Made by a program: the position numbers and the translations under genes. Of a stretch of DNA of 41,093 nucleotides, positions 1 through 41,093 are shown piece after piece; the stretch's first letter is position 1, and each line of letters starts with the position of its first letter. A model generated the notes under the pieces. It searched no databases. It saw nothing but the letters and a program-made list of their open reading frames with translations, and was not told the DNA's origin. The stretch comes from Candidatus Proteinoplasmatales archaeon SG8-5 (GTDB lineage Archaea > Thermoplasmatota > Thermoplasmata > SG8-5), in contig LSSH01000085.1 in NCBI GenBank assembly GCA_001595885.1, positions 1 to 41,093 on the forward strand, in the 5' to 3' direction.

Positions 1-1335
1 GATCGCATCGGCCTGCTCGTAGGCATATGACGCACCCTCCAGGTCGCCCTGCCTCTCGAGGAGTTCTCCCCGGCGCACCCAGGCCTTGTCGAAGTAGGGG
101 TTGAGCATCAGCGCGTTGCCCAGAGCGTCCATAGCCTCGTCCGGCCTTCCCAGCCAGTCCAGCACGTTGGCCTTGGCGAGCCAGGAATGGTCGTAGTTAG
201 GATTGAGCTCCAGGGATTGCGCTATCAGCTCCAGGCCCTCCTCCAACTCTCCCGTCCGGGCCAGGGCGTAGCCCTTTGCATACAGGGCATAATCGAAGTC
301 CGGCTTGAACTCCAGGGCCTTGTCGTGATATTCGAGCGATTCTTCGTGGCGACCCATCTTGTCCAGGGCGTTGCCGATGTTGTTCCAGGCTATCTCATAG
401 TCGGGGCACACCTCGATGGCCCACTCGAAATAGGGGATGGATTCCTCGTAGTTGCCGAGGTTGTAGTAGGCGTTGCCGATGTTGTTCCACAGGACCTCGT
501 CGCCCTTGTCTATCTCCAGCGCGGCCTTGTAGCACTCGATCGCTTCCTGCAATCGACCGGCGTTGTGGAGCGCGTATCCCTTGTTGTACCACCCCTGCTT
601 GAACTTCGGGTGTATCTCCAGGGCTGCTTCGTAGCACTTCACCGCTTCGTCATGAACGCCCAGCATGAACAACGCGAGCCCCTTGTTGCTCCAGGCCTCG
701 AAATGGCCCGGCTCCCTCTCCAGCACCCTGTCGAAGTACCCGAGAGCCTCGTTGTACTCTTCCATCGCGTAAAGGACGTTGCCCATGCCGCAGACGGCGT
801 TGAGGTTCTCAGGCTCTATGTCGAGCAGCCGCCCGTATGTTTCCAGTGCTTCTTCCGAGTCGCCGAGGGCCTGCATGAGCCGCGCCCTGGCCAGCAGCGC
901 CTTGGGATCTTCCTGATGTTGGTGTCCGACCCTTTCCACCAGCTTGAGGGCCTCCTTCCTGCGGCCGACGGAGATCAGGGCGATGGCCTTGTCGTAGTAG
1001 GCCACGTAATATTCCGGCTCGACCTTGAGGACGCGGTCGTACAGCTTCAGGGCCGCCTCGACCTCTCCGAGGTAGGTCAGCGAATTGGCCTTGTTGTACA
1101 ATGCCAGGGTGTATGCGGGGTCGATCTTCAGGGCCGCGTCATACATCTCCACTGCCTCCCCGTGCCTGCCCAGCGCGTCGAGAGCCACCCCGTAGTTATT
1201 GATGATTACGGCGTGGTCCGGATTCTTCTCGAGTGCCCTCTTGTAGAACCTCAGCGAATCCTTGAAGCGACCGCAGTTGGACAGGAGATTGGCCTTCAGG
1301 AAATCCTCGTCCTCGGGGCCCGGTGAACCGGCCAT
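1..1335 (-). CDS. TPR-repeat protein, 3' end truncated by window start
   Basis: Reverse-strand translation from ATG at 1335: MAGSPGPEDEDFLKANLLSNCGRFKDSLRFYKRALEKNPDHAVIINNYGVALDALGRHGEAVEMYDAALKIDP..., open to the window edge with canonical TPR periodicity. Missing from the ORF track because it has no stop inside the window; the listed 187..1326 (+) ORF is its antisense shadow. Confidence 0.93.
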   Translation of the reverse strand, partial: MAGSPGPEDEDFLKANLLSNCGRFKDSLRFYKRALEKNPDHAVIINNYGVALDALGRHGEAVEMYDAALKIDPAYTLALYNKANSLTYLGEVEAALKLYDRVLKVEPEYYVAYYDKAIALISVGRRKEALKLVERVGHQHQEDPKALLARARLMQALGDSEEALETYGRLLDIEPENLNAVCGMGNVLYAMEEYNEALGYFDRVLEREPGHFEAWSNKGLALFMLGVHDEAVKCYEAALEIHPKFKQGWYNKGYALHNAGRLQEAIECYKAALEIDKGDEVLWNNIGNAYYNLGNYEESIPYFEWAIEVCPDYEIAWNNIGNALDKMGRHEESLEYHDKALEFKPDFDYALYAKGYALARTGELEEGLELIAQSLELNPNYDHSWLAKANVLDWLGRPDEAMDALGNALMLNPYFDKAWVRRGELLERQGDLEGASYAYEQADAI

Positions 1336-1365
1336 ACACCCAAATACACCTCATAGGCTAAAAAC

Positions 1366-2457
1366 CTACGCAGTTTTGAAATCATAATAATCGCTGAGGA
1401 GCTCTTCCAGCTCCCTAAGTTTCTCTTCCAGGAGGGTCCTGGTCTTGACCTCCCGCATCATCGATGTGCTCAGGCCGTTCAGGCTGTCGTCGTAGGGCGG
1501 CTTCTCGCCAAGCAGCGAGAACACCATCATGTGCGCGAGGTTGACATTCTCCGTTGTGTTGTACCCTCCCTCGATTGCCACGCTGAGCTTGCCCTTGTTC
1601 AGCTCCTTCAGGCGCCGGACGAACTCGTAATATCCGTTCCCGGTCAGCTGCAGGTTGCACTGGGTATCGGTGTAGTGTGAGTCGAAGCCCACCAGGCACA
1701 TGGTGAAATCGGGCTTGTATTGCTCATGAATGGGTTTCACAAGCTTCTCGAGCACATACAGGTATTCCTCGTCTCCCGAGTTCTCGGGCAATTCCATGTT
1801 AACGTTGTAGCCGCGGCCCTTGCCCCGACCGATCTGGTGGATGAACCCGTCATGCGGATAGAAGTCGTGCGGGTCCCTGTGCATTGATAGGTTGAGGACG
1901 GTCGGGTCCTCGTAGAATATCCTCATCGTGCCGTTGCCTGCGTGGGCGTCGATGTCGACTATCATTATCCTCTCGGCCAGTCCCTCGTCCAGGAGGACGC
2001 TCGATGCGATGGCCGCGTTGTTGAAGATGCAGTAGCCGCCGAAGGAATCCGTGCTGGCATGATGGCCTGGCGGGCGAACCAGTGCAAACGAGGTGTCAGC
2101 CTCTCCGCATGCGACCAGTTGCGAGGCTTTTATGACAGCCCCTACAGCCGATATTGCAGCCTTGAACGTATTCGGGGCAAGATAGGTGCTGTCACCGAGG
2201 AAGCCGCCCCCCCTCTCGCAATAATTCTTAACGAAATTTATGTACCCCTCGTCGTGAACCGTTCTCAGCTGGTCCTCAGTGGCTGGCGGGAAATCGGTCA
2301 CGAGGGTGCAATCTGGCCTTTCGAAGAGCCGGAGACGCCCCTCGAGGAAGTTCATGATCCTGATGAGCCTCGTGGGATTCTCAGGGCTTGACACCTCGGA
2401 CTTATGGACGATGTGGTTGGTGTTGTGTACTATCGCGCATTTTTTGATATCGGACAT
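1366..2457 (-). CDS. Histone deacetylase / acetoin utilisation (AcuC-like) family amidohydrolase
   Basis: Motifs RPPGHHAS, DIDAHAGNGT and GFDSH retain the Zn-binding and catalytic residues of the HDAC fold. Confidence 0.93.
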   Translation of the reverse strand: MSDIKKCAIVHNTNHIVHKSEVSSPENPTRLIRIMNFLEGRLRLFERPDCTLVTDFPPATEDQLRTVHDEGYINFVKNYCERGGGFLGDSTYLAPNTFKAAISAVGAVIKASQLVACGEADTSFALVRPPGHHASTDSFGGYCIFNNAAIASSVLLDEGLAERIMIVDIDAHAGNGTMRIFYEDPTVLNLSMHRDPHDFYPHDGFIHQIGRGKGRGYNVNMELPENSGDEEYLYVLEKLVKPIHEQYKPDFTMCLVGFDSHYTDTQCNLQLTGNGYYEFVRRLKELNKGKLSVAIEGGYNTTENVNLAHMMVFSLLGEKPPYDDSLNGLSTSMMREVKTRTLLEEKLRELEELLSDYYDFKTA

Positions 2458-2466
2458 GTCAACATC

Positions 2467-3069
2467 TCAGTTCTTCAGGTTCTTCTCCAGCGAATGGGTG
2501 CGTATGGCCACCGCCACTTCGCCCCGTGTCTTCTCCAGCACGCCCCTGGCAACGTCCTGCTTCCTCTTGATGGCAACGAGGGAGTTCGGGTAGTGGAAGC
2601 CCATCAGGAACTCGTAGAGGGATTCCATGGTCTCGAGGTATTCTGACGCGTCCTCCACCTCTCCCCTCCTGATATTGTCGAGGGCCTGGCGCCTCACCTC
2701 GCCGATCAGGTCGCCGATCCCTAGCAGATAAGCCTCGGGGGTGACGTTCAGGTCCTTCGGCGACGGGAGCGGCTGCTTCGACAGGATGGCACTGAACACC
2801 CTGGCCTCGGTGTACTCCTGCATCGCTGTTTCCACGAAACCCGCGTGCTTGATATCTGGAAAATCACGGGTGATGCCCACGAGCTTCTGAAGGCCATCGG
2901 TGGCTTCTGCCAGCATGTCGTCCACGTCCTTGCCTTTGTGTAGATCCCGAACCGCACTGCCGCACAACCGCGTTATGCCGCGGGAAGCCTTGAGGGCCAC
3001 CTCCCTGACCTCGTCCTTCTCATCCAGCTCGCTCTCGATCTGAGCGGCTATCTCTCCCAATCGCTCCAT
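2467..3069 (-). CDS. Translin family protein
   Basis: All-helical 200 aa; EYTEARVF...YLLGIGDLIGEVRRQALDNI...YEFLMGFHYPNSLVAIKRKQDVARGVLEKTRGE resembles archaeal/eukaryotic translin. Lies 9 nt from the HDAC gene. Confidence 0.8.
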   Translation of the reverse strand: MERLGEIAAQIESELDEKDEVREVALKASRGITRLCGSAVRDLHKGKDVDDMLAEATDGLQKLVGITRDFPDIKHAGFVETAMQEYTEARVFSAILSKQPLPSPKDLNVTPEAYLLGIGDLIGEVRRQALDNIRRGEVEDASEYLETMESLYEFLMGFHYPNSLVAIKRKQDVARGVLEKTRGEVAVAIRTHSLEKNLKN

Positions 3070-3177
3070 CAGACACTGGATGTATATGTGAGTTAATATT
3101 CTTTGCCATTGAAATGAAAAAAAATTTAAGGTAGGGAAAAGGTTAAAGTATCGTACAGGATAAATGAGGATGAGAGC

Positions 3178-3729
3178 ATGGAGAAACAGGGCATTGCCTT
3201 CATTGCCGCGATCGTTGGGCTCGTCGTCATCGTTTCAGGGCTGTCATACCTATACATTGGCTCGGGACAGACGGGTTATGAGAACGGCAACGGTGTGGAC
3301 GACCCGAACGAGGGGCTTCAGCTGGCTCCCGTCTTCACACTGCCTCAGGTGGGCGGAGGGAATGTCATGTTGGCCGATTACTCTGGCAAGGTCCTTGTGC
3401 TCGATTTCATGGCTACTTGGTGCGGTCCGTGCGTCACCGAGATAGGACATCTCAAGGAGATCGACCAGAAATACGGCAGCGATGTGGCCATCGTTTCCAT
3501 TGACGTCGATAGGGACGAGGACGATGCCATCCTCCAGCCGTTCATCGCCCAGCATGGGATCACCTGGCCCGTGCTCAGGGACACCGGAGGTGTTTCCGCG
3601 GCATCGGGATACAGCGCCAGCAGCATTCCGACGCTCGTCATCGTTAACCAGGACGGTTATATCAAGGACAGGTTCGTCGGTGTGACTTCGGCATCGACCC
3701 TTGAAAGCGTGATCGATTCGATTTTATAG
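3178..3729 (+). CDS. Membrane-anchored TlpA/thioredoxin-like protein
   Basis: N-terminal hydrophobic anchor, then FMATWCGPCVTEIGHL (WCGPC active site) and SSIPTLVIVNQDGYI (cis-Pro loop). Confidence 0.9.
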   Translation: MEKQGIAFIAAIVGLVVIVSGLSYLYIGSGQTGYENGNGVDDPNEGLQLAPVFTLPQVGGGNVMLADYSGKVLVLDFMATWCGPCVTEIGHLKEIDQKYGSDVAIVSIDVDRDEDDAILQPFIAQHGITWPVLRDTGGVSAASGYSASSIPTLVIVNQDGYIKDRFVGVTSASTLESVIDSIL

Positions 3730-3764
3730 AGAAAAGGCTTTTACCAGCAAGGGAATTTCACTGC

Positions 3765-4232
3765 GTGTACGTTCTAGACGCCACTGCACTGAGGACAGGA
3801 ATCGCCACCGACGGTTCACAGGAGTGGTTCACCACGCCTTCGGTACTCGAGGAGATCAGGCTGGGGAAGGTGGCCAGGGACCTGAGGATGCTGGAGGGCG
3901 TTCACCTGGTGGTCAAGGCCCCTAGGGAGGACTGCAGGGAGCGTATCCTGGAGGCCTCCGCGGTCACTGGGGATGATGAAAGGCTCTCGGTCACGGACAT
4001 CGATGTCCTGGCCCTGGCCTTGGAAATGAGCGCCACCGTGCTGTCTGACGATTATTCGATCCAGAACGTGGCCAAGAGACTGGGCTTGGAATATGCAGGC
4101 ACTGCGGAACCGGGCATCAGAGAGGTGTTCGACTGGACCTACAGGTGCACTGGCTGCGGACGCTTTTACGATGAGAGCTCAGGCTCATGCGAGATATGCG
4201 GTTCTGACCTCAAAATGGTCAGGAAGCGGTGA
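3765..4232 (+). CDS. nob1: NOB1-like rRNA maturation endonuclease (PIN domain + zinc ribbon)
   Basis: YVLDATAL PIN start, LSVTDIDVLALALE, SDDYSIQNVAKRLG, C-terminal CTGCGRFYDESSGSCEICGSDL zinc ribbon; GTG start. Confidence 0.9.
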   Translation: MYVLDATALRTGIATDGSQEWFTTPSVLEEIRLGKVARDLRMLEGVHLVVKAPREDCRERILEASAVTGDDERLSVTDIDVLALALEMSATVLSDDYSIQNVAKRLGLEYAGTAEPGIREVFDWTYRCTGCGRFYDESSGSCEICGSDLKMVRKR

Positions 4233-4715
4233 TCACTCCTCTTCCTCTTCCTGAATGCGCCAGACGCCTTCTGGTATCTCTTCGTATATGGAGCGTATGT
4301 CCTCGTCCTGCTCGTCGTCGTAGGCCCCGCCCTTACCTGCCAGGTGCAATATCTTCTCCTTCTTGAACAGCCAGTAATGGATGCGCCACTCCCTTCCGTC
4401 GTAGAGTGTCGTCTCCTCCCTTTCGGTCGTCAGGAGGCCCGAGTCCTCGAGCATGTAGAACGCGTCCCTGTCCTCGGGCTCCAGGATGTTGTCGATAATC
4501 CTCTCGCTGTATCCGAAAAAGTTCATAACGTGCTGGGCCATCTGCCTGGCCTCGTCTTCGGGCATGCCCTTCCTGTCGATGCTGTTCCTGATAGCCTTCG
4601 TCAGGTCATTTACCGTGAGCGTTACAAATTCGCCTTGCTTCGTTTTCGTCATCAACGCCATTTGATCGCCTTTTGTTTTGTGCCCACGCTCCGTGCTATG
4701 ACAACTAGTTTTCAT
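4233..4715 (-). CDS. Conserved archaeal protein of unknown function (possibly the DUF6015-type family, from memory)
   Basis: 160 aa ORF filling the space between NOB1 and the cdc6 promoter; resembles Thermoplasmata proteins of unknown function. Start may be at the internal MALMTKTKQGEF. Confidence 0.6.
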   Translation of the reverse strand: MKTSCHSTERGHKTKGDQMALMTKTKQGEFVTLTVNDLTKAIRNSIDRKGMPEDEARQMAQHVMNFFGYSERIIDNILEPEDRDAFYMLEDSGLLTTEREETTLYDGREWRIHYWLFKKEKILHLAGKGGAYDDEQDEDIRSIYEEIPEGVWRIQEEEEE

Positions 4716-4784
4716 ACGTATAAATAACTTTCGTCATTTGGGTTGTGCAAAAGGGTTATCATTGCCTTCGTTGATGCGGGGTTG

Positions 4785-5954
4785 ATGACGGGGTTTGAGG
4801 AAGTTCCACAGCGGATAATTTCTGACTATTCCAAACTTGAGTTCGATTACGTGCCAGATACACTGGTCCACAGGGACGCGCAGATGAAACAGCTGACCTC
4901 GATCTTCTCCCCGGTCGTGGACGCCAATAGGAGCCAGAAAGTGTTCCTGACCGGTGGTGTCGGTTCGGGCAAATCCGCGCTCTCGAAGCGCTTTTGCCTC
5001 GATTTCAGGGACTGGGGCCGCGGCAAGGGTAAGAACATCGAGTTCGTTATTGTCAATTGCAGGTCCAGGAACACGCCCTCGGGCGTGCTCTTGAAGATAC
5101 TGGACAGGTTCCAACCAAACTTCCCGGACCGGGGATTCTCGACGACGGAGATGCTGGAGATTCTCCGAAAGCAGATCACCAGGGACAATGTATTCCTCGT
5201 TATCGTGCTGGACGAGGTCGACGTGCTGATAAAGAAATCAGGCTCCGACCTGCTTTACAGCCTGTCAAGATTTGACGATGAGAAGGTTTCAGAGCATAGG
5301 CACAGCCTATCCTTGATCCTGATATCCCAGCGGCAGATACACGATTTCCTGGACGCTGCCACGATATCGACCATCAAGCGGTCCAACCAGATCAGGTTCG
5401 ACAGGTATTCGAAGGATGAGCTCGGGGACATCGTGGGCCAGAGGGTGGACCTCGCCTTCTTTCCCGGAACCGTGGAGGATGACATCGTCGGTTTCATAGC
5501 CGGGATCGCGGCCGAGTTCGGCGATGCCAGATTTGCCATCGAGCTGTTGGAGAACTCGGGACGGATAGCCAATGAGGAGGGCGCGGAGCAGGTGATGCCG
5601 GAGCACGTGCGCACCGCGAAGGCGATGACATATTCGGTGGTGACGGAGAGCAAGATCGAGCCCCTTGAGAAGCACATGAAGCTCACCCTCCTCGCCGTTT
5701 CAAGGATAATCAGGAAGAAGACGAACGTTTCCACAGGTGAGGCAGAGGAGGCCTACGCACTCGTATGCGAGGAGTTCGGAGAGGAACCGAGGGCGCACAC
5801 GCGGTTCTGGGAGTACCTCAACTACCTGGGTGACGTGGGTCTCCTTGGCCTGAGCGCGTCCGGGAAGGGCAGGGTGGGAAAGACCACTTTGATCACTCTG
5901 CCAGACATCCCGGCAGGTATACTGGAGGAGAAGGTCCTTTCCCTATTGAAGTGA
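4785..5954 (+). CDS. cdc6: Orc1/Cdc6 family replication initiator (AAA+ ATPase with wHTH)
   Basis: VHRDAQMKQL, GGVGSGKSALSKRF (Walker A), VIVLDEVDVLI (Walker B), C-terminal wHTH. ORF track starts at TTG 4743; in-frame ATG at 4785 is more likely. Confidence 0.93.
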   Translation: MTGFEEVPQRIISDYSKLEFDYVPDTLVHRDAQMKQLTSIFSPVVDANRSQKVFLTGGVGSGKSALSKRFCLDFRDWGRGKGKNIEFVIVNCRSRNTPSGVLLKILDRFQPNFPDRGFSTTEMLEILRKQITRDNVFLVIVLDEVDVLIKKSGSDLLYSLSRFDDEKVSEHRHSLSLILISQRQIHDFLDAATISTIKRSNQIRFDRYSKDELGDIVGQRVDLAFFPGTVEDDIVGFIAGIAAEFGDARFAIELLENSGRIANEEGAEQVMPEHVRTAKAMTYSVVTESKIEPLEKHMKLTLLAVSRIIRKKTNVSTGEAEEAYALVCEEFGEEPRAHTRFWEYLNYLGDVGLLGLSASGKGRVGKTTLITLPDIPAGILEEKVLSLLK

Positions 5955-5960
5955 GGCCTT

Positions 5961-6662
5961 ATGTTGGACAACAAAAAACTCCTCATATTGCTGGTGACCG
6001 TCGCCCTGGTGGGCGTGCTCTCCTTGTTTCTGTATTCGAGCACCATCAAACCCACGGAGATGGCCATCAGCGGTATTGACGAGGGCATGGTCGGCAAGAT
6101 GGTGAAGACCTCAGGTACCGTCACCTACGCGAGGACTTTGGGCGACGGTTCCTTGTCCCTCATGCTGACCGAAATGCTTGCTGACTCTGGCATACGCGTC
6201 TATATTCCTTCCAGGGTGTCGGAGGACCTGACCGGCGTGATAATAACGCCGGGGGTCGAAATCGAGGTGGTCGGTGAGGTCGAGTTGTACGCCGATGAGG
6301 TCGAGATCTCGGTGACATCCGCTGAAGGCGTGACCGTTCTCTCTGGGTCCGTGAGTCCCGACTACGAGCTCTGGCAGGTCTTGGAATCGGTAGAGGTCCT
6401 CGAGCACATGAACCTGACCACTGAGGGAATAGCCTATGACGTCGACGTGATCGAGTCCTCTGGCAACCTCATCGGCACCAGCTTCGTGATTACCTCCAGG
6501 CATCAGAATGCCTCATACAGTCTCGACTGCATGTACTTTGATGCGGATCTGAGTCCCGCCATCGAGGATGGGGACCTGGTCAAGGTCACGGGTGTGCTCG
6601 AATTCTACATGAACAAGGGTTGCTGGCAATTGATCCTCAATGACATTGAGGTTGAGGATTAG
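5961..6662 (+). CDS. Membrane-anchored/exported protein with tandem OB-fold-like domains
   Basis: N-terminal TM helix (LLILLVTVALVGVLSLFLY) and two beta-rich segments (VKTSGTVTYAR...GVEIEVVGEVEL; LTTEGIAYD...GDLVKVTGVLEFY) typical of OB-folds; starts 6 nt after cdc6. Confidence 0.65.
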   Translation: MLDNKKLLILLVTVALVGVLSLFLYSSTIKPTEMAISGIDEGMVGKMVKTSGTVTYARTLGDGSLSLMLTEMLADSGIRVYIPSRVSEDLTGVIITPGVEIEVVGEVELYADEVEISVTSAEGVTVLSGSVSPDYELWQVLESVEVLEHMNLTTEGIAYDVDVIESSGNLIGTSFVITSRHQNASYSLDCMYFDADLSPAIEDGDLVKVTGVLEFYMNKGCWQLILNDIEVED

Positions 6663-6699
6663 AACAAAACTTATTAACCGACTCAAACTTCTACAACCG

Positions 6700-7002
6700 A
6701 TGAGGATATTAAAGCAGAAGGTGTGGGTACATAAGAACGAGGTCGTCGAGAGCCTTACGGTGACCGAGGGAGGTAAAGTGAAGTTCTACAGCCACACCTA
6801 TATGGTCAAGGAAGGGGGAAGAGGCTGGGTGCCTTACGTGAAATGGGACAACTGGGACAGGCAGCCGCACGTCGACAAGTATGACAGCAGCGGGGCGCTG
6901 GTCGAGCAGAAGCACTGCCCGGAGAAATCGGCTGAGGAGGCTATCAAACTGGTTAAGATATTCAGGAAGAACCTGATGACGATGGACATCTCGCAGTTGT
7001 GA
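6700..7002 (+). CDS. Putative TumE-like toxin-family small protein
   Basis: MRILKQKVWVHKNEVVESLTVTEGGKVKFYSHTYMVKEGGRGWVPYVKWDNWDRQPHVDKYD...; the Y-x-K-W-D-N...PHVDKYD pattern recalls archaeal TumE/DUF-type toxin families. Start shifted to ATG 6700, after TATA-like aaaacttattaa. Confidence 0.45.
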   Translation: MRILKQKVWVHKNEVVESLTVTEGGKVKFYSHTYMVKEGGRGWVPYVKWDNWDRQPHVDKYDSSGALVEQKHCPEKSAEEAIKLVKIFRKNLMTMDISQL

Positions 7003-7012
7003 TGGTGTATGT

Positions 7013-7453
7013 ATGAAAATTAAAATTATCAAAAAGATCAACCAACAGGAAAAGAAGAATATCATAGAATCATGGAAGAAGAGGTACGGTTCAATGTCAT
7101 CTCTGCAACACAAGGTCGGCCTGTCAAAATGCTCATCGCCCGAGGATGTTAACACCTATATAACGTGGAAATACCTCGCATCGGGAGCTGAGATGGAGGA
7201 AACGGTAACCTTCGTGAATGCCGACATCTTCGACGTCTTTTCCCCTAAAAGGGGCGAGATACTCGAGTACTTGGCCAACAACGAGGTTTCCTCGATCCGC
7301 GAGTTAGCGACCAAGCTCAGGCGTAATTATAAGAACGTGTACGATGACCTGAAAGCGCTGAATAAGTTCGAGTTGGTCGAGCTCAGGGTGGTGGGCCGAG
7401 CCCTAAAACCCTGTTCTTCCGCCTCTGCCGTAGAGGTGATATTGGAAGAATGA
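7013..7453 (+). CDS. wHTH transcriptional regulator, HVO_A0114/TumA-like
   Basis: FSPKRGEILEYLANNEVSSIRELATKLRRNYKNVYDDLKALNKFELVEL is a clear MarR/ArsR-like wHTH; 10 nt downstream of the preceding small gene. Confidence 0.7.
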   Translation: MKIKIIKKINQQEKKNIIESWKKRYGSMSSLQHKVGLSKCSSPEDVNTYITWKYLASGAEMEETVTFVNADIFDVFSPKRGEILEYLANNEVSSIRELATKLRRNYKNVYDDLKALNKFELVELRVVGRALKPCSSASAVEVILEE

Positions 7454-7517
7454 TTACCTTTTATACCATAATAACTGATGTAACATACTGGCTTCGTAGT
7501 TTACTTTTTATACCATA
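7454..7517 (+). repeat. Two direct copies of TTAC[C/T]TTTTATACCATA (7454-7470 and 7501-7517)
   Basis: 17-nt copies with one mismatch, offset 47 nt, in the intergenic region between the wHTH regulator and the 7602 operon. Confidence 0.85.
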
Positions 7518-7553
7518 TAGTTTTGAAAGGCCCAAAAAGCGCTTAATTCTGCG

Positions 7554-7601
7554 AAATTTATTTAAATAGGTACAGTATTTACTTGTTTAGAAGGAAAGGG
7601 C
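7554..7601 (+). promoter_or_regulatory. Archaeal promoter of the 7602-14820 operon
   Basis: gaaatttatttaaatagg TATA/BRE-like element about 35-45 nt upstream of ATG 7602. Confidence 0.6.
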
Positions 7602-8120
7602 ATGAAAGCGCGTAAGTACGAGAATGTTGAATTTGTTATCAATCACTCAACGGACGAGATGAAGCTGAGCCTTGTTTGGAAGAAGGGCGGCCTTTACCTT
7701 TCACTGTCGGGCCTGTTCCTCACCGACGGGAACACGTGGTACGAGCTTCCGGTGAAGGAATTGGAGAATATCACGGTGGTGAGCGATACGCCGCCGAAGA
7801 TACGCCTCAAGATACCGCAGCTCGACATCATGATATCAGGAGAGAGGGCCGAGAAGCTGCTTGCACTGCGGCACTTCCTTCTGCCGTACATATCCGGTGA
7901 CGAACCGGACAGCGAGCTGAAGGCTCTCCTTCGCTTCTGGGGGATAGGAATAAAGGACGCGCCCATACTCTCAAAGTTGTTGAAAATCGATGAGGAGACT
8001 ATCGAGAAGCTGATTACCGAATCCAAGGACAGGGGTTACATAGACGGTAACGGAGAGATCACACCTGCCGGGAACAGGATGTTCTCGGACGAGGTCAACA
8101 TGGTGGGAGGGGAAGGCTAG
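7602..8120 (+). CDS. CheF-like (PH-like fold?) N-terminal domain + C-terminal wHTH protein
   Basis: N-half beta-rich (LYLSLSGLFLTDGNTWYELPVKELENITVVSDTPPKIRLKI); C-half LLRFWGIGIKDAPILSKLLKIDEETIEKLITESKDRGYIDGNGEITPAGNRMF is wHTH-like, architecture as in archaeal CheF-type proteins. Confidence 0.5.
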   Translation: MKARKYENVEFVINHSTDEMKLSLVWKKGGLYLSLSGLFLTDGNTWYELPVKELENITVVSDTPPKIRLKIPQLDIMISGERAEKLLALRHFLLPYISGDEPDSELKALLRFWGIGIKDAPILSKLLKIDEETIEKLITESKDRGYIDGNGEITPAGNRMFSDEVNMVGGEG

Positions 8121-8121
8121 G

Positions 8122-9012
8122 ATGGAGAAGATAAACGAGTTCGGGAGCTTTGCCGAGACCATCAGCGCCCTGGGTACACTTACGAAGCTCGAATCTGCCG
8201 TCGATGCGGCCGTCAAGAACTCAAAGGTCCCGGCCAGAGAGACGCGGAAGTTCCTCAAGTGCATGACCGTCGAGGAGGCCGGCAACACCGCACTGTTCCA
8301 GTTCATCAGGGAGCTGTTCGTGCGGGTGGGCCTGGGTCAGATGAAGCTGACGAGGAACGACATCTTCAGGTATGACATCGCCATCAATGAAAATCCCGTG
8401 GCCAAGCTGTATCCCAATGTCACCAACAAGAAGACGTGCTACATCACGGCCGAATCAATAATGGAGTTCTTCGCCAAGGACCTGGGGTTGCCCGGGAACT
8501 GCGAGGAGACGGCGTGCGTCAACGCGGGTGATGACCGTTGCGAGTTCTCGATATCTTTACAGCCGCTGGCCGTTTACCAGCTGGCCCTGGATGCCTCGGA
8601 CAAGGAGATAATAATGGCCATCATGGACGGCTCGACCGTTCAGAGCATCGCGACGAAGCTGGACATGAGCGACGAGGAGGCCCAGTACAGGCTGAGCGTG
8701 CTTAAGAGGTATCACATCCTCGATGAAAACTTTGCTATAACCGAGATCGGGGACACCTACCATAAATACGGGGAAGGAATGCCCATTCAGGAGGACGATT
8801 TCCCTCCGCCATGGAAAGATATGGCCGAGATATCGGGAGCCATATCGGCGTCGACCTCGTTCGCCGAGGCCTTCACAGAAACGGCTAAGGAGGAACCGTT
8901 GTGGGACGTGAACGAGGATGACATCGTGAACCTGGCCGACGAGGCTAAGAAAAGCACCAGCTTTGCTGAATTACTTTCAAAACAAATTAAGAACAAGGAA
9001 AAGGACGATTGA
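8122..9012 (+). CDS. V4R-domain sensor protein with wHTH domain
   Basis: LFVRVGLGQMKLTRNDIFRYDIAINENPVAKLYP...ITAESIMEFFAKDLGLPGNCEETACVNAGDDRCEFSIS matches the V4R (4-vinyl reductase) C-terminal Cys motif, followed by wHTH SDKEIIMAIMDGSTVQSIATKLDMSDEEAQYRLSVLKRYHIL. Confidence 0.75.
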   Translation: MEKINEFGSFAETISALGTLTKLESAVDAAVKNSKVPARETRKFLKCMTVEEAGNTALFQFIRELFVRVGLGQMKLTRNDIFRYDIAINENPVAKLYPNVTNKKTCYITAESIMEFFAKDLGLPGNCEETACVNAGDDRCEFSISLQPLAVYQLALDASDKEIIMAIMDGSTVQSIATKLDMSDEEAQYRLSVLKRYHILDENFAITEIGDTYHKYGEGMPIQEDDFPPPWKDMAEISGAISASTSFAEAFTETAKEEPLWDVNEDDIVNLADEAKKSTSFAELLSKQIKNKEKDD

Positions 9013-9023
9013 ACGGAGGAATG

Positions 9024-9902
9024 AGAATGGAAAGAATTAAGACGGGAATATATGGGTTGGATCAACTCATTGAAGGTGGACTGAGAGACAACACGGCCAT
9101 TGTGGTTGTAGGTTCCAGTGGTACAGGAAAGACCACTTTTGGGATGCAGTTCCTAATGCACGGCATTGAGAACGGCGAGCAGGGTCTCTACGTTACCATG
9201 GAGGAATCCCCAGAACAACTCATGAAAGAAGCGGAGATGCTTGGATGGGATATGAAGAAGCACTATGAAAAATCCCTCTTCTTCATCCACCTCAAGGGGA
9301 AGAATTTCAAGAAGATGATCGACGAGCAGATCCCGCAACTGGTCAAGGCCAGGAGCGATTACGACATCAAGACACGAGTGGTGATTGACCCAATGACACC
9401 TGTCATCTGGGCGACTGAAGATAAACTTCATCAGAGAGAGCTCATCGGTAAGCTGTTCTACACTCTGAAGGAACTTGGTGTTGTCATGGCCACCGTGGAG
9501 GAGCATTCCAAGCCGGGCGAGATAGTCGGCGAGGATGTACTGCTTCCCGTCTACCTGGCCGACGGCGTCATTGACCTCGAGTACTACCCGATCGGCGGGG
9601 CTTTCAACCGTACCCTCAAGATCATCAAGATGAGGGGGACGCACCACGGCGAGGGAGTGTACCCTTACATATTTGCCAGGGGCATCGGCATAGTGATAAG
9701 GACCTCCCAGGTCGAGGCGGTAAAGGTCGAGGAGGGAAAGAACTTCGATTCCATCTTCGACGAGGCGATAAAAACTGCCGAGTTCATCAAGGCACCCGAT
9801 TACATAATCACCAAACTGAAGAACATGAAGGAAGGCTGGACATACAACTATTCCCCAGAAGAGGCCTTACAGGTGATATTCGACTCCTATGGTTTGAAGT
9901 AA
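9024..9902 (+). CDS. Single-domain KaiC/RadA-like ATPase
   Basis: RIKTGIYGLDQLIEGGLRDNTAIVVVGSSGTGKTTFGMQFL (Walker A GSSGTGKT), YVTMEESPEQL, TRVVIDPMTPVIW (Walker B), LKIIKMRGTHH. Confidence 0.92.
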   Translation, partial: RMERIKTGIYGLDQLIEGGLRDNTAIVVVGSSGTGKTTFGMQFLMHGIENGEQGLYVTMEESPEQLMKEAEMLGWDMKKHYEKSLFFIHLKGKNFKKMIDEQIPQLVKARSDYDIKTRVVIDPMTPVIWATEDKLHQRELIGKLFYTLKELGVVMATVEEHSKPGEIVGEDVLLPVYLADGVIDLEYYPIGGAFNRTLKIIKMRGTHHGEGVYPYIFARGIGIVIRTSQVEAVKVEEGKNFDSIFDEAIKTAEFIKAPDYIITKLKNMKEGWTYNYSPEEALQVIFDSYGLK

Positions 9903-9917
9903 GGTCGGAGGACTTGG

Positions 9918-10709
9918 ATGGCAAGCGACAAGAAGATAGACAAGCGAATGGAGGCCGAGACGGTCGTACAGTTAAAGCACATGCTGGAGATGGAGCTGAA
10001 GAGGATCCAGGAGACCAACAAGGTCGACATCATCATGTTCGTCGGTATTGACGGGCGCATATTCAGTTCTCTGATACCGCAGCTACTGGACGGCACGCAG
10101 TTCCGACTTCTGAACCTTGTCAAAGGTAACCTTCCTTCCATCTGCAGCCAACTGACGGCCGAGAACCTGGAGATCAGCATCCATAAGTACAAGGACGGCA
10201 CCGTGGTCATCTCCGGTGTCGGGGACAACTGCTTCCTGGTCTCGATATTCACAAAGGAAGTGGATATCAAGGAGCTTCAACCGGTGGTGACCGGTATTAC
10301 CAAGGGCAGCGCCGTGCTGAATCACCTCTTCGAGCTCAAGCCCATAACCCCCGAGGCAATGCAGGGGTATGACGATGAAGTAATCGAGGAGCTGTCGAAG
10401 CTTACGAGGCTGCTCTTCGTGGAGAAGTTTGACGAGACAAGGGAGTACAAGCGAAACATGGAGCTGCTCAAGTTCATGAAGAACAAGATAGGCAGCGTGG
10501 TGGGCATCGGTGCGGTTGACGAGATAGTCACGGTCACGATGAACGAGCTCGGTACTTCGGCCCCTTACATGAAGGAAAAGGACTGGATCAAGTTCACAGA
10601 GATGATAATCGACACCCATATCAAGAAGGCCAGCGGTGACATTGTCGCCGATGAGTGCAGGAAGACATGGATACCAGAGATAGAACGCAAACTCAAATCC
10701 TTCGTTTGA
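9918..10709 (+). CDS. Roadblock/LC7-like domain protein with unknown C-terminal helical domain
   Basis: VDIIMFVGIDGRIFSSLIPQLLDGTQFRLLNLVKGNLPSICSQL...LEISIHKYKDGTVVISGVGDNCFLVSIF resembles the archaeal Roadblock/LC7 fold. Confidence 0.65.
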   Translation: MASDKKIDKRMEAETVVQLKHMLEMELKRIQETNKVDIIMFVGIDGRIFSSLIPQLLDGTQFRLLNLVKGNLPSICSQLTAENLEISIHKYKDGTVVISGVGDNCFLVSIFTKEVDIKELQPVVTGITKGSAVLNHLFELKPITPEAMQGYDDEVIEELSKLTRLLFVEKFDETREYKRNMELLKFMKNKIGSVVGIGAVDEIVTVTMNELGTSAPYMKEKDWIKFTEMIIDTHIKKASGDIVADECRKTWIPEIERKLKSFV

Positions 10710-10718
10710 TAAACAGGG

Positions 10719-13559
10719 ATGGGAAGAATGGCAAAGGCGAAGAAGACGACGAGGAAGAGCACGACTTCTAAAACTAGTAAGCCAAAGGCCTCGACAAAGA
10801 AGAAGTCGCTTGCCAAGAAGACCCCCAAAAAGACTGAAAAGAAGACCGATAAGAAGCCGGAGCTCATTTGCCAGTTTTGCGAAAAACCCATGAAGGACGA
10901 GAAGACGAAGAAGGTCCACGAAAGTAATTGTAAGAAGAAGAAGGAAGAGAAGGAGAAGAAGCCGCCCAAGAAGGATCTGGAGGAGGCCGTTGCGAAGTTA
11001 AAGGACGAGTTCGAGGACCAGAAGAGAGTATTCAGCGACCGCTTCACCGAGCGGGAGGACAGGCTCCACGAGGAGATACGCGAGCTCAAGGAAGTGCTCA
11101 GGCTGGAGATAGAGCACCGCCACAAGGAGCGGGAGCGGCGGAAGCGGGAGGAGTCGGAGACCGCGGCGGCGGAGGCCGTGCTGGAAGAGGTCGCGGAGGC
11201 GATTGATAAGGAGATGGAGACCTCGGAGGAGACCGCCCGGGAACCGGAGCCATCACCGATACCGGTTGCCCAACCACCAACCCAGATACCGGCCGAAGAC
11301 GCTCCAAGGGCCATTGACATGATTCCGACGCCTGTGCCCGAGATTCCGCCGCCGAAATCCCCCGAGCAGATTGCACCTGGAATCGGCGCAGCTTCGCCTG
11401 AAGAGGTTACGGTTGAAACGGCGGAGATCCCCCCCTCGGAATCGAAGGAGGTCGCAGCCGAGGAACCCGCTGTTCAGCCAGAGGCGGAATCCGAGCCCAA
11501 GATCGACATGGACAGGGAGGCCATCGTCACGCTTATCCGTGAGGAATTGGGGAAAAAGGACGAAGAGAAGGCCGGTCCCGTTATCGAACTGGACGGGATC
11601 ACCGGACAGATCGATGACCTTTCAACGGAGGTCAAGACGCTCAAGAGAGACCTGGAGACAACTTCCTCAAATCTCAGGAAAACGCTGGACAAGATTGAGT
11701 ATGACGCTGAATTCAAGAGAATCGAGCGCGAGCTCAACAAGTTCTCGGAGAAGATAGCCGAGATTATGGACGAGATCGGGTTCGGCGAGCAACTGAACGT
11801 TTCAAAGATACCGCCGACCATCCTGGAGATAGTCTATCAGGCCACGCTGGACGACCTGACTCTCGAGCTGGCCCGGGCGATGGGCACCCAGGATGCGGAA
11901 AAGGTCTCAAGGGCTGCTTTGGAGGAGGTAAGGTTGAAGACGAGCGGCAGCGAGCTCTTCAAGTTCGACGGGCGCAAGATCGTTACCGATAATCTTGCCC
12001 ATTCCATAGAGGCCAACCTCATCTCGGCAAAGCAGATACAGACCACCTACGACGAATTGCTCAGCCGGCTGCTCGAGAATCTCCCCCATCACAAGGCAAA
12101 GAACTTCAGGGCAATGATCAAGGTGAAGAGCCAGGAGTTCGCAGTTGACAGGGCGACAATGCTGACGAAGCACACGGACCGACTTGAGAACGTGCTCGAG
12201 ACCTCCAGCCAGATGCTGGCGGCCTTGTCAGCGCAGCTGAACTCGCTTCAGCTGGAGCTCAGGGAGGAACTTGACGACATCAAGAACAACATGATATTGA
12301 CCAAGGCCGAGGCCTCTGATATCGACCTCATCAAAATCAAGATGAACGAGAGGGACGAGAGGGAGGCAAAGCTCATGAAAGACCTCTCATTGTTGAGGGC
12401 CGAGGTGGAGATGGGAAAGAAGCTGGCAAAGAAGGATGAGAAACCGAAGATGGAATTGGGGGCGGAAGTGAAACCAACCGAGGATAAGCCCGCCAAGAAG
12501 GAGGAAGAGGTTAAGGAGGAGCCGCCGAAGGATGAGGCCGAAACATCCACGCTTGAGGCCGATGTCTTAAAGGCCATCTCCGACGGAGCTGGTTCAAAGA
12601 CGGCCATCAAGAAGAGCACCGGTCTGAAGGAGAAGGAGATTCTTGAGGCTGTTTCAAAACTCGTAAAGGACAAGAGAATCATCGAGAAGAAAGCTGGAAA
12701 GAGGATATCCTACATGACGCCGGATAAAGAACTTGAGGATAAGATCAAGAAGAAGGAGAAACCAAAGGAAGAGAAAAAACCTGAGGTCCCGGAAGTTATT
12801 GAAGGTGAGGATATCATTGTTGTGCCGGAGGGACCTCCGGAGGAAGAGCCCAAAACAAAGAAAGGGCCCAAAAAGAAGGCCGGGGACAAAATGGCAATGG
12901 AAGAGCCTGAGAAGAAGCCCAAGAAGGCTCCGAAGAAAGAGCCTGAAAAGAAAGAAGAGAAGACGCCGCCCAAGAAGGCTCCGAAGAAAGAACCTAAAAA
13001 GAAGGAAGAGAAGAAACCTGAAAAGAAAGCTGAAGATGAGAAGAAGGCACCTTCTGAGAAGGCGAAGGAAAAGATTGAAGAGAAAGCGCCCAAAAAGGAG
13101 GCTGAAGAAGAACCTAAACCCGAGAAAGAGAAGCCAGAGCCTGAAAAGCCGGTCGAGGAAATGGAGCCCGAGGTGTCAAAGGAGCCAGAAGAGCCCGTGG
13201 AACCGAAGGAACCAGATCCGGAAAAGGCCCCTGATAAGAAACCAAAGAAGGAGCCCGAAAAGGAACCTGAAGAGCCCGAGATATCCATACCGACTGAGTC
13301 CAAGGGTCTCGACGAATTAAGCGAGGAAGAGAGAATGGTCCTGGAGGCCATCACGGAGGATGGTCTTACCAGGTCGGGGATCCAATCCAAGGTCGGCAAG
13401 GACCTGAACTACACCACCGTGCTCAGGGCGCTGCGGGTGCTCATCGATTCGGGCTACGTGGGTATCGTTACGAAGGGCAGGCTCACCCTTTATCAGAAAA
13501 TCAGTGTCAAAGAAATGGATAAACCTGAAAAGGAGAAGAACAAAAAGGAGGTGAAATGA
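10719..13559 (+). CDS. 946-aa C2HC zinc finger / coiled-coil / Lys-Glu-Pro-rich protein with two C-terminal-half wHTH domains
   Basis: LICQFCEKPMKDEKTKKVHESNC (C-x2-C-x12-H-x3-C), long coiled coil, wHTH-1 DVLKAISDGAGSKTAIKKSTGLKEKEILEAVSKLVKDKRIIEKK, low-complexity KKAPKKEPEKKEEK tract, wHTH-2 EERMVLEAITEDGLTRSGIQSKVGKDLNYTTVLRALRVLIDSGYVGIV. Confidence 0.85.
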   Translation: MGRMAKAKKTTRKSTTSKTSKPKASTKKKSLAKKTPKKTEKKTDKKPELICQFCEKPMKDEKTKKVHESNCKKKKEEKEKKPPKKDLEEAVAKLKDEFEDQKRVFSDRFTEREDRLHEEIRELKEVLRLEIEHRHKERERRKREESETAAAEAVLEEVAEAIDKEMETSEETAREPEPSPIPVAQPPTQIPAEDAPRAIDMIPTPVPEIPPPKSPEQIAPGIGAASPEEVTVETAEIPPSESKEVAAEEPAVQPEAESEPKIDMDREAIVTLIREELGKKDEEKAGPVIELDGITGQIDDLSTEVKTLKRDLETTSSNLRKTLDKIEYDAEFKRIERELNKFSEKIAEIMDEIGFGEQLNVSKIPPTILEIVYQATLDDLTLELARAMGTQDAEKVSRAALEEVRLKTSGSELFKFDGRKIVTDNLAHSIEANLISAKQIQTTYDELLSRLLENLPHHKAKNFRAMIKVKSQEFAVDRATMLTKHTDRLENVLETSSQMLAALSAQLNSLQLELREELDDIKNNMILTKAEASDIDLIKIKMNERDEREAKLMKDLSLLRAEVEMGKKLAKKDEKPKMELGAEVKPTEDKPAKKEEEVKEEPPKDEAETSTLEADVLKAISDGAGSKTAIKKSTGLKEKEILEAVSKLVKDKRIIEKKAGKRISYMTPDKELEDKIKKKEKPKEEKKPEVPEVIEGEDIIVVPEGPPEEEPKTKKGPKKKAGDKMAMEEPEKKPKKAPKKEPEKKEEKTPPKKAPKKEPKKKEEKKPEKKAEDEKKAPSEKAKEKIEEKAPKKEAEEEPKPEKEKPEPEKPVEEMEPEVSKEPEEPVEPKEPDPEKAPDKKPKKEPEKEPEEPEISIPTESKGLDELSEEERMVLEAITEDGLTRSGIQSKVGKDLNYTTVLRALRVLIDSGYVGIVTKGRLTLYQKISVKEMDKPEKEKNKKEVK
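12918..13013 (+). repeat. Near-identical 45-nt tandem duplication in the low-complexity tract (12918-12962 and 12969-13013; period 51)
   Basis: cccaagaaggctccgaagaaaga[g/a]cct[g/a]aaaagaa[a/g]gaagagaag repeated; encodes PKKAPKKEP(E/K)KKEEK. Confidence 0.85.
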
Positions 13560-13560
13560 A

Positions 13561-14193
13561 ATGCTCGATGTAGCATTGGTCTCGCTTATCCAAGACATGA
13601 GCGAGAAGGCTGGTGTCGAGGGCACCATCCAATACTGGGCTAGAGTGGGTGAAAGCCTGGCCAAGAGAATGGGCAAGGAAGCGTATATGGGTTGGCCGTC
13701 CTTCAACGTCGCGTTGAGGGAGGGTCGAACAGCGTTTTCCATAGAGGGAAGCGTCACTGCCTTGACCGACCTGGCCATAACAGACGTGGACGGCGACGTT
13801 GTCGGTTACATCTACGCGTTGGAGACCTGTGTCTTCAACCCGACTATCGTGCGGATACGATACAGCGTCGGCGAGTTGCCGAGGGCAGATAGTGCCGTCG
13901 CAGAGGAATACAACAACAGCGTCAGGGACACGGCGGTCTGCAACTTCTGCGTGATACACCAGAGGTTCAGGGAGGAGGTGGCAAAGAACATCTCCATCGC
14001 CGACCAGGCGTTGGACTGCGTGCAGCTGGCCAACAGGGGCTTCACAGGTGACACGAAGATCGCTGAGGATGCCCTTAAGAAGATAGGCATCAACCCCGAG
14101 TACGTCCGCAGTCTGTTGAGGAACTACGCATGTGTCTACGCCATCCTGATGAGGGGCGCAAGACTCAAGGGCGAGGAAGAGGAGGCAGAGTAG
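13561..14193 (+). CDS. Uncharacterised protein, paralogue A of a tandem pair
   Basis: 210 aa; shares AEEYNNSV...CNFCVIHQRFREEVAKNI with the next gene. Confidence 0.85.
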   Translation: MLDVALVSLIQDMSEKAGVEGTIQYWARVGESLAKRMGKEAYMGWPSFNVALREGRTAFSIEGSVTALTDLAITDVDGDVVGYIYALETCVFNPTIVRIRYSVGELPRADSAVAEEYNNSVRDTAVCNFCVIHQRFREEVAKNISIADQALDCVQLANRGFTGDTKIAEDALKKIGINPEYVRSLLRNYACVYAILMRGARLKGEEEEAE

Positions 14194-14205
14194 GAGGTGA
14201 GATGA

Positions 14206-14820
14206 ATGGGAGAAAGGAGAAAAGGTTTGATAGCAGACAACCCGTTCGTTGACGTTGCCGCCTGCCTGTTCCTCGAGGACATCGCAGACAAGCAAGGAGC
14301 CAGCGGGATGAACAACTATCTTGTCAGCCTTGCGACGTCCCTCGCCAAGAGCATGCCCGAAGAGGAGTACGCCACATGGGACGACTTCCTCGACTCGTTG
14401 GTAAAGGGCGAGTCCATCATATCCGCGTTCGAGGATGTGATTACCGTCACGCCGCACTGCGCGGTCACGACCGAGTGCCCGTTCACAAAGGGCTGGCTCG
14501 AATACACCAAGAGGATCGGAACGTTCTCGAAGATACATACGGACGTGGCCGAGTATTATAACTCCGTATACAAGCCCGGCACGATCAACTCAATGTGTAT
14601 CATCCACCAGACCTTCAGGAACGCGGCGGCCGAGAGGATCAAGATCGCAGGCAAGATCCTGAAGATATCCCAGGTCGCGGCTGTCTGGGAGGACGGGACC
14701 AGGAAGATAGCGCCGGACGAGTGGGTGCCCATATTGCTGGAGAAGGCTCAGATAACCGGGACAGACCTGAACATGATATTGAGGAACAACGCAGACGTCT
14801 GGGTGATGTACACAGAGTGA
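14206..14820 (+). CDS. Uncharacterised protein, paralogue B of a tandem pair
   Basis: 204 aa; AEYYNSV...NSMCIIHQTFRNAAAERI aligns with paralogue A; similar length and helical N- and C-termini. Confidence 0.85.
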   Translation: MGERRKGLIADNPFVDVAACLFLEDIADKQGASGMNNYLVSLATSLAKSMPEEEYATWDDFLDSLVKGESIISAFEDVITVTPHCAVTTECPFTKGWLEYTKRIGTFSKIHTDVAEYYNSVYKPGTINSMCIIHQTFRNAAAERIKIAGKILKISQVAAVWEDGTRKIAPDEWVPILLEKAQITGTDLNMILRNNADVWVMYTE

Positions 14821-14985
14821 TCCACCGAACAGAAGCGTGACGAACGCTATTCCAGGCATGCCCAGTCATATCAGTGGTAAACCTTATCATATGGTCTGGA
14901 TATACCGTATCCGGCCCTTATCTCAGGATGGACCGAGTGTGTCAGCACCTGCATTCCGGACCTGAAAGAAGGGAGAGGTGAAGGC

Positions 14986-15543
14986 GTGATCGAGCTGGCA
15001 AGGAGCGGTGACCTCATATTCTACAAGTTTGAGGAACCTTCTGAGATAAACAAGTTCCATATACTCGGTTCCGAAGACGGGAGGTTCTCCGGTGGGGGTT
15101 TCGAGTTCTTCCGAGGTCTGGGCATCATCGGATACGACAAGACCTTCAAGATATGGCTCAGGAAGTTCCCGAGACCCATCTTCATCGTGGCTGCCAAGGG
15201 CAATCACATTTACTCTTGGGTGTTCATCGAGGAATGGTTAGAGGAAGCTTCGGTCGACGGGATGGCCGTTTGGGTTCTCAGGGCGATAGAGACGCTTCCG
15301 TCGGAACGGAGGAAGAAGATAGGGTTCAGGCTCGTTGTCCTAGGGGCAAAGCAGAGCACCGGTTACCTTATCACCAAACCGTTGACGCCGGAGGCCGAGA
15401 GGTTCTTCAGGATGTGCGGGTTCATGTCCCCGAAAGAGTTCAAGAAACCGCCCATCGACTTCACGCGGCATCCTGGCCACTTGATACTTCCGCCGTACAA
15501 AAAGGAGCAGCTGATCGAGCAGGTTGATGATTATTTTAAATAA
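14986..15543 (+). CDS. GNAT-like (possibly degenerate) protein of unknown function
   Basis: AVWVLRAIETLPSERRKKIGFRLVVLGAKQSTGYLITKPLTPEAERFFRMCGFM has GNAT-like topology but lacks an obvious Q/RxxGxG/A motif. GTG start; own upstream TATA-like ccttatcatatgg near 14881. Confidence 0.6.
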   Translation: MIELARSGDLIFYKFEEPSEINKFHILGSEDGRFSGGGFEFFRGLGIIGYDKTFKIWLRKFPRPIFIVAAKGNHIYSWVFIEEWLEEASVDGMAVWVLRAIETLPSERRKKIGFRLVVLGAKQSTGYLITKPLTPEAERFFRMCGFMSPKEFKKPPIDFTRHPGHLILPPYKKEQLIEQVDDYFK

Positions 15544-15549
15544 GAAAAG

Positions 15550-15572
15550 ACCAGTGGCGCGTGGCCACTGGT
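15550..15572. terminator. Stem-loop between convergent genes
   Basis: ACCAGTGGC-gcgtg-GCCACTGGT, 9-bp perfect stem with 5-nt loop, between stops at 15543 (+) and 15581 (-). Confidence 0.55.
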
Positions 15573-15580
15573 GTGGGGAC

Positions 15581-16480
15581 TCAAAAGAGGGAGAGTATCT
15601 CATTGCCGAACTGCTCGGCCTTGGTCTCTCCGATGCCGTAGATGGACTGCAGGTCCTCTACCGATGCTGGGTCCTTGCTTGCTAGTTCCCTCAGTGTCCG
15701 GTTCTGAAGCACGAAATACTTGGGCTTGCCCATCTCCTCCGACTTCTTGTCCCTCCACTCCTGCAGCAGGCCCTTGCGCCTCTCGACCTCCTCGATCTCC
15801 AGGTTGGACTCGACCTCCACTGGGAGGTCGTCACCGCCGGCCAGGACGTCCAGGCCCTTGCTCGTGATGACGAGCACCGGGAACTCGGATTCCTCCGCGT
15901 AGGCGATGTAGTTCTCCTCGATGAGCCAGTCTATGAGCGCGAGCACCTCCTTCATGGATGCGCCCTTGGCTACGCCGTACTGGCCCAGCTTGCCGATGTT
16001 TATGGTCAAGACCTTCTTCGACACGGAGCCCGTTAACACGCGGGCTATTGTGGTGCGACCGTAGGTCCCGCCCATGTCGAACACGCATTTCAACACAGAG
16101 AGCGCTAGGCTTGAGGTCTCGGTCTCGGCGGGAACGCCCTGCAGGGCGATGACCTCCGTGAAGGCCATTGTCAGCTGCTGTCCGTTCTCGGTAGTGGCGA
16201 ACACCTCGATGTCCGCGTCCACGACGTTGCGGGCGAGGCTGATCTCCGCCCCGCTGTCTATGTAGCATATCGGGCGGACGCCAGCGCACAGGTTGTGCAC
16301 GACAACCGCGCCGTCGGGCCTGGCGGTCATCAGGACCTTTCCGTCGAATTCCTTCGTAACGGCCTCGTTGACGTACGTGCCCCGGCACTGGCCGACCACG
16401 ATGATGGTCTGGAGGTTGGTCATTTCGTTCGTTTGGCTTTGCATATCGTTTGTTTCGTTTTGGTTCATTTTTTCAACCAT
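15581..16480 (-). CDS. NucS/EndoMS N-terminal-like domain + RQC-like + HRDC-like protein lacking helicase and nuclease domains
   Basis: N-part IIVVGQCRGTYVNEAVTKEFDGKVLMTARPDGAVVVHNLCAGVRPICYI (NucS N-terminal-like); LSVLKCVFDMGGTYGRTTIARVLTGSVSKKVLTINIGKLGQYGVAKGASMKEVLALIDWLIEENYIA (RQC); WRDKKSEEMGKPKYFVLQNRTLRELASKDPASVEDLQSIYGIGETKAEQFGNEILSLF (HRDC). Confidence 0.75.
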   Translation of the reverse strand: MVEKMNQNETNDMQSQTNEMTNLQTIIVVGQCRGTYVNEAVTKEFDGKVLMTARPDGAVVVHNLCAGVRPICYIDSGAEISLARNVVDADIEVFATTENGQQLTMAFTEVIALQGVPAETETSSLALSVLKCVFDMGGTYGRTTIARVLTGSVSKKVLTINIGKLGQYGVAKGASMKEVLALIDWLIEENYIAYAEESEFPVLVITSKGLDVLAGGDDLPVEVESNLEIEEVERRKGLLQEWRDKKSEEMGKPKYFVLQNRTLRELASKDPASVEDLQSIYGIGETKAEQFGNEILSLF

Positions 16481-16483
16481 CCT

Positions 16484-16548
16484 GCCTTCTTCGGAAGGCA
16501 ACGGCTTCGGGCATTCGGGTGTATGCCCCGAATGCCTCACTACGAAGC
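16484..16548 (-). promoter_or_regulatory. Structured 5' leader (two stem-loops) of the NucS-N/RQC/HRDC gene
   Basis: Minus-strand RNA: GCUUCG-UAGUGA-GGCAUUCGGG-GCAUACA-CCCGAAUGCC-CGAAGC (16504-16548), then GCCUUC-CGAA-GAAGGC (16484-16499), then AUG at 16480. Confidence 0.6.
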
Positions 16549-16641
16549 AATTGTAACAATGTTAGGTTAGTATTTATTAACCATATAGTACTCTTAACGT
16601 ACAAGTAACAAAGTTATATATGCGAAGCCTTTCAGCGACCA

Positions 16642-17736
16642 ATGGCGCGCACCAACGTAACACAGGAGACACGGGACCGAGGCTCCTCCAAGGCACGCAT
16701 CAACATGACGCACGGGGCCGGGGGCGAGGCCATGCAGAAATTGCTGGCCGAGGTCATCCTATCCCGGCTTGAAGACAACAGGCCAGAGATTGGCCTTAAA
16801 GAGCTGGACGACTCCGGCGTCATGGACGACATCGTTCTCACCATGGACGGTCATACGGTGAACCCGCTGTTCTATCCTGGCGGAGACATAGGGAAGCTGG
16901 CCGTCTGTGGCACGATAAACGACATCTGCGCGATGGGCGCGGAGCCGGTCGCCCTCGCCCTCGGCCTTATCATGGAGGACGGCCTAGAGATGGACGATAT
17001 CTCAAGAATCATGGAGAGCATCGGCCTGACCTGTAAGGAATCGGGTGTACCCGTCATCACCGGAGATACGAAGGTTGTAGAGAAAGGCGCAATCGACAAG
17101 TTAATGGTAACAACCTCAGGCATAGGAAGGATGGGCGGGTGCCTGAAGAAAAACAACTCAGTTTTGCAGGAAAGAACAAGCCGCCAGCAGAAGTGGCTCC
17201 AGGACTGCAATCTCAAAGTCGGGGACGACGTCATCGTCACCGGCAGCCTCGGCGACCACGGCATCTCACTCATGAGCTTCAGGGAAGGTTATGGGTTCGA
17301 AACGACCCTGCAAAGTGACAACGCGCCGCTGAACAAGCTGATGGCCGAAGCCCTGAGCATCGGCGGCATCGTCTCGGCAAAGGATCCCACCAGGGGAGGT
17401 CTGGCCAACTCGCTGAACGAGTGGTCGTCCAAGTCCGGCGTGGGCATCCTCGTGAAGGAGGACGAATTGCCCATCAACCAGCAGGTGAGGAGCGCGTCAG
17501 AGCTCCTCGGAATCGACCCGCTCGAGGTGGGCAACGAGGGCAAGATGGTCATCGGCGTCATTCCTGAGATGACGGAGGAGGTCCTCGCAATAATTCGGCA
17601 GAACGAACACGGAAGGGACGCCAGGGTCATCGGCAAGGCCACTGATGAGGTGAAGCGCGTCGTGCTGGAGACCGTTGTCGGGGGCAAGAGGATCATCGAG
17701 GCACCGGTCGGGGACCCGGTGCCGAGGATTTGTTAG
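16642..17736 (+). CDS. hypE: Hydrogenase expression/formation protein HypE
   Basis: MTHGAGGEAMQKLL, TMDGHTVNPLFYPGGDIGKLAVCGTINDICAMGAEP, C-terminal VPRIC (catalytic terminal Cys). Confidence 0.97.
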   Translation: MARTNVTQETRDRGSSKARINMTHGAGGEAMQKLLAEVILSRLEDNRPEIGLKELDDSGVMDDIVLTMDGHTVNPLFYPGGDIGKLAVCGTINDICAMGAEPVALALGLIMEDGLEMDDISRIMESIGLTCKESGVPVITGDTKVVEKGAIDKLMVTTSGIGRMGGCLKKNNSVLQERTSRQQKWLQDCNLKVGDDVIVTGSLGDHGISLMSFREGYGFETTLQSDNAPLNKLMAEALSIGGIVSAKDPTRGGLANSLNEWSSKSGVGILVKEDELPINQQVRSASELLGIDPLEVGNEGKMVIGVIPEMTEEVLAIIRQNEHGRDARVIGKATDEVKRVVLETVVGGKRIIEAPVGDPVPRIC

Positions 17737-17739
17737 GTT

Positions 17740-18819
17740 TTATTGACGCTGATATTTGAATGCAATAGTGCACCCGCCCTCGTGGCTAACCATGCAGGGG
17801 CCTACCGGGCTCGAGGGGGTGCAGGCCTTGGCGAATAGTGGACAATCCGTCGGCTCCAGTTCTCCCCGGAGCACGTCGCCGCACTTGCATCCGGGCGGCT
17901 CCTCGAACTCCTTCTGCCAGACCGGTTCCAGTATGTCCCTGTATCGTAGACGGGCGTCCAATTGCTCGTATTCATTTCTGATTTTGAGGCCGGTGCCAGG
18001 CAGCACCGGGAAGCCGCGCCATTTCACGTCGCAGGGTTCGAAGACCCTCCTCATCGCTTCCTGGGCTTTCAGGTTGCCCTCGTATGTGACGGCACGCTCG
18101 TACGCGTTGTCCACCTTGGCCTCGCCGTTCTTTATCTGGTGGGCCACCATGTAGATGCCCATGAGGAAGTCGAGGGGCTCGAATCCGGCCACAACCTGCG
18201 GGATACCGTGATCCTTGGACAAGAATTCGTACATCTTCCAGCCTGTGATGACGCTCACATGCCCGGGCTCGATGAGGCCGTTCAGCTCGACCTTCCCTGA
18301 CTCGACAAGGATGCGGAGTGCGTTGGGAATCGTGCGGTGACAGCTGAGCACCGAGAAATTCCCTGGGGGTTGTGCCAGCAGGACAGCGGCAGTGCTGGGG
18401 GCCGTGGTCTCGAAGCCCACTGCGATGAACACAACCTCTTTATCGGTTTGGTCGGCCAGTTCCACGGCATCGGCAATGCTGTAAACGAGCCGGACGTCAG
18501 CGCCCTCGGACTTCGCCGTGAGGAGCGAGCCGGTCTCGCTGGGCACCTTGAGGAGGTCACCGAATATTGCCACCGTCTTACCTGCCCTGGCAAGTGCGAG
18601 AGCCTCTTCTATCTCCTTGGGGGTGGTAACGCAGACCGGGCAGCCCGGTCCCTGGCGCACGTTGACCCCGACGTCTTCTAGCATCTCCTGGAGACCATAG
18701 CGGACGAGTGTGTCCTGGTGGGTGCCGCACACGTGCATGAGCTTGATGTTCAGGTCCATGGAACGCAGTTTGTCAATGATCTTGGCGGCCATCTCCCTGT
18801 CGCGAAACTCGAACATCAC
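17740..18819 (-). CDS. hypD: Hydrogenase formation protein HypD
   Basis: MHVCGTHQDTLVRYGL, GPGCPVCVTTPKEIEEAL, AVGFETTAPSTAA, GCKCGDVLRG. Confidence 0.97.
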   Translation of the reverse strand: MMFEFRDREMAAKIIDKLRSMDLNIKLMHVCGTHQDTLVRYGLQEMLEDVGVNVRQGPGCPVCVTTPKEIEEALALARAGKTVAIFGDLLKVPSETGSLLTAKSEGADVRLVYSIADAVELADQTDKEVVFIAVGFETTAPSTAAVLLAQPPGNFSVLSCHRTIPNALRILVESGKVELNGLIEPGHVSVITGWKMYEFLSKDHGIPQVVAGFEPLDFLMGIYMVAHQIKNGEAKVDNAYERAVTYEGNLKAQEAMRRVFEPCDVKWRGFPVLPGTGLKIRNEYEQLDARLRYRDILEPVWQKEFEEPPGCKCGDVLRGELEPTDCPLFAKACTPSSPVGPCMVSHEGGCTIAFKYQRQ

Positions 18820-19202
18820 TCATCCTCCAGGTCCAGGACCAGGTTCCTGACGACGCATTCCTTTCCGTGAAGCACGTCTATCGGGCCGTTGCATTCGGGG
18901 CATGAGAACTGCGGTATAGCGATGTGGTACTCTTCGGTCTCCCCAGCCTTCATGGCGCCCTCGTAATCGCATCTCCGGCATTTCACCTTTGCCTGGATCG
19001 GTATAATGGTCAGGGCGTCGTCCTTGATGTCCGGCTCGTTTTCCACGAGGGCTCTGAAGCCGAATCGGAGCGCATCGTGCGAGAGGAAGCTTAGCTCGCC
19101 CACTTCGAGGACTATCTCCTTGACGAAGTTGAGGTTGTCGTGCTTGCCCATCTCACCTTTCACAAGTTCGACTATCGATGAGATCACAGAGAATTCGTGC
19201 AC
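18816..19202 (-). CDS. hypA: Hydrogenase nickel incorporation protein HypA
   Basis: MHEFSVISSIVELV, zinc motif CRRCDYEG...FSCPECNG; GTG start overlapping the hypC stop. Confidence 0.95.
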   Translation of the reverse strand: MHEFSVISSIVELVKGEMGKHDNLNFVKEIVLEVGELSFLSHDALRFGFRALVENEPDIKDDALTIIPIQAKVKCRRCDYEGAMKAGETEEYHIAIPQFSCPECNGPIDVLHGKECVVRNLVLDLEDE

Positions 19203-19426
19203 TATGCGTCCTCCATCTCAAGCATCTCCTCCCACACCGCGAGCGTTTGCTTGGCATCGGCCTCGCTCATCACCTTGATGGCAAAGCCAGCGTGGACGAG
19301 AACGTAATCGCCGAGATTCACGTCAACCATTGAGACGTTCGCCTTGTTGACGACCCCTTCCCCGTACTCCACGTTGGCGACGTCGCCATTGATCTCGATG
19401 ATCTTACCGGGTATTGCCAGACAGAT
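19202..19426 (-). CDS. hypC: Hydrogenase assembly chaperone HypC/HupF (non-canonical ATC start or defective start)
   Basis: Manual reverse translation: (ATC)-C-L-A-I-P-G-K-I-I-E-I-N-G-D-V-A-N-V-E-Y-G-E-G-V-V-N-K-A-N-V-S-M-V-D-V-N-L-G-D-Y-V-L-V-H-A-G-F-A-I-K-V-M-S-E-A-D-A-K-Q-T-L-A-V-W-E-E-M-L-E-M-E-D-A-stop. Matches the HypC signature; absent from the ORF track because it lacks an NTG start. Confidence 0.92.
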   Translation of the reverse strand: MCLAIPGKIIEINGDVANVEYGEGVVNKANVSMVDVNLGDYVLVHAGFAIKVMSEADAKQTLAVWEEMLEMEDA

Positions 19427-21586
19427 TTAACCGCCCCCTACCAGTTGCCCGAAACTTATTCCTCCGTCACCGTTGGGCACGCGCCTGTGGGTTATGAGCT
19501 TTGCCCCTCTTTCCTTCAATTTCCTCTCCAATATGCTGGTTATCACCAGGTTGTAGGACACGCCGCCGGTGAACCCGAGTGCTTGGCTCGGTTCAGCCGC
19601 TTCGACCAGTCCTTCGAACAATGCCTCGACAAAGCTTCTGGAGAGGTCGCAGGCTCTCTGGTTATCAGGTTTCTCACCAGGTGCGGTGTGTTCATACAGC
19701 TGGCCGAACAGCGCTGGTGTGTCCACAACACCCCCGTCGACTTCGGCATTGAACCTGTATTCATTGCGGCCTCTTCGGAGGAATGACTCGAGCTTCATTG
19801 CCGGTTCGCCGTCGTATGTCATGCTCTCGCAGACTCCGAGCCAGCAGGCCAGGGCATCGAGCACCCGGCCGCAGCTGCTCGTGTGCACGCTCTTTTCCAT
19901 CATCAAGGCCAGCACTTGCTCCTCCTGGCCCGTGAAGTACGGTTGGTCTACATCAAGCTGCTGGGTAACGGCGAATACGAGGCGTCTGGGGTCCTCAACA
20001 GCCTTGTCACCCCCCAGTAACGGGAAGTATTTAAGGTGGCCCAGGCGCCGCCACTGGTCCCTGTTCACCTCTATGGCCTCGCCGCCCCATATCATACCGT
20101 CCGTTCCGTAGCCGGTGCCGTCGCAGGACAGGACCTTGAGGTCGTCCATTCCGTGCTCGCCGGCCAACGAGAAGGCGTGGGCCGCGTGATGCTGGACCTC
20201 TGCCATGGGAATGCCCATCTCCTCGGCCATCCGCTTGCCCAGGCTGCGGCTCGAATACCTTGGATGCATGTCCACGAGCACCGCGTCGGGTTTGGTGATA
20301 CCGTAGAGCTTCATCAGGTGCCTTACAGAGCCTTCAAGGAACTCGGTGGTCTCATAGATGTTGACGTCCCCGATGTGCTGGGTGGCAATGGCCTTGCCGG
20401 CGATGGATATGGCGCCGGCATTGTTCATGTCCGCGCCCAGGGCGATGAGCGTCCTGTCGTGGGGAACTGGCAGAGGATCAGGAACGTATCCGCGGGATTT
20501 GCGTATGAAGAATTGGGAGCCGTTGTGCGGGATGACCACAGAATCGTCGGTGCGGTTGATTATCTCACGGTTGTGGACAAGATAGCAGTCCACGCTGAGG
20601 TCCAGGGCGCCCTCGTCGGTGATGACCATGGGCTCTCCCGGGACGTTGCCGGACGTCATTATCAGGGCGTCGTGGTCCAGCTCCCCAAAGAGCATGTGCT
20701 GCAGAGCGTTGTAGGGCAGGTAAAGACCGACCTTGTCGAGCCCCGGGGCGACCGCGTCCTGCCAATCATCCCCGGACTTGTCCAGTAACACGATCGGCCT
20801 GGCAGGAGAGGTCAAAAGTCTCTCCTCCTCGAATGAGACCTTTGCGTATTTCCTTGCCGCCTCCACGTCTGATACAATAACTGCCAGGGGTTTCTGCGGG
20901 CGGCCATACCGCTTTCTCAATTCGTCCGAGTATGAGGGTAATGAAACGATGTGAATCCCGCCCCAACTCTTTATTGCACCTATCGAGCCGCGCTCTATCA
21001 TTGCGGCGAAGTCCTTGATTGGTGTATTGGTCTCAGAACCATGTAGAGAATAGTTGGGTCCGCATTTGGGGCAAGAAACGGTCTGTGCATGGAAGCGGCG
21101 GTCCATCGGTTCCGTGTACTCGGAATCGCACCCCGCGCACAGCTGGAAGGGCTCCATGGACGTCTTCGCCCTGTCGTAGGGCACGTCGGAGATGACGGAA
21201 AACCTGGCTCCGCAATTGGTGCAGTTGATGAAGGGGAATGAATAACGCCGGTCGCCGGGAACGACCAGTTCTTTCAGGCAATCGTCGCAGATGGCCGCGT
21301 CCGGCGGTATGGGGGAGAGACGCTGGCCGGCACCGCTTTGGATGATCCGGAAGTCATCGGCATCGGTATCTTCCGAAAAGACGTCAAAGCCGTCTATCCT
21401 GGCAAGCGGGGGCAAGGCCTTGGTCAGGGCCTCCATGAATTCTTTGTCGTGACCGTCAAGGCATATCTCCACATCGGAACCCGTGTTCTTGACATGGCCC
21501 TTCAGGCCCATATTCCTGGCGACCCTGTAAACGGTCGGGCGGAAGCCCACTCCCTGTACGACCCCCCTGATTACTATCCTGACCAT
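19427..21586 (-). CDS. hypF: Carbamoyltransferase HypF
   Basis: Acylphosphatase domain VRIVIRGVVQGVGFRPTVYRVA, zinc fingers CDDCLKEL/CTNCGARF/CAGCDSEY/CPKCGPNY, YrdC domain, VQHHAAHAFSLAGEHG. Confidence 0.97.
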   Translation of the reverse strand: MVRIVIRGVVQGVGFRPTVYRVARNMGLKGHVKNTGSDVEICLDGHDKEFMEALTKALPPLARIDGFDVFSEDTDADDFRIIQSGAGQRLSPIPPDAAICDDCLKELVVPGDRRYSFPFINCTNCGARFSVISDVPYDRAKTSMEPFQLCAGCDSEYTEPMDRRFHAQTVSCPKCGPNYSLHGSETNTPIKDFAAMIERGSIGAIKSWGGIHIVSLPSYSDELRKRYGRPQKPLAVIVSDVEAARKYAKVSFEEERLLTSPARPIVLLDKSGDDWQDAVAPGLDKVGLYLPYNALQHMLFGELDHDALIMTSGNVPGEPMVITDEGALDLSVDCYLVHNREIINRTDDSVVIPHNGSQFFIRKSRGYVPDPLPVPHDRTLIALGADMNNAGAISIAGKAIATQHIGDVNIYETTEFLEGSVRHLMKLYGITKPDAVLVDMHPRYSSRSLGKRMAEEMGIPMAEVQHHAAHAFSLAGEHGMDDLKVLSCDGTGYGTDGMIWGGEAIEVNRDQWRRLGHLKYFPLLGGDKAVEDPRRLVFAVTQQLDVDQPYFTGQEEQVLALMMEKSVHTSSCGRVLDALACWLGVCESMTYDGEPAMKLESFLRRGRNEYRFNAEVDGGVVDTPALFGQLYEHTAPGEKPDNQRACDLSRSFVEALFEGLVEAAEPSQALGFTGGVSYNLVITSILERKLKERGAKLITHRRVPNGDGGISFGQLVGGG

Positions 21587-21594
21587 GTACGACC

Positions 21595-22248
21595 TCAGAT
21601 CAAACCTAACTTCTGCAACAGGACGTCCAGGCCCTCGCCCGTCCTCGCGTCGGTGAAGACCACGGGAACGTGCGGATTTATCTCGCCCGCATCCCTCTCC
21701 AAAACGGCCGGGTCAACGCCCATGGCCTCTGCCAACGATATCTTGTTGACCACGATGATGTCTGACGTCCCCATCAATATCGGATGTTTCCTGACCATGT
21801 CGTCGCCCTCCGTGACCGAGACCACCGTGATACGCATGTCGCTGCCCAGCGGGAAATCGGCAGGGCAAACGAGGTTGCCCACGTTCTCTATGAAGAGCAC
21901 ATCGAGACCGGCCAGGTCGAGCTTTTCGAGCGCGTGGTCGACAAGGTGAGCGTCCAGATGGCACTCCTTGCCGGTGTTCACGTTGATGACCGGGATGCCG
22001 TGCCCGCTGAACCTCCGATAATCGTCGTCGCCGGCCACGTCGCCGGCAATAACACCGCATTTCACACCCTTCTCCTTCAGGATGTCAATGAGGCCTTCGA
22101 TAATGAGGGTCTTGCCCGAACCGATGGCTCCCTGGATGTCAAAGCATTTGACGCCGTGCGAGCGCAGGTGCTTGTGATTGTCCTCTGCCAGCTTCCTGTT
22201 CGCTGCGAGTATGTCAGTGCCCAGCTCAACGTCCTGCACAAGATGCAT
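21595..22248 (-). CDS. hypB: Hydrogenase nickel incorporation GTPase HypB
   Basis: DIQGAIGSGKTLIIEGL, GDVAGDDDYRR, HLDAHLVDHAL, FIENVGNLVCPADF, VVNKISLAEAMG; no His-rich N-terminus. Confidence 0.96.
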   Translation of the reverse strand: MHLVQDVELGTDILAANRKLAEDNHKHLRSHGVKCFDIQGAIGSGKTLIIEGLIDILKEKGVKCGVIAGDVAGDDDYRRFSGHGIPVINVNTGKECHLDAHLVDHALEKLDLAGLDVLFIENVGNLVCPADFPLGSDMRITVVSVTEGDDMVRKHPILMGTSDIIVVNKISLAEAMGVDPAVLERDAGEINPHVPVVFTDARTGEGLDVLLQKLGLI

Positions 22249-22286
22249 GCTATCGAAAATGCAACCCCTGGCACGTATTTAACGTT

Positions 22287-22721
22287 TTACCCGTGCTCCA
22301 GTCCTTCGAACAACGAGACTAGCTCAGCCGCTGCCTTCCTCACAGGAGGCGAAAGGCCGTCGCCCGGCTCCGTTGATACGGGCCTGATTCCGATCACGAG
22401 AACCTTGCAGGAGCACCTGTCAATCAGCCTCTGGACGACGTGTCTGAGGGGCAGGTAATGGGTGTGGAAGCACACCTCGTCTATCGCCTCAAGTGGCACC
22501 GCGTCAATGGAACCCGCCTCACCCTCGATCATGGCCGCGTCCACTATGACAACGTGACTCGGTTGGATGGACGATATCTTCCCTGTGAAATTCTCCGGTT
22601 GGGTGCCCGCATTGAACACCGTGAACTTGGAGGAATCGGCCAGTGCGTCGGCGATGTGTGGGCCGACGCCGTCGTCACCGTTGAGCTCGTTGCCTATGCC
22701 TATCAGAACTGGATTGCTCAT
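22287..22721 (-). CDS. hycI: Hydrogenase maturation endopeptidase, HycI-like
   Basis: MSNPVLIGIGNELNGDDGVGPHIADAL, VVIVDAAMIEGEAG, FHTHYLPLRH, LVIGIRPVS; start trimmed from the 22874 ORF start to avoid overlap. Confidence 0.9.
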   Translation of the reverse strand: MSNPVLIGIGNELNGDDGVGPHIADALADSSKFTVFNAGTQPENFTGKISSIQPSHVVIVDAAMIEGEAGSIDAVPLEAIDEVCFHTHYLPLRHVVQRLIDRCSCKVLVIGIRPVSTEPGDGLSPPVRKAAAELVSLFEGLEHG

Positions 22722-22765
22722 CCGGGCGGTTTCTTTACCAAGAAGTTCCGCAATCCCGCCGATGC

Positions 22766-23107
22766 TCACTCTACGATCACTTCTCCGCGGTTGAGATGGG
22801 CGAGTTCGTACTCTTCGGTCATCTCTATCGCGTCCTTGGGGCAGGACTCCTCGCACTGCCCGCAGAACGTGCACTTGTCCATGTCAAAGATAGGCCGTTT
22901 CTTGTCGTCCTTCTCTATCATGATGCAGGCCGCGCTTACGCAATCCTTCGCGCACATGCCGCAGCCGATGCACTTGTCCAAATGGAACTTGATCTTGCCC
23001 CGGAACCCTGGCGGCACCTCAAGCTTCTCGAAGGGGTACAGTACTGTAACTGGCTTCTTGCTAATCCGTCCAAGCAGAGTCGGTATCATCACACCTGTCG
23101 TCTTCAT
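22766..23107 (-). CDS. NuoI/EchF/MbhN-like 2x[4Fe-4S] hydrogenase ferredoxin subunit
   Basis: CIGCGMCAKDCVSAAC...CTFCGQCEESCPKDAIEM. Confidence 0.9.
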   Translation of the reverse strand: MKTTGVMIPTLLGRISKKPVTVLYPFEKLEVPPGFRGKIKFHLDKCIGCGMCAKDCVSAACIMIEKDDKKRPIFDMDKCTFCGQCEESCPKDAIEMTEEYELAHLNRGEVIVE

Positions 23108-23115
23108 GTTATCAC

Positions 23116-24297
23116 CTACCTATGCGGCTCCCCCTCATACCATTCGATCGAATATTTGCGGAGCTCTTCCTTCTCCCAGACCTTTGACGTCTCCCTATCT
23201 TTGTCGATTATGAGAACTCGGTCCATGCAGCCCATGCACGGGTCGATGCCTGCAACGACTAACGGAATATCGGCGATGTTGGCGCCCTTGAGCGTGTGCT
23301 GCACGTTCAGGATGTTGGCCAGTGTCGGCGCCCTGACCTTAAGGCGTTCGGGTTTGTCGGTCCCGTTCGCACGAAGGTGGTGTATGTCCTCGCCCCTTGG
23401 GGCCTCTGTGTGGCTGGTCGCCTCCCCGGGACCGACCTTCTTCGGCACCTTGACCCGTATTTCTCCTGCTGGTAGATTTTGCATCATGTACTTGCACATT
23501 TTGATGGACTCTACGGTCTCAAGGGCGCGCACGACCACCTGGGCATGAACATCCAGCGTGTCACTTGTGATGACCTCGAAGGGCAGTTCTCCGTAGGCTG
23601 CGTAGGGATCGTCCTTCCTGACGTCTACCTTCACGTTGGAGGCCCTGAGCCTTGGACCGACCGCGCACAGTCGCTTTGCATCCTCGGTCGTCAGTATGCC
23701 TACGCCCTGGGTCCTCTTGAGGATGGTCTTCTCGTTCAGTGCAACCTTTACGTAGTAGTCCATCCTCTCCAACAATGCGTCCATGCCCCTGATGATCATT
23801 TGTTTCTGGGCGTCCGTGATGTCCCTCCGGACACCGCCAACACAGTTGTAGGCGTAATTCACTCGGTTGCCAGTCAAATGCTCGAGTATGTCCTGTACAA
23901 TCTCCCTGTCGTCCCACGAGTACATGAACAGAGTGTCAAAGCCCATCTCGTGGCCGGCCACTCCGAGCCATAACAGGTGGCTGTGTATCCTTTCCAGCTC
24001 GTTTACGAGGGTTCGCAGATACAGTCCGCGCGGCGGCGGGTCCGTGCCCAGCACGTATTCCGTGACCTGGCAGAAATTCGTAGTGTGGGTGAACGAACAT
24101 ATCCCGCAGATCCTCTCGGTGAGATACTGGTTCTGGACGTACGTCTTGGTCTCGGCGAGCTTCTCGATGCCGCGGTGGATGTGGCCTATCTTGATGTCGG
24201 CGTCAACGACCGTCTCGCCCTCGACCGTGATCATGAAACGCTCCGGTTCCTTCAGGGCCGGGTGCTGCGGCCCAATGGGTATCCTGACCTCGGCCAT
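23116..24297 (-). CDS. [NiFe]-hydrogenase large subunit, group 4 / NuoD-like
   Basis: L1 ligand motif RICGICSFTHTTNFC and L2 motif DPCMGCMDRV both intact, indicating a hydrogenase rather than a Nuo/Fpo subunit. Confidence 0.94.
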   Translation of the reverse strand: MAEVRIPIGPQHPALKEPERFMITVEGETVVDADIKIGHIHRGIEKLAETKTYVQNQYLTERICGICSFTHTTNFCQVTEYVLGTDPPPRGLYLRTLVNELERIHSHLLWLGVAGHEMGFDTLFMYSWDDREIVQDILEHLTGNRVNYAYNCVGGVRRDITDAQKQMIIRGMDALLERMDYYVKVALNEKTILKRTQGVGILTTEDAKRLCAVGPRLRASNVKVDVRKDDPYAAYGELPFEVITSDTLDVHAQVVVRALETVESIKMCKYMMQNLPAGEIRVKVPKKVGPGEATSHTEAPRGEDIHHLRANGTDKPERLKVRAPTLANILNVQHTLKGANIADIPLVVAGIDPCMGCMDRVLIIDKDRETSKVWEKEELRKYSIEWYEGEPHR

Positions 24298-24776
24298 CAG
24301 GCATCACCCCCTTCGGTCGCTGGTGGTTCCGGTCGTCTTGGGTCGACCCAATCTTTCCTCAACGGAAAGCCTTTGTTGCCCCAGTTCTCGGGCAGGAGTA
24401 GCAATCGCATGTCCGGATGACCCTTGACCTTGACGCCCATCAACTCGCTTATCTCGCGCTCGTACAACACTGCCCCGGGTAAGATGGGTGTAATGGTGTT
24501 GACCGTGGGATCTGATTTTGGAAGCTTGACCCTGATGCTCATGAACGTCGTGTCGATGAAAACGTGATAGAGGAGTTCCAGTTCGTCACCGTTGTCAAAG
24601 GAGGTTATCGTAGAGATATGATAGGCCCCATACTGTTCCTTCAGATGTTTTACCACGCCCAACAGGTTCTCCCGTTTTGTGTTTATGTACACACGCCTTT
24701 CCTTGGGGCTTTCCACGCTGTCCACCATTGCACCAAGGCTGCCTGTCAGTTTCTGAACCATCTCCTGTGTTGTCAT
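24297..24776 (-). CDS. NuoC/EchD-like hydrogenase subunit
   Basis: YHISTITSFDNGDELELLYHVF...PGAVLYEREISELMGVKVKGHPDMRLLLLPENWGNKGFPLRKDW. Confidence 0.93.
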   Translation of the reverse strand: MTTQEMVQKLTGSLGAMVDSVESPKERRVYINTKRENLLGVVKHLKEQYGAYHISTITSFDNGDELELLYHVFIDTTFMSIRVKLPKSDPTVNTITPILPGAVLYEREISELMGVKVKGHPDMRLLLLPENWGNKGFPLRKDWVDPRRPEPPATEGGDA

Positions 24777-24777
24777 T

Positions 24778-25206
24778 TCATCCCTCCTTCAAGGCGGTGA
24801 GTAGTTTCACCACGCCATCGAGTATCGCCTCGGGCTTCGGCGGGCAGCCGGGAATGTACGCGTTCACGGGAATGACCTTGTCAATACCGCCTTCTACATT
24901 GTAACACCCGTCAAAAACTGCTCCGGAGATTCCGCACTCGCCGCAAACCACTACAAACTTCGGTTCGGGCATTTGCTCGTATATCCTTATCAATCGATCT
25001 TTCATCTGCGCGGTCACGGGTCCTGTGCACACTAGGACGTCAGCGTGTCTAGGTGTGCCCTGCAATAGGACCCCGAAACGTTCGGCGTCAAGCCTTGGCA
25101 TCAGCGCTGCCAGTATCTCAATATCGCATCCGTTACAACTCCCGCTGTTAAAATGCAGAACCCAAGGAGATTTAACACGGGACCATTTAACTAGGTTGTC
25201 GAGCAT
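24778..25206 (-). CDS. [NiFe]-hydrogenase small subunit, NuoB/EchC-like
   Basis: HFNSGSCNGCDIEILA, VVVCGECGISG, YIPGCPPKPEAILDGV; ATG at 25206 follows ggaggtgcg; ORF track uses GTG 25215. Confidence 0.93.
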   Translation of the reverse strand: MLDNLVKWSRVKSPWVLHFNSGSCNGCDIEILAALMPRLDAERFGVLLQGTPRHADVLVCTGPVTAQMKDRLIRIYEQMPEPKFVVVCGECGISGAVFDGCYNVEGGIDKVIPVNAYIPGCPPKPEAILDGVVKLLTALKEG

Positions 25207-25330
25207 CGATCGCACCTCCGGGTAAACCCGCCGAGTAAATGGATAGTTGTTAATTAATATTTGTCCCCTATTTGCATGATAACATTGCGATAATCAGAAA
25301 TACAAAGGTTTTTTACTGCGGTTATCATTA

Positions 25331-25654
25331 ATGCATTGTATGGGAATGGGTGTCGGTTATTTTGTTAGGGCGTTGCCGCTTCAGACCGATGAGGGTTCAG
25401 ACACGATATGCATCTACCTGATTATATTGGGTGCTATACTCATCGGCCTTTATCTCGGCCTGTACCTGTATAACAAGATGCTTGTCGGGAAGAGGAGGAA
25501 GCAGCATCCGTGCAGGTTCTGCGGACACATGGTCGACGCGGTGTCGGACTGCTGCAGCGCGCCCGTGGTTGAGAGGTTCATGACCGGTAAGTGCACTAAA
25601 TGCGGAAAGGAATGCAAGATCACGTGTGCAAGGTGCAAGAGACAGCTGACCTGA
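25331..25654 (+). CDS. Small membrane protein with C-terminal zinc-ribbon-like Cys pairs
   Basis: TM IYLIILGAILIGLYLGLYLY, then CRFCGHMVDAVSDCCSAP...CTKCGKECKITCARCKRQLT. Confidence 0.7.
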   Translation: MHCMGMGVGYFVRALPLQTDEGSDTICIYLIILGAILIGLYLGLYLYNKMLVGKRRKQHPCRFCGHMVDAVSDCCSAPVVERFMTGKCTKCGKECKITCARCKRQLT

Positions 25655-26311
25655 TCATTTGAATATCTCGCCCGTCTCCCTGCACCAGAGGACAATGTCC
25701 AGGTGGGCCATGGGTATACCGATTGAACGGGAGAACGCATCCATTTTCCTTTCTATTTCAAGGTATATCGATCTTGATAACGAGCTCGGGACCCCGTTAA
25801 TCACGCCCAATTCCTTTAGGTTTCTGAGGATGTGCCTGTCCAGTATTGCCAGGTCCTCGCCCTTGCCTATGTTCCTGAGGAAATGGCTCGCCTCCTTGAG
25901 ACCGAGCCCGGTCACGTTCTTGACAAGCCATTCCCTTGCTTCAAAGGCATCGGGCAAATCCTGAATAACACCCTTTATCGGCGTTCTACCCCCCGGACCG
26001 AACCGCTCCCTCGCCTCTGTAATCCTCTTAGCCTTCGTGTGCTTGAATCTCACCGGGTCGATGGCCGAGGACAGCTCATCGGCGTCCGCGTGATATAACA
26101 GGTCCTGGCTTACCATGTGTTCCACCTTGTCCCAGCATAGTCTTGCCTTGGATTGGGGCGTCAGAAGGCAGAATGTCAATTCGGCAAAGATGGTCTCCTC
26201 GCTGCCGCTCTTCCAAATCTCTCTGAACTCGTTCAATCTGGCCGTGATCTGTCCATGTCTAGCCTTATGGATAGTCCTGACCTCTTGAATCGCCTTTTCG
26301 TCGTAAGGCAT
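25655..26311 (-). CDS. ogg: Ogg2-type N-glycosylase/DNA lyase (8-oxoguanine)
   Basis: FAELTFCLLTPQSKARLCW, HhH-GPD VTGLGLKEASHFLRNIGKGEDLAILDRHILRNL. Confidence 0.9.
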   Translation of the reverse strand: MPYDEKAIQEVRTIHKARHGQITARLNEFREIWKSGSEETIFAELTFCLLTPQSKARLCWDKVEHMVSQDLLYHADADELSSAIDPVRFKHTKAKRITEARERFGPGGRTPIKGVIQDLPDAFEAREWLVKNVTGLGLKEASHFLRNIGKGEDLAILDRHILRNLKELGVINGVPSSLSRSIYLEIERKMDAFSRSIGIPMAHLDIVLWCRETGEIFK

Positions 26312-26317
26312 GACGGA

Positions 26318-26893
26318 TTACCAGTTCTCTGCAAGTAGCTCGAAGTGGGCTTGCGGGTGGGCGCAGGCCGGACACATGCCCGGGGCCTCGGGACCCTCGT
26401 GAAGGTAACCACAGTTTATGCAGCGCCAGACCACCGTCTCCTGCTTCTTGAACACGGTGCCGTTCTCGATGTTCTTCATCAGGCCCAAGTAACGGGCCTC
26501 GTGCTGCTTCTCGGCCACGGCAATGGCCTTGAAGGCGGCCGCTATCTCCGGGAACCCTTCCTCCTCCGCCGTCTCGGCGAAGCTCGGGTACATCTCGGTG
26601 TGCTCGTAGTTCTCCCCCTCGGCGGCGTGTCTCAGGTTCACGGCGGTGGTGTCGATGATGCCCGCGGGGAAATCCGCATTGACGTTCGCGGTTCCCCCCT
26701 CCAGGAACTTGTACAGGCGTTTGGCATGCTCCTTCTCCTGGTTGGCCGTCTCCTCGAACACCTCGGATATCTGGCGATAGCCCTCCTTCTTTGCCTTGCT
26801 TGCGTAGAAGGTGTAGCGGTTCCTCGCCTGAGATTCGCCGGCGAACGCGGTCAAAAGGTTCTTCTCCGTTTGCGTTCCTTTAAGATTTGCCAT
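26318..26893 (-). CDS. Rubrerythrin (ferritin-like + rubredoxin domain)
   Basis: [30 protein letters not shown]-terminal [25 protein letters not shown]. Confidence 0.97.
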
Positions 26894-26904
26894 TTTTTTT
26901 CCTC

Positions 26905-27321
26905 CTATAAGGTTATATCCTTTTGCCTCAGGTAATCGCCGAACTCCTTATCCACGCCTTTGATGTGATTGATCAGCCAATTGACCAAGAAGACGTTGAC
27001 GGATTCGGCCAGGGCGCCCGTGGCACCCTCCTCCTCGAAGTCCTCGACCAACCTGTTAAGGGAGTCCTTGAACACGCCGTGCTGCTCCCTGTGGGCACCG
27101 AGACCGGGGTATGTCAATTCGGTCATGTGCTTCTCCTCGGTGGAAAAATGGAAGTCCGTATAATCTATCAGGAAGTCCAGGGTTTTCATGATTTGGGATG
27201 TTCCCTGGGTGACCTCTATAGCCTCGGAGAGTTCGCGCAGCCGCTGTATCAGCATCTTATGCTGTTCGTCAATCAACTCAACTCCCACGGATAGATTCGA
27301 ATCCCATTCGATCGAAACCAT
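26905..27321 (-). CDS. Bacteriohemerythrin
   Basis: [23 protein letters not shown]...[11 protein letters not shown]...[12 protein letters not shown]...[17 protein letters not shown]. Confidence 0.95.
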
Positions 27322-27402
27322 AGATTGCCCCCCGTTGACCAATTACCTGAGTTTATGCCTACAGCTAGGTCTTTCGCATTATTTATTCATTTACCCGAAC
27401 GA

Positions 27403-27585
27403 CTATTCCATCTCTATGGCGCCCACCGGGCATGCGGATTCGCATGCACCGCACTCGATGCACTCGTCTGGGTTGACGACGTGGGCCTTGCCGTCCTTAA
27501 TCTCGAAGACCTTAGGGTCAGCGGGACAAACATCGTAGCATTCCCCCGCCCCTTCGCATTTGGCTTGGTCGATTTTCGGTGGCAT
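27403..27585 (-). CDS. 2[4Fe-4S]-type ferredoxin
   Basis: CEGAGECYDVCPADPKVFEIKDGKAHVVNPDECIECGACESACPVGAIEME. Confidence 0.92.
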   Translation of the reverse strand: MPPKIDQAKCEGAGECYDVCPADPKVFEIKDGKAHVVNPDECIECGACESACPVGAIEME

Positions 27586-27611
27586 TATTTCACCTAACCC
27601 AGAGGTATATT

Positions 27612-28517
27612 TCAAACCTTTAATAGGTTTTCCCTTTTGACAAAATATATCTTCTCCATGTGGTGGGGGTGATAGCGCTTCTTCGCTTCCCTCAGACCTC
27701 TTATTCCGAGGTCTGACTCGCGGTTGATGTACCTGTAATCCGAGGATATGGTCTTCGCGGCCTCGTTGTTGATGGCCTGGTAGATGCCGTCGAAATCCGG
27801 CATGGCCTTCTCGATGTGAATGACCGCCGTCTCCGGATTCATCTCCTCGTAGACTGAAATCGCCTCTATCTCATGATTCATCCTGATAGCGATGCCGGAT
27901 AGGCACAGCTCGAAGAAATTGTCCATTGAGTACATCACCGCGATCCTCTCGTTCTCAAGCATCTGGTTGGAGGCACAGTCCCTCCACAGACACCATTTCC
28001 TGATGAAGGTCATTACCTCGTCGAAGTTCGAGGCTGCAATTGGCTCGACCGTGTGCTCATATTTCCTGTTATACCTGTTCAGGCGGTTGCGTATCTTCAG
28101 ATAATTCTTGCCCGCCAGCTCTGCCAGGTCCGATGCCAGGTATACGTAGTCATAATAATCCCTGTTCGGTTGAAATTTTAAATCCGGATGTATGCCCGAT
28201 ATCCATTCCTTTGTCGGTTCCTCAATGCCCACTATCGACCGGATTCTCCCGTTCGCCTTGGCAAGCTCGATTATGTCGTTCAATGAATCGGCGTTCGGCC
28301 GCCCGATCGGCGGTCTCAGCCTGACCTCGTCCTCGAACTCCGTGCTTATCAAAAGGTGGTCATCGCGGTCGATGAACTTCACGTCCACGTAATGGAGCCA
28401 GCTGACCAGTGTCGTGAACACGGTCTCGCTGTGGCGGGGCGGATTATTGGCATATATCCTTTCGAAGATCTCCTTGTGTTCCAGTTTCAGGGGTTCGAAG
28501 TCGTCCAGCGAGAGCAT
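27612..28517 (-). CDS. DUF2156 / LPG-synthase C-terminal-like (GNAT-fold) protein
   Basis: YLKIRNRLNRYNRKYEHTVEPI...AISVYEEMNPETAVIHIEKAMPDFDGIYQAINNEAAK...YINRESDLGIRGLREAKKRYHPHHMEKIY; start MLSLDD at 28517. Confidence 0.8.
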   Translation of the reverse strand: MLSLDDFEPLKLEHKEIFERIYANNPPRHSETVFTTLVSWLHYVDVKFIDRDDHLLISTEFEDEVRLRPPIGRPNADSLNDIIELAKANGRIRSIVGIEEPTKEWISGIHPDLKFQPNRDYYDYVYLASDLAELAGKNYLKIRNRLNRYNRKYEHTVEPIAASNFDEVMTFIRKWCLWRDCASNQMLENERIAVMYSMDNFFELCLSGIAIRMNHEIEAISVYEEMNPETAVIHIEKAMPDFDGIYQAINNEAAKTISSDYRYINRESDLGIRGLREAKKRYHPHHMEKIYFVKRENLLKV

Positions 28518-28518
28518 G

Positions 28519-28935
28519 TCATTCCTCCGGTTCGAAGACCATGGGCTCTCCTGGAAGCTCTTTGAAACCGAGGGGCGTGTAAAACTCCCTGGTCCCGGGT
28601 TCTGCCACCAGGCCAATCCAGCACAATCCCCTTCTCACGCAGTGGTCGACGAGCGCCCTGATGATGTCGTGGCCGATGCCCAAGCCGCGCCATTCCTGCA
28701 GCACGGCAACGTCCTGTATCCATGCGTCCGATGTACCGTCGGATATTACCCTGCCCATACCCACGGCCTTTCCTGCCGCGTTCACCGCGACCGCGAAGGC
28801 AAAGCTGCCCTCGATTATTGACTCGATGCTTTCCGGTGGATAATGTTCCTTCCACCAGCCGCCTGCCTCGTATAGTTCGATGATCTCTTCCTCAGGCCAG
28901 GCATCCACCAGTTGTATCTTCACGTCCTCTTGCAC
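28519..28935 (-). CDS. GNAT family N-acetyltransferase
   Basis: AVGMGRVISDGTSDAWIQDVAVLQEWRGLGIGHDIIRALVDHCV...FYTPLGFKELPGEPMVFEP. Confidence 0.93.
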   Translation of the reverse strand: MQEDVKIQLVDAWPEEEIIELYEAGGWWKEHYPPESIESIIEGSFAFAVAVNAAGKAVGMGRVISDGTSDAWIQDVAVLQEWRGLGIGHDIIRALVDHCVRRGLCWIGLVAEPGTREFYTPLGFKELPGEPMVFEPEE

Positions 28936-28944
28936 CGGAACACC

Positions 28945-29535
28945 CTATTTCATGACCTCGTAGAATTCCTCATACGGCATTTTGGACAGGTTCTCGGGCA
29001 ACCGGTTGAACACTTCCTCGAACTCGGGTATCCTGTGTGAACGCTCGTGCACCTCTTTGGACTCCCAGAATGTTAAGAGGATGAACTTCACGGGTTGGAA
29101 ATCAAGGTCGCTGGTGTCCCCGGGTATGCAGCTGCCCACCGCCGACACGCCCGATAACCTCAGGACCTTGGAGCCGAGGAAACCGTCGTAAGCCTCGGTG
29201 GCCCTGCACAACTGCATTGCCTTCTCAATGAACTCATTCTCCTGGTCCGGCTTGATCTCCACGTAATTGGCCGCGCAGACCATTGGCTTTGACGTCCATT
29301 CCATAACCTCCGCCTCTTCCGGGTTGATCAGCGTGAATGGTATTCCGAACGCCTCCAATTTCCGGCCTGCCAGCTCAGAGCGGTGGCCGGTGTTGCAGTA
29401 GATCGATACCTCCCTTTCCCTCAAGAGGTCCTGCCAATATTCCAGGTCATAATGCGGGATGTTGACGGAGCCTTTCACGTGGCCCATGACGAATTCCTCC
29501 CTGGACCTCACGTCCACAATCAGTTTTCCTGTCAT
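28945..29535 (-). CDS. Rhodanese domain fused to an ABM-like/dimeric alpha-beta barrel domain
   Basis: LIVDVRSREEFVMGHVKGSVNIP...VSIYCNTGHRSELAGRKL; C-terminal YVEIKPDQENEFIEKAMQLCRATEAYDGFLGSKVLR...FILLTFWESKEVHERSH. Confidence 0.82.
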   Translation of the reverse strand: MTGKLIVDVRSREEFVMGHVKGSVNIPHYDLEYWQDLLREREVSIYCNTGHRSELAGRKLEAFGIPFTLINPEEAEVMEWTSKPMVCAANYVEIKPDQENEFIEKAMQLCRATEAYDGFLGSKVLRLSGVSAVGSCIPGDTSDLDFQPVKFILLTFWESKEVHERSHRIPEFEEVFNRLPENLSKMPYEEFYEVMK

Positions 29536-29544
29536 GGGCTCACC

Positions 29545-30045
29545 TCACATGAACCGCTCGAAACGGTCCTTCTTTGCCTTGCATATCGGACAGACTGCAG
29601 GCGGTTCCTCCTTTGCCGCCAGGTATCCGCACACTCGGCATCTCCATACTGGATAGCTCAACTTCTCACTCCCTTGTACCTTTATCTCGGTCGATCTGAA
29701 CTGCGGTCTTGTATCCCGGTCCGGCGACCGCCTTTCCGGGATTGGTTCGGGGGATTTCTCACCGTCAGCGATCTCCTGCGAAACGTATAAAGCGCAATAG
29801 CACGCACCAAAATCGTTCAGGTCCTGGTCCCGGTAATCGCAGGGGCATATTACATCGATGTCCTCGTCCTTATCCCCAGCCGCCAACCTGCAAGGGCAGG
29901 CCCAATATCCGTACCTCTCCTGATTGATGAGGAGGCTCCTCACCAGGTCCCTGGCGAATCCCACGTCAGGATTCAGGTTGTATCCAGACTTATCTGCCTC
30001 GTTCTTAAGCCTGTTATGGATTATGTCAACCTTTTCGTCGGTCAT
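29545..30045 (-). CDS. Ferredoxin:thioredoxin reductase catalytic-subunit-like domain fused to rubredoxin-like domain
   Basis: [44 protein letters not shown] (FTR), then [33 protein letters not shown] (rubredoxin-like). Confidence 0.92.
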
Positions 30046-30050
30046 CTCGC

Positions 30051-30332
30051 TCAACCGATCGCCTCTTTGATCTGGTCCTCCTTGTAACCGACTATGCAAT
30101 GCTCATCGTTGATGACGAGGGTGGGGAATGAGCATGCCGGGTTCCATCGCTTGACCTCGCCCATGATCGCCTCCTTCTCCTCCGAACCGGCTTGGTCGAC
30201 AAAAATGTAGTCGTACGCAACCCCCAGGTCGTCCAACAGTTGCTTGGTCTTCTTACACCAGATGCAGGTGCTCAGTGCGAACAGCCTGAACTTGCCCTTG
30301 TCCTCGCCCTCTACATGCTCATATTTCATCAT
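30051..30332 (-). CDS. Glutaredoxin-like protein
   Basis: [32 protein letters not shown]...[27 protein letters not shown]. Confidence 0.9.
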
Positions 30333-30358
30333 ATCACCTTCTATCAATCTTGAACTCC

Positions 30359-30916
30359 TCAATGTTTATATGTGTTGATGTGAACGAATTCCTTAAAGGC
30401 CTTCCTTTCCGGCCTCTCTGTTTCCGCCTCAATCTGTTGCCCGGACATCAACGGATTAACCTCGTCCGACTTCCCGCCGACAATGACGAGCGTGATGACG
30501 TTCATCTCGTCCGGGATGTCAAGTATTTCCCGCGTCTTCCTCGGGCTGAAACCGGCGATGGGGTGCGCCACCAGGCCCAATTCGGTGGCCCTAAGGATGA
30601 GGAAGGCAGTGGCCATGCCCGTGTCGAAGAGGTAGTACTCCCTGTCCCTGATGACGTAGTCGTCGTCCTTCTTGCTGAACACGGCGATAATCATCGACGC
30701 GGCCTGTGCCCACTCGTTGCCCTTAGAGAGGGCGCCGTGCATCCTTTCCAGGATTTCAGCGTCGTGGACGAACACGTATTGCCAGGGCTGGTGGTTGAAA
30801 CATGAGGCTGATAACTGTGCGTGTCTTGCTAGGTCGTGAATTAGGTTCTCGTTTATCTCGACCGGCTCCAAAGAGCGGTACGCCCTCCTCTTCTCTATGG
30901 CCTCTTTCACGTCCAA
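30359..30916 (-). CDS. Nitroreductase family protein
   Basis: MDVKEAIEKRRAYRSLEPVEI...ASCFNHQPWQYVFV...FDTGMATAFLILRATELGLVAHPIAGF. Confidence 0.93.
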   Translation of the reverse strand: MDVKEAIEKRRAYRSLEPVEINENLIHDLARHAQLSASCFNHQPWQYVFVHDAEILERMHGALSKGNEWAQAASMIIAVFSKKDDDYVIRDREYYLFDTGMATAFLILRATELGLVAHPIAGFSPRKTREILDIPDEMNVITLVIVGGKSDEVNPLMSGQQIEAETERPERKAFKEFVHINTYKH

Positions 30917-30925
30917 AGCGATGCC

Positions 30926-31426
30926 TCACAATGATCTTTGAAATATCCATGGACCTCCGCTTCTCAGGCTTTGGAGGTTTATGTCAAGAAGCTCAATATG
31001 CTCCTTCTCGAAATCTGCCAACCTGTGGAACAGCTGGCGTATGTTATCGTCGTCCGTTATCTTCAAGTTATTGGCGTAGAAGGCCATGGACCTCTTCTCT
31101 ACCATTATGGCGTACTCAAGAGCCTTCTCGGGATCGCTGTCCCTGAAGACCCCGGGCAGCTCGTCCACGACGAACATCTCGCTCTTGCCCTCGATCGAAA
31201 CATCTATCTGCTCTGTGTCGTCGAACTCATCCAGCCTGTCAAGCTGGCGGTCGTACTCCTCCTCCAGCCACCTGATGTGGTCGACCTCCATGTTCACCAG
31301 GTGGGATATCATCTTCTGACCGGCCCTGTTCCTGACGAAGGAGCGCATATTGTTGTAGAACTCGTATCCGAACTGCTCGATATCGATGGCCTGTTTGATT
31401 ATGGCCAGTGAGGTGTCGATGCCCAT
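30926..31426 (-). CDS. Ferritin-like/rubrerythrin-like diiron protein
   Basis: IDIEQFGYEFYNNM...HLVNMEVDHIRWLEEEYDRQ...IMVEKRSMAFYANNL...DFEKEHIELLD. Confidence 0.85.
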   Translation of the reverse strand: MGIDTSLAIIKQAIDIEQFGYEFYNNMRSFVRNRAGQKMISHLVNMEVDHIRWLEEEYDRQLDRLDEFDDTEQIDVSIEGKSEMFVVDELPGVFRDSDPEKALEYAIMVEKRSMAFYANNLKITDDDNIRQLFHRLADFEKEHIELLDINLQSLRSGGPWIFQRSL

Positions 31427-31437
31427 TTATGCTCCCC

Positions 31438-31935
31438 CTAGGGGCCGACGTGCATCATCGGCCAGTAATCGTCGTAATCCTCGAACTTGAGGCTGTTCTC
31501 CTTCTCGACCTTGAGTATGTTGTAATGGCCTTCTTCCATCTGGGCAAAGTACTCGAGTGTGCGCTTCTGTTCTGGGTCTTGCAGGATTCTGGCGAAGGCG
31601 AGATAGAAGTCCTTGGCTGCGAGTTCAGCGTTCATTGCACTTTCCAGAACGTCGCTGATAGGCACCTGCTCGTCGGGTATGATGATATTGGGCAGGGGTA
31701 CAGGACTTGCCCCCGGAAGAACGGGCTCCCTGCCTGGTATGTTCTCCCTGAAGGCTTCGATCAGGTACTCCCTGTGCCTTTCCTCTTCGGTGGCCAGGAA
31801 AGTCAGCCTGTCCTTCAGGTATGCGTTTCTCACCCTCCCCGCCAGTTTTGAATATACGTCCTTGCTCTCGACCTCGCTCATGATCGCGGCGAGGAAGATA
31901 TCCTCCAGGCTGTACCCGCTCAGGTCCATTGTCAT
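31438..31935 (-). CDS. Ferritin-like/rubrerythrin-like diiron protein
   Basis: AIMSEVESKDVYSKLAGRV...LATEEERHREYLIEAF...AMNAELAAKDFYLAFARI...QMEEGHYNILKVEKE; start MTMDLS at 31935. Confidence 0.85.
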   Translation of the reverse strand: MTMDLSGYSLEDIFLAAIMSEVESKDVYSKLAGRVRNAYLKDRLTFLATEEERHREYLIEAFRENIPGREPVLPGASPVPLPNIIIPDEQVPISDVLESAMNAELAAKDFYLAFARILQDPEQKRTLEYFAQMEEGHYNILKVEKENSLKFEDYDDYWPMMHVGP

Positions 31936-31942
31936 CTCCCCT

Positions 31943-32458
31943 TCAGTCGCCCGGAGCGGGGAACGTGAACAGCGGAGCACGGGCCCCCATTTCCTTGTCA
32001 AGCATGAAGAGGCCGCTGCCGCCCTTGACCAGCGCCAGCTGCTGTACGATCTCGTCAGCCGAGGCTTCCTCCTCAACCTGCTCCTCCACGAACCATTGCA
32101 GGAAGTTGTTCGTCGCGTGGTCCTTTTCCTTGATCGCCAGGTCCACGAGCTTGTTTATCATACCGGTGACCTTTGTTTCGTGCTTGTACGCGGCCTTGAA
32201 GATTGCCAATGGGTCCTTCCAGGACGTCTGAGGTTTTTCGATTGTATCGAGGGTCACGCTCCCGCCTCGCTCCAGTACGTAGTCGTATATCTTGATGGCG
32301 TGATAGAGTTCTTCCTGGGCCTGGATCTTCATCCAATGAGCGAAACCGGGCAGGCTCTTGCTGTCCAGGTCGGCAGACATTGAAAGATAAAGGTATGATG
32401 AATAAAGTTCCGCGTTCACCTGCAGGCTCAGCGCCTTCTCCACCTTCTTGTTCAACAT
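31943..32458 (-). CDS. Ferritin
   Basis: LQVNAELYSSYLYLSMSADLDSKSLPGFAHWMKIQAQEELYHAIKIYDYVLERGG...NNFLQWFVEEQVEEEASA. Confidence 0.95.
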   Translation of the reverse strand: MLNKKVEKALSLQVNAELYSSYLYLSMSADLDSKSLPGFAHWMKIQAQEELYHAIKIYDYVLERGGSVTLDTIEKPQTSWKDPLAIFKAAYKHETKVTGMINKLVDLAIKEKDHATNNFLQWFVEEQVEEEASADEIVQQLALVKGGSGLFMLDKEMGARAPLFTFPAPGD

Positions 32459-32467
32459 GTCGACACC

Positions 32468-32842
32468 TCAGCTCTTCCACAGGCCGTGGATGTTGCAGTA
32501 TTCCCTGGCCGATATCTTCTCGGCCGTGCACATGAACAAGGCCTCCGGGGGGTCTCCTGGCTTCAGGTATTTCCTGTAGCTCCTGTCCTCGGTCACCAGC
32601 TCGATCCACTCTATGTAGTGCTTCTCCTCCATGGGGTGGAGTGTCGAGCCGACGTAGATCTTGACCACGTCTCCGTCCCTCTCGATGACGGGCACGTGCT
32701 TCTCAACGGCCATTTCGGCGGTCTTTTCCTCCATCAGAACCATCGGCTCCCCGCAGCAGACCAGCTCTCCGGGCCCGCCGTGGATCATGTGCACGATGTT
32801 CCCGCACATCTCACACTTGTATATCTCGTTCAGTTCGGTAAT
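32468..32842 (-). CDS. dfx: Desulfoferrodoxin (class I superoxide reductase), apparent ATT start
   Basis: Extended N-terminus (ATT)[33 protein letters not shown] restores the FeS4 ligands; center [34 protein letters not shown] track starts at internal ATG 32809, losing the first ligand Cys. Confidence 0.9.
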
Positions 32843-32853
32843 ATCCTCACCTC

Positions 32854-33390
32854 CTAATCCTCCAAGCTCAGGTGCTCGGAATCGTACCAGTATCCGGTCC
32901 TGCCCAGGAAGTCGAACTCCTCCTCCAGGATGTGATAGTGGTTCTTCTCCTGATGAATGATCTCCTTTATGACGTCCCGGGCACCCTCGTCCTCTGTCTT
33001 TTCCAGTATCATTGAATAATAGTCGATCGCCTGCTTTTCGCTGTCCATCGCCGCATTGAGGGCGTCGAGGTCGTTCGTGTCCGGGTTCGCGCCCTCCGTG
33101 ACCCGCAGGTCCTTTGGGAACACGGGAAGGTTCGCATACTTCTTGCTGGAGTTGACGAGTTTCTCGTATTCTGCTTTGTCTATACAGTCCTCGAACAGCT
33201 TCTGAAAGGTATCGAGATGCATTTGCTCATCCTTTGCGAGGCTTTGGAAGATCCTGCTTCCGATCTCGTTCGAGGTCTGTGCGGCCGCCCTCATGTAGAA
33301 CGCATAGCCGTCCTTTTCCATCTGGATGGCCTGCTGTATGGCCTCCTTCACACCTATATCTTCGTTCAAATAATCACCCGTTCTACTCAC
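32854..33390 (-). CDS. Ferritin-like/rubrerythrin-like diiron protein
   Basis: [16 protein letters not shown]...[17 protein letters not shown]...[16 protein letters not shown]...[22 protein letters not shown] start overlapping the upstream stop (GTGA). Confidence 0.88.
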
Positions 33391-33539
33391 TTAACCCTCT
33401 TCATCGGATGACCGCAGCAGTAGGGCAGGGCGTTGGGCTCTGAATCGAACTCTATCACCGAGCAACTGCAGTCTGCTCCACAATCGCATTCATACTTCAC
33501 CGGTTTCCCGGCTTCCTTACATCCGCATGTCTCACACAT
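33387..33539 (-). CDS. 50-aa Cys-rich putative metalloprotein with desulforedoxin-like tail
   Basis: Manual translation: [50 protein letters not shown] (9 Cys); strong SD ggaggtgaaaaaaATG; below the track length cutoff. Confidence 0.8.
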   Translation of the reverse strand: MCETCGCKEAGKPVKYECDCGADCSCSVIEFDSEPNALPYCCGHPMKRVK

Positions 33540-33554
33540 TTTTTTCACCTCCAA

Positions 33555-34730
33555 TTATCCTAGTATTTTTCCTAACTCTTTACCTATTGATTTGACGTTC
33601 CCCAGCTCTTCAGTGTCGGGAACGAACTTCAGGTTCACATACTCGATCGGAACCTCCCAGCCCATGTCCTTCATGAACTTCTCGATCTCGCCGGCAGCCT
33701 GGCCACCCCATCCGAACGAGCCGAACGCGAACCCCAGGCGGTCCTTCGGCCTCAGGCCCTTCAAGTAAGTTAGAAAGCCTCCCATCGACGGAAGCATTCC
33801 GTTGTTGATGGTTGGCGAACCTATCAGAATCAGTTTTGATGTTATCAGGTCGGTCATGACATCCGAGATGTGGGTGTTCTTTAAGCTGCGGACGGTCACT
33901 GGAACGTCCGCCTCGCTCAGACCCTCTGCGAGGGCGTATGCGATTCTCTCGGTGGAGCCCCACATCGTGTCGTAGACTATGAGGGCCCTTGCCTCGGTTT
34001 CGTGGTTTGCCCATTTCACGTACTCGGCAAGTATGTCCGGTATGCGGGAGCGCCAGATGATGCCGTGGCTTGGTGCTATCATGTCGATGTCCAGACCGCC
34101 CAGCGCTTCCAGGGCCTTGCCGACCTGGGTGCCGTAGGGCATGACGATGTTCGCGTAATATGTGGCTGTCGCTTCCTTCAGGACACCCCATTCAATCTCG
34201 TCGTCGAACCTCTCCGCGCTTGCTATGTGCTGGCCGAAGGCATCGTTGGGCAGGAGGAGGTTCTCCTCGGGAATATAGGTGACCATTGAATCCGGCCAGT
34301 GTACCATTGGCACGTGAACGAAGACCAGTGTCCTCTTGCCGATGCTCAGCTCTTCACCGGACTGGGCGACGTGGAAGTTCCAATCCCTCTTGTAGTGCCT
34401 GCGAAGGCCCTTCTCGCCCTGGACCGAGGTAATGAGTGTGGCGTTCGGAGCCTCCTCCAATATCTTGGGCAACGAGCCCGAGTGGTCCATCTCGACATGG
34501 TTGGAGACCACGTAATCTATCTTTGAGGGGTCGATTATCTCCTTGATCCGGGCCAACATCTCGCCGTACAGGTAATGCTTGACGGTGTCGACCAAGACCA
34601 CCTTCTCGTCGATTATCAGGTAGGCGTTGTACGTGGTCCCCCTGTGGGTCTTGTATCCGTGGAAATCCTGGATATGCCAGTCGATGCCGCCCACCCAATA
34701 TATGCCCGGTTTTATCTCGATTTTATTCAA
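33555..34730 (-). CDS. fprA: Flavodiiron protein (FprA / F420H2 oxidase-like)
   Basis: MBL domain VSNHVEMDHSGSLP...FVHVPMVHWPDSMVTY...PSHGIIWR and flavodoxin domain IVYDTMWGSTERIAYALAEGL...GSPTINNGMLPSMGGFLTYLKGL; TTG start at 34730. Confidence 0.95.
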   Translation of the reverse strand: MNKIEIKPGIYWVGGIDWHIQDFHGYKTHRGTTYNAYLIIDEKVVLVDTVKHYLYGEMLARIKEIIDPSKIDYVVSNHVEMDHSGSLPKILEEAPNATLITSVQGEKGLRRHYKRDWNFHVAQSGEELSIGKRTLVFVHVPMVHWPDSMVTYIPEENLLLPNDAFGQHIASAERFDDEIEWGVLKEATATYYANIVMPYGTQVGKALEALGGLDIDMIAPSHGIIWRSRIPDILAEYVKWANHETEARALIVYDTMWGSTERIAYALAEGLSEADVPVTVRSLKNTHISDVMTDLITSKLILIGSPTINNGMLPSMGGFLTYLKGLRPKDRLGFAFGSFGWGGQAAGEIEKFMKDMGWEVPIEYVNLKFVPDTEELGNVKSIGKELGKILG

Positions 34731-34734
34731 TTTT

Positions 34735-34893
34735 TCACTCCATTTCGAATTGGTCCTTCGAAGCCCCGCAAAGGGGACATGTCCAGTCATCCGGCAGGTC
34801 GCTGAATTCAATACCCGGTTCAATGTCGTTGTCCGGGTCCCCCTTTTTCGGGTCATACAAATATCCGCAGACCGTGCACCTGTACTTGTCCAT
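34735..34893 (-). CDS. Rubredoxin
   Basis: Manual translation: [52 protein letters not shown]; 52 aa, below the track cutoff. Confidence 0.97.
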
Positions 34894-34894
34894 A

Positions 34895-35323
34895 TCAACT
34901 ACCTCCTTCCTTAGCTAAGCAATCCTTGCAAACACCCTTGAAATAACCGTGCACCTCATCGATCCTGTGTCCCCCCTGCAGCACTTCTTTGAGATACGGG
35001 CATTCTACCTCGATATCAATGATCTCCCCGCATTTCTTACAAAGGAAATGCTGATGAGGATTAATAATACTATCGAATCTCAGCTCGGACTCCGAAATTG
35101 TCAGGGCGTGAATCAAATTATGTGACCTCAACGTGTCCAAGGTGTTGTAGACCGTCGTCCTGGACAATGACGGATTCTTCTTTTTCAGGTCCCTGTAGAT
35201 CATGTCCGCGTTCGGATGGTTCCTGTTCTTGTCCAGATATCTCAATATTTCCAACCTTTGCGGGGTTACCTTGATGCCGTTCTTCCTAAGAAAAAGGGCA
35301 TAATCGTCCAAAGCCACCGTCAT
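34895..35323 (-). CDS. Fur/PerR family transcriptional regulator
   Basis: [53 protein letters not shown]...[17 protein letters not shown]...[15 protein letters not shown]. Confidence 0.93.
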
Positions 35324-35477
35324 TGTATCATTTCCTAATTTGTAATTGTTTCAATTTAAGACAGAAACCTCCCTCATATTTAACTGATTTCCCTTAAACG
35401 TTAATCCGGTTTCAAATTCTCCTTTTTTTATATATGAGAAAACTATTTATACAAATATCTATTTTCAGTTAATAATC

Positions 35478-35509
35478 TATCTATCATCATAAAAATTGAC
35501 GGATAGATA
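35478..35509. repeat. 8-bp inverted repeat TATCTATC (35478-35485) / GATAGATA (35502-35509)
   Basis: Seen directly in the AT-rich divergent intergenic region, between ttttttatatatga/ctatttata promoter-like elements and ATG 35539. Confidence 0.7.
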
Positions 35510-35538
35510 TCTGGATGAGAGAAAACGGAGGAAATTGA

Positions 35539-36123
35539 ATGACTGAAAATGAGAAAGTAAGCTTGGCAAATCCTGCCGCGCTGGGTCTCTTTGGTTTGAG
35601 CGTTATCGCATTGATGTTGGCGGCCGAGATGTTCGAATGGGCCGAACCTGATTCTTCGCTGATGATGCTGCAGCCGTGGGTCTTCTTCATCGGAGGACTG
35701 GCCCTGATCATTGCAGCCCTGTTCGAGTTCAAATTGGGAGACGTCTTTGCGGGCACGTTCTTCGGTGCCTTCGGCCTCTTCTGGTTCGCGATCGGCCAGC
35801 CGTGGTGGGAAGTTACAATCGGATGGGAACAACTCGGATTCATCATATTTGGATACTTCATATTCTTCGCAATCATGACCTTCGCGGCAGCTACGAAGGA
35901 CCTGGTCAAAGTTCTGGTGCTTTTCTTCTCGATGCTGACGTTCGCCGGACTCGCCGTTTCAATCTTCTTAGACGCCGCACCCGAATTGACAGGCCTGGCA
36001 GCCATCCTATTGGCAGCAACTGGTTTCTACGCATCCGCAGCCGTTCTACTGAGGGCGATGGCCGGATTCGACGTGCTCCCGGTTGGCAAGCCTCTGCTGA
36101 CATTCAAGAAAATCGAGCTGTAG
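35539..36123 (+). CDS. GPR1/FUN34/YaaH (SatP)-like acetate/succinate transporter
   Basis: NPAALGLFGLSVIALML, six hydrophobic segments, GDVFAGTFFGAFGLFWF. Confidence 0.85.
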   Translation: MTENEKVSLANPAALGLFGLSVIALMLAAEMFEWAEPDSSLMMLQPWVFFIGGLALIIAALFEFKLGDVFAGTFFGAFGLFWFAIGQPWWEVTIGWEQLGFIIFGYFIFFAIMTFAAATKDLVKVLVLFFSMLTFAGLAVSIFLDAAPELTGLAAILLAATGFYASAAVLLRAMAGFDVLPVGKPLLTFKKIEL

Positions 36124-36175
36124 AGATACAGCCTTTTTTTCTTTTATTTCCCTTATCGATTAGCGAGGCCAAGCG

Positions 36176-37486
36176 ATGTCCAAGCAGATAGTCATCCATG
36201 ACACGGTCCACGGCACGATTGTTCTGGACCCCTGCGCCGGGAAGTTGCTGAACACCCCTGAGGTCCAGCGACTCGCTGGCATCAAGCAGCTGGGGCTCTC
36301 TTTCCTCGTATTTCCCGGGGCCAATCATACGCGGCTGGAGCACTCTGTTGGCACATATCATGTGGCCCGAAGGCTGTCCAATGTGCTTGGTCTGGAAAAG
36401 GCCGAGGCTGACATCGTTAGTTATGCAGCACTCCTGCACGACATCGGTCATGGCCCTTACTCGCATACACTGGAGGTTGTATTGCACGACATGCTCGGCA
36501 TCGACCACATGGAATTGACAAAGGACGTGATCCTTGGTAAGAACAGGATGGTGCCGGACGAGTTCCTTGAGATCCCCGATTCCGATGTCATGATATCTGA
36601 CATCCTGAAGGAACATTCTATAGACGAGAAGCTGGTGGGAGAGCTCGTACACGGTAATTCGGTGCCCTCGGATGAACAGGCGGTCCTCACCCACAACGGC
36701 CAGCAGTTCTTCAACGAGAAGGTGTATCTGGGCCAGCTCATACACGGTCCCATCGATTGCGACCAGATCGATTACCTGTTGAGGGATTCGCATTACACTG
36801 GTGTCGCGCACGGGACGGTAGACCTTGCACGATTGCTACACACGCTGACCATCCACAATCACGACCTGGTTGTCAAGGAAAAGGGCCTCAGCGCCGTGGA
36901 GGGGATGCTGGTCGCCCGCAGTCTCATGTATTCGTCCGTGTACTTTCACAAGACCGCGCGGATGGCCGAGCTCCTGCTCTCCAAGGCTGTGAAGATGGCC
37001 CTCGACAGGGCCAAGACTATGGACGTGCAGATGATGAACGACGCGGAGCTTGTCGGATGGCTGGATAGCCTCGGAGGCTTCCAGCGCGAGGTGGTCCTTC
37101 GATTGAAGTTCAGGAAGCTCTACAAGGTGGCCTTCGGAAGGAGGGTCGGAGACCTCAGTGAGGAGGAGCAGGCCCGGCTTATAGATATTACCGAGAATAA
37201 CTCCTGGGTATCAATTGAGAACTCGATTTGTCAACGGCTGGGCCTTAAAGACGGGAGCGTGTTGATCGACATCCCCGAGCCGGACCTGCTGCTGGCCGAA
37301 CCGAGGATATCCAGGACAGATATCAAGGTGCTTTCCGACGGCAAGGTCAAGAGCCTGACAAAGATGACGCCGTTCTCAAAGGCCATCCAGCAGAAGAAGA
37401 TATCCAGATGGGCATTGATGGTGTCGTGCGATAAGACGAACAGGGAGGCGGTAGGCAAGGCCGCCGAGAAGCTCATTTTCAGTTGA
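36176..37486 (+). CDS. HD-domain phosphohydrolase (dNTPase/SAMHD1-like)
   Basis: HDTVHGTIVLDPCAGKLLNTPEVQRLAGIKQLGLSFLVFPGANHTRLEHSVGTYHVARRL...AALLHDIGHGPYSHTLE. Confidence 0.92.
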   Translation: MSKQIVIHDTVHGTIVLDPCAGKLLNTPEVQRLAGIKQLGLSFLVFPGANHTRLEHSVGTYHVARRLSNVLGLEKAEADIVSYAALLHDIGHGPYSHTLEVVLHDMLGIDHMELTKDVILGKNRMVPDEFLEIPDSDVMISDILKEHSIDEKLVGELVHGNSVPSDEQAVLTHNGQQFFNEKVYLGQLIHGPIDCDQIDYLLRDSHYTGVAHGTVDLARLLHTLTIHNHDLVVKEKGLSAVEGMLVARSLMYSSVYFHKTARMAELLLSKAVKMALDRAKTMDVQMMNDAELVGWLDSLGGFQREVVLRLKFRKLYKVAFGRRVGDLSEEEQARLIDITENNSWVSIENSICQRLGLKDGSVLIDIPEPDLLLAEPRISRTDIKVLSDGKVKSLTKMTPFSKAIQQKKISRWALMVSCDKTNREAVGKAAEKLIFS

Positions 37487-37570
37487 GTCTCTACCGTTAT
37501 TATTCAACCGGAAGTCCGCAATATTAATTAGGCCACGAACAATGCGGAGCGGTAAGAATCCGGTGATGAA

Positions 37571-39208
37571 ATGACAGGTGAGCAGGACTTCGACTACGAC
37601 GAGGTGTACGGGAACTGGAAATGGGAGATACCCGTATACTTCAACATGGGCGCCGACTGCGTTGACAAGCACGTCAAGGAGGGGCGGGGGGATAGGACCG
37701 CCCTAATCTGGGAGAACGATAAGGGGGAGACGGCGACGTTCACGTATGCCGAGATGAAGGCCTTGACGAACAAGTTCGGCAACGTCCTGAAAGGCCTGGG
37801 TCTGGGCAAGGGCGACCGCTACCTCATTCGCCTCCCGAACCTGCCGCAGTTCCAGATTGCTTTCCTGGGTGGTTTGAAGATCGGTGCCGTTCCGATCCCC
37901 TCTTCCTGCATGTTCAAGCCCCACGAGGTGGAGTACAGGCTCGTAGACTCAGATGCGAAGATGGCCATCTCTGTCCCAGGATATGTAGGCGCGATCGACG
38001 AGGTCATGGGCAACTGTCCCGGTCTGAAGGACGTCGTTGTGGTCGGAGAGGCTGGTGAGGCGCATTTGTCACTCGATGACCTAATGGCAAATGCCTCGGA
38101 AGAGCTCGAGGTTGAAAGGACGAGGGCGGACGACATCGCTTTCTTCTGTTACACATCCGGGACCACCGGTTCCCCCAAGGGAGCTGTTCACCTTCATCAC
38201 TGGACCATTGGGAACGACCCAAGCATGTTATTCTGGAACCACGGCAGGGCGGGCGACATCCTTGCCCATACGGGTGACCTCAACTGGATATTCCCGCTCG
38301 GGAACGGTTTCCTTTATGCGTGGCGAAACGGCATGACCACGTTCATCTACGACGGCAGGTTCGACCCGGTGAAGTGGTTCGAGCTCATCGAGCGGCACAG
38401 GATCACGAACCTCGCCTCGGTTCCCACATGCTACAGGATGTTCCTGCAGGTCGAGGGTTTCGAGAGGAAATGGGATCTCTCGAGCCTGAGGCACTGCATC
38501 TCAGCAGGAGAACCGCTCAATCCCGAGGTCGTGGTCGAATGGAAGAAGCTGTTGGGGCTTGAGATACTGGACGGAATAGGCATGACCGAGTGCATGGTCT
38601 ACCTGTCAAACCTGAAGGGTATGGCGGTCAAGGCCGGCTCCTGCGGGAAGCCGCAACCGGGGCACATATGCACCATTGTTGACGAGAACGGCAACGAGCT
38701 GGGCGTGCGGGAGGAAGGCACGCTCGCCATCAAGCTCGGTGACCCCGGCCTGTTCAGGGAATACTGGAACAAGCCGGACAGGACCGCGGAGGTCTTCAAG
38801 AATGGGTGGTTCCTCACCGGCGACACCCTATACATCGACGAGGACGGCTATTACTGGTTCGCTGGGCGAGGGGACGACCTCATCATGACGGCGGGTTACC
38901 GTGTCTCGCCCTTCGATGTCGAATCCGCCGTCAACACCCACCCGGCGGTCCTGGAATCGGCAGCCGTCGCGTCTCCGGACGCCATCAGGGGCGTTATAGT
39001 GAAGTCGTTTGTCGTCCTTAACCCAGGTCACGAGCCCAGCGACGAACTGGCCAAGGAGATCCAGCAGCACTGCAAGAAGATGATAGCCGCTTACGAGTAC
39101 CCGCGGGAGGTCGAGTTTACCTCGTTCCTGCCGAAAACCCAGAGTGGCAAAACGAAGCGCAAGCTGTTGCGCGAACAGGAGTTGGAGAAGGCGAAAAAAT
39201 CGAGTTAG
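37571..39208 (+). CDS. AMP-forming acyl-CoA synthetase
   Basis: FFCYTSGTTGSPKGAVH, DGIGMTECMVY, WFLTGDTLYIDEDGYYWFAGRGDDLIMTAGYRVSPFDVE, C-terminal PKTQSGKTKRKLLR. Confidence 0.94.
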   Translation: MTGEQDFDYDEVYGNWKWEIPVYFNMGADCVDKHVKEGRGDRTALIWENDKGETATFTYAEMKALTNKFGNVLKGLGLGKGDRYLIRLPNLPQFQIAFLGGLKIGAVPIPSSCMFKPHEVEYRLVDSDAKMAISVPGYVGAIDEVMGNCPGLKDVVVVGEAGEAHLSLDDLMANASEELEVERTRADDIAFFCYTSGTTGSPKGAVHLHHWTIGNDPSMLFWNHGRAGDILAHTGDLNWIFPLGNGFLYAWRNGMTTFIYDGRFDPVKWFELIERHRITNLASVPTCYRMFLQVEGFERKWDLSSLRHCISAGEPLNPEVVVEWKKLLGLEILDGIGMTECMVYLSNLKGMAVKAGSCGKPQPGHICTIVDENGNELGVREEGTLAIKLGDPGLFREYWNKPDRTAEVFKNGWFLTGDTLYIDEDGYYWFAGRGDDLIMTAGYRVSPFDVESAVNTHPAVLESAAVASPDAIRGVIVKSFVVLNPGHEPSDELAKEIQQHCKKMIAAYEYPREVEFTSFLPKTQSGKTKRKLLREQELEKAKKSS

Positions 39209-39271
39209 CCAGAAAGGATTTATAGTCTGATACCTTCCACTGCTCGGACCTACGCGAGGGAGGCGTCGGTG

Positions 39272-41093
39272 ATGCCGGAGGATGACAAGGAGATCTTCAA
39301 ACCAAGCAAGGAATTTGTGGACGCGGCCTACTTCAAGAGCTTGGATGAGTACCAGAGGATGTACGAGGAGTCAATCAAGGACCCGGACGCCTTTTGGTCA
39401 AAGGTCGCGGAGGACTTCCAGTGGTTCATTAAATCTGAGAACGTACGTTTTTTTGACTTCCACGAGGGCATCATCAGGTTCTTCGAGGGCGGCAAGACCA
39501 ACATGTCCTGGAACTGCCTTGACCGTCATTTGAAGGAGCGGGGCGACCAGATCGCCATCATATGGGAGGGCAACGACCCCAGCGAGGACGCCAAGTACAC
39601 CTACAAGGAATTGCACGCCGAGGTGTGCAAGTTCGCCAACGTGCTCCAATCGCTGGGCATCAAGTACGGCGACAGGGTCTGCATCTATCTTCAGATGATT
39701 CCCGAACTGCCCATTGCCCTTCTTGCGTGTTCCAGGATAGGGGCCGTCCATTCCGTGGTGTTCGGAGCCTTCTCCCCGGATTCCCTCAAGGACAGGATCA
39801 ACGACTCGGAGTGCAAGCTTCTTGTCACGCAGGACACGGCGCTTCGGGGCCGAAAGGACGACATTCCGATGAAGACGAACGCCGACAAGGCCTTGAAGGA
39901 GTGCCCGAGCATCGAAAAGGTCATTGTCGTGAGAAGGACCGGGAACGAGGTTCCGATGCAGGAGGAGCGCGACCTCTGGTGGCACGAGGAGATGAAGGAC
40001 GCTCCCATCTGGTATCCGCCCCTCCTCATCGATGCCGAGGACCCGCTGTTCATTCTATACACTTCAGGCTCAACCGGAAAACCAAAGGGTGTCCTGCACA
40101 CCACCGGCGGATACATGGTGTACGCCGCGACCACCCACAAGTACGTCTTCGACTACCACGACGGGGACATCTTCTGGTGCACCGCGGACATCGGCTGGAT
40201 CACTGGCCATTCCTACATCGTTTACGGGCCGCTGCTGAACGGAGCGACCAGTATCATGTTCGAGGGCGTGCCCAATTACCCGGACGCGAGCAGGTTCTGG
40301 CAGATCGTCGACAAGTACAAGGTGAACCAGTTCTACACCGCCCCCACGGCAATAAGAGCGTTGATGAAAGAGGGCGACGAGCCCGTGAAGAGGACGTCCA
40401 GGGAGAGCCTGAAATTGCTCGGAACGGTTGGCGAACCAATCAACCCCGAGGCCTGGCAGTGGTACTACGAGGTTGTGGGGGATAGCCGATGCCCAATCGT
40501 TGACACGTGGTGGCAGACTGAGACTGGCGGTATCCTCATCACCCCATTGCCCGGGGCCGTTCCCGCGAAGCCGGGTTCGGCCACAGTACCCTTCTTCGGC
40601 GTGGAGCCGGCCCTTGTGGATGACAAGGGGAACGAGCTGGAGGGTGCCACATCGGGGGCCTTGATAATCAAATCCGCCTGGCCCGGCATCATGAGGACCG
40701 TGTACGGTCATCACCAGAGGTTCAAGGAGACGTACTTTGCAATGTACCCGGGCAACTACTTCACCGGTGACGGGGCGAAGAGGGACGAGGACGGCTATTA
40801 CTGGATCACCGGCAGGATCGATGACGTCATCAACGTGTCCGGGCACAGGATGGGCACGGCCGAGGTGGAGAGCGCCTTGGTCTCTCATCCAGCGGTCGCC
40901 GAGGCTGCGGTCGTCGGATACCCGCACGAGATCAAGGGCCAGGGCATCTATGCTTATGTCACTCTGAAGACGGGTAACGAGTACACCGACGAGCTGAAGA
41001 AGGAGCTGAGGGGTCACGTCAGAAATGAGATCGGGCCCATCGCCACCCCGGACGTGATACACTGGGCCCCGGGTCTGCCGAAGACAAGGTCTG
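39272..41093 (+). CDS. acsA: Acetyl-CoA synthetase (AMP-forming), 3' truncated by window end
   Basis: [42 protein letters not shown]...[62 protein letters not shown]...[11 protein letters not shown]...[22 protein letters not shown]...PKTRS. Absent from the ORF track because it has no stop in the window. Confidence 0.97.

Follow-up and report, generated by a model that had tools for sequence, protein, structure and literature searches.

The window examined here, by which we mean the whole 41,093-nt stretch of DNA that was analysed, carries a gene cluster that looks like a real, previously undescribed signalling system. We consider the best explanation, with a probability of about 0.55, to be a dedicated Thermoplasmatota operon in which KaiC is the hub of a signalling complex, the core is of the Roadblock/V4R type and a V4R-wHTH arm provides autoregulation. 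All coordinates are positions in the window, where the cluster of the preliminary description lies at 7602-14820 (Table 1). KaiC-like ATPases were proposed as archaeal signalling hubs by Makarova, Galperin and Koonin in 2017 (as cited in PMC5847659), and the cluster shares with that proposal a KaiC-family ATPase whose operon also codes for wHTH and sensor-type domains. Neither this exact gene set nor any operon of the same kind was found described in the literature searched, a comparison that stops short of the gene lists of the 2017 proposal.

Table 1. Features of the cluster and its surroundings, in window coordinates.
Feature	Position	Strand	Description	Evidence
HDAC-family gene	1366-2457	-	Deacetylase, recurrent neighbour	PF00850 E 2.7e-83
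Translin-family gene	2467-3069	-	Recurrent cassette neighbour	PF01997 E 1.6e-10
Gene B	6640-7002	+	120 aa, no Pfam match	24/46 public loci, co-directional or divergent
Gene C	7013-7453	+	HVO_A0114-type winged-helix regulator	PF25212 E 2e-19; 24/46 loci
Tandem operator-like element	7453-7517	+	Two WTTAC-N7-ACCATA repeats	Copies 7453-7470 and 7500-7517, 47 bp apart
BRE/TATA promoter element	about 7552-7568	+	CGAAATTTATTTAAATA	34 bp downstream of right repeat
Gene 1	7602-8120	+	172 aa, PH/GRAM-like N-terminal domain and wHTH	PF24409 in 17/19 orthologues, weak GRAM in 3
Gene 2	8122-9012	+	296 aa, V4R sensor domain, wHTH and SFAE-motif tail	PF02830 E 2.5e-8
Gene 3	9009-9902	+	Single-domain KaiC-family ATPase with conserved C-terminal extension	PF06745 E 9e-50
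Gene 4	9918-10709	+	263 aa, Roadblock/LC7 (about 15-138) and C-terminal helical domain (153-261)	AlphaFold pLDDT 82
Gene 5	10719-13559	+	946 aa, Zn finger, coiled coil, helical core, two wHTH	Conservation profile
Gene 6 (CH1)	13561-14193	+	210 aa, V4R/Bet3/BcsD-like fold (remote)	AlphaFold pLDDT 89
Gene 7 (CH2)	14206-14820	+	204 aa, gene 6 paralogue, ~30% identical	Tandem arrangement with gene 6 in almost every carrier
Gene D	14986-15543	+	185 aa, GNAT-family acetyltransferase-like, last gene of the conserved unit	Beside cassette in 45/46 loci

The seven packed, co-directional genes of the preliminary description are all present on the forward strand, with intergenic gaps of -4 to +15 bp, and the TATA element claimed ahead of gene 1 is found there with a BRE. 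An eighth member of the unit, the GNAT-like gene D, lies beyond the seven. Pfam recognised KaiC in gene 3, V4R in gene 2 and a wHTH family in gene 1, with weak wHTH matches alone for gene 5 and no family for genes 4, 6 and 7; the presence of several wHTH modules, as first described, is supported. A PDB sequence search with genes 1, 4, 5 and 6 returned nothing significant except a single C-terminal match for gene 1. Given that orthologues recur in the same order in at least 15 families, and that synonymous sites are near saturation against a gene 6 pN of 0.015-0.035, we regard the open reading frames of the cluster as genuine genes, with very strong purifying selection acting on genes 6 and 7. 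A defence system was also considered and set aside, the PADLOC matches being weak wHTH, ATPase or chance ones.

The gene order 1-2-KaiC-Roadblock-5-6-7-GNAT recurs in 15 or more families of the class, as counted by the family labels of a genome sample made up mostly of MAGs, many of them incomplete, and the neighbourhood is thus conserved far beyond one genus. With tblastn searches using each window protein, the same order was seen in nearly all neighbourhoods of relatives, and the KaiC orthologues among the 61 relatives searched are 65-94% identical. Scanning 84,980 bacterial and archaeal species for gene 6 gave 46 public loci. Apart from one cyanobacterial MAG, which is probably contaminated, they all carry names of Thermoplasmatota-type or unplaced archaea; nearly all are titled as MAGs and none as an isolate genome. 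The order 1-2-3-4-5-6-7-GNAT is repeated in these loci wherever the contig permits, with gene 1 missing in some lineages. In the class-wide sample, genes 6 and 7 occur in 63 of 300 genomes (15 families) and nearly always as two copies, G013 being an exception in which gene 7 is missing at the locus. The core genes co-occur even if unlinked: in G364, a genome of another class with 7% contamination, genes 6, 7 and GNAT lie on one contig and Roadblock on a separate one. Conversely, Roadblock was not found in the genomes G003, G024, G065, G014, G037 and G045, which are without genes 6 and 7.

The minimal retained core consists of KaiC, Roadblock and the two Cys-His paralogues (genes 6 and 7), and in a clade of two families these genes stand alone. 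As the core-gene tree nests this clade beside loci with fuller operons, the sequences suggest that it arose by gene loss, under a midpoint rooting that is itself unproven. Genes 1, 2, 5 and GNAT are absent from the clade and are therefore not essential to the core; gene 5 was found nowhere in the seven minimal-core genomes searched.

Gene 3 is the KaiC ATPase that it was first taken for (PF06745, 169.6 bits against a cut-off of 26.6), with the Walker A motif and double glutamate kept. Its GSSGTGK, E65E66 and D127 are invariant in 17 orthologues, save for one Ser/Ala change in the P-loop, and its score falls below the NCBIfam cut-offs of named subfamilies (130 of 249 bits for KaiC_arch_3, 54 of 215 bits for ArlH). 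The start codon is more likely the ATG at 9021 or 9027 than the TTG at 9009. No Pfam Roadblock match was obtained for gene 4, and the earlier Roadblock call was confirmed at the level of the fold: its AlphaFold model has the Roadblock topology (helix-2 strands-helix-3 strands-helix), and Foldseek ranked MglB and the Roadblock proteins of Asgard archaea highest (E 4e-6 to 1e-5, target TM 0.68-0.76). Unlike these proteins, gene 4 has an extra C-terminal helical domain, and its operon partner is a KaiC ATPase and not a Ras-like GTPase.

The two Cys-His paralogues of the preliminary description are present as described, and can now be given a fold that, in the gene 6 model, remotely resembles the V4R/Bet3/BcsD superfamily. 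The best Foldseek matches of gene 6 were BcsD (6e-4), the phenol-sensing domain of PoxR (1.5e-3) and TRAPPC3 (3.6e-3), at a query TM of about 0.4 and an rmsd of 6-8. Neither gene 6 nor gene 7 has a Pfam match, and profile comparison gave no sequence link between them and gene 2. Set beside TRAPP Bet3/TRAPPC3, the PoxR/MopR phenol sensors and BcsD, gene 6 has no detectable sequence similarity and differs in its invariant CxxCxxH and further cysteines (C90, C127, C130, H133 and C191 across 21 sequences).

The V4R domain reported for gene 2 scores above the Pfam gathering threshold (PF02830, 34.3 bits against 31), and the protein also has a C-terminal match to MsvR (6e-6). The V4R cysteines (C106-x25-C132-x7-C140) are found in 32/32 sequences, as are its SFAE motifs, one near the N terminus and two in the tail. 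The motif occurs in 9 of ~3,070 unassigned ORFs, the double motif is seldom met elsewhere in the nine genomes searched, and we predict a docking-like role for it. In CP070767, the V4R domain and SFAE tail are apparently split, but the split coincides with runs of N and so may stem from assembly or masking. MsvR of methanogens (PMC3729527) is a redox-sensitive DNA-binding regulator with conserved cysteines C206/C232/C240, and the boxes to which it binds lie ahead of its own gene. With it, gene 2 shares the wHTH and V4R domains, the three-cysteine spacing and boxes upstream of its own gene. It differs from MsvR in its inverted domain order (V4R first), its SFAE tail and its place within a KaiC operon, and the DNA repeats differ as well, being inverted in MsvR (TTCGTAN4TACGAA) and direct here (WTTAC-N7-ACCATA). 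Its score is also below the NCBIfam MsvR equivalog cut-off (26.1 against 220 bits).

The direct repeats form a tandem element, not mentioned in the preliminary description, with a CTGG between them, 12 bp before the right copy. We found this architecture in 27 loci with a period of 46-48 bp, and in relatives with a recognisable promoter the right repeat is followed by the BRE/TATA after 22-23 or 34-35 bp; the two spacing classes differ by about one helical turn and are helically consistent. With 0-1 mismatch, the element occurs only at the KaiC operon among the 20 genomes searched, and the minimal-core loci, which also lack gene 2, are without it. A wider regulon was rejected, given that no second copy with 0-1 mismatch was present in the 20 genomes and that matches with 2-3 mismatches were about as frequent as those of reversed-pattern controls. 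No Rfam match to an RNA element was found in the promoter. The tandem element adjoins regulator gene C, whose protein, and not gene 2, could be its binder.

Gene 5, first described as a giant zinc-finger, coiled-coil and wHTH protein, keeps its coiled coil and wHTH, with the Zn finger found in only part of its orthologues. It comprises a conserved helical core (about 340-480), a wHTH (about 610-665), a low-complexity linker and a second wHTH (about 865-925). One wHTH is nearly universal in the family, the second occurs in part of the orthologues, and an alignment of the core gave no consistent Pfam and no PDB match.

Reading the cluster as a KaiC hub is favoured by the conserved gene order, the co-occurrence of the core genes, the Roadblock and V4R/Bet3-like folds, the invariant catalytic residues of KaiC and the strong purifying selection on genes 6 and 7. 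We infer that the KaiC ATPase, the Roadblock scaffold and the V4R/Bet3-fold pair may form one complex, in which a ligand or metal would bind to genes 6 and 7, whose state the Roadblock protein would then relay to the KaiC ring. The V4R and MsvR matches, the MsvR-type cysteine spacing and the universal SFAE motifs point to gene 2 as the transcriptional arm; its three-cysteine V4R domain would sense either a ligand or the redox state, the SFAE tail would dock on the KaiC complex and the wHTH is predicted to bind the tandem element just upstream of the BRE/TATA. The specificity of this element for the operon, and its absence where gene 2 is absent, are consistent with autoregulation; the proposed binding by gene 2 would make the operon self-controlling. 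Gene 5 would serve as a coiled-coil DNA-binding scaffold, and the GNAT protein may work with its HDAC-family neighbour in setting or reading an acetylation state. Counted against the KaiC-hub reading are the candidacy of gene C as binder, the remoteness of the fold match of genes 6 and 7 together with their lack of a sequence link to gene 2, and the absence of genes 1, 2, 5 and GNAT from the minimal-core clade.

Roadblock and V4R/Bet3-like folds are better known from eukaryotic membrane-traffic regulators and from Asgard archaea, and here they occur together in an operon of non-Asgard archaea. The products of the cluster include an ATPase hub and a scaffold as well as three probable sensors, and its hosts are uncultivated Thermoplasmatota of many families. 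Archaeal KaiC-hub proposals need defined, testable partner sets, and this is a compact one, with four core proteins retained across carriers, an unusually conserved gene 6 and a predicted sensor-regulator with its own DNA target.

These folds also lend themselves to a more speculative and rather doubtful proposal, a KaiC-powered analogue of TRAPP/Ragulator, in which a sensory platform of Roadblock and Bet3-fold proteins would sit on a KaiC ring that replaces the GTPase, and a V4R-wHTH protein that senses redox would couple the platform to the tandem operator specific to its operon. Less likely is a TRAPP/Ragulator-like assembly proper, in which Roadblock dimers flanked by Bet3-fold subunits would be the regulatory platform of a nucleotide switch. 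That switch would be KaiC or else a small GTPase whose gene lies elsewhere, and the assembly would control membranes or polarity and not transcription. Its strength lies in the Roadblock and Bet3/V4R-like folds that, with KaiC, make up the invariant core, in the TRAPP/Ragulator-like dimers formed by Asgard Roadblock and TRAPPC3 proteins (PMC10933270) and in the proposal of V4R as the ancestor of Bet3 (PMC2253512). However, the cassette is without a small GTPase, and in its complete version genes 1, 2 and 5 supply many DNA-binding modules.

An acetylation switch ranks lower again; here, GNAT would acetylate the complex or the lysine-rich gene 5 and the HDAC-family neighbour would reverse this, so that chromatin or transcription would respond to acetyl-CoA or energy state. 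The position of gene D beside the cassette in 45 of 46 loci favours it, as do GNAT Pfam matches in 17/20 gene D orthologues (best 7.6e-7; window copy alone E 0.012) and an HDAC-family gene that lies directly upstream of gene B, on the same strand, in 15 relatives and near the cassette in the window. However, the acetyl-CoA motif of gene D looks degenerate in our reading (R-x-K-K-I-G-type against R-x-x-G-x-G/A), which leaves its acetyltransferase activity uncertain, and both genes are absent from minimal-core neighbourhoods.

Still less probable is a DNA-maintenance or nucleoid complex, in which a RecA-fold ATPase and a coiled-coil wHTH protein would act on DNA. KaiC has the RecA fold, gene 5 contributes two wHTH modules as well as a coiled coil and a Zn finger, and a translin gene is a recurrent neighbour of KaiC, lying upstream at all minimal-core loci for which upstream sequence is available. 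Set against this, none of the minimal-core genomes tested has gene 5, the V4R and Roadblock folds point to sensing, and a convergent downstream RQC/HRDC gene is found only in close relatives.

The label 'CheF-like' given earlier to gene 1 fared poorly, with PF04283 (CheF-arch) matching 0/19 orthologues and CheF-arch absent from all 61 relatives searched. By hhalign, gene 1 aligned collinearly (PH-like domain, then wHTH) but weakly with the second half of CheF (P 0.003, probability 11%); CheF has two PH-like domains, whereas gene 1 has one possible domain and no CheF HMM match. Most carriers are without chemotaxis genes, and because archaellin was found in 0/27 and CheW in only 3/27 carriers among the 61 relatives, motility control is unlikely. 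A chemotaxis/archaellum control module with a CheF-like adaptor and ArlH-like KaiC is therefore very improbable, being already contradicted by Pfam, hhalign, genome co-occurrence and the score of gene 3 far below the ArlH cut-off.

Around the window cassette, the HDAC-family and translin genes lie nearby but inverted, and gene B, also a conserved neighbour, lies across the promoter element from the cassette.

The cassette is recurrently flanked, across families, by genes encoding HDAC-family and translin proteins, which in the window lie in inverted orientation ~4.5–5 kb 5′ of gene 1. On the other side, an RQC/HRDC gene neighbors the cassette only in close relatives. ORFs similar to the STT3-type-like membrane-protein ORF at locus L109, which faces the minimal core (KaiC, Roadblock, and genes 6 and 7), occur near other loci.

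Neighbors of the cassette and of the minimal core
Feature	Sequence	Position	Strand	Placement
HDAC-family gene	Window	1366–2457	−	
Translin gene	Window	2467–3069	−	
Gene with RQC and HRDC domains	Window	15581–16540	−	Convergent, 3′ of cassette
Very large membrane-protein ORF, STT3-type oligosaccharyltransferase-like	L109	11848–18351		Convergent to minimal core

One family (L099–L104) has the wHTH from the C terminus of gene 5 on an overlapping ORF of its own. In the G013 lineage (L069/L035), the GNAT gene directly follows gene 6 at a locus without gene 7, and the G013 genome carries two gene 6-like copies, each on a different contig.

We noted the archaeal cassette in a Leptolyngbyaceae cyanobacterium MAG (L070), where it is probably contamination. 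In CP070767 (L099/L115 and L160), the V4R gene lies in two pieces at different places, each adjoining runs of N; an artefact of assembly or masking may account for this split.

Follow-up and report, generated by a model that had tools for sequence, protein, structure and literature searches.

A NucS-type N-terminal domain joined to a RecQ-type RQC-HRDC tail in one order of Thermoplasmata

The gene described here lies on a 41,093-nucleotide contig of Candidatus Proteinoplasmatales archaeon SG8-5, the whole of which is referred to below as the window. It encodes a protein in which a domain resembling the N-terminal part of NucS/EndoMS is followed by an RQC winged helix and an HRDC domain, and it is preceded by a putative promoter element and a predicted leader hairpin (Table 1). 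An open reading frame had been proposed at this position in a first-pass annotation and is upheld here, although its strand (minus) had not been stated. Translation on the minus strand probably begins at the ATG at 16468 (M5), giving a protein of 295 aa. This start is preferred because orthologue starts lie nearby and because a sequence resembling a ribosome-binding site precedes it (GGATGGTTGA in the window and GGAGGTTGAT in orthologue L026, with a GGRKGTTGA-like pattern).

Table 1. Coordinates of the fusion gene, its domains and its upstream elements in the window
Feature	Position	Strand	Basis or remark
NucS_N-RQC-HRDC gene	15581..16480	minus	299 aa from ATG 16480 to stop at 15581
Low-complexity N-terminal tail, residues 1-22, N/K/E/T/Q-rich	16415..16480	minus	A/C-rich coding DNA
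NucS/EndoMS N-terminal PH-like domain, residues 23-117	16130..16414	minus	Pfam (E 0.0015), hhalign, predicted fold
Invariant Cys72-Tyr73, replacing base-reading Asn76-Trp77 of EndoMS	16262..16267	minus	Alignment
RQC winged-helix domain, residues 121-224	15809..16120	minus	PF09382, E 1.6e-16
GSxSK loop of RQC; G151, S152, S154 and K155 invariant	16016..16030	minus	Orthologue alignment
HRDC domain, residues 239-297	15590..15766	minus	PF00570, E 1.4e-18; matches 2ma1, 2rhf, 1wud
Tandem operator-like element, TTACTTGTAC (16608-16599) G TTAAGAGTAC (16597-16588)	16588..16608	minus	Consensus YTACNWGTAY, offset 11 bp
TATA box, ATAAATACT	16569..16577	minus	10 bp downstream of proximal operator copy
Predicted 5′ mRNA hairpin, GCTTCG...GGCATTCGGG/CCCGAATGCCCGAAGC	16504..16548	minus	Starts ~25 nt after TATA box

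Identity of the protein to its orthologues is 82% within the genus, ~70% within the family, and 50-56% and 39% across the order. In comparison with the nearest orthologue, dN is 0.10 and dS is 1.38, and each of the three domains has a dN far lower than its dS. The fall of identity with relatedness and the excess of dS over dN indicate vertical inheritance under purifying selection, and the frame at 15581-16480 is a real gene. The codons of the N-terminal tail are especially well preserved, with 15 of 16 identical to those of L026 as against 119 of 225 in the remainder of the gene. Such conservation at the 5′ end is not special to the fusion gene: codons at the beginnings of two neighboring plus-strand genes (13561-14190 and 9009-9899) are also unusually conserved relative to L026, with 20 of 21 and 18 of 20 identical, respectively.

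The C-terminal half of the protein is collinear with residues 399-586 of the RecQ model TIGR01389 (E 3.6e-23) and shares 33% identity over 180 aa with the RecQ proteins of Listeria and Enterococcus. In Pfam, the HRDC domain scores 67 bits against a cut-off of 23.8 and the RQC domain 60.6 bits against a cut-off of 23, and both are present in all ten orthologues. As a whole, the protein reaches only 82 bits on TIGR01389, for which the cut-off is 640, and the helicase core is unmatched. Domain searches detected no helicase motor, Zn-binding domain or nuclease domain in the protein; the C-terminal nuclease of NucS (PF01939) gives no match, and what remains beyond the N-terminal domain consists of RQC and HRDC. 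The GSxSK loop of the RQC domain probably corresponds, by its position, to the α2-α3 region through which the RQC domains of WRN and BLM contact DNA (PMC4212688). The net charge of this domain ranges from -9 to +3 among orthologues and is mostly acidic. The purified HRDC domains of WRN and BLM displayed no detectable DNA binding, and the BLM HRDC is acidic too (PMC4212688).

For the N-terminal domain, the Pfam NucS_N score of 18.9 bits falls under the cut-off of 23.9, with a match at E ≤ 1 in 8 of 10 orthologues. A sequence search of the PDB with the N-domain profile retrieved no NucS, and it was thus necessary to rely on fold and on profile-profile comparison. An hhalign comparison of seven orthologous N-domains against those of ten NucS proteins found in other Thermoplasmatota gave a match over 90 columns (96.3%, E 1.7e-9). 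The full-length AF2 model (pLDDT 59) was rejected as a guide to domain arrangement, and the N-terminal domain was instead folded alone. The resulting template-free model of residues 20-120 (pLDDT 90.3) retrieved EndoMS/NucS structures at ranks 1-5 of a Foldseek search of the PDB (TMq 0.74-0.80, rmsd 2.2-2.7 Å; best TM, up to 0.80, to 5gkj/5gke), while the sixth match reached a TMq of only ~0.45. The profile-profile comparison and the confidently predicted fold together establish the NucS-N identity of this domain despite its sub-cut-off Pfam score. The first-pass annotation had noted the resemblance to NucS-N, its fusion to RQC and HRDC, and the lack of a helicase motor and of the NucS nuclease, and its anatomy is right on each count.

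The base-binding pocket of this domain is remodeled. In EndoMS, Tyr41 and Trp77 sandwich flipped bases, Asn76 reads the flipped base, and Arg44 and other basic residues form a clamp (PMC6829318). According to the hhalign alignment, from which the residue equivalences are taken, Tyr41 corresponds to Y36 in nine of the ten orthologues (F in the other) and Trp77 to Y73 in all ten. The counterpart of Asn76 is Cys72, invariant in the ten, and the clamp residue Arg44 is replaced by E, A or G at position 39. Net charge is -3 to -7, as compared with +1 in EndoMS. The pocket thus aligned has kept its aromatic cage but not its mismatch-reading chemistry. A surrounding motif, G-x-R/K-P-x-C-Y-I-x-x-G-A-E, is well conserved among orthologues, and this strong conservation indicates that the pocket still has a specific role.

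Of 13 genomes from the Thermoplasmata order to which the window belongs, 11 contain an orthologue, and these represent all six genera; the two genomes that lack one are 77% and 61% complete. A search of 48 other genomes of the class yielded no whole-length match and one weak match to HRDC only. Among 150 genomes of the class, an RQC domain was found in 12, and in eleven of these it belongs to the fusion gene; the RQC matches outside the fusion are a weak 222-aa frame (genome G036) and another protein (genome G008). The latter, a 447-aa protein of the same order (L015, 747-2090, minus strand), scores over the RQC cut-off and has no helicase motor and a different architecture. Separately, genome G007 encodes a motorless protein of 279 aa that carries an HRDC domain at its C-terminus (L014, 1480-2319, minus strand), followed by a gene for a 181-aa protein that by eye resembles a PD-(D/E)XK nuclease (945-1490, minus strand). 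A scan of genome contigs with conserved N-domain peptides, which a strongly diverged version elsewhere could escape, returned ten loci, all of the same clade (UBA147 included) and labeled as Methanomassiliicoccales, Thermoplasmata or Euryarchaeota MAGs. In the genomes scanned, therefore, the architecture was found in one Thermoplasmata order only, where the fusion gene is a vertically kept core gene rather than a patchily distributed defense gene. A mobile-element or phage origin was considered and rejected: tblastn matches in phages and plasmids are confined to the RecQ-like C-terminal half, and PHROGs matches are weak.

The neighbors of the gene differ between families. In family f1 it is divergent from hypE, with hypD, hypA and hypF nearby on that side and a cluster of KaiC, V4R and coiled-coil genes on the other. 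Its flanking genes in family f3 encode, by sequence, a glycosyltransferase and an acyl-CoA synthetase. No helicase, nuclease or other repair gene is a conserved neighbor in these two families. The domain architecture is most naturally read as that of a DNA-binding protein with no catalytic activity, and to this extent the earlier suggestion of a DNA-structure adaptor is sustained, but the helicase or nuclease partner that it invoked lacks genomic support. The window's own copy of the cluster conserved in f1 (7602-15543, plus strand) includes several members with no confident Pfam name. It comprises a winged-helix protein, a V4R protein, a KaiC-type ATPase, a 263-aa protein, a 946-aa K/E/P-rich protein with weak winged-helix matches, two tandem related proteins (210 and 204 aa) and a 185-aa protein.

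Upstream of all orthologues is the sequence YTACNWGTAY, degenerate in some, positioned 10 bp ahead of the TATA box and usually accompanied by a second copy 11 bp further upstream. Three families of the order share the element, which stays with the fusion gene whether the neighbor of that gene is hypE (f1) or the glycosyltransferase gene (f3). With matrices trained solely on other families, 10 of 11 promoters yielded a site where one was expected, among them the promoter of L035, a locus left out of every training set; between 0 and 64 of 500 shuffles reached the score. The copy in the window is the weakest of all ten, and it was missed by the cross-family matrix combining operator and TATA box. 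An initial promoter pattern with the wrong spacing gave no matches. In a whole-element scan of the 13 genomes, every significant site but one was the promoter of the fusion gene itself; most of these are training sequences that match by construction, and it is the absence of other sites that is informative. The single exception is marginal (E 0.006) and occurs in genome G005, in which the fusion gene was not found. An exact-pattern search agrees in the main, and genome-wide scans of the order revealed no regulon for the element. A second match in the window, to YTACNTGTAY at 34566-34575, was set aside as chance, residing within coding sequence that resembles a flavodiiron protein.

An autoregulated DNA-binding protein would be expected to have an element of this kind, conserved over three families, tied to one gene and almost absent elsewhere, and the finding suggests that the fusion gene is autoregulated. 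Alternatively, the operator could be the target of a different regulator that is devoted to this gene. Downstream of the TATA box, a hairpin at the start of the 5′ leader is predicted in all ten orthologues, and both sides of its stem differ among them (GCATTC/GAATGC, GCATCC/GGATGC, GCTTC/GAAGC). The leader in the window (16482-16548, minus strand) contains two predicted hairpins, and the 5′-terminal hairpins of orthologues often have an A-rich loop; no Rfam family matches it.

From these features we infer dimerization, autoregulation and binding to DNA, together with the kind of DNA recognized, and we arrive at a best-supported reading in which our confidence is evenly divided: a dimeric, motorless, autoregulated protein that binds DNA passively and derives from an ancient fusion of NucS-N with a RecQ tail. 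A PH-like domain of NucS/EndoMS would have been joined, apparently once, to the RQC-HRDC tail of a bacterial-type RecQ in the ancestor of this Thermoplasmata order, both catalytic parts being absent after the fusion. NucS-N would serve as the dimerization platform, and its remodeled aromatic pocket (Y36/Y73/C72) might hold a base or other ligand, though not a mismatch of the NucS kind. Both RQC winged helices could then bind duplex DNA, either beside a branch point or on paired sites, with HRDC contacting single strands or a partner protein, and the whole would act passively, by occupancy. By binding the tandem YTACNWGTAY sites upstream of its own TATA box, the protein probably represses or tunes its own synthesis. 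Against this reading stand the mostly acidic NucS-N and RQC domains, which are unusual for DNA binders, the poor full-length model, the weakness of the window's operator copy, and the possibility that the operator serves another regulator. The main target may be branched DNA, the gene's own promoter or something else.

An unlikely alternative is a sequence-specific regulator in which RQC reads YTACNWGTAY, NucS-N dimerizes and senses a ligand, HRDC docks, and DNA-structure binding has been given up. Such a protein would suit a tandem operator 10 bp from the TATA box, whose fixed 11-bp offset sets both copies on the same helix face, as well as the invariant Cys-Tyr of the pocket and the acidic N-terminal domain. 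However, one clear target site per genome, the gene's own, is too few for a regulon, and known RQC domains bind duplex ends through the α2-α3 loop and wing rather than through the recognition helix (PMC4212688). It is distinctly unlikely that the protein assists replication or recombination as a structure-specific accessory factor, supplying a RecQ tail in trans to an unlinked helicase or topoisomerase. In favor of this, its RQC-HRDC region is collinear with RecQ, full-length RecQ exceeds the cut-off in none of the 13 genomes of the order, and other helicases there do match the RecQ motor; no gene of helicase or topoisomerase type is a conserved neighbor, however, and the sequence does not identify a partner. 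A nucleoid-associated or DNA-bridging architectural role would fit a core gene, and high expression would be in keeping with its A-rich initiation region, its TATA box and its 5′ hairpin, but we consider such a role very improbable for a fusion protein that is net acidic.

Most improbable is the first-pass proposal of an adaptor that recognizes mismatches and passes them to another nuclease, the least supported part of that annotation: despite the NucS-N fold and two aromatics that might still sandwich a base, Asn76 and Trp77 have become Cys and Tyr, Arg44 is lost, the surface is acidic, and 12 of the order's 13 genomes already carry MutS. A NucS that has the N-domain was not detected in the order (PF01939 matches in genome G002 come with no NucS_N match), although NucS occurs in other classes of the phylum.

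The separate domains of the fusion are already known; their combination is confined to one order among the genomes scanned and was not found in a literature search, which is not proof of absence. Such a protein would show that the recognition domain of NucS can exist apart from its nuclease and that the RQC-HRDC tail can be useful with no motor. The promoter element, absent from the first-pass annotation, and the invariant Cys-Tyr pocket provide two concrete handles on function. Conceivably, though we lean toward doubting it, the recognition parts of two repair enzymes have become a catalysis-free, autoregulated core protein shared by an archaeal order. Its NucS pocket would then have been adapted, with an invariant Cys in place of Asn, to another flipped base or to a lesion or ligand, and RQC-HRDC would read the surrounding DNA.

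Among known systems, NucS/EndoMS (PF21003 and PF01939; PDB 5GKE, 2VLD) shares with the fusion protein the predicted PH-like fold, the aromatic pocket and the RPDG...V-H...P--Y/W motif region, but the fusion protein has no nuclease domain, has replaced Asn76, Trp77 and Arg44, is acidic, and is only ~16% identical. RQC and HRDC resemble the RecQ C-terminus (TIGR01389) in their order, spacing and sequence, with ~33% identity to RecQ of Firmicutes, whereas the RecA-like motor and Zn-binding subdomain are missing. RQC-minor-1 (NF041107), a family of DNA-binding proteins on which a literature search found no paper, likewise has an RQC domain with no helicase, but the fusion protein scores 56.3 bits against its cut-off of 115, in a match limited to residues 135-212. 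DpdF, a RecQ-like protein of a PADLOC defense system, is matched (7.4e-20) only in the tail of its 611 residues, and no DpdF-type neighbors were seen; an anti-phage function of this kind was rejected in view of the tail-only match and of the status of the fusion as a core rather than patchy gene. A comparison of working mode only can be made with Stf76, which is unrelated and is a protein of 76 aa with neither NucS-N nor HRDC (PMC4027180). Like the mechanism favored here for the fusion protein, this small archaeal winged-helix protein is autoregulated through paired sites in its own promoter.
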